Below the pieces are notes generated by a model, which was given only the letters and a program-made list of their open reading frames with translations, was not told the DNA's origin and searched no databases. DNA of 31,301 nt from a virus. The stretch lies in IMG/VR virus record IMGVR_UViG_3300030103_002230, positions 1-31,301 of that record; one strand, 5' to 3'. The translations under genes and the position numbers were made by a program. Positions 1 to 31,301 of the stretch are shown here, in pieces (position 1 is the stretch's first letter; every line of letters starts with the position of its first letter).

Positions 1-24
1 ATTAAACTTCATTAAGTTAGTCAT
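1..24 (-). CDS. Start of an unidentified gene, cut by window edge
   Basis: Only eight codons are visible (MTNLMKFN), running off the left edge without a stop. An ATG at 24-22 is preceded on the minus strand by a good Shine-Dalgarno sequence (AAGGAG) with about 6-7 bases of spacing, and the gene lies downstream of the regA terminator. In T4 and many relatives the gene after regA is the DNA polymerase gp43, but the eight residues are too few to confirm that, so the identity is left open. Confidence 0.5.
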
Positions 25-100
25 TTGACTTCTCCTTATTTAAGCGAGAGTGTGTTGTGTGTACCCTTACGGCGTACATACTAATTATACAACAAACACA

Positions 101-134
101 AAAAAGGGGGGTGTTGCAACCCCTCCTTTTTTAT
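101..134 (-). terminator. Rho-independent terminator after regA (possibly bidirectional)
   Basis: A G/C-rich inverted repeat (GGGGGG at 106-111 against CCCCTCC at 120-126, loop around TTGC) is flanked by an A run on the left and a T run on the right. Read on the minus strand, the hairpin is followed by TTTTTT. It lies about 90 bases past the regA stop and before the next gene start. The flanking runs would also allow termination on the plus strand, but no plus-strand gene was found there. Confidence 0.75.
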
Positions 135-222
135 TCGGTTTTACTCCGTTTAAATTGTTTGCCCAAGATGTGCAATCGATATGCCATCATTGCCAAAATC
201 AAATGTTGATTTCGGATATCTC

Positions 223-663
223 TTACTGCGCTTGGGCATTTTCTTTTCCCTTTTTACCTATATTATACTTCTGTTCTAAGATCCAATCACCCTTGTCTTT
301 GTAGGATAAGACTTTGATCTGGTTTAAAGGTGCAATATCAAGAACGGTGTCTTCATTAGCAATAGAGATGAGACCCCAGTCTGACAATAAACGCACAATA
401 CGGTTGCGACGTTGAACATCGTTGATAGAGAGGTTTGCGTGTTTTCCGTCCAACGCAAACAACTCCTTGAAGTGAACAATATAATACTTGCCCTGCTTAT
501 GCAGAATGTGACAAGACTGATAGAGTTTTTTCTCCTTTCTACTCGCTACTCCAATACGTGTAAGTGTCTCTCTGACTTTCAGAAAATCATCAGGTTCATT
601 GAGAAACACCTCAATCATCTGCTCCTGAGTCCAGTGATACTGAGGTTCCACCGTATTACTCAT
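223..663 (-). CDS. regA: RegA translational repressor of early genes
   Basis: RegA binds mRNA around start codons of early phage genes and blocks their translation. The 146-residue product matches T4 RegA closely through the middle: PDDFLKVRETLTRIGVAS, then KLYQSCHILHKQGKYYIVHF and LLSDWGLI, in the same order as in T4. T4 RegA is about 122 residues; the extra length is mainly a 14-16 residue N-terminal extension before the part that aligns, plus a short basic C-terminal tail. The start ATG (663-661) overlaps the gp62 stop as ATGA, so the two genes are probably translationally coupled, as expected for the T4 44-62-regA operon. A terminator follows about 90 bases downstream. Confidence 0.96.
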   Translation of the reverse strand: MSNTVEPQYHWTQEQMIEVFLNEPDDFLKVRETLTRIGVASRKEKKLYQSCHILHKQGKYYIVHFKELFALDGKHANLSINDVQRRNRIVRLLSDWGLISIANEDTVLDIAPLNQIKVLSYKDKGDWILEQKYNIGKKGKENAQAQ

Positions 664-1028
664 CTTGTGCCTCCAACGTCAAGTCGTTTTTTAATAAAAT
701 TAATCTGTTCTGTAGTCAGGATTTTCAGAGCTTGACATGCCTTTTCATTACTATAACCATAGTATTTTTTGACACTTTCGAGATCCGTGACTTTATCCTT
801 ACGGAGCCAGGGAGAAAATCTCTTCTTTTTCCTCAAAGTATTTAGATAGAAAGAATATTGCATATCTTTATCAAGAAAGTTATACTTATTCATTTCATTA
901 GCAAAGAGGACACAATCAACGTGACCAGACAGACAACGATTAACAATGTATGGAGGGTAAGAGCTAATGTCTTCACTCAGATCTTGTTTCGTGAAGTTGA
1001 TTGAATTCAACCAGTCTTTCAGTTCCAT
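660..1028 (-). CDS. 62: Clamp loader small subunit gp62
   Basis: gp62 is the small subunit that joins the gp44 tetramer to load the gp45 sliding clamp on primed DNA. The 122-residue product is shorter than T4 gp62 (187) and only weakly similar to it. The assignment rests on position between gp44 and regA and on a helical sequence with conserved-looking segments such as FANEMNKYNFLDKDMQYSFY and a basic KKKRFSPWLRK stretch, which corresponds to GKRYGKW in T4. The short form is what I would expect from cyanophages. Its start is overlapped by 56 bases by the upstream small membrane-protein frame. A TAATG sits at 1030-1026 and would be the usual junction in a neighbouring frame. Confidence 0.85.
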   Translation of the reverse strand: MELKDWLNSINFTKQDLSEDISSYPPYIVNRCLSGHVDCVLFANEMNKYNFLDKDMQYSFYLNTLRKKKRFSPWLRKDKVTDLESVKKYYGYSNEKACQALKILTTEQINFIKKRLDVGGTR

Positions 1029-1191
1029 TATTCCAATGCCTCAATACTCCAGATATAATAAAAGCGTTAGTGACCATGTAACTAACAAATATAATGGTGC
1101 GTATGCCAGCAACATAATTATCGTATGGTGCTGTCTTGTCATCGCTGAAACTCCCTATTGAGTACTTCCAGATTTCCCAAACTTTCTTCAT
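973..1191 (-). CDS. Small single-span membrane protein, unknown function
   Basis: A 72-residue frame between the methylase gene and gp62. It begins MKKVWEIWKYSIGSFSDDKT, has one likely membrane helix at about residues 29-50 (rich in I, F, V, with few charges), then RHWNN. The aromatic, charged N-terminus followed by a single span looks like a genuine protein and resembles small proteins I recall from cyanophage genomes, but the function is unknown. It overlaps the methylase end by 53 bases and the gp62 start by 56 bases, unlike the tight 1-4 base junctions of its neighbours. The last 17 or so residues, read in an alternative frame of gp62, may not be ancestral. I see no clear ribosome binding site. 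Confidence 0.65.
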   Translation of the reverse strand: MKKVWEIWKYSIGSFSDDKTAPYDNYVAGIRTIIFVSYMVTNAFIISGVLRHWNNGTERLVEFNQLHETRSE

Positions 1192-2008
1192 AGTTCAATA
1201 ACAAAAGTTCTTTACGTTCTTTCTGTTCACGCATGTATTCGCCTACAGAACGCATGGTGTACGTCAGGTCGAACTCTGCTGTTTGCCATCCTTGGAACCT
1301 CTCACGAATGAGGTTAGACGAGTTATAAGAAACGAGTTGAGCACCAGTAAAGCTGCTACAGTCCCTAGCAAAACTATCGTGGTCGAATCCGTTATGCATA
1401 CTCCCTTTCCTTCCATAAAGGTTGCTCCCGATGTCATAGGGTGGGTCAAGGTATGTGAATACGGATTCATTGTTTGTAAGGAGTGATTCATAAGACCAGT
1501 TAGTAATTTTCCACTTTTTAATTATCTGAGTGTATCCTTGGAGTTTTTCAATTCCTCGCATTGAGAAGTTGTTGTCAGATGCCTGCCTACTAAAGGATGA
1601 GGACTCAGTGAGACCAGAAAAAGAGCACTTGTTAATAACGTAGAAACTACAAGCACGAAATAGAGGGGAAATGGTATAGTCATTTACAAGTTCCTTTGCT
1701 TCTAAAAAAAGACCCTTAGCAGAAGCAGGGTCAGGATACCGGGACTTCAGTTCTTGAAGTCGTTTGTATAAAGAATATCCATCATCCCGCAAGGTAGTCC
1801 AGAAGTTGACCAGAGGTTCATAGAAGTCATTCACCCAGATGTCTAGATGAGGATATTTCTTTGTAATATGAATAGCAACACTACCGCCACCAAGAAATGG
1901 TTCACGGTATTCTTTATATTCCCGAAGGTCAGGGAAGTATGGATCCATCTTGGTGCAAGCACGAGACTTGCCACCAGGATACCTGAGAGGTGTTTTCAAA
2001 GACTTCAT
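1139..2008 (-). CDS. dam: D12-class DNA N6-adenine methyltransferase (Dam-like)
   Basis: Transfers a methyl group from S-adenosylmethionine to N6 of adenine in DNA. The 289-residue length is normal for the D12/Dam family. Key motifs are present in the expected order: LRYPGGKS at residues 8-15, the AdoMet-binding EPFLGGGS at about 36-43, the NDFYEPLVNFW region at about 60-70, and the catalytic DPPY at 188-191. GATC is the usual Dam target and occurs in this window (for example near 280, 310 and 783), but the real target cannot be read from sequence. The start overlaps the gp44 stop as ATGA (2008-2005), so it is built into the clamp-loader operon. No nearby restriction enzyme is seen. It is therefore more likely to protect or mark phage DNA than to be half of a restriction-modification pair. 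Confidence 0.93.
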   Translation of the reverse strand: MKSLKTPLRYPGGKSRACTKMDPYFPDLREYKEYREPFLGGGSVAIHITKKYPHLDIWVNDFYEPLVNFWTTLRDDGYSLYKRLQELKSRYPDPASAKGLFLEAKELVNDYTISPLFRACSFYVINKCSFSGLTESSSFSRQASDNNFSMRGIEKLQGYTQIIKKWKITNWSYESLLTNNESVFTYLDPPYDIGSNLYGRKGSMHNGFDHDSFARDCSSFTGAQLVSYNSSNLIRERFQGWQTAEFDLTYTMRSVGEYMREQKERKELLLLNYEESLGNLEVLNREFQR

Positions 2009-2949
2009 TTAAACTCACACTCCACCATAATTTCTGTCAGACATGCAAGCATGTTTATTTCTTGGTCCGCGACGAAGGCAGCTTGATACTGATACTTAGC
2101 AAGCACAAGCACAGCAGCAGGAATGCTAGAGTTACTGAGGGCATCATATAGAGCATCATAGATGCGGCGAAGGAGTACAGTAGTATCGTTATCCAAATTA
2201 GAAACGACCCACTTGCGTACTTCAGAAAAGTCTTTTTCTTTGAGTTTTTTAACAAGATCATTTACCTTTACATCGGAGAAGTGTGCAAGAATACCCGCAT
2301 CAATTTTACCTCCTGAAGAATATCGCTGACACTCATTCAAGACACGTCTCCAGTCTGGGAAGTGTTTGTTGATTAGTTCTACCAGGACCTTGTTATCATA
2401 TTCAACACCTTCTGTATCCAAGATTTGTTGGACACGTTTGAAGAAGTGGGCGGCGATGGCAGGTTTTTGCTTTCCTCCGATGGAGAACTCGACGACGGCA
2501 CATCTGGAGTGGAGGGGTTCGATGATTTTGTTTTTATAATTGCAGGTAAAGATGAATCTGCAGTTGCCAGAAAACTCCTCCGTAAACGCCCTAAGGAGGA
2601 GTTGTACATCATTGGTTGTGTTATCTGCTTCATCGATGATGATGATCTTGGGTTTGCCAGATCCTTGAAGTGAGACGGTCGAAGCGAAATTTTTTGCATT
2701 ATTTCTGACCGTATCAAGAAAGCGTCCCTCATCCGATCCATTGATGACATAATAGTCTACTCCCAACTCGTGACACAACGCCTTAGCGACAGTGGTTTTA
2801 CCACAACCTGCAGGACCTGCCAACAACAGATTGGGAACCTCTCCTTTATCTAGGAAGTTTTGAAAAGTCTCCTTAATATTTGTTGGTAAAATACAATCTT
2901 CAATCTTTTTGGGGCGGTATTTCTCCACCCACAGAAATTCATCACGCAT
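2005..2949 (-). CDS. 44: Clamp loader large subunit gp44, AAA+ ATPase
   Basis: ATPase of the gp44/gp62 clamp loader, which opens and closes gp45 on DNA. The 314 residues match T4 gp44 (319). The protein begins with the family N-terminus (WVEKYRPKKIEDCILP). Walker A is AGPAGCGKT at 44-52, Walker B IIIIDEADN at about 102-110, and the arginine-finger SRC motif lies at 148-150. The AAA+ core is followed by a helical C-terminal collar domain. It sits 16 bases after the gp45 stop, and its own stop overlaps the methylase start. There is little sign of a ribosome binding site. Confidence 0.97.
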   Translation of the reverse strand: MRDEFLWVEKYRPKKIEDCILPTNIKETFQNFLDKGEVPNLLLAGPAGCGKTTVAKALCHELGVDYYVINGSDEGRFLDTVRNNAKNFASTVSLQGSGKPKIIIIDEADNTTNDVQLLLRAFTEEFSGNCRFIFTCNYKNKIIEPLHSRCAVVEFSIGGKQKPAIAAHFFKRVQQILDTEGVEYDNKVLVELINKHFPDWRRVLNECQRYSSGGKIDAGILAHFSDVKVNDLVKKLKEKDFSEVRKWVVSNLDNDTTVLLRRIYDALYDALSNSSIPAAVLVLAKYQYQAAFVADQEINMLACLTEIMVECEFK

Positions 2950-2965
2950 AATATAAAAGGTTTAA

Positions 2966-3652
2966 TCAACCAAAAGTGGAGTCAGGTTCCAGAGCGATGT
3001 AATAAGTTAGGTCGTGGTTCTTAGAAGTAAAACGAGACAGAAGTTTTTGAGATACAACTACATCATAAGTTCCAGGAAGGATCTTGATGTTCTCAACCTT
3101 GAAGTTGAAAGAGAAGTTATTATCAGTCTCACCCACTACTTCTTCGTGAGCATTAGATGTATCGTTCTTCTTATCACGCACCACCAGTTTAACCACACCG
3201 TTCTCACCGACAGCAGAGAAGTCAGGCAGTTGATACACTGCTGCTGCTTTCAGCAGTCGCTCAAGAACTGTGGTAGAAAGTTCAAAGCAAACGTCCTCAC
3301 TAGGAAGTTCAATCGCTTTGTCAGGAGGGGTCACAATGACAGAAGGGTCTGCAAAGAAATACTTTGAGCGAGACCGACCTTCACGAATCACAACGTAACC
3401 TTCAGCAGCAAAGTCCAGTTCAGGTTTCTGGTGTAAACTCAGACCGTTGAGGAACTGGTTCAAATCATAAATGCCAAAGTCCCTAGAGAACTCTTCAGTG
3501 ATAGTTGCTTCAGCAAGAATATTCTTCATCACACTGATAGTGCGAAGTTTACTACCCTCTTTGAAAAGAATAGATTGATTGATAGAAGAAAAGTTCTTGA
3601 GCAGGGAGAGAGTAGAGTCAGACAGTTTCATTGATGGACGAGTTTTCATCAT
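2966..3652 (-). CDS. 45: Sliding clamp / late transcription accessory gp45
   Basis: Trimeric DNA sliding clamp that holds the polymerase on DNA; in T4 it is also the mobile activator of gp55-dependent late transcription. The 228-residue product matches T4 gp45 (228), with MKLSDSTLSLLKNFSSIN near the start, FGIYDLNQFLNGLSL, ADPSVIVTPPDKAI, and the C-terminal YYIALEPDSTFG equivalent to T4 VVALEADSTHDF. The chosen start is an ATG that overlaps the upstream stop as TAATG. A second possible start at 3631 gives the protein beginning MKLS, exactly as in T4, so the first seven residues may be absent from the real protein. Confidence 0.97.
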   Translation of the reverse strand: MMKTRPSMKLSDSTLSLLKNFSSINQSILFKEGSKLRTISVMKNILAEATITEEFSRDFGIYDLNQFLNGLSLHQKPELDFAAEGYVVIREGRSRSKYFFADPSVIVTPPDKAIELPSEDVCFELSTTVLERLLKAAAVYQLPDFSAVGENGVVKLVVRDKKNDTSNAHEEVVGETDNNFSFNFKVENIKILPGTYDVVVSQKLLSRFTSKNHDLTYYIALEPDSTFG

Positions 3653-4179
3653 TATTGAGGATAGGTTTCACGTTTTGCATTTTTGTCGTTGAAATGCATC
3701 AGAAGCACAGCATAGTGCAGAATCTTCATGATGTCACGTCGAGCGGTGCCTTTCTTATCATAGCGAGAGGCATACTTGAGGATGTTGCTGCGGCAGAAAG
3801 ATTCACCATCGCCACATGCTTCAATCAGGTCAAGTGTTTGAATTTTATCATCACCAGCAGAATAATGCTGGTTGTAAGTTCCGTTGATATAATCTTTTAG
3901 TTCTTTAAGGATTGCTTCCTCATCATATTTGTATTTCTTAGCAGGTGCAAAAGTATCGTCACTCAGTCCACCAACAACCCGAGACCCTGTGTAGTTGTTA
4001 GAGAAGTCAAGAAGGTCTGACCCGTAATAAGGGTTACCAGTCAAACTAATACCATCGCCTTCCCAGAAATCATTCCAGTCTTCTTTTGTTGCTTCACTAA
4101 TAGTTTCGCCCCCAAGGACGATAACATCATTCTTTAGTTCATCCATAGCGTCGGACAAGAAATTCCATGCGTTAGTCAT
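3652..4179 (-). CDS. DUF3310-like protein of unknown role
   Basis: The C-terminal third (ICAGDD-like YSAGDDKIQTLDLIEAC, then NILKYASRYDKKG and a helix with ILHYAVLLM) matches the pattern of DUF3310, a short helical domain common in phages and sometimes annotated as nucleotide-kinase-like without biochemical proof. The N-terminal part, with an acidic stretch WNDFWEGDG, is not recognised. A longer frame to 4194 would begin with TTG overlapping the CobS stop. I prefer the in-frame ATG at 4179, which gives 175 residues beginning MTNAWNFL, although neither has a convincing ribosome binding site. It sits between cobS and gp45 in one operon, and its stop is shared with the gp45 start (TAATG). Confidence 0.8.
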   Translation of the reverse strand: MTNAWNFLSDAMDELKNDVIVLGGETISEATKEDWNDFWEGDGISLTGNPYYGSDLLDFSNNYTGSRVVGGLSDDTFAPAKKYKYDEEAILKELKDYINGTYNQHYSAGDDKIQTLDLIEACGDGESFCRSNILKYASRYDKKGTARRDIMKILHYAVLLMHFNDKNAKRETYPQ

Positions 4180-4190
4180 AATAAAGTCTA

Positions 4191-5282
4191 TCAAGAAATG
4201 GTTTGTACGTCAACAGACTGATTGAAATCAGCGTCAACTTTGTCATAGAGTTCAATGAATGCCTGCTTAGTTTCATCATCAAAGCGGTTCAGACACATCT
4301 CAATGGCAGTCTCCTTACTACGAAAGATGGAATATGCCTGAATGATGTGAACCAGACGGCGAGTAGAGATGATCTCTTCAATGCCACCATCATAGAAGGT
4401 CTTACGGATAATATCAGCCCAGTCCACAAGGTGCTTAATGAACACGTCATCGTGAACACCATTAGAAGCAGAGTGAAGCGTCAGCAACCGTGTCTCTTGA
4501 GTAGGGGTGGGATAGTCCTGTTCAAAAGTGACAGGAAAACGCTCAAGAAATGCTTCATTCAGAACATTGGTGCCGATGAAACGACCATCATCAGAACCTT
4601 TGCCTTTAGTGTTGGCAGTGGCAATAACAGTAAACCCACGCTTTGGTGCAACCCACTTACCGATCTTCTTCAGGAAGACGCCCTTACCCTCAAGGATGGA
4701 CTGCAGACAAAGGATCTTGTTAGATGCAAGGTCAACTTCATCAAGTAGCAGGACAGCACCACGCTCAAGTGCTTCAATCACAGGACCATTGTGCCATACA
4801 GTCTCACCGTTTACAAGACGGAAACCACCGATCAGGTCGTCCTCGTCAGTTTCAATGGTGATGTTTACACGAATGAGTTCTCGATTCGCTTGAGCACACG
4901 CTTGCTCCACCGAGAAAGTCTTACCATTACCGGACAGTCCCGTAATGAAGATAGGATAGAATAGACGGGAGTCAATAACTTTTTTAAGATTGTTGAAATT
5001 ACCAAACTTGACGAAGGTATCATCTTTCTGGGGAATAAGGTTTTGTTCGATAGCAGGCATTGCCGCAGGAGCACTATACGATACTTCCAGTTCCTCTACA
5101 GTCTCCTTTGTTACTTCCAGGTTCCATTTACCACGACCGACTTTATAGTCAGTCAGTTTGTTAGTAATAGTTTGATAGTTGAAGTCATTCATCTGACAGA
5201 ATGCCTTGATCTCGGCAGATGTCACTGACTCGCCGTAAGTTTCACGGAGACATTCGATGATGCTGCTTTTGGAGAGACCCAT
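4191..5282 (-). CDS. cobS: CobS-like MoxR-family AAA+ ATPase
   Basis: A 363-residue AAA+ ATPase of the MoxR/CobS type, widespread in T4-like cyanophages and usually named after the CobS subunit of the aerobic cobaltochelatase. Residues 1-55 look like a small helical DNA- or protein-binding domain. After a linker come Walker A GLSGNGKT (115-122), the MoxR-type GGFRLVNGETVWHNGP segment (152-167), Walker B LLLDEVD (178-184), and sensor-1 ATANT (221-225). In bacteria, CobS works with the VWA protein CobT; here a VWA protein lies just upstream (5489-7531), which supports a two-part machine. Whether the substrate is a cobalt chelatase or something else is unknown. The start lies after a hairpin terminator and a TATAAT hexamer (5304-5309). 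Confidence 0.9.
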   Translation of the reverse strand: MGLSKSSIIECLRETYGESVTSAEIKAFCQMNDFNYQTITNKLTDYKVGRGKWNLEVTKETVEELEVSYSAPAAMPAIEQNLIPQKDDTFVKFGNFNNLKKVIDSRLFYPIFITGLSGNGKTFSVEQACAQANRELIRVNITIETDEDDLIGGFRLVNGETVWHNGPVIEALERGAVLLLDEVDLASNKILCLQSILEGKGVFLKKIGKWVAPKRGFTVIATANTKGKGSDDGRFIGTNVLNEAFLERFPVTFEQDYPTPTQETRLLTLHSASNGVHDDVFIKHLVDWADIIRKTFYDGGIEEIISTRRLVHIIQAYSIFRSKETAIEMCLNRFDDETKQAFIELYDKVDADFNQSVDVQTIS

Positions 5283-5314
5283 TTGTTTTGTTTAACTGAA
5301 GTTATTATAGATGA

Positions 5315-5337
5315 GAAAGGGGGGTCTTGAACCCCCC
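5315..5337 (-). terminator. Hairpin terminator between the 46-residue gene and cobS
   Basis: A perfect six-pair G/C stem (GGGGGG at 5319-5324, CCCCCC at 5332-5337, seven-base loop) is followed on the minus strand by TTTCTC. It lies just after the small-gene stop and before cobS. The short T tract suggests partial termination, so it could set the ratio of CobS to the genes upstream. Confidence 0.6.
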
Positions 5338-5351
5338 ATGTACCACTTATC

Positions 5352-5492
5352 TTACCGTCCATACTTGTTTTTAAGTGCCTGTAACATCCATGCCTGTGCT
5401 AGAGACTTTGGTCCCTCTTTAAGAACTTTAAGCACCTTCTTATTACTCTCTGATGCCATTGCTATCTCTTTCCAGTCAGACTTTTTTGTCAT
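5352..5492 (-). CDS. Small 46-residue protein coupled to the VWA gene
   Basis: A short open frame that would be missed by length cut-offs. It begins MTKKSDWKEIAMASESNKKV and ends QALKNKYGR. Its ATG (5492-5490) overlaps the TGA stop of the upstream VWA gene (5491-5489) as ATGA, the same junction used by most genes in the operon, and it ends just before a terminator hairpin. The product is basic and predicted helical. The segment EGPKSLAQAWMLQAL looks like a short amphipathic helix. No family is recognised. The position between the VWA protein and CobS suggests it may work with them, but that is inference. Confidence 0.75.
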   Translation of the reverse strand: MTKKSDWKEIAMASESNKKVLKVLKEGPKSLAQAWMLQALKNKYGR

Positions 5493-7531
5493 ACAACCAA
5501 AGAAATAAATTCACCAAGAACTTTTTTATTTAGTTTTTTAGTTTTCAAACTCTTAACAAACGCTGACTTGATCTTCGCTTTTGTGGCACCCTCTTCAACC
5601 TCAAACTCAGAATCTTGGGATAGGGCATTAGCAGACATACCAAAGTATGCATCATATCCTGAAGTTTTGATGACAAAACTCTTGTCTTTTTTCCAAGACT
5701 TAGCAACTGTATCATCCTCACCATACCTGTTCATAAACGACTTAGCATCGCGAGGGGCAAGGAGACGGATGCCAATGAAGTTTACATAGGGGAAGTTGTC
5801 TCTCAAGTTTTGAAGCATCTTATCCGTAAAGTGGTGCCAATAATATCCCATGTTGTAAGTGTGTCCAGTCTTCCTGTCCCGAAGGAACATGTCACCACCG
5901 AAACGTCTTGAGACAATACGAGGATCACATTCCCAATGACGTTTAATCTCTACATGATGATTAAGTTGATTTGCCTCACCATCAGTCAAGATAATACACT
6001 GCACTTTCTGAAGTTTGTTTTCACGTTGAAACTTTGGAATGATTCCATGAAGTGCGACAAGAGACTCATTCAATGGGGTGCCAGAGAGACACATTTGAGG
6101 GGACCAGGTATATTGCGTCCGATAAGCATTACCAAAGGCAAGTGCCATTCTCCAAATGGTCAGCATTTGTTTTTCAAGAACAGCACTGCTGGTCTTGCTT
6201 GTCAGCAGGTTCATCATAGAGAAGTCATTTTCAACAGCGAAAAGACCGACCTTTTTCTTATACAGTTCATCAGGATGCCAGTCACTAGCAACCTTTCTGT
6301 ATTCATTAGTGAAGGCATACACATCGAAAGGAATATTAACCTTCTTACAGAACCAGATAAGGTTAAACAGTTGCTTACAGGTGTCCTCTAGGACATACTG
6401 CATCGATCCGCTCCAGTCTAGAACAAAGATAAGTCCATGGTTCTTTCCATCAGCATATGTGGTGACCTTCCTAAAAAGATCTTCATTGTACTTGTAGGTA
6501 TGCAGTTTAGTACAGTCAAGAACACCAGTGCGTGATGTTTGAGCACGAGCATATGAGTCTGCCGCTTTCTTACATTCAAACTCTTTAACCAGATAGTTGA
6601 CTTCTTTTTGTGCAGACTTCTTAAACTCTCGGAAGGAAGCATCAGGAAAATCAAAAGAGGCACCCTTCTCAAGTTGCCGAGCATCAAATGCATCAATGTA
6701 CTGATGAAGTTTAGAGTTGTCTACAATGACTTTTTTCAGATCAAGTTTAGGCAACTCACAATAGATGTTTTCAGAACCATGCTTATCTATCAACTCTTCA
6801 AGGTTATCTGCCAAAGAGTCAGCAGTTTCAACTTGAGGTTCTTCTATCTGTTGAGTTTGCTGCTCAGATTCTTCGACATCGGTATCTTCATTTTCACCTT
6901 GAGGCATATAACGTTCAGACTCCTCCTCTGCTTCAGGAGAGTTCTGTTCAGACGGTGGGACTTCTACCTCTTCTTGTTCTTCAACCTTTTTCTTACAGAA
7001 GAGATAGAGTTCTTCTGCCACATCAAGGACTTCGTCAAAGGTCTCTACCTCTGCAATCTTTTGAACAATAACCTTCTCCTCTTCAGTAAATGTGAGGTTC
7101 AGAAAATTACCGATCTTAAAGTATAGATTTGAACGGTCAGCAAGGTTGAGATCAGCAATATTGCTGTCAGCAATAGCAAAAAAGTCCTGTTCGTTGAGCT
7201 CTTTGTACCCATTGTAAAATGTTTTTGAAAGACCAGCATAACGACGCTTCATCAGTTTCTCAATGCGGGCATCCTCTACAACGTTCACAAACTGGTGGGG
7301 AATACGTTTCTTTTCCAACCAGTTCTCATCAGGAGTGTAAAGAGCATGACCCACCTCATGACCAACGAGCATATCATAAACTACATTACTTGCCTTTTCC
7401 CACATTGGCAAGGTAAGAACTCGGGTATGAACATCAAACTGAGCAGTCGCAACCCGCCTGTGCTCTACCACCAGATCCTCTGTGGCAAGCAGTTTGGCTA
7501 GTTGTGACTTGATTTCCTTAGAGACTGTCAT
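5489..7531 (-). CDS. CobT-like protein: zinc metalloprotease-like motif plus VWA domain
   Basis: A 680-residue protein in three parts. The N-terminal part has VGHEVGHALYTP with the HExxH zinc motif at 58-62, followed by NVVEDARIE at about 83-91, whose acidic residue could be the third metal ligand. A Glu/Gln-rich acidic linker covers about 183-250. The C-terminal part is a von Willebrand A domain with a complete MIDAS metal site: DWSGS at 372-376, Thr485 in SGTPLNES and Asp517 in ILTDGEAN. This layout resembles CobT and other VWA partners of MoxR ATPases. The CobS-like ATPase is two genes downstream, so I infer that they act together. Cyanophage versions are usually called peptidase or virion protein. 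Protease activity is suggested by the motif but not shown. Confidence 0.88.
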   Translation of the reverse strand: MTVSKEIKSQLAKLLATEDLVVEHRRVATAQFDVHTRVLTLPMWEKASNVVYDMLVGHEVGHALYTPDENWLEKKRIPHQFVNVVEDARIEKLMKRRYAGLSKTFYNGYKELNEQDFFAIADSNIADLNLADRSNLYFKIGNFLNLTFTEEEKVIVQKIAEVETFDEVLDVAEELYLFCKKKVEEQEEVEVPPSEQNSPEAEEESERYMPQGENEDTDVEESEQQTQQIEEPQVETADSLADNLEELIDKHGSENIYCELPKLDLKKVIVDNSKLHQYIDAFDARQLEKGASFDFPDASFREFKKSAQKEVNYLVKEFECKKAADSYARAQTSRTGVLDCTKLHTYKYNEDLFRKVTTYADGKNHGLIFVLDWSGSMQYVLEDTCKQLFNLIWFCKKVNIPFDVYAFTNEYRKVASDWHPDELYKKKVGLFAVENDFSMMNLLTSKTSSAVLEKQMLTIWRMALAFGNAYRTQYTWSPQMCLSGTPLNESLVALHGIIPKFQRENKLQKVQCIILTDGEANQLNHHVEIKRHWECDPRIVSRRFGGDMFLRDRKTGHTYNMGYYWHHFTDKMLQNLRDNFPYVNFIGIRLLAPRDAKSFMNRYGEDDTVAKSWKKDKSFVIKTSGYDAYFGMSANALSQDSEFEVEEGATKAKIKSAFVKSLKTKKLNKKVLGEFISLVV

Positions 7532-7564
7532 ACGGTCTTCTGTTGATGTATCTATAATACTAAA

Positions 7565-7584
7565 CCCTCCGCCGTAGCAGAGGG
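7565..7584 (-). terminator. Hairpin upstream of the VWA gene, possible weak terminator
   Basis: CCCTC at 7565-7569 pairs with GAGGG at 7580-7584, and an inner GC/GC pair extends the stem around one mismatch. On the minus strand it is followed by TTTAG and then the -10-like TATTAT (7554-7559). It lies in the 97-base gap between the small gene at 7629 and the VWA gene at 7531. A second small inverted repeat (CTATG 7610-7614, CATAG 7621-7625) is next to it. The gap is probably regulatory, but the T tract is short. Confidence 0.4.
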
Positions 7585-7628
7585 TCCTCAGTGACAGTTC
7601 TCCTAGTGTCTATGGGTTTACATAGGGG

Positions 7629-7811
7629 TTACTCTAAAACTGAACTACAAATACGTTTACAGATATGTTGCCTCTCATCACACTCAATCAGGCAGTTGTA
7701 GTAGTCGTTTAGTACATCGCTTTGATCACTAATGTCTTCCAGCGTCATTGCCAAGTGATCGATGCTTTGTTTCCAACCGGCTAGTTGATTGTGCGAGATG
7801 ATGTTATGCAT
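7629..7811 (-). CDS. Small soluble protein, unknown function
   Basis: A 60-residue acidic protein beginning MHNIISHNQLAGWKQSIDHL, with a helical, aspartate-rich middle (EDISDQSDVLNDYY) and three cysteines near the C-terminus (LIECDE, HICKRIC). A very good Shine-Dalgarno sequence (GGAG, seven bases before the ATG) supports translation. The gene stands between gp46 and the VWA gene with 120 and 97 base gaps on either side, so it may be expressed separately from both. No family is recognised, though it resembles short proteins I recall from cyanophages. Confidence 0.75.
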   Translation of the reverse strand: MHNIISHNQLAGWKQSIDHLAMTLEDISDQSDVLNDYYNCLIECDERQHICKRICSSVLE

Positions 7812-7878
7812 GATTCTACTCCATTTACAAAAACAATAACAAAGAGGTTTAGATCATTGCTGTCTCCAATTCTGTCAC

Positions 7879-7885
7879 TATTTAG
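7879..7885 (-). promoter_or_regulatory. CTAAATA late-promoter-like motif before the 60-residue gene
   Basis: CTAAATA on the minus strand, embedded in the palindrome CACTAAATAGTG, about 70 bases upstream of the small gene's start. It matches the late-promoter heptamer seen upstream of virion genes in this window. The motif also occurs by chance inside coding DNA, for instance 839-845 in gp62, so the call is tentative. Confidence 0.35.
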
Positions 7886-7907
7886 TGTTGAAACCATAAT
7901 ATTTCAA

Positions 7908-7923
7908 ATTCTTCATGAAGAAT
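7908..7923. repeat. Perfect 16-base palindrome after gp46
   Basis: ATTCTTCATGAAGAAT is a perfect inverted repeat located ten bases past the gp46 stop. It could form an RNA stem that protects the 3' end of the gp46 message, or serve as a protein-binding site. No T tract follows on the minus strand, so it is not a classical terminator. Confidence 0.4.
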
Positions 7924-7932
7924 GGTAATAGT

Positions 7933-9642
7933 TTACATCATGTGCGAGAAACCTTTAACTTTCTCAAACTTGATAACTGATTCAAACTTATCATATAAAG
8001 ACTCCTTATGAGAGATAATAAAGATATTAGCATCCTTAATAACAAACCTAACGATCTTTAAGAACTCATCTGTACCAAAACCATCCAAAGAACTATCAAA
8101 TACCTCATCCATGATGAGTAAGTTTGTACTGACAGAGTTCTTCATCCTTGCCACCTCTCTCCAGGTGAACAAGAGTGCTAAGTCGATTCTCATCTTCTCT
8201 CCCTCGCTGAAAGAAGCATAAGAAAAATCTTCGTGTATAGGGGACTGTACGGTTTCGTTGAACTCCTCATCAAGAGTAAAGTTGATATAGAAGTCCATCA
8301 TCTGTAGATAACGGTTTACCTGCTGGTTAATCAGAGGCAGATACTTCTTGATGATCTTTGTTTTGACTCCACCGTCTTTCAGAAGACTATAAGAGAAATC
8401 CAAATAGTCTATTTCGTCCTTTTTAGAAGCGAGCGTGTCGAATGTGGTTCTTAAGTTGTCTTTAAAGGTTTCTAACTTCTCATGTTCAGTATTTCTGTTT
8501 GCAAGTTGCTCGGTAAGCTTTTGAACTTCCGATTCCAGATCTCTGACGTGTCGCTGACACCCAGATATCCGAACATTGTCTTGAGAAATGCCATTCTGTA
8601 GTTTAGAAATCTCCTTCGATAGGGCAAGAAAGTGACGCTCTCGCTCCTGTTCTTCATTAATTGCCTCATCCAGTTCTGTTAGACCAGATTGCAACTCTTT
8701 TGCTATTTTTTGAGCGTCGTTAATCTTATTTATTCTAAACTCTTCCTCAATTGACTGCGTACAAGTGGGACAAACCGTATTTTCAGTGAAGAATTTGTGC
8801 TCTTTTGTAAGCGTTGCTGCTTTTTGAGTGATCTTACCCTTCAAACCACTAAACTTACGCAGTTTTTCAGTCGCTCCAGAGACTTTTTCTTGCTCTTTGA
8901 GGTGCTTTTGGACTCTTTCCTCTGCTAAAGTGACCTCTTTGTGATAAAGATCGACCAATTTAAGTTGTTCTTCAACCTTTTCTTGCTTTGTGGCGATGGA
9001 TTCCTTGCCTTGGGACTCAATATCGTCAATAAACTTGGTCTGCATCTGTACTTTGTCACTCAAAGACTCTTTTTTGAGCGTCAAAGTCTTAATTTCATCT
9101 CTAATTAGACGAATTTTCTCCTTAATCACGATATTCATCGACGTAAATATCTTAATGTCAAGCAAATCTTCAATAACTTCGCGTCTATTGGCAGCAGAAA
9201 GTTGCATGAAAGGCACAAAACTGCTGCTTCCAAGGATTACAATCTGTGTAAACGACTTGTAGTTCATCTTCAAGACGTTTTGTTCCAACCATTTTTGTTG
9301 ATCTAGTGCTGCAGCAGACTGATCGAGCATATCACCGTTGCGATATATCTCAAATACGTTAGGTTTGATGCCACGAACAATCCTCCAAGACGTTTGAGCG
9401 ATAGAAAACTCTACTTCAACTCTACAATCTTTTTCATTGACAGAGTTTATAAGTTGTGGTTTGTTAATTTTACGAAATGCCTTACCAAACAAGGAAAAAG
9501 TCAGTGCATCAAGCACTGTTGACTTACCTGCACCGTTGGCACCGATGATGATGTTGGTTGGGTTTTCAGTAAAACAAATTTCAGTATATTGATTACCCGT
9601 TGAAAGAAAGTTCTTCCAACGAATTTTTTCAAATAAAATCAT
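7933..9642 (-). CDS. 46: Recombination endonuclease subunit gp46 (Rad50-like)
   Basis: ATPase subunit of the phage Mre11/Rad50-type nuclease that resects DNA ends for recombination-dependent replication. The 569 residues are close to T4 gp46 (560). Walker A is GANGAGKST (34-42). A long coiled coil carries the zinc-hook CPTC (291-294). The ABC signature FSEGEK lies at 477-482 and Walker B LLIMDEVFD at 507-515. All catalytic motifs are intact. Its start overlaps the end of the DUF3110-like gene by 14 bases, and gp47 is the next gene upstream, so both subunits are in one transcript with gp55. Confidence 0.97.
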   Translation of the reverse strand: MILFEKIRWKNFLSTGNQYTEICFTENPTNIIIGANGAGKSTVLDALTFSLFGKAFRKINKPQLINSVNEKDCRVEVEFSIAQTSWRIVRGIKPNVFEIYRNGDMLDQSAAALDQQKWLEQNVLKMNYKSFTQIVILGSSSFVPFMQLSAANRREVIEDLLDIKIFTSMNIVIKEKIRLIRDEIKTLTLKKESLSDKVQMQTKFIDDIESQGKESIATKQEKVEEQLKLVDLYHKEVTLAEERVQKHLKEQEKVSGATEKLRKFSGLKGKITQKAATLTKEHKFFTENTVCPTCTQSIEEEFRINKINDAQKIAKELQSGLTELDEAINEEQERERHFLALSKEISKLQNGISQDNVRISGCQRHVRDLESEVQKLTEQLANRNTEHEKLETFKDNLRTTFDTLASKKDEIDYLDFSYSLLKDGGVKTKIIKKYLPLINQQVNRYLQMMDFYINFTLDEEFNETVQSPIHEDFSYASFSEGEKMRIDLALLFTWREVARMKNSVSTNLLIMDEVFDSSLDGFGTDEFLKIVRFVIKDANIFIISHKESLYDKFESVIKFEKVKGFSHMM

Positions 9643-9904
9643 ACGTCTCAGTATCAGGCGGCACTACGATGTCATTTTTAGATATTATAGCATACTCACA
9701 CTCATGAATATGACATGTCTTCAACATTACGTCATCATCAACTTCGATGATATTCATCTCTGGATATCCATAGTCCTCTAACTGCAAAGAGAACCGAGTG
9801 GCATCATCTTCTTCCTCAAAAAGGTACAAGATCTTTTCACCGTTGTGATCAACAACTGAGTATGCTCCTTGGTCTTCTTTTCCCTCCACAGTAAGAATAA
9901 ACAT
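9629..9904 (-). CDS. DUF3110-like small protein
   Basis: A 91-residue acidic protein beginning MFILTVEGKEDQGAYSVVDH. The core EEEDDATRFSLQLEDYGYPE followed by an acidic EVDDD segment and a Cys-containing end fits DUF3110, a small family found chiefly in cyanobacteria and plastids whose function is not known to me. Presence in a phage suggests capture from a cyanobacterial host or long co-evolution. Its ATG overlaps the gp47 stop (TAATG), and its end overlaps the gp46 start by 14 bases, so it is tightly built in between the two nuclease subunits. Confidence 0.8.
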   Translation of the reverse strand: MFILTVEGKEDQGAYSVVDHNGEKILYLFEEEDDATRFSLQLEDYGYPEMNIIEVDDDVMLKTCHIHECEYAIISKNDIVVPPDTETYDFI

Positions 9905-10944
9905 TAGATTAGTTCACATGCTTCTTGATAGGTTGACCGCATGATGTTTTGTAATTTTGACTTGTCAAGTTTTATTTCTGCTTCTTCAATGTATCTATTC
10001 AAAATAGAAATAGTGTCCTCAGACTCAAAGACATCAAACTCCTCAGGGTCACCCACTTCAAAGTTTTCTACAATTTTCAAGTCTGCTACATTAGATGTGT
10101 AAAGTTTATCAATAAACTTCTCAAACTTCTTAGAGTTGGTCTTCTTACGAACAATGACCTTTACAATCTTACCATCATATTCTCTAGTATCAAAGGTCTG
10201 ATGGTTGGTGTCTTCATAGTAGATGTTGTAGAACATCCGATATGGGTTATCTACATGGAAGTGCTCCAGGGTTTCAGTATCAAAGATAGTAAACCCTCTC
10301 TTGTCATTTACATCATTCCAGAACATCTCATAAGGGTTGCCTAGATAGAAGATCTTCTGATCATCTGATCGAGTGTGGTAGTGTCCCGAGAAGACTTTGG
10401 TGAACGACGTAAATAAGTCGCTCTCATAACCATGCTCCATGATGCATCCGCGATGAGCTCTAAATCCGCGCAATTCAAGGTGCCCCATCGCGCACTTGCT
10501 ACTTGAACTTTTAATAGATAACTGACTATTTTCAAAATTTTGTTCATTAATCCAAGGTATGAAAAGAACGTTGAGTTTACCTAGTTTAACCTCTTCTGGT
10601 TCAGCATAAACACGAACATTGTCATACTCACGTAGAAGAAGATCTACAGCATTGACATCATTTGTATTCTTATAGTATGCTGTGTGGTTACCAACGATAG
10701 TATGGACTGTAATGCCCATTTCAGCGAGTCTATCGAAATAGTTATTCTTTGCCCAGGCAAGAGAACCAAAGTCAATACCTTTCCTACTATCAAAGGTGTC
10801 GCCCATATCCACAACAGTGGTGATACCATGCTTCTCTAGATACGGGAAGAAGATATCATTGTAGAACTTTAGAAAATAGTTATGAAAGAGTTTAGAGTTC
10901 TTACGCGCACCAAAGTGTTGGTCCGTAATAATGGCAACTTTCAT
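9904..10944 (-). CDS. 47: Recombination endonuclease subunit gp47 (Mre11-like)
   Basis: Nuclease subunit that pairs with gp46. The 346-residue protein (T4: 339) has the calcineurin-like phosphoesterase metal motifs in order: DQH at 8-10, GDTFD at 48-52, GNHT at 85-88, GHLEL at 154-158 and GHYH at 187-190. The start is the ATG at 10944, giving MKVAIITDQH and overlapping the gp55 stop as TGATG; a TTG three bases earlier is less likely. The C-terminal third is the less conserved domain that contacts gp46. Confidence 0.97.
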   Translation of the reverse strand: MKVAIITDQHFGARKNSKLFHNYFLKFYNDIFFPYLEKHGITTVVDMGDTFDSRKGIDFGSLAWAKNNYFDRLAEMGITVHTIVGNHTAYYKNTNDVNAVDLLLREYDNVRVYAEPEEVKLGKLNVLFIPWINEQNFENSQLSIKSSSSKCAMGHLELRGFRAHRGCIMEHGYESDLFTSFTKVFSGHYHTRSDDQKIFYLGNPYEMFWNDVNDKRGFTIFDTETLEHFHVDNPYRMFYNIYYEDTNHQTFDTREYDGKIVKVIVRKKTNSKKFEKFIDKLYTSNVADLKIVENFEVGDPEEFDVFESEDTISILNRYIEEAEIKLDKSKLQNIMRSTYQEACELI

Positions 10945-11438
10945 CAATAACGAAGTTTTGAGTGAACAGCATCTTTGATGCTATTGTAGTCAGCAAAGTT
11001 TGATCCGTCAAGTGTATTGTTATCATCAAACACCTCACTATACCCAGACTTCTCCAGGATCTTGTTCTTAATATCCAACTGACGCTTCTCTCTCTGAATA
11101 CGTCTCAGGAAAGCGTAGTGAATAATTTGTGTGAAATATGCAAATGGGTTCTGTGACTTCTCTGGGTTGAAGTTGTGGATGTACTGCACACAGTTTTCAA
11201 TACCATCAGAGATCATATCCTCCTTGAACATATAGTTCACGAAGTTTGGTTTGAAAGACAAATGATTTGCAATCTTCAGAAAACATTCCCCGATGTAGCG
11301 AGGGATAGGAGGTTTCGGAAGACCTTTAACAGCAGCGATCTCTTTATCTTCCCGATACTTAATCAGAGCAGCAAGGAACTCCTTATTATTTACATAGTGT
11401 TCGGATCTTTTTCTCTTAGTCATGCCTGGTTGTATCAT
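10944..11438 (-). CDS. 55: Late transcription sigma factor gp55
   Basis: Phage-encoded sigma-like factor that directs host RNA polymerase to late promoters together with gp45. The 164-residue protein (T4: 185) aligns through YVNNKEFLAALIKY, MISDGIENCVQYIHNF and the region-2-like NPFAYFTQIIHYAFLRRIQR, which corresponds to [20 protein letters not shown] in T4. The first ATG (11438) is used; a second at 11423 gives a protein beginning MTKRKRSEHYVNNKE. A good sigma70-type promoter lies 26 bases upstream, as expected for a gene that must be read before late transcription starts. Late-promoter motifs that it should recognise are found elsewhere in the window. Confidence 0.95.
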   Translation of the reverse strand: MIQPGMTKRKRSEHYVNNKEFLAALIKYREDKEIAAVKGLPKPPIPRYIGECFLKIANHLSFKPNFVNYMFKEDMISDGIENCVQYIHNFNPEKSQNPFAYFTQIIHYAFLRRIQREKRQLDIKNKILEKSGYSEVFDDNNTLDGSNFADYNSIKDAVHSKLRY

Positions 11439-11463
11439 AACTATATCTCATCATTATGTATAA

Positions 11464-11492
11464 AGTATATCATCTATCGATGTACTTGACAA
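11464..11492 (-). promoter_or_regulatory. Sigma70-type promoter for gp55-gp47-gp46
   Basis: On the minus strand TTGTCA (11492-11487) and TATACT (11469-11464) are separated by exactly 17 bases; each matches the consensus at five of six positions. It lies about 26 bases upstream of the gp55 start, in the roughly 100-base gap after the 137-residue gene. This is the clearest host-type promoter in the window. Confidence 0.75.
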
Positions 11493-11540
11493 GTCTCAAA
11501 TATCGTGTAGAATACCTTTGTGGAGGTTGATAAGGAAGCT

Positions 11541-11954
11541 TTAATTCTTTATATCTTTAGAAGGAGTATTATAGAGTTTCTCTAGAACTTCTCTAGCATC
11601 ATTTACACTAGAGATATAACCCATCTTCTTATCAAGTTTATGGTTAGATGAACCTTGTTTGGTATCTGCTTTTCTAACATAGTCCTGATGCATTAATATC
11701 ATTTCAATATCAGTTGACTCAGACATAGTTAATACATCATTTAAATTAAGAAAGAACATATCTTCAGTAGTAGTCTTTAACCAAGGTTCTACCTTGTAAC
11801 CTATCATTCCAACTCTACCTTTTACTTCCTTAATGAGAATAGGATTGGAAACAACTAACACGGTCCTATCTTCCTCTTCTTCTGCTGCTACTTTACAGAA
11901 GATCTCTTCACCAGATTTTAGTTTTATTGTTGCATAGAAATCGTCTTCAATCAT
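11541..11954 (-). CDS. Conserved phage protein, possible LSm-like fold
   Basis: A 137-residue protein beginning MIEDDFYATIKLKSGEEIFC. The N-terminal half (ATIKLKSGEEIFCKV, a strand with VLVVSNPILI, then a segment ending with FFLNLNDVLTM) reads like the five-strand barrel of LSm/Hfq-type proteins, which is only a fold guess. The C-terminal half is charged and helical. It starts in the last codons of uvsW (ATGA overlap) and ends before the gp55 promoter. No enzyme motif is visible. It resembles a protein I recall in this position in other cyanophages, without a known function. Confidence 0.8.
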   Translation of the reverse strand: MIEDDFYATIKLKSGEEIFCKVAAEEEEDRTVLVVSNPILIKEVKGRVGMIGYKVEPWLKTTTEDMFFLNLNDVLTMSESTDIEMILMHQDYVRKADTKQGSSNHKLDKKMGYISSVNDAREVLEKLYNTPSKDIKN

Positions 11955-13423
11955 ACGCTTTTTAAGTGAATGGTTATGATATCATAATTAAAGTTCTCTT
12001 CATTGTAGATTTTTATTCTTTCAATGAGATGGTTTAAAGTATAATTTCTTCTTGTTTTTGTGGAGCAATCATCTGCTATATCATACAGTGTTGCTTTTAC
12101 TTTGTCCTTTCCTTTTCTAAGAACTCGTCCAATACTTTGAAGATTGCGGATTCTGGACTTACTTGGAGAGGCAAAGATAACATTATGGAGGTTTTTAATG
12201 TTGATACCAGTAGAAAAAGTTCCATAAGATGCGACAATGACGGCATTGTTTTCTCTTTCTGTGATCTCTCTTACTACCTCCCTTTCTTCTGCGTCTACAC
12301 CACCATGTACAAAAAATACCTTACGGTTATCACGCTTGTTTTTATTTATCTGATCGTAGAGCACTGCTCCATGTGCTTCGACTCTTGCAAAAAGAACAAG
12401 AGTGTTCCCTTTAAGATCTAATGTCAAGTTTTGTATGAACTTGTTTCTTTGTTCATGTGAAATAAGATATTCTATCTCATCATTATAAGTTTCAAATGTT
12501 TGTGGTTTATGTTTGAGTACAAGGCACTGAATATCTAACTGTGACAGATGACCTTGCTTCATTAACTCATCAGTTCTAGTCACCTTGTATGATGGTCCAA
12601 AGACTCCCTCTAAGACCCACTTATGCGTCTGTGTGCCGTCTAAAGTTCCAGTAAAACCAAACCGGTATTTTGCATGATGAAGTTTAGTCATGATGGATAT
12701 TAGAGACTTACTCTTAAAGAGATGCGCCTCATCACCAATGACTACGTTATAGTCTTCAAACCAACTTCTTTCCAACTTATAGATAGATTGCCAAGTGGTA
12801 ATAGTTACAGGAGCATCAGTGTTCTTCTCCCTGCCACTATAAATTTTGTGACAATATGACTCAGCGTCCCAACCATAATCTTCAAAATCCTTGTACATCT
12901 GCTCTACAAGAGATGTCGTTGGAACGACTAGAAGGATTTTTTGCCCTCTGTCTACATAATACCTCACTAATGAATAAATCATCAGAGATTTGCCGCTCGC
13001 AGTGGGGCTTATCAATAGTTTTCTGTTATGCTTTAAAGCATCGTATACTCCCTCAATTTGATATTGACGTGGTTTGTGAGAGCATATAGAATGCATAAAA
13101 CCCTTAACACCCTCTAATGATATTTCATCATTTATTTCAAAGGGTTGTCCGTAAAACTTATTATCCTCGAAAGAAAAGGTATATCCGTAGTTCTTACAAA
13201 AACTTACTATCTTGTCTAACAGACCAACGTAGATCTGTTTGGAACGCATGTCATATAGATGTATTTCTCCATTCCAATTTCTACCACGATATTGTGGCAT
13301 AAACTTAGCATTTGGAACTTCAAACTTGAAGTGATCTCTTAACTCATACTCGATATGAGGTTCCGTGTTTATCTTAAGAAATACTTCGTTTGATTTTGAT
13401 ATAACGAGGTCTGTTGTATTCAC
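11951..13423 (-). CDS. uvsW: UvsW DNA/RNA helicase
   Basis: Superfamily 2 helicase that in T4 unwinds R-loops and regresses or processes branched DNA, switching replication from origin- to recombination-dependent. The 490-residue protein has the UvsW N-terminal domain (to about 110), a Q-like RQYQ (119-122), Walker A SPTASGKS (139-146), DEAH (231-234), GFTGTLDG (256-263) and motif VI QSIGRVLRKG (429-438). The only credible start is a GTG at 13423-13421, because no ATG precedes the part that aligns with T4 UvsW. A GATAAATA motif lies just upstream. Confidence 0.96.
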   Translation of the reverse strand: MNTTDLVISKSNEVFLKINTEPHIEYELRDHFKFEVPNAKFMPQYRGRNWNGEIHLYDMRSKQIYVGLLDKIVSFCKNYGYTFSFEDNKFYGQPFEINDEISLEGVKGFMHSICSHKPRQYQIEGVYDALKHNRKLLISPTASGKSLMIYSLVRYYVDRGQKILLVVPTTSLVEQMYKDFEDYGWDAESYCHKIYSGREKNTDAPVTITTWQSIYKLERSWFEDYNVVIGDEAHLFKSKSLISIMTKLHHAKYRFGFTGTLDGTQTHKWVLEGVFGPSYKVTRTDELMKQGHLSQLDIQCLVLKHKPQTFETYNDEIEYLISHEQRNKFIQNLTLDLKGNTLVLFARVEAHGAVLYDQINKNKRDNRKVFFVHGGVDAEEREVVREITERENNAVIVASYGTFSTGINIKNLHNVIFASPSKSRIRNLQSIGRVLRKGKDKVKATLYDIADDCSTKTRRNYTLNHLIERIKIYNEENFNYDIITIHLKSV

Positions 13424-13443
13424 GATAAATCATTATCTGCGAA

Positions 13444-13451
13444 TATTTATC
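13444..13451 (-). promoter_or_regulatory. Late-promoter-like GATAAATA before uvsW
   Basis: GATAAATA on the minus strand overlaps the end of the preceding small gene, about 20 bases upstream of the uvsW GTG. In T4, uvsW is a late gene with a late promoter, so the placement is sensible. One octamer is weak evidence in AT-rich DNA. Confidence 0.45.
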
Positions 13452-13668
13452 ACTCCTCATTGAACTTGTATTCAAGCACAATTCTGTATAAAAAGTTTTT
13501 AAGATAAAAAAGTCTTTCCTGTTCTGAAGGATGACCACCAGCCCATTTGTCTAAATGAACAGAAACTGATTTATAAATTAGGTAAAGATCCTCAGGACCA
13601 AACTGCAACTCAATGTAAGTTCCCTTTGGATCAAAGTCCTCATTTTCATAAATCCAGTCTTCGTTCAT
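13450..13668 (-). CDS. Small acidic protein, unknown function
   Basis: A 72-residue acidic protein beginning MNEDWIYENEDFDPKGTYIE, with a helical remainder (DLYLIYKSVSVHLDKW, then LFYLKNFLYRIVLEYKF). Its ATG shares a base with the uvsY stop (TAATG), so it is translationally coupled to uvsY. In T4, small genes also lie between uvsW and uvsY, but I see no sequence match to them. No function can be assigned. Confidence 0.8.
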   Translation of the reverse strand: MNEDWIYENEDFDPKGTYIELQFGPEDLYLIYKSVSVHLDKWAGGHPSEQERLFYLKNFLYRIVLEYKFNEE

Positions 13669-14105
13669 TATCCTAGACCTGCATTGAATCTCATGAACTC
13701 TATCGCGTTTTTAATTTGATAAGTTCTGTTTTGAACTACTTTAAGTATACTCTCAATATAGACGAGCATTGTATCATAGTAATCAATTTTTAGAGATACT
13801 CCTGATAACTTTTCATCAGCGTCAAGATATTTTTGCATCGTATCTTTATCACGGACTTTTTTAGGGAAAGGGTTTTCCACATACACTTCAGGGTCAGCTT
13901 TACCGCTAAAGTATTCGTATCTTTCGTGACGAATATTTTTTCTCTGTTGTTCTGCTTTCTTCCTTAGAAGAAATATGGTATTATAAAGTTCAAAGTATTT
14001 TGCATGTAGAGATGGGATTTTCAAAGACTCTTCATGTAAGTTGTCCCTGTCTATTTCAGCGTCTTTTTTCCACATCTCTTGAATTGCTTCAAGATCAAGA
14101 CTCAT
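13668..14105 (-). CDS. uvsY: UvsY recombination mediator
   Basis: Loads the UvsX recombinase onto single-stranded DNA coated with gp32. The 145-residue product (T4: 137) shows the UvsY pattern: LEAIQEMWKKDAEID near the start, YYDTMLVYIESIL in the middle and IKNAIEFMRFNAG at the end, matching T4 AIKHIQDMRAFEAG. An RHERYEYFSGKADPE segment corresponds to ARLDYYSGRGDGD. The protein is all helical. The start overlaps the stop of the upstream tail gene as ATGA. Confidence 0.95.
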   Translation of the reverse strand: MSLDLEAIQEMWKKDAEIDRDNLHEESLKIPSLHAKYFELYNTIFLLRKKAEQQRKNIRHERYEYFSGKADPEVYVENPFPKKVRDKDTMQKYLDADEKLSGVSLKIDYYDTMLVYIESILKVVQNRTYQIKNAIEFMRFNAGLG

Positions 14106-14665
14106 AGTTTGTTGCCGGACATGTCAGTTATATTGTAGATAGTATACTTGAAAGTGACATCTGCTGTAAAGTATTGTATGTCCTCACTGGTGGCATCAAA
14201 GTTAAGAGTTGACAACTCAGTAGGGAACATATCTTGAAACATCACCTTGAAGTTTGGGTTCTCCTTACTTGTAAGTATCTGTAGTGTAGCATCGGAAAAT
14301 AGGTTTAACTCAGAGTTTCTTGGTTGAGTAAAGTTTTCGATATTCTGTTGCCAGTCATATATTTCTGATAAACTCTCAGGATATCCTAGTCCTCTTATCC
14401 AGTTGTATATCTCCATGTAGTTCTCAAGGTTTTCATCAACCAGAAAACGAAACGTGAAGTCTTCAAACTGAACCTTATCTCCGGGAACATCGATGTCCTT
14501 CAGATAAGTTGGTTGTATCGCAGTCCCCATTGAGATAGCAGGAATATTCGCTGCGTTACCAAAGAAAGCAACTTTAGGTGCTCTTTTTAGTGTGAACTTA
14601 AAACCAGTTGGTGATAGGAAGTTCCTATTGCTCAACTGATTCTCAAATGGGTTGCCGTATGACAT
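14102..14665 (-). CDS. Tail-tube-fold virion protein (gp19 relative)
   Basis: A 187-residue beta-rich protein beginning MSYGNPFENQLSNRNFLSPT. It contains FTFRFLVDENLENYMEIYNW and near the end MFPTELSTLNFDATSEDIQY followed by VTFKYTIYNI. This repeats the pattern of gp19 in the same window (FPTEISEIGLSYDTTDTIEE, then VTFQVQYW), so it is a tail-tube-like protein, perhaps a tube initiator or terminator. Cyanophage annotations in this slot sometimes say gp3 or tail tube; sequence alone does not decide between them. It has its own late promoter (14680) behind the gp23 terminator and couples to uvsY. Confidence 0.8.
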   Translation of the reverse strand: MSYGNPFENQLSNRNFLSPTGFKFTLKRAPKVAFFGNAANIPAISMGTAIQPTYLKDIDVPGDKVQFEDFTFRFLVDENLENYMEIYNWIRGLGYPESLSEIYDWQQNIENFTQPRNSELNLFSDATLQILTSKENPNFKVMFQDMFPTELSTLNFDATSEDIQYFTADVTFKYTIYNITDMSGNKL

Positions 14666-14679
14666 TATCCTTTTCTAAG

Positions 14680-14686
14680 TATTTAG
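14680..14686 (-). promoter_or_regulatory. CTAAATA late promoter for the tail-tube-like gene
   Basis: CTAAATA on the minus strand lies between the terminator after gp23 and the gene start at 14665, with an AAAGG ribosome site just before the ATG. A promoter is needed here because the preceding terminator is strong. Confidence 0.6.
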
Positions 14687-14687
14687 A

Positions 14688-14715
14688 TAAAAAAAGAGGG
14701 TCCGAAGACCCTCTT
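14688..14715 (-). terminator. Strong rho-independent terminator after gp23
   Basis: AAGAGGGTC (14694-14702) and GACCCTCTT (14707-14715) form a perfect nine-pair stem with a four-base loop that reads TTCG on the minus strand, an unusually stable tetraloop. It is followed by a run of T. It lies 30 bases past the major capsid stop and isolates gp23 from the next gene. Confidence 0.92.
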
Positions 14716-14744
14716 GCACTTCCTTCACACGTAGTGAAAGTATA

Positions 14745-16133
14745 TCACATAAGGTTCTTAACTGCAACACGTCTGTAGTAACGGTTTGCATTGATGTTAA
14801 GTTTGCCGAGTTGTGCTTCGGTGCCTTCAGCGAAGGGGTTCGCAACGATACCGTAGCGAGTCTTGAAGCCAATCTTGGGTTGGAAGGTGTCCTCTCCAAC
14901 GGCGCGAACCATCTGAAGGGGAACGTATGGGCAATAGAACAGACCAGCGTCATAGGGGGAAGTACCCTTATAACCTACAACGTAGTACTGGTTGCCAGGA
15001 GTTGCGTTGGCGGAAGTCAGGTTAGCAGAATAAGGATCGATGTATACACGATACTTACCTTGCAGAACACCAGCGAAGGTGTTACCGGTGTCGTCAACGG
15101 TCAGGTTTGCATTCAGAGCAGGGGTGTAGTCGAGTACACCAGCCATGGTGAGTGCAGAAGCAACGTCAGCAGAGCAAAGGATTGTATTGCCCTTTCCTCT
15201 ACGAGTTCTTTGTGCGATAGCGTTTGCGTCTCTTTCGATCTGGAAGAGCAGACCCTTGAACTTCTCAACACTCCAGCGTCCGTTGGAGTCGATGTCAAGG
15301 TCAAATACACCAGACTGGGCGACGTTTTGTGCAGCACCCTGTTCAGCAACCTTATAGATGGTTCTGATAACTTCGCGGTTGATCTCAGCAAGAATCTCAG
15401 TGGAGAGAATATTTGCGAGTTCAGCCTCGGCGTTCAGACCGTGGATTGCTTTCAAGTCTTGTGCCAGTTCCAAGGAGTACTCAGCTTTGAGTGCTCTGGA
15501 CTTAGCGGTTACAGTGACTTTCTCGATAGAGAATGCCATCTGGTTGAACGCATTAGCATCGGCATCTCCGAGTGCTTCAGCGTTTGCTGTGGTCATACCC
15601 TGACCTACATCATATCCGAAGGAGGATGCAGATGATACGGGGTTGAGTGCAGCAGGGTTGTTGCCAGACTGGGAAGTAGTACCCATACCAGCAGCGGTGT
15701 CGGTCATTCCAGCCGTAAGGTTACGGGTGAAGTTCTGACCGGAGAATGCGGAATCGGGCTCGTCGTAGAATGCCTCGGTTCCAGACATGGACTTGTAACG
15801 GGAGCGCATCGCGAAGATGAGTCCAGTAGGTCCACTCATGGGTTGAACGCCAGCCAGATCGTAAGCGATCAGGTTAGGCATGGAGCGTCTGATCAAGGAG
15901 ATCAGAACGGGGTCGAAGTTAGAAACTCCACCATTGGAGACAGAGTTGGTAGGAGCAGCCTCACTGAGGAGGGATCCACCTGTCTCGAAGGAGGAGGACT
16001 CCTTCATGAATTTTTCCTGGTTTTCGAGCAGGACAGCGGTTACAGCCTTTCTATGGGGGTCCTTGATAGACTCAAGACCTTCGTATTCGAGAAGGGGCTT
16101 CCACTTTTCCTGCAACTGTTCGGATTGGAACAT
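14745..16133 (-). CDS. 23: Major capsid protein gp23
   Basis: Forms the hexamers of the T4-type head. The 462-residue product (T4: 521) has the conserved IRRSMPNLIAYDLAGVQPM (about 78-96) followed by SGPTGLIFAMRSRY, and a C-terminal GFKTRYGIVANPFAEG. T4 gp23 is cut by gp21 after an (I/L)-x-E motif. Here LLSE-AAPTNS places the cut after Glu58, removing a helical scaffold-like N-terminus. The mature N-terminus AAPTNSVSNGGV is nearly repeated in the protein at 27550-28269. There is a modest ribosome site (TTTAGG) but no clear late promoter directly upstream, so it may be read from the gp22 promoter. Confidence 0.98.
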   Translation of the reverse strand: MFQSEQLQEKWKPLLEYEGLESIKDPHRKAVTAVLLENQEKFMKESSSFETGGSLLSEAAPTNSVSNGGVSNFDPVLISLIRRSMPNLIAYDLAGVQPMSGPTGLIFAMRSRYKSMSGTEAFYDEPDSAFSGQNFTRNLTAGMTDTAAGMGTTSQSGNNPAALNPVSSASSFGYDVGQGMTTANAEALGDADANAFNQMAFSIEKVTVTAKSRALKAEYSLELAQDLKAIHGLNAEAELANILSTEILAEINREVIRTIYKVAEQGAAQNVAQSGVFDLDIDSNGRWSVEKFKGLLFQIERDANAIAQRTRRGKGNTILCSADVASALTMAGVLDYTPALNANLTVDDTGNTFAGVLQGKYRVYIDPYSANLTSANATPGNQYYVVGYKGTSPYDAGLFYCPYVPLQMVRAVGEDTFQPKIGFKTRYGIVANPFAEGTEAQLGKLNINANRYYRRVAVKNLM

Positions 16134-16176
16134 TGCGGGTTACCTAAAGTTAGTGTTTGTTTGTTATGTAATCAGA

Positions 16177-17280
16177 TTATTTGCTAAAAGTTCCCAGGGA
16201 TCTGAGATATGCACTCATGGTATCAGAATATTGCTGATGATCATGAGTTTCTCCCTCAGAAAGGGTTTCTGTTTTAGCAGCAGGAGCAGTCGTTCTGGAG
16301 AAGTATGACTCCTTCAGAGTCTCCAGCTTTTCACGATATTCTTCTTCACTTTCAAACTCTACACTTTCAGCAAGTGAAGCGAGCTTCTCTTTCTGAGTGG
16401 ACGCGAGTCCTTCAGAAACTTCATCAAGGATACCGTCTGCAACAGACTCACTGAGTCTGCCATTCAGAGCAATATTTTTCTCGATTTGCTCGTTGAGTTT
16501 TGTCTCCATATCATCAAGTTTTTCTACCATGCTCTCAAGCACATCATATTTTTCTTCAGGGATAGTTACATAATGTTCTTCAAAAAGACCCTTCATTCCT
16601 TCAAGGAATGATTCGGTCATTTCAGTCTTGAGACCTGCCTCAATGGCGAGTGCGTTTTCTTCAAACCACTCGTCAGAGACATACTCAAGATAAGAATCAA
16701 CACGCTCAGCGAGTGACTCTTTCGCTGCTTCAACTTCTTCAGAAAGTTTGGCAGCGTACTGTGCTTCGATTTCTTCTTTGATAGCGGCAACCTTAGAGTT
16801 GATTGCTGCCTCAAAGATAGTTTTTGCTTTTGCTTTAAAATCTTCGGAGAGTTCTTCGCCACCGAGAAGAGCATTGACATCCTCTTCCATGTCATACTCA
16901 GCAACTACTTCTTCAGTAGTCTCTTCCTCAGCGACTACCTCGTCAGTGGTTGTCTCTTCTTCTTCGATCACTGGTTCCTCTACTTGAACTTCTTCTTCCT
17001 TCATGCCACCAGGGGCAGCCTCTGCAGGCTTTGCCTTAGCATTTACTACATCTCTGACTTGCTTAAGAGTCTTACCAGGTGTTTTTAACTTGGCAGAATC
17101 ATCATCAGCTTTGTAGTTCTCAGGGGTGGGACCACCGAGATCTTCGTAAGAACCCGACTGTCCAGGAGTTGTTCCAGACAAAGAGGGCATAGGATCACCA
17201 GGTTTGGCGTTAGCGTTAGCAGCAGTTTTGGACTGCTGTGTCTTTACTTCCATTTCTTGTAATTCGTTACCACGAGACAT
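16177..17280 (-). CDS. 22: Prohead core scaffold protein gp22
   Basis: Main internal scaffold of the prohead, cut to peptides by gp21 during maturation. The 367-residue protein (T4: 269) is strongly acidic, with a disordered Pro/Gly-rich first 90 residues, a Glu/Thr-rich run at about 95-130, and a long helical, coiled-coil-prone part (about 135-330) rich in Glu, Ala and Lys. It contains many L-x-E sites suited to the gp21 protease. Position between gp21 and gp23 is the T4 order. A consensus late promoter lies 39-46 bases upstream of the start, and a ribosome site (CGGAG) precedes the ATG. Confidence 0.92.
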   Translation of the reverse strand: MSRGNELQEMEVKTQQSKTAANANAKPGDPMPSLSGTTPGQSGSYEDLGGPTPENYKADDDSAKLKTPGKTLKQVRDVVNAKAKPAEAAPGGMKEEEVQVEEPVIEEEETTTDEVVAEEETTEEVVAEYDMEEDVNALLGGEELSEDFKAKAKTIFEAAINSKVAAIKEEIEAQYAAKLSEEVEAAKESLAERVDSYLEYVSDEWFEENALAIEAGLKTEMTESFLEGMKGLFEEHYVTIPEEKYDVLESMVEKLDDMETKLNEQIEKNIALNGRLSESVADGILDEVSEGLASTQKEKLASLAESVEFESEEEYREKLETLKESYFSRTTAPAAKTETLSEGETHDHQQYSDTMSAYLRSLGTFSK

Positions 17281-17318
17281 TTGAACAGCTCCGTATCCGT
17301 TTTTTTAAAAACTATATT

Positions 17319-17326
17319 TATTTATA
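17319..17326 (-). promoter_or_regulatory. Consensus late promoter TATAAATA for gp22-gp23
   Basis: TATAAATA on the minus strand is the exact T4 late-promoter consensus, in the 68-base gap between gp21 and gp22 with AT-rich surroundings. It is the best late-promoter match in the window and probably drives gp22 and gp23. Confidence 0.75.
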
Positions 17327-17348
17327 AATTAAAAGATTTAATACCTAT

Positions 17349-17999
17349 TCAGATACTATTAAGGAAATCGTTGAATAAATTCAACTTCTTCTCATCAAGT
17401 TGTTTTTGTGTTGCAAGAGTGTTAATCTGCTTGTATGTTTTTTCTGCAAACTTCTCACGAAGAATGCCACCATCCCATACCCAGTCTTTTCCTTCCATGA
17501 TTCCTTCAACGAATGCATCAGGAGCAGAGGGATCAGCAACGATGTCAGCAGCAGTTGCTAACATAAAGTCGTCACCGACAACATTGACACCTTCGCGTGT
17601 CATTTTCAAAGAACCAATACCTCTAGATGAGACTCCAAGTTTGACGCCTTCATCAATGAGAGATCCTGCGATCTTACCCATAGGAGTGTTCAGGATCTTT
17701 GCTTTACCGATAAAGTTAGAACCAGACTCTTTCAGAGAAACAATCTTGTGAGATACACGATCTAAGTTGACGGTAGGACCATCAGGATGTCCAAGTTCGC
17801 CAAGTGCTCTACCTGCTTGAACATGGTTTTCGTTGTATCTTCCAACTTCACGACGAAGTGTTTCCATGGGATACATTCTACCGTTACGGTTTTTGATGTT
17901 TCCCTGAAGGAATACTCCCTCAATATAAAGTTGTTTTTTACCGCCTTTTGATTCGACAATGAATTCGACGGATTCGATTTCCTCTCTGATAAGTTTCAT
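17349..17999 (-). CDS. 21: Prohead core protease gp21
   Basis: Serine protease that matures the prohead by cutting gp22, gp23, the core proteins and itself at (I/L)-x-E sites. The 216-residue length matches T4 (212). It has YIEGVFLQGNIKNRNGRMYP near the start, the likely catalytic His71 in GELGHPDG and catalytic Ser124 or Ser125 in LGVSSRGIGS. This is the herpesvirus/T4 prohead protease fold family. The start overlaps the upstream gene's stop as TGATG. Confidence 0.96.
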   Translation of the reverse strand: MKLIREEIESVEFIVESKGGKKQLYIEGVFLQGNIKNRNGRMYPMETLRREVGRYNENHVQAGRALGELGHPDGPTVNLDRVSHKIVSLKESGSNFIGKAKILNTPMGKIAGSLIDEGVKLGVSSRGIGSLKMTREGVNVVGDDFMLATAADIVADPSAPDAFVEGIMEGKDWVWDGGILREKFAEKTYKQINTLATQKQLDEKKLNLFNDFLNSI

Positions 18000-18565
18000 C
18001 AGGCTTGTCCGGTGATTTGTACTTGTTGAACGAAGAGTGATCCAGCATCTCCAGTTGTGACTGATGCCACTTTAACTGAGTTGAATAAAGTAGCATCTCT
18101 GTCAGAAAAATCTGTAGAAATTCCACTTGTGTCAGCAGAAACTACGAGTCTTGTTTGATGGAACCCGTCGAAACTAGCAGTTTGATCAACAGAGTCAACT
18201 CCAACATGAGTAATAACTGTCGCCCAGTTACTATCTGCTGTTCCAACTTCAAGAGACACACAGTTGCCAACGGCAAAAGGCATTTGAGTTCCCTCAGGAC
18301 AGGTAATGCGTGTCTTGCCACCTGCTAAAGACTCAATACTAATGACCTTTTGCGATGCTTTAGTAAGTGCTAAAGTAGCAGATGAACCATCCGCAATATA
18401 ATATTCAGTTTGGGTACAAGTTGTTCCAGTGCCGATTGCTACGTGAGCATTTACACCTCTTGCGTTAATACGAATATTATTCGACTTAACAGTGATCGCA
18501 CCACTGGCACCACCAGATCCTGCAACTGCTACACTTTGACCAGCACCAACTGTACGATGTGCCAT
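17999..18565 (-). CDS. Probable virion or prohead protein of unknown function
   Basis: A 188-residue, Gly/Ser/Thr/Val-rich protein beginning MAHRTVGAGQSVAVAGSGGA, with a strand-rich composition and few helices. It is not similar to T4 gp68, which occupies the comparable place in T4. It lies between the acidic core protein and gp21 and is coupled to both (TAATG at its start, TGATG at its end), so it is made with the prohead proteins. A head decoration or structural role is plausible but unproven. Confidence 0.8.
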   Translation of the reverse strand: MAHRTVGAGQSVAVAGSGGASGAITVKSNNIRINARGVNAHVAIGTGTTCTQTEYYIADGSSATLALTKASQKVISIESLAGGKTRITCPEGTQMPFAVGNCVSLEVGTADSNWATVITHVGVDSVDQTASFDGFHQTRLVVSADTSGISTDFSDRDATLFNSVKVASVTTGDAGSLFVQQVQITGQA

Positions 18566-18795
18566 TATTCAGACTCCTCTTCGGTTTCGTCTTCGGTTTC
18601 TAACTCATCGGTGACTTCCAGAGTTTCCTCTTCGTCATCTATTTCAATGTCTTCACCGTCAAAAACTGCATTTGCTATTGAAGGACGATATGCATCGATC
18701 CTCTCAGCAGACTTAGCAAAAAGAATATCCTTGATCTTGTCGCTGATCTGCGACGGAGATTCATCGGATATCATCATATCCATAAGCTCATCCAT
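18565..18795 (-). CDS. Small prohead core protein, gp67/gp68-like
   Basis: A 76-residue protein beginning MDELMDMMISDESPSQISDK, with a helical first half (DKIKDILFAKSAERIDAYRP) and a run of Glu, Asp and Thr covering about the last 25 residues. The same layout is seen in T4 gp67, a short core protein with an acidic tail cut by gp21, and the position before gp21 fits. It could equally be called gp68-like. An upstream in-frame TTG would add four residues (start 18807); the ATG at 18795 is preferred. Confidence 0.8.
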   Translation of the reverse strand: MDELMDMMISDESPSQISDKIKDILFAKSAERIDAYRPSIANAVFDGEDIEIDDEEETLEVTDELETEDETEEESE

Positions 18796-18824
18796 GTGAA
18801 TAGTCAATACCTACTATGTTTTAT

Positions 18825-20489
18825 TTATATCTCCCCACCCTTGGGTAGTTCAGGTGCTTCAGTTGCTGAACCATCTGTTTCTGGTTCCATGACTGGTTTC
18901 CCTAAATCATCATTCGCTTCGGGTTGGAAAGGTTGACCCGTTTCTGGGTCAATAGTTGCAGGATCAGGAATAATACCTGCCTTTATTTCCTTTTCAATAA
19001 GTTCATCCTGCTCCAAGATCTCTTGATCAGTCTGACGGAGAACCTTTCTTCTCAAGTAATCTTGAGAATAATACTTACCAACGTAAGGTTCTGCTGCCTG
19101 AGCAAGAGTAAGTCTTTCATTTATCAACTCCGCTTCTTTCAGTTCAGCGAAGTGATTGTCATACAGGAAGTCATATTGAATGAACTCACCCATGATGTCC
19201 CAATCTTCGGGGGTGATGATGTTCTTAAGAAGAAGTTGGGTTCTCAGCATATCGTGGAACATGCGTGAGAATCTCTTTCTCAAACGTCCAACAAACTTAC
19301 TAAACTTGACTTCATCTCTCAGGATTTCAGAAGATCTCCCCAGGTTAAACCCACCATCTCCTTCAATTCTGGAGATAGGAACATTAAGCGACTTGTAGAG
19401 TTTCTTTTTAAAATATTCAATATCAGTGATTTCACCCAGGTTTTGTCCGCCAGGGAGAGTGGAGATTTCGGTTCCTCTTCCACCCTCACGCCTGGGAAGC
19501 CAGAAGTCCTCAAGCATTGACATGTATTTTTTGTCATCACGAATCTCTCCAGTGTTGGCGTCATATACGAGTTTGTTGCGATATCTATTCATAACATCGC
19601 GCAGATATTGTTCTGCCTTTACTTTAGGCAGATTACCTACATCGATGTAGAAGATTCTACGCTCTGGTGCTCTTGACAGTCTGTAAATAACCAGACTATC
19701 TTCAATCATTCTAAGCTGATTAAGCGATTTGATTGCCTTGTGAAGATACGAAAGAGTTGATCCTTTGTTACGGTCTACCAAACCAGATGAACAATATGTT
19801 ATGGAATCTTTTGCCATCTTGATTCCTGCTGAACCACCCATCGCTCCTGGGTTTCCAGTGGGATATCCTGTCTTAGGATTGTAGAGAAAATACTCTTCAA
19901 TTTCAGGAAACTCATAATCCATTGGATTATCGGATGCCTTACCAAGGTTGTTTAACCTTACCTGATCATTTGGTTTTTTCTTTTGTTGGCGTATATAACG
20001 CATCTTCATTGCGTCGATATAACGCAATTCTTGAATACCCTCTTGAGGGTTCTTCATGTCAATGACTTTATGATAATAAAGTCTACCGTCAATGTACCAA
20101 TTCCTATAGATTTCGTGCGCTTTTTTGTCAAAATCTAATAACGAAAGGATATATTTAAACTCTTCTCTAATTTTCTTTTTGATGCCATCACTAGCATTCA
20201 AGTTTGAAAGTTCTATTTCTACTGGAGACTCGTTGGTGTCCGCAACAATTGCTTCATTTACAACATCTTCAATGGCACTGTCACATTCGGGATGAAGTGA
20301 CATTTCACGATATCGTTTGATGAGATCAAACTCAGTTTTGTATACACCTTCAATATCAACATAAGAACCAAAAAACCCACTAGTCAAATAGTGGTCAACC
20401 CCGTCCTCATTGTTCTGAGGAACGGGGGACACTACACTAGGTGGAGTCTTATCGGTGTCCTCAATCGAGAACCCAAATAACTTTGCCAT
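18825..20489 (-). CDS. 20: Portal vertex protein gp20
   Basis: Forms the twelve-subunit portal through which DNA enters and leaves the head. The 554-residue protein (T4: 524) has the family segments YREMSLHPECDSAIEDVVNE (about 63-82), RLYYHKVIDMKNPQEGIQEL and YIDAMKMRYIRQQKK, then FFYID-type APERRIFYIDVGNLPK, and LNVPISRIEGDGGFNLGRSSEI. The last 60 residues are a Pro/Glu-rich tail, probably flexible. A late-promoter motif and a small hairpin precede the start. Confidence 0.97.
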   Translation of the reverse strand: MAKLFGFSIEDTDKTPPSVVSPVPQNNEDGVDHYLTSGFFGSYVDIEGVYKTEFDLIKRYREMSLHPECDSAIEDVVNEAIVADTNESPVEIELSNLNASDGIKKKIREEFKYILSLLDFDKKAHEIYRNWYIDGRLYYHKVIDMKNPQEGIQELRYIDAMKMRYIRQQKKKPNDQVRLNNLGKASDNPMDYEFPEIEEYFLYNPKTGYPTGNPGAMGGSAGIKMAKDSITYCSSGLVDRNKGSTLSYLHKAIKSLNQLRMIEDSLVIYRLSRAPERRIFYIDVGNLPKVKAEQYLRDVMNRYRNKLVYDANTGEIRDDKKYMSMLEDFWLPRREGGRGTEISTLPGGQNLGEITDIEYFKKKLYKSLNVPISRIEGDGGFNLGRSSEILRDEVKFSKFVGRLRKRFSRMFHDMLRTQLLLKNIITPEDWDIMGEFIQYDFLYDNHFAELKEAELINERLTLAQAAEPYVGKYYSQDYLRRKVLRQTDQEILEQDELIEKEIKAGIIPDPATIDPETGQPFQPEANDDLGKPVMEPETDGSATEAPELPKGGEI

Positions 20490-20516
20490 GACTATCTAAC
20501 AGTCCTTTTATTGGAC

Positions 20517-20524
20517 TATTTATC
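20517..20524 (-). promoter_or_regulatory. Late-promoter-like GATAAATA before gp20
   Basis: GATAAATA on the minus strand lies 28 bases upstream of the gp20 start, differing from the T4 consensus only at the first base. It overlaps the end of the gp19 gene. Confidence 0.55.
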
Positions 20525-21179
20525 GGGTCACAAGATTGCGTTGATCAGCAGGTCCACCGTTAGTGCTGTTAGTACCAGCAACCCAGTATTGAACTTGGAA
20601 AGTAACAGTGAACTCTTCAATAGTATCAGTGGTGTCGTAAGACAGTCCTATCTCAGAAATTTCAGTGGGGAAAATGTCACTGAAATAATAAGTTCTGAGA
20701 GGAGTAACGTCTGAACGTCCGGCGCTTCCATCGCCACCACCAGAGCTGGTGGTTGAATTTCTTCCTTGATTTGCACCTCTACCAAGTTGATGAACAACTG
20801 CATTACCCATGTAAGATCCGGGAGCAGTTGCACCAGAACCATCGCTGAGTTTGTTAATACCATTCATCCACTGCTCAAACTTACTTCTAAGTCTGAAGTT
20901 TTCATCATTGATGATGGTGATGTTCCAAGTATCAAAGGTTCTGTCTCCAGCAACCTTTAGTGTTCTACCTCTAAAAGGAATTTCAATGGGAGTAATATTG
21001 GAAGCAGGAAGTGCTGCTGCCTTGCAAAGGAACTGAAATTCTTCCTTAGCATCATTACCGAAGTCACCCATATTTTCACTACCAGGCCAACCGGTAATAT
21101 CAACCTCAAAGAGATTAGGACGGGCACCGCCCCCTCTGAGGGCGGATTTGAAGTTTGTGATCGTTCTTAAGTTTGCCAT
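20520..21179 (-). CDS. 19: Tail tube protein gp19
   Basis: Stacks in hexameric rings to form the inner tail tube. The product (219 residues; T4: 163) matches T4 through ARPNLFEVDITG, FLCKAAALPASNITPIEIPF, RTLKVAGDRTFDTWNITIIN and near the end FPTEISEIGLSYDTTDTIEE. The extra length includes a Gly/Ser-rich insertion at about residues 140-165, likely a surface loop, and a C-terminal extension. A good ribosome site (AAGGAGG) precedes the ATG. Confidence 0.97.
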   Translation of the reverse strand: MANLRTITNFKSALRGGGARPNLFEVDITGWPGSENMGDFGNDAKEEFQFLCKAAALPASNITPIEIPFRGRTLKVAGDRTFDTWNITIINDENFRLRSKFEQWMNGINKLSDGSGATAPGSYMGNAVVHQLGRGANQGRNSTTSSGGGDGSAGRSDVTPLRTYYFSDIFPTEISEIGLSYDTTDTIEEFTVTFQVQYWVAGTNSTNGGPADQRNLVTR

Positions 21180-21198
21180 TAGTTGTTGCCTCCTTGTT

Positions 21199-21206
21199 TA
21201 TTTAAT
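21199..21206 (-). promoter_or_regulatory. Possible late promoter ATTAAATA before gp19
   Basis: ATTAAATA on the minus strand in the 34-base gap between gp18 and gp19, immediately before the AAGGAGG ribosome site. It is one base away from the NATAAATA pattern, so it is weaker than the others. Confidence 0.35.
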
Positions 21207-21213
21207 ACTATTA

Positions 21214-23415
21214 TCAAACTCTGCCTGTAACTTCTTCAAATGCAACACCAGTTCGTGTGGCAACAAATGTAAGAGTGACATAGTTAATAGACTTAGTGGG
21301 TTTCAGGAAGATGTCTGCCCGGAACTCATTATTGTCAACAACGTCAGGAGTGTTATTAGAACTATCACAAATGACTCGGAAGTCAGTCAAACCTCTCTTC
21401 GCTTGAACATCACGGAGGAAGGGTTCAACAGCGTTTGTGAAGGAAGATCTTGTGATCTCATCGTTGAACTCAAAGAGTTGCTCGTTTGCGAGTCCTTCAA
21501 GTGCCTTCTCAACTGTGAGGAAGAGGCGACGAACATTGATTCTATCGAACGCGGAAGCGAAGTTTAGTCCAGTCTTATCACCGTAAAGAACGGTGCCAGT
21601 CCCTGGTAATGTGACGATAGAGTTGACTCTTGCTTCATACAGGGAGTCTCTCTGTGCTTTATTGGGATTGTATGCCAGTTTAGTGGCATTGTTAAGTACA
21701 CCTCTCTGTTGTCCAGCAGGTGAATACCAGGGGAACTGATCAATTTCAGTTCTAACCATCAGACCAGCAACGTCTCCGTTGGCAGGAATGTAGCGGAACT
21801 TATTATTGAACCTGTCATACATGTACTTGTATCCGCTATCAAAGAATGCGAACGAAGAAGAAGACAGGGGAGAGAAGAACTTAATGATGTTATTTGTTTG
21901 ATCCGTAGCAGATGCAACATCAACTACATTGTTTCTATCAGGTGAGATGCAAGCAACACAGTCTTTTCTACCATTTGCGATAGAAATAAGTTTATTTGCT
22001 TTTGCCTGCGACTCAACTTCAGTGGTGCAACCAGGACCCATGAGAAGGAAGTTGATTTCAATCTCATCCTTATTAGCAAACAATTCGTAACCTGCGGTCA
22101 GGTCACCAAGAGTTGCTGCCATTCCTTTGTTGTCGGTTCCACTGTAGTCCTTACCACCAACGAGGGCATAAGTCTTGTTACCGATAGCACCGAATACAGT
22201 ATCTTGTGCAAGTTGTCCCCAAAGACCTTCAGCAGTTGTATTTGCTGTAAATTGTGTGGAGAAACCTGTAGCAACGGGAGTTGTACCGTGATGGGAGTCT
22301 GCTGCAGCAGATGCGTTACCACCACCGTAGATGTATTGAGAACCTTGAGCAAGGAAGTCCTTGTAGAATGTTCTCTCAGGAGAGGCGACTGCAGAAACAG
22401 TATCAGATGCCTTGGAGAGGAAAGTGTTTCTCTCAAGAACATTACCTTTAACACCTGTCAGAGTGCCTTCATCATCGACAACAACAATGTGCATTCCATC
22501 ATTCAAACCTTGTCTATCGCTTACATAAGCAGATGTTGTAGGTTTGGGAGCAATCTCTTTCCAGAAGATGGTTGCATTGGAGAGTGTCAGTTGCTGACCA
22601 TCATACCAGTCAGTGACTGTTCCAGCAGCACCAGCAAATACGCCAATACCTTTACCTGTGTTAATACCAGAGTTATTAACAGGGATGATAGTTGCGCCAG
22701 ATACGAAAGATCTCAGAGGATCGTTCTGAACGTAAGAGATAGCGTTCTCTGTGCTTTGTCCAGAAACTCTGGATACAACTTTAACAGCGATGCTACTAGC
22801 ACTGTTTGTAGAGTCAGTGGTTACACCAGTGATGATGCCTTTCAGGAAACCATTGATAGTTTTGGTTGTTCCAATACCAGGTTCAGTTCCGCTCAGTGCC
22901 ATAGTGACACCAAAACCAACCTTGATGTTAGAAGCACCAGGGTCATCTGTTGTAATACCGATGACTTGATCAGCAAAGTCATCAATGAAAGCAACCTTTA
23001 AGTTGTTTGCAAATGTTCCAGGATTCTTCGCTGCGTACAGGAAGTCGGTTGCATCGTCGTAGTTGGCATTAAAGTCATCAAAGTTTTTGATCTTTAATGT
23101 GGTGGATGCCATACTGACACCAGAATTAGCATTGTTGAGGTTAGAACCATCAACTCTGACAACCTTGAGTCTTCCACCGTAAGATAGGAAGGATGATGCT
23201 GTCATCCAGTACTCATAGTGCCTATCAGTGGAAATGGGACTTCCAAACACATTGATCAGTTCTTCCTCTGTAGTGATATCTACAGCTTCCGATACGGGAC
23301 CAATACTGAAAGGTGCCGCTATCGCTCCGTTGTTTTGAAGAACATTATCAGCTCTGCCTACTGTAAGATCAACCTCCCTTACAAGTATCCCAGGAGATAA
23401 TTGAGGAGTCGCCAT
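21214..23415 (-). CDS. 18: Tail sheath protein gp18
   Basis: Contractile sheath around the tail tube. The 733-residue protein (T4: 659) begins ATPQLSPGILVREVDLTVGR, the typical sheath N-terminus, and carries the conserved C-terminal domain with RINVRRLFLTVEKALEGLAN, FEFNDEITRSSFTNAVEPFL and a final VTLTFVATRTGVAFEEVTGR. The variable middle (about 120-350) explains the extra length compared with T4. A CTAAATA late motif and a CGGAG ribosome site precede it. Confidence 0.97.
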   Translation of the reverse strand: MATPQLSPGILVREVDLTVGRADNVLQNNGAIAAPFSIGPVSEAVDITTEEELINVFGSPISTDRHYEYWMTASSFLSYGGRLKVVRVDGSNLNNANSGVSMASTTLKIKNFDDFNANYDDATDFLYAAKNPGTFANNLKVAFIDDFADQVIGITTDDPGASNIKVGFGVTMALSGTEPGIGTTKTINGFLKGIITGVTTDSTNSASSIAVKVVSRVSGQSTENAISYVQNDPLRSFVSGATIIPVNNSGINTGKGIGVFAGAAGTVTDWYDGQQLTLSNATIFWKEIAPKPTTSAYVSDRQGLNDGMHIVVVDDEGTLTGVKGNVLERNTFLSKASDTVSAVASPERTFYKDFLAQGSQYIYGGGNASAAADSHHGTTPVATGFSTQFTANTTAEGLWGQLAQDTVFGAIGNKTYALVGGKDYSGTDNKGMAATLGDLTAGYELFANKDEIEINFLLMGPGCTTEVESQAKANKLISIANGRKDCVACISPDRNNVVDVASATDQTNNIIKFFSPLSSSSFAFFDSGYKYMYDRFNNKFRYIPANGDVAGLMVRTEIDQFPWYSPAGQQRGVLNNATKLAYNPNKAQRDSLYEARVNSIVTLPGTGTVLYGDKTGLNFASAFDRINVRRLFLTVEKALEGLANEQLFEFNDEITRSSFTNAVEPFLRDVQAKRGLTDFRVICDSSNNTPDVVDNNEFRADIFLKPTKSINYVTLTFVATRTGVAFEEVTGRV

Positions 23416-23447
23416 GTTTTTCTCCGTTGTCTCAGTTTATCTGTAGA

Positions 23448-23454
23448 TATTTAG
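23448..23454 (-). promoter_or_regulatory. CTAAATA late promoter for gp18
   Basis: CTAAATA on the minus strand, 33 bases upstream of the gp18 start in the 76-base gap after the zinc protein. Spacing to the CGGAG ribosome site is normal. Confidence 0.6.
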
Positions 23455-23491
23455 AATTTGCAGCATTTTCAGCGGGGAAACACGACGTGAA

Positions 23492-23722
23492 CTACCAATC
23501 TGGGTAGTCCCAGTCCATAAATGGAGTTTGTTTTCTCTTGTTTTCAACAATTCTCTTGATGGTGCATTCCTTGCATTCATAGGAATATGATGATGCAACC
23601 GCTCCTCTATCCTTTCTTGTTCTATAATATCCCTCTATCAGGTTCTTCGTTTCTCCACATACTCTACACTTTCTATCGTTTAGGAGCAGATGTCCAAGTT
23701 TGATCTGTCCATCGAGATCCAT
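23492..23722 (-). CDS. Small zinc-ribbon-like protein between gp17 and gp18
   Basis: A 76-residue basic protein beginning MDLDGQIKLGHLL. It has two cysteine pairs, CRVC (19-22) and CKEC (50-53), which should bind one zinc ion. The stretch between them contains YYRTRKDRG. Such CxxC pairs occur in the zinc-binding part of HNH nucleases and in transcription factors, but no HNH catalytic histidines are seen. The ATG at 23722 shares a base with the gp17 stop (TAATG), which fixes the start; a longer frame to 23737 is less likely. A role in packaging is possible from the position alone. Confidence 0.8.
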   Translation of the reverse strand: MDLDGQIKLGHLLLNDRKCRVCGETKNLIEGYYRTRKDRGAVASSYSYECKECTIKRIVENKRKQTPFMDWDYPDW

Positions 23723-25371
23723 TACCGATACTCCCACATGTAGGAACGGTCACCATATTCATCTGCTTGGAACCAACGGTCACCCTCGGAGTCAGTAAAA
23801 CTCTCAGAACCTAAACCATCGTCAAGGAAACCAAATGGTGCCATATCCTGTTCTATCTGATTCTTCTGCTCTTCGTAGAGACGCTTTCTTATATCTTGGT
23901 CAGTAAGTTCTTTAAAATAGTCTTGTGCCACCAACCAGGCATAAATGACAAGACACATTGCCAAGTCATCATTACAACCATCTTCTGCCTCAAACGAGTT
24001 ATTCTTTGAGATGAATGTTGTTAGTTCTGATATAATGTCCAAGTCATTGAAAAGAAGTTTATTCTCTTCAATCATTGTTTTCAAGTTAAGAGAACCAACC
24101 TTTTTAACAGTCTTTGACATCTTGACACCTAGTTGTGTCTTTTTGCCAGAAAAACCTTGTCCAACTATCTGTCCTGCTCTACCTCTCATAGAGCACATCA
24201 AAACGTTTTGATATTCTAAGTCATAGTGAAGTAATGATGCTACTTGATCTCCAACATCATTTACCTCACATAAAATAAAAGCATTATTATAACTCTTTGC
24301 TATTTCGTATATAACATTAGGAAATAGCATTGGTTTTATGTCATTATTTCTATATTTTGCTACAACCTTATGGGGAAACTCTGTTATGTCTACACATACA
24401 AATGCAGAATAATCTTCTCCTACACCCCTGGCAACGTCAACAGTAACAACATAATCATGATCTTTTATTGGATCCTGATACACATCAAGACCAGCATTAG
24501 ATGTTTGTGGTGCCTCATATACTAATGATCTCAGTTTGCTAGGAGCAATGAGAGTATCAATAGACCCAAGAAACTCACACTCAAACTCAATCTTGAACTG
24601 CTGTTCAGACGTGTTCTTGATAGTTTGCTCTTTCCACTCTTCATCTCTTCCTGGGACTTCACTCCAGTGAACGTCAGTCGGAACATACTCATTTTTTTGT
24701 TTCTCTGCATCGTGCCACAAACGGTAGAAGTGATTCATACCGTGAGGGGTAGATACAATAATTACCTTGGTGTTTTTACCAGAAGTAATAGTAGGATAAA
24801 CAGATGCAAAGAAGGAGTCCGCAACATGGTTTGGAACGAATGCGAATTCGTCGAGGAAGAGAATGTTGAACGACATGCCTCGGACAGCACTTGCAGACGT
24901 AGAAGCTGCCAGTATCTTACTCCCATTTTCTAACTCCAAACTACCTTTGTTCCATACCATAATACCTTGCTGCATCCACTTGGGAAGGTTCTCATATGCA
25001 GTTTGTAACCTTCCAAGAAGTTCTCTAGCAGTCGCTGCTTTGTTTGCAAGAATACCAATGTTTACGCTATCATTAAAGATAGCATAATGCAAAAGGTAAG
25101 AAACCACTGTAGTGGATTTACCAGTCTGCCTAGGCATTTTACAGATATTGAATCTGTTCTCGTGGAAGTTGTTAATTAACTTCTCTTGAAAGCGATATGG
25201 TTTGAAGGGAACAAGACCCTCATCCAAACTAACAATTTTTACATACTTATTAGCAAAATAAACCGGATCCCCTTGACACTGAACAAATTCAATGATTTGC
25301 TCTTCAGTGAACTCAATAGGGGTATTCGCTTTTTTTAGGTTAGGGTTACCAAGATATACATTATCAGGCAT
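23722..25371 (-). CDS. 17: Large terminase subunit gp17
   Basis: Motor ATPase and nuclease that packages DNA through the portal. The 549-residue product (T4: 610) has the Walker A-like MPRQTGKST (79-87), Walker B with catalytic Glu in ILFLDEFAF (170-178), and a coupling motif STPHG (207-211). The RNase H-like nuclease domain has Asp312 in VTVDVARG, Glu369 in ILCEVND and the Asp pair of GCNDDLAM (465-472). No intein or intron interrupts it. It starts 8 bases after the stop of the upstream basic protein. No gp16 small-terminase gene is recognised in the window. Confidence 0.98.
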   Translation of the reverse strand: MPDNVYLGNPNLKKANTPIEFTEEQIIEFVQCQGDPVYFANKYVKIVSLDEGLVPFKPYRFQEKLINNFHENRFNICKMPRQTGKSTTVVSYLLHYAIFNDSVNIGILANKAATARELLGRLQTAYENLPKWMQQGIMVWNKGSLELENGSKILAASTSASAVRGMSFNILFLDEFAFVPNHVADSFFASVYPTITSGKNTKVIIVSTPHGMNHFYRLWHDAEKQKNEYVPTDVHWSEVPGRDEEWKEQTIKNTSEQQFKIEFECEFLGSIDTLIAPSKLRSLVYEAPQTSNAGLDVYQDPIKDHDYVVTVDVARGVGEDYSAFVCVDITEFPHKVVAKYRNNDIKPMLFPNVIYEIAKSYNNAFILCEVNDVGDQVASLLHYDLEYQNVLMCSMRGRAGQIVGQGFSGKKTQLGVKMSKTVKKVGSLNLKTMIEENKLLFNDLDIISELTTFISKNNSFEAEDGCNDDLAMCLVIYAWLVAQDYFKELTDQDIRKRLYEEQKNQIEQDMAPFGFLDDGLGSESFTDSEGDRWFQADEYGDRSYMWEYR

Positions 25372-25378
25372 ACTTTAC

Positions 25379-26926
25379 TCAGCAATTCCAACGTCTTCTT
25401 GCTTGTCTTAACCTGCTATCTGGATCTTTTGCTGCCTTTGGAAACATTTTCATTTGACCCGCAGATCTGGCACAAAAACTTTTTCTACGTTTATCGTCCG
25501 AACTTCCTTTTTTAATTTTGGAAGGATCTTTTGTTACTGCAGTTTTTAACTTTGAACCTGGGTTTCTACGACGATACGCTTCAACACCCTTTTTAGTCAT
25601 TCCTGCACCACTATCTGTGGGACGTTTGTGACCAGACTTGACAGACATTCCCTTCATGTCATCTTCATCTAGTGTCCCCTCGGTCTTTTGAGCGACTTCT
25701 CCTGATACTGTTGCGTCATTTGCAACAGTTTCATTAATTTCTTTATCTTCTCCTGATCGCTCTTCTGCGACTTTGAGAAGTGGTTGTCCTGGTTCATAGT
25801 CTGAGACTCTGAAATACGTTAGTCTTGCGCCAGGATATACATTATTAATTTGATCTTGAACTTCTGTTCTAGAGGGAATACCTACTTTAGGGAAGAACAT
25901 TTTTATCATCATGCTCCTTCCACGGAACACAAATGTTACTTCAACAATGTTACCAATTTTTGCAGGGATTCTTACTGCTTCTTCAACCTGCTCTTTTTTA
26001 ATTTTTTCACAACGATTGTAGGTTTTACCGAAGAGTTTTTGGGTTCCTACTTTTTTGTAACCCTTCCAGCACTTTTTTGCTTCTGCTAACTCCTCTCTCC
26101 AGTTAGAAAATTCTTCTTTTTTGGTGCTATTTCCCCAATTGGCTGCACCTACCTTACGACACTTGACTAGTGCTCCCGACGCATACGCACTTGGCCAAAC
26201 GGAATAACGAGACTTAACTTTATGGTAACAGGCATCTTTAGTTCCACTGCCTTTACCCTTTTTATCCGAACCCTCTGAAATGCCAGCTTTTCTGAGTCTT
26301 TTTGCTTGACTCTTATGCATTTCAACTGCTTTGTCTAATTCTTTTGCAATACCCTTTACATTTTTAGGGTGATCTTTTCCTTCTTTCATTGACTTCTTCC
26401 GAGGGCTATCGGTACTTACATAGGTTGGTTTAGCAGCACCAGATTTTTGTGGTTGTCCTGGATCTGCTTTTCTTTTTCTTCTCTGTGCAGACTTCCTTTC
26501 GGCGTCTGTCATAGATGCTCTTTTTGCTGATGATACGCACTTTGGCGTGCTCTTTTGTCCGGGTTGCCTGGCACAGGGTTTTCCTGATACAACTTGAACC
26601 CATCCAGGTTTTCCACCCTTAGAGCGAGAACCTTTAAACCAATTGCGTAACGTACCCTCAGTATGAACTACCTCTTCTCCCATGCCTCCGCCGTTGGATC
26701 CACCATTGCCACTCCCACCCCCATTACCACCATTGCCATTACCATTACCAGAAGAAACACTACCATTGCCGTTACCATTTCCATTACCATTACCATTACC
26801 GTTGCCATTCCCATTTTTAGGTTTGGCTGCCAGCATACCTCTTCCACCGATATAATAACCGGATGGAATCTTCTTACATTTTTTATCGGTGAAACAGTAA
26901 TACTGTCCGGGAGGACACTTTTTCAT
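25379..26926 (-). CDS. Basic multi-module protein with Asn-Gly repeat, probably virion-associated
   Basis: A 515-residue, strongly basic protein with no T4 counterpart. Its parts are: a short Cys motif CPPGQYYCFTDKKC (4-17); an Asn-Gly/Gly-rich linker (38-82); a basic module with GTLRNWFKGSRSKGGKPGW (91-109) and two cysteines; a second module with ACYHKVKSRYSVWPSAYASG (232-251) and CRKVGAANWG; FSNWREELAEAKKC (273-286); a small globular part (about 318-385); and a C-terminal module with YRRRNPGSKL, RRKSFCARSAGQMKMFPKAA and ending RRRWNC. The second module and the last one resemble DUF5872 and DUF6321, families I associate with marine phages and giant viruses. DNA binding inside the head is a reasonable guess from charge and late context. 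Confidence 0.8.
   Translation of the reverse strand: MKKCPPGQYYCFTDKKCKKIPSGYYIGGRGMLAAKPKNGNGNGNGNGNGNGNGNGSVSSGNGNGNGGNGGGSGNGGSNGGGMGEEVVHTEGTLRNWFKGSRSKGGKPGWVQVVSGKPCARQPGQKSTPKCVSSAKRASMTDAERKSAQRRKRKADPGQPQKSGAAKPTYVSTDSPRKKSMKEGKDHPKNVKGIAKELDKAVEMHKSQAKRLRKAGISEGSDKKGKGSGTKDACYHKVKSRYSVWPSAYASGALVKCRKVGAANWGNSTKKEEFSNWREELAEAKKCWKGYKKVGTQKLFGKTYNRCEKIKKEQVEEAVRIPAKIGNIVEVTFVFRGRSMMIKMFFPKVGIPSRTEVQDQINNVYPGARLTYFRVSDYEPGQPLLKVAEERSGEDKEINETVANDATVSGEVAQKTEGTLDEDDMKGMSVKSGHKRPTDSGAGMTKKGVEAYRRRNPGSKLKTAVTKDPSKIKKGSSDDKRRKSFCARSAGQMKMFPKAAKDPDSRLRQARRRWNC
26681..26815 (-). repeat. Asn-Gly coding repeat with nine 6-base units
   Basis: The stretch 26762-26815 is nine successive AAYGGN units encoding nine Asn-Gly pairs. 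It is followed to 26681 by looser Gly/Asn/Ser repeats. The units vary mainly at third codon positions, so the peptide rather than the DNA repeat appears to be conserved, and length changes in steps of six bases would keep the frame. It makes a flexible linker between the N-terminal Cys motif and the first basic module. Confidence 0.85.
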
Positions 26927-26949
26927 AAGAAACCAGTAGTCTCATCTAT

Positions 26950-26956
26950 TATTTAG
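26950..26956 (-). promoter_or_regulatory. CTAAATA late promoter before the 515-residue gene
   Basis: CTAAATA on the minus strand overlaps the TAA stop of the preceding gene and lies 24 bases upstream of the ATG at 26926. It would also serve gp17, whose gene follows after 7 bases. Confidence 0.5.
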
Positions 26957-27531
26957 CAATCATTGAATACTGAACCGACTCTAGAACCTGCTTCTTCACC
27001 TGCCCTCTGACCAAGTAAGTTTGCCCATCCTGCAACTAACCATCCAACATAAGGAATGTTCATAACTGCAGGTGCAATAAGTCCTGTGCTAATTGCGGTT
27101 CCTGCCATTGCACCTTGTGACCGTGCTCCAGCGTCCGCCACGATGCACTCTACGTTTTTCGCAGACTTTCCCTCGCCTGGCAAAGAGGCACCTCCCATGT
27201 TCCTCACACCTTCCATAGTATATTGATCCGTTCGATATTCATTGCGATCCTCATAATTATTACCACCGAAGAAACCACTTTTACTTTTAGTGAGGTCTAG
27301 TGATCTCTGCGACTCAAGAATAGCAGGATCGTTTGCTTTATATTCAATTTTATATCCATGTTTCCCTGCTTCAATCTTATATGAAGAGTAAGGAGTTCCG
27401 CTTGGGATGTTGATAGTTGGGACCTGAATGACGCGCTCAGGAGTTTGCCTAATCAAATGACCTAAGACACCGATATGTGCTACACCAATCAATGCACCTA
27501 GCCCAATAGTTGCAATCTTAAGAGGTTTCAT
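26953..27531 (-). CDS. Membrane-associated protein of unknown function
   Basis: A 192-residue protein with a hydrophobic N-terminal helix (about 5-26, rich in I, G, A, L) that could be a signal anchor. A polar middle (about 30-125) follows. The C-terminal part is Gly/Ala-rich and hydrophobic (about 137-185) with small residues spaced as in a glycine zipper, for example IPYVGWLVAGWANLL and QRAGEEAGSRVG. There is one Cys at about 129 and one at the very end. It has no T4 counterpart that I recognise. A protein with these features in a virion cluster might act at the host membrane during entry, but this is inference. AGGTG precedes the ATG. Confidence 0.75.
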   Translation of the reverse strand: MKPLKIATIGLGALIGVAHIGVLGHLIRQTPERVIQVPTINIPSGTPYSSYKIEAGKHGYKIEYKANDPAILESQRSLDLTKSKSGFFGGNNYEDRNEYRTDQYTMEGVRNMGGASLPGEGKSAKNVECIVADAGARSQGAMAGTAISTGLIAPAVMNIPYVGWLVAGWANLLGQRAGEEAGSRVGSVFNDC

Positions 27532-27549
27532 TTCAACACCTAGCGAAGT

Positions 27550-28269
27550 TTACTTTGCTCTCTTCTTCTTTCCCGCACAATGTGCTTTTTGAGAAAAACC
27601 TTTTGGGTTAGAGCAATCAATACTGCGCTTGTATTTAGCACTCCAACCTTCTCTCATCGCTTTTGTTTTCTTTTTCATCATATTAATGTACTTTCTATAG
27701 ACTGCTGCCTCTGCAGTTTTGCCCATTTCTCTTGCTCTTTGTTCCATGGCAACTGCTGCTTGGATCTTGTGAGCATGTGATCTTGAGGAGTTTCTAATCT
27801 TACTTACAGACTCTTTTGCTTTAGCGACGTTCTTAAAACCTAGACCATGAATAGTTCCTTTAGGGTCTTCATCGGTGTAGAGGTCAGAGTGTTTCTTTGA
27901 CTTAGCAGGTTGTCCTTTTTTTCTAGGAATTCTAGGGTTCGTTTCTTCTTTGTAGAATTTATCAAAGTTTGAACGGATACGTTTGATAGTATTATTATCC
28001 ATCAACTGTGTATATTCTTTAGATGCATGAACCATAGAGTCAATACTAGGTCCATCTCCATCACTGTTACTCAGTGAAAGTTTTAAAACGGGGTATATAT
28101 TTGAAAATCTATATCTTGCCTCACCAGGTTCTGCTGGTGTTTGATAATCTTGAGTGAGATCGTCATCATCCTCATTTTTAAACAAATAAGGAGTATATTC
28201 CGCCACTCCCCCGTCAGTAACGGAGTTAGTGGGTGCTGCTTCTTTAATAAACTCCTTAAAAGTTTTCAT
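27550..28269 (-). CDS. Probable internal head protein with capsid-targeting sequence
   Basis: A 239-residue protein with a very basic second half. The first residues, MKTFKEFIKEA, match the capsid-targeting sequence of T4 internal proteins (MKTYQEFIAEA), which sends proteins into the prohead core and is cut off by gp21 after the (I/L)-x-E. The predicted cut after Glu10 leaves AAPTNSVTDGGV, nearly the mature N-terminus of gp23. An acidic patch (NEDDDDLTQD) is followed by Lys/Arg-rich helices. The C-terminal end SIDCSNPKGFSQKAHCAGKK carries two cysteines and resembles a tail motif I recall in other marine phage proteins. Its start overlaps the previous stop as ATGA. I infer that it is packaged with DNA and injected. 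Confidence 0.82.
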   Translation of the reverse strand: MKTFKEFIKEAAPTNSVTDGGVAEYTPYLFKNEDDDDLTQDYQTPAEPGEARYRFSNIYPVLKLSLSNSDGDGPSIDSMVHASKEYTQLMDNNTIKRIRSNFDKFYKEETNPRIPRKKGQPAKSKKHSDLYTDEDPKGTIHGLGFKNVAKAKESVSKIRNSSRSHAHKIQAAVAMEQRAREMGKTAEAAVYRKYINMMKKKTKAMREGWSAKYKRSIDCSNPKGFSQKAHCAGKKKRAK

Positions 28270-28631
28270 GCGTTCAATGCGGTGTAGATAACGCTAAAGG
28301 TTGTTAAACCAGAAGATGAAGGGTATGCTAAAAGTCTTAGTTGACCTGCACTAACATCTGCAGAAAAAGTCGCTATACCAGAGGGCACTTGAAGTGTGCC
28401 ATACTCACTAACATATGCACTTGAACCATCATGCATCGCTCTTACAATAGTTGAGTTGTAAGAACTTGATTGAGTGACTTGTATTTTAAACTCAACTGAC
28501 TGATATTTAGGCGCTGAAATTGATACAATCGCAGTCTCATTAGTAGTGGCAGTTGTGGTCACACCAGACTGAACAACACCACCAGTCATATTTAAGTTAG
28601 TTTTGGTTAATGAACCTACGATATATGGCAT
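28266..28631 (-). CDS. Small beta-rich virion protein
   Basis: A 121-residue protein beginning MPYIVGSLTKTNLNMTGGVV, rich in Ser, Thr, Val and Tyr, with a pattern of short strands and no helices or catalytic motif. The ATG at 28631 overlaps the stop of the 110-residue gene (TAATG). A longer frame to 28664 runs into that gene and is not preferred. It lies between fibre-like genes and the internal head protein, so it is likely a small structural or fibre-associated protein. Confidence 0.75.
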   Translation of the reverse strand: MPYIVGSLTKTNLNMTGGVVQSGVTTTATTNETAIVSISAPKYQSVEFKIQVTQSSSYNSTIVRAMHDGSSAYVSEYGTLQVPSGIATFSADVSAGQLRLLAYPSSSGLTTFSVIYTALNA

Positions 28632-28963
28632 TACGTTGCGGTCTCCAGGATACTTAAAATACACTTGAGTGTACTGTTAGCACTAGCAGTGACTTTTACT
28701 GAGTCACTTGTTTCTAAAACTAATTTGCCACTGAGAGGAACAAATGCGTCATTTGTTGGCACATTTGCTGCATTTATAATTTCTGTATCAGTTCCTGATC
28801 TCGCATGTTTCATTGTAACTGTTGCGTCAGATGAACCAACATTTGCTACATGAGCATACAAAAGAATGGCAGTATAACCGGTTGGAGCAGTGTACATTGT
28901 CTGCTCTGAGTCTGTAAGTTCAAGTGTTACTGTTTGAAATCTATTAAGTGCTAATTGTGCCAT
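28631..28963 (-). CDS. Small beta-sandwich-like virion protein
   Basis: A 110-residue protein beginning MAQLALNRFQTVTLELTDSE. Its strand-rich sequence (MYTAPTGYTAILLYAHVANV, ATVTMKH, LVLETSDSVKVTAS) resembles a compact beta sandwich. It starts one base after the large fibre-like gene's stop and couples to the next gene by TAATG. No T4 homologue is recognised. A role as a fibre-tip or fibre-adaptor protein fits its position. Confidence 0.75.
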   Translation of the reverse strand: MAQLALNRFQTVTLELTDSEQTMYTAPTGYTAILLYAHVANVGSSDATVTMKHARSGTDTEIINAANVPTNDAFVPLSGKLVLETSDSVKVTASANSTLKCILSILETAT

Positions 28964-28964
28964 C

Positions 28965-31301
28965 TTAACTCAATGCTAGAATAAACGGTGTCATTTCAGT
29001 AAATAAACTTCTGGAGAATGCTCTACCACTGATCGTACCATTATTTTGATTAATTTGTAAGTCATCACCTATTCTGAAGTTACCAGACTGGTCAGTGCTG
29101 GTGTATACAACGTTCCCTCCATTAGTCTTTGTAACTTCATTTGCTTGAATGGTAACACCACCACGTTTTGGAGTTGCCTCTGTAATGGTATTACCAGAAC
29201 CGATATATTCAAAAGTATGAGAACTAGCAATAATTTTGCTTTGTTGAAAGAAATGAACCGATGTTCCTACACCAACTGCGTTGATTAAGTTTTCTTCAAG
29301 AGTTAATGTAGTAATTCCAGATACTATTGGTGTCGAACTATTTATTGTGTAGAAGATGGGTGCCATTACAGCAGTGGCAGTTGCACCATTATCTCCTACA
29401 TCAGGATCACTAATAGTAACAGTGGGTGTTGTTTGATATTGAGAACCACTACTAATAATGGTTATAGATGCAACACTTTCTCCTTCAAGAGTTGCAAATG
29501 CTGTTGCAGTCTCTCCACTTACTCCTGTAGGATCAGCAACTGTTACTGTAGGAGTAGAAGTGTACCCTGTTCCTCCAGATCCAACTGTAATAGACTCTAC
29601 AGACTTAAATAGTTCTCCGAAGAATACAATCTGTCCATCATAAGGACGTGTAGTTGTTGTACCGACGTTGATAGTTACGTTGTCCTGAGCAGCATCAGCA
29701 GCAGAGGTGCAAGTGCCAATGAACTGTAAATCGCCTTTGCCATCAGCAACTAAACCAAGCGTACCAAAACTACAGTTACTATTAGCAACGTCTGCCTGTC
29801 CACCAGCGTGACAAGTTATCGCTCTATCACAACAGATAGTAAAGACTGACACCAACTGAGCATAACCTTCATTGGTTACTGCCACGCCAACACCACCCTG
29901 GTTATATTGAGTGAATGCGTCAACATTCATTGACTTAGTTTTAACTGCTAAGTTACCATCAACTCTAATACCAGTACCTGTGGTTGTGTCGCTGGTGCAG
30001 TTTTGAACGTAAGGACCTTTCCACTTACCACCACCTACGTTTGTAGCACCACCACTTGGGAATGCCACGGCAGCTGCTGGTGATAAGTGTCCAGAGAACG
30101 TCATGTTTTGCAACTTACATCCCTTATTAACATGGAATATATCAGAAGTTGCATTATTTGGTAGAATCTTACAAGTTCTTAAATCATCACCTACAACAGC
30201 ACTAAAGGCAGGTAGTTCGATAGGATTGTCTTCAACATAGTTTCCAGACATTACTTTAATAACTGAACCTGATGATGCCACAGAAACAGCACTCTTAATT
30301 GTAAGTTTAGCATTGTCAATAGATGTTCCGTTATTATCGTCGTTTCCATCTTTGGCAACGTAGAAAACATTGGGAGCAGAGTTAATACCAGATGCACCAG
30401 TTTCAATGGTAACATTGTCACCAATAACGACACTGGAGTTTGTAATGGTAACAATACCAGTTGTAATAGTATTGTTTTCACCATCAATAGTAACAGATGC
30501 ACTACCAACAGTAAGAATACCAGTAATTCTGGTATCACCATCAACTATTAAGGCGGTATTACTTCTAGCAATTGTACCAATACCAACATTTTTAGTAGTA
30601 TGAATACCAGCAGAAGTTACAGCCCAAGTGCCCCCAGTGCCAACTGATCCGCCACCTCCACCACTATTAGCAACTGTTTCCCACTTATTTTCCGATGCGT
30701 TATATTGAAGAATAAATCCATCGGCAAGTCCCGAAATATCAACATCTGAAAGATCTTTAATAAATCCAGCACCACCACCACCGATAGTAGACAGTTGTTG
30801 TTGAATGCGGTTTACAAAAAGTCTATAGTGTTTTGAAAGATCATCGAGTGTTGCAAACTTTTGATCTGTTGGTGTTAACGGATCTTTTCCACCACCAACA
30901 TCTTGACTTACATTTGATGGCTCATCAAGTATTTGCTCATTTAGTTCAACTTGAGTTTTTTTAATATCCTCTACAATTCTATAGAGAGATTTAATATCAC
31001 CTTCTACTGGAGAAAATCTTTTATTAAACTTACTGACTAATTTTTGAAGATCATCAATTTCTTCATCATAATATTTTACTTCAGGAAGATTTGAAATCTC
31101 TTCTTTGAGTTCAGTAAAATATCCAAGAAGAAGTTCATCAGTCTTTATACTCTTGTCAGTTGCTTCTTCAAATTCTTTCTTAATATTATTCTTGAGTTTA
31201 TTATATTCGCCAAGAATTTGTTTCTTTAACTTTCTATCATCATCTTTAAATGTTTTTTGATATTCAAAGATTTTGACAGAGGACTTTTTGAGTTCATCCC
31301 A
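28965..31301 (-). CDS. Large fibre-like virion protein, 5' end outside the window
   Basis: The frame is open from the stop at 28965 to the right edge: 778 residues without an in-frame ATG, so the start lies beyond 31301. A GTG at 30281 is internal. The visible protein begins with about 165 charged, helical, coiled-coil-prone residues (for example LKEEISNLPEVKYYDEEIDD). A Gly-rich hinge and KDLSDVDISGLADGF follow, then a right-handed beta-helix-like part opening FYVAKDGNDDNNGTS and containing several Cys. Next come two similar repeats with GTGYTSTPTVTV and SQYQTTPTVTI, and a beta-rich end. Such composition is typical of cyanophage tail-fibre or whisker-like proteins. A carbohydrate-binding or adhesin role is inferred. 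Confidence 0.85.
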   Translation of the reverse strand, partial: WDELKKSSVKIFEYQKTFKDDDRKLKKQILGEYNKLKNNIKKEFEEATDKSIKTDELLLGYFTELKEEISNLPEVKYYDEEIDDLQKLVSKFNKRFSPVEGDIKSLYRIVEDIKKTQVELNEQILDEPSNVSQDVGGGKDPLTPTDQKFATLDDLSKHYRLFVNRIQQQLSTIGGGGAGFIKDLSDVDISGLADGFILQYNASENKWETVANSGGGGGSVGTGGTWAVTSAGIHTTKNVGIGTIARSNTALIVDGDTRITGILTVGSASVTIDGENNTITTGIVTITNSSVVIGDNVTIETGASGINSAPNVFYVAKDGNDDNNGTSIDNAKLTIKSAVSVASSGSVIKVMSGNYVEDNPIELPAFSAVVGDDLRTCKILPNNATSDIFHVNKGCKLQNMTFSGHLSPAAAVAFPSGGATNVGGGKWKGPYVQNCTSDTTTGTGIRVDGNLAVKTKSMNVDAFTQYNQGGVGVAVTNEGYAQLVSVFTICCDRAITCHAGGQADVANSNCSFGTLGLVADGKGDLQFIGTCTSAADAAQDNVTINVGTTTTRPYDGQIVFFGELFKSVESITVGSGGTGYTSTPTVTVADPTGVSGETATAFATLEGESVASITIISSGSQYQTTPTVTISDPDVGDNGATATAVMAPIFYTINSSTPIVSGITTLTLEENLINAVGVGTSVHFFQQSKIIASSHTFEYIGSGNTITEATPKRGGVTIQANEVTKTNGGNVVYTSTDQSGNFRIGDDLQINQNNGTISGRAFSRSLFTEMTPFILALS

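Follow-up and report, generated by a model that had tools for sequence, protein, structure and literature searches.

The window analysed here is the whole stretch of DNA in the IMG/VR virus record IMGVR_UViG_3300030103_002230, which is 31,301 bases long and carries genes of the gp17, gp18, gp21, gp22 and gp23 types. Its relatives are Kyanoviridae, and it apparently belongs to a marine T4-like phage, a cyanophage. The head genes on its minus strand include those for the major capsid protein gp23 (14745..16133; Pfam Gp23, E=1.2e-150), the scaffold gp22 (16177..17280; T4_CASP, E=9.7e-83) and the prohead protease gp21 (17349..17999; Peptidase_S77, E=8.5e-35). The gene considered in this study, P0001 (27550..28269, minus strand), encodes a mosaic protein of 239 amino acids and is placed between tail-fibre genes and gp17, outside the gp20-gp23 cluster. 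Its start is secure, because the start codon is the sole in-frame ATG downstream of the preceding stop and overlaps, as ATGA, the stop codon of the upstream gene, which is of the tail-fibre type. Cyanophage genomes have a known hot spot for genes between gp16 and gp17 (PMC3037559), so that the position of P0001 says little about its function.

P0001 begins with MKTFKEFIKEAAPTNSVTDGGVAEYTP, and its first ten residues, MKTFKEFIKE (28240..28269, minus strand), form a T4-type capsid-targeting sequence (CTS) that ends in a gp21-type I-x-E/A site (a slash marks the predicted cut here and below). A preliminary description of this DNA had reported a match to the T4 CTS at 8 of 11 positions with the cut site intact, and this is borne out: residues 1-11, MKTFKEFIKEA, share 8/11 positions with the T4 sequence MKTYQEFIAEA as quoted there, and P0001 is the top CTS match among 731 ORFs of at least 70 aa in the window, S-SCSM1 and S-SM2. 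Under a column-shuffled null, matches at 8/11 or more positions are expected at about 7e-7 per ORF. In the T4 CTS, targeting depends on positions 4 and 7, and processing on positions 8 and 10 (PMC9026906). The P0001 leader has F4 and F7 as its key targeting residues and carries the gp21 motif L/I-x-E as I8-K9-E10/A11, and the window also encodes gp21. T4 has internal proteins with such leaders, and the P0001 leader was linked to T4-like internal head proteins via phage records and phrog_2667 ('internal head protein'), whose match to P0001 is confined to residues 1-14 (E=0.072). The mature part has no similarity to T4 IPI-IPIII, so that the leader is the sole link, in agreement with the earlier characterization of P0001 as a non-T4 protein.

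The protein is a mosaic in which an acidic, head-related module A is followed by two basic modules, B and C, known from other cyanophage genes. It has a net charge of +18 and a pI of 9.7; residues 11-109 are acidic, whereas residues 110-205 carry +16 and residues 206-239 carry +9, which confirms the basic C-terminus already pointed out. The acidic module A core (residues 31-109; 27943..28179, minus strand; alignments A1 and A2) defines the homologue family, which corresponds to T4-GC 1207 in S-SM2. In alignment A1, QDYQTP and P-V-x-K...ID-x-M-V-x-A-S-K are invariant. A profile search of module A against the PDB gave nothing significant, with T7-type portals matching at E about 0.09. The motif LFP-x8-DYQTP (window 28130-28190, minus strand), which is typical of module A homologues, also occurs in T7-type portals with equal spacing, a likeness that may be due to chance or borrowing. 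The AlphaFold2 model of P0001, built from 34 aligned sequences, is poor, with a mean pLDDT of 47. A Pfam YL1 match (E=0.0037, under the curated cut-off) was dropped as probably charge-driven.

Module B (residues 110-205; 27655..27942, minus strand) is strongly basic and elsewhere forms the N-terminal part of the phrog_727/T4-GC119 protein. The match to phrog_727 (E=7.8e-7) covers only profile positions 3-94 of 450, so that P0001 holds one module and is no full member of that family. Module B opens a gene of its own in S-SM2 (SSM2_109), Bellamy (123) and SynMITS9220M01_097. In the window, the remainder of the phrog_727/DUF6321 protein lies at 25379..26926 (minus strand) and is separated from module B by a phrog_605 gene (26953-27531), which stands between this remainder and P0001. 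The phrog_727 protein is thus seemingly split at 25379-27531 (minus strand), and its remainder has a long NGNGNG repeat linker. Relatives of phrog_727 were found in 396 phage records; the S-SCSM1 homologue gp029 is annotated as 'virion protein' but is without module B. Module C (residues 206-239; 27553..27654, minus strand) is a basic Cys/His module that contains GWSAKYKRSIDCSNPKGFSQKAHCAGKKK and exists in SynMITS9220M01_096 and Bellamy 122 as a stand-alone mini-gene whose leader is MK[TS]FKQFQE.

The homologue set, composed of relatives from viral contigs, comprises 63 distinct N-termini: 39 with a CTS-type leader, 17 with another leader, six without a leader and one truncated. All CTS-type members have F/L/Y at position 4, F/Y/L at position 7, I/L/M at position 8 and E at position 10. 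In all 17 members whose leader is of another type, a hydrophobic-x-E cut site is retained and P-T-N comes next, the P3 residue being L or I in 16 and V in one. The six leaderless N-termini have no cut site either, and still retain the distal GP-x-AGFD part of the segment described below. The cut site and what lies downstream of it are therefore better conserved than the leader type. The preliminary description had held that homologues lacking the motif would speak against its interpretation; they do occur, although those with another leader have the same cut. Its reading of P0001 as an internal head protein stands as far as a capsid-targeting, putatively gp21-cleavable leader is found on a cyanophage-type protein and conserved in most homologues. 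The further proposal of delivery into the host, with an anti-defence or takeover function, gains no specific support, in view of the capsid likeness described next and of basic modules without an effector signature.

Besides the mosaic build, the earlier account had missed the likeness of residues 11-27 to the gp23 encoded at 14745-16133. These residues, AAPTNSVTDGGVAEYTP (28189..28239, minus strand), match the mature N-terminus of the phage's own gp23, namely residues 59-75, AAPTNSVSNGGVSNFDP (15909..15959, minus strand), which follow the predicted cut LSE/A. At the cut, the pair reads LLSE/AAPTNSVSNGGVSNFDP in gp23 and FIKE/AAPTNSVTDGGVAEYTP in P0001, with 11/17 residues identical, no gaps and rank 1 among 91 gp23 N-termini. 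The corresponding pair in S-SM2 reads IAE/QPTNAVGNGGYTSSGGQTVAGFDP in gp23 and LKE/TPTNSVGNGGYTSAGGQTVAGYDT in SSM2_108, with predicted mature starts QPTNAVGNGGYTSSGG and TPTNSVGNGGYTSAGG, respectively. Alignment to T4 gp23 places the matched segment at the N-fist, T4 residues 66-91. The N-fist touches four subunits and becomes ordered during expansion (PMC9958956); N-fists that face the portal are disordered (PMC7136217). When the family profile A1 was run on 23 capsid-bearing contigs in which the family gene had not been seen, the hits were confined to seven ORFs of gp23 size (E 7.8e-6 to 2.5e-3, profile positions within 1-38), and in S-SM2 the profile finds gp23 at E=0.006. At the level of sequence, these searches and alignments establish the likeness of the post-cut segment to the gp23 N-fist. 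In gp23 of marine T4-like phages (L159-L238), the N-fist segment is itself hypervariable in length and sequence, and in 10 genomes it does not follow the relatedness of the gp23 core (r=-0.01), which suggests swapping or strong diversifying selection.

Whether the segment follows each phage's own gp23 was addressed with 11 genomes holding both genes. Mean similarity is 0.53 to the own gp23 and 0.29 to the others (permutation p=4e-6), and the segment lengths of family member and own gp23 correlate at r=0.86, with four exact matches. Identities to the own gp23 reach 22/27 in G041, 19/24 in S-SM2, 12/16 in G010 and 11/17 in the window, and in five genomes the own gp23 is first or second among 91. 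A rule that each homologue matches its own gp23 fails, however, in G021 (rank 84 of 91), G019 (rank 34) and the leaderless G090 (rank 36), and the match is only moderate in AG-345-L05 (rank 11 of 92). With relatedness controlled in a partial Mantel test, the association is modest (r=0.35, p=0.026, 11 genomes), and when the own gp23 is compared with those of the five nearest capsid relatives, it is the best match in 4/11 genomes, which is not significant (p=0.096). The window and G010 have gp23 cores that are 92% identical, yet their N-fists are different, and their family members show parallel differences. For gp23 and the P0001-type gene, recent gene conversion was rejected, as synonymous codons are randomized: P0001 and gp23 of the window use the identical codon at 2/11 shared residues, and five well-matched pairs do so at 27/81 shared residues, against 31.3 expected at random. 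Since codon sharing is about random, the likeness to the own gp23 is kept at the protein level and is not due to recent recombination. From these sequence comparisons, co-evolution of the N-fist-like segment with the phage's own capsid appears likely but is not settled.

CTS-type leaders also occur on other cyanophage proteins, among which NMNAT serves as a positive control for the leader. The virion proteome of S-SCSM1 determined by mass spectrometry comprises 45 proteins (PMC9602691), and the number of CDS labelled virion protein in the S-SCSM1 record is similar, from which we infer that the label means 'detected'. The NMNAT/cytidylyltransferase of S-SCSM1 (L075:39420-40649), which bears this label, starts with MKSFLQFLKEAAE, and the NMNAT/cytidylyltransferase of S-SM2 (record position 130761) carries MKSFFQFLSEAQ. 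A T4-type leader on cyanophage NMNAT may account for its packaging in virions, and the same kind of leader on two NMNAT copies may explain the repeated detection of NMNAT in cyanophage virions. The N-fist-like segment is absent from NMNAT and from S-SCSM1 gp030, both of which carry a CTS. For P0001 or a homologue, no mass spectrometry or proteome listing was found in the literature, and no annotated T4-GC 1207 gene was found in the gp16-gp17 region of S-SM1; the remark 'similar to Synechococcus phage S-SM1 protein' in the S-SM2 record may mark detected proteins.

Similar motifs were also seen at C-termini. For example, the virion-labelled S-SCSM1 gp279 (L075:42227-42436) ends in KKKRTFKEFLEYIE, L020 (5962-6714) ends in KKKTFKEFIENI, leaderless homologues (L043, L045) end in KKKFKDFMLETELRR or similar, and such a motif is present in an S-SM2 ORF ending at 133877; these could possibly be C-terminal targeting tags. 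In addition, a second cut-site-like segment, KEEVAAAPTNNVGGGAIAGTAPAGDDPPV, is fused together with a basic tail to MD-type homologues (C-termini of L047-L067). A segment of this type exists as a separate 74-aa ORF in S-SM2 (record position 135136), where it has no close likeness to S-SM2 gp23.

We consider it rather probable that P0001 is a head protein processed by gp21, and that its mature N-terminus copies the gp23 N-fist. Judging from the conserved motif and from knowledge of T4, the 10-residue leader would bring P0001 into the prohead core with gp22, its predicted partner, and gp21, the predicted cutting enzyme, would then cut at the conserved site after E10, exposing AAPTNSV...; both steps are assigned high confidence. 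What follows is more tentative. The N-fist copy, its function being read from similarity, might dock at N-fist sites of the gp23 lattice while the lattice expands, candidates being vacant sites at the vertices or next to the portal; docking of this kind is conceivable but somewhat doubtful. The basic modules B and C could, given their charge, stay inside on the packaged DNA, which would make P0001 an inner cement or a DNA-to-wall tether, and this last step is more doubtful still. Taken as a whole, the picture of a head protein that mimics the N-fist of its own capsid and ties DNA to the shell, with hypervariable N-termini co-evolving at the protein level, is offered as a tentative proposal. 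A structural or DNA-contacting role in the head is preferred because of the N-fist likeness and because the basic modules reside on phrog_727 proteins and mini-genes without an effector signature.

An injected effector of the T4 IP kind, packaged by its CTS, released by gp21 and ejected with the DNA for anti-defence or takeover, would fit a leader type equal to that of IPII and IPIII and a protein that is basic and small enough; T4 IPI is a precedent, being an injected restriction inhibitor (PMC9026906), and a CTS-bearing cyanophage NMNAT is labelled virion protein. We regard it as unlikely, however, since the mature N-terminus matches a capsid protein and no effector, the module A core is highly conserved (QDYQTP, ID-x-MV-x-ASK), unlike the fast-evolving IPs, module B belongs to the phrog_727 protein with its relatives in 396 phage records, and a Pfam search found no effector or enzyme domain in P0001. 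A role as a tail or tail-fibre accessory protein with a coincidental CTS likeness is highly improbable: the gene does lie directly behind tail-fibre-type genes with a start-stop overlap, but in a known hot spot for cyanophage genes (PMC3037559), while CTS and cut site are kept throughout the family and the protein resembles the gp23 N-fist.

Two further explanations concern the segment itself. If it were an extended gp21 substrate cassette, on which substrates converge with no lattice docking, one would understand why the likeness begins exactly at the cut site and why P-T-N after the cut is common to many homologues and gp23s. But T4 gp21 requires only L/I-x-E (PMC9026906), NMNAT and S-SCSM1 gp030 are CTS proteins of the same phages without the segment, the match spans 17-30 residues at similar length, and leaderless homologues keep the distal GP-x-AGFD with no cut site, so that we judge a cassette quite improbable. 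Vertical inheritance alone would mean that a gp23 5' fragment was fused to another gene long ago and that the likeness to the own gp23 reflects phage relatedness; this is likewise judged unlikely. The mismatches to the own gp23 in some genomes and the weakness of the relatedness controls are in its favour, whereas the independence of the gp23 segment from core relatedness and the parallel differences between the window and G010 argue against it.

If the proposal of an N-fist-copying, gp21-processed head protein is true, it would have several implications. Of the T4 proteins, cyanomyoviruses lack gp24, which is a vertex protein, as well as gp67 and gp68, which belong to the core (PMC2984593), and P0001 would be a candidate for the missing cement or vertex function. 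It would also represent a new way of anchoring cargo on a T4-like shell, and the combination of a leader with the N-fist of the own capsid would provide a sequence rule to spot head-internal proteins among the 'hypothetical' genes of marine phages. In the literature, within limited open-access coverage, no non-capsid protein with the N-fist of its own capsid was found.

Among known systems, T4 IPII and IPIII share with P0001 a 10-residue leader in which residues 4 and 7 are the key ones, residue 8 is hydrophobic and residue 10 is E, a predicted gp21 cut before Ala, and the nature of a small basic protein, but P0001 differs from them in that its mature part consists of an N-fist copy, an acidic conserved core and a modular basic tail. 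The N-fist of gp23* (T4 66-91) likewise lies directly after the gp21 cut and is similar in sequence and length to the P0001 segment, which, however, sits on another protein that has no capsid fold region. A further counterpart is the hypothetical protein SSM2_108 of S-SM2 (T4-GC 1207), which has module A, a leader, a cut site, an N-fist like that of its own gp23 and module C, but not module B, which opens the adjacent SSM2_109 (T4-GC 119, phrog_727). The phrog_727/T4-GC119/DUF6321 protein is thus the supplier of module B, and in the window it is split, with its N-terminal segment fused to module A.
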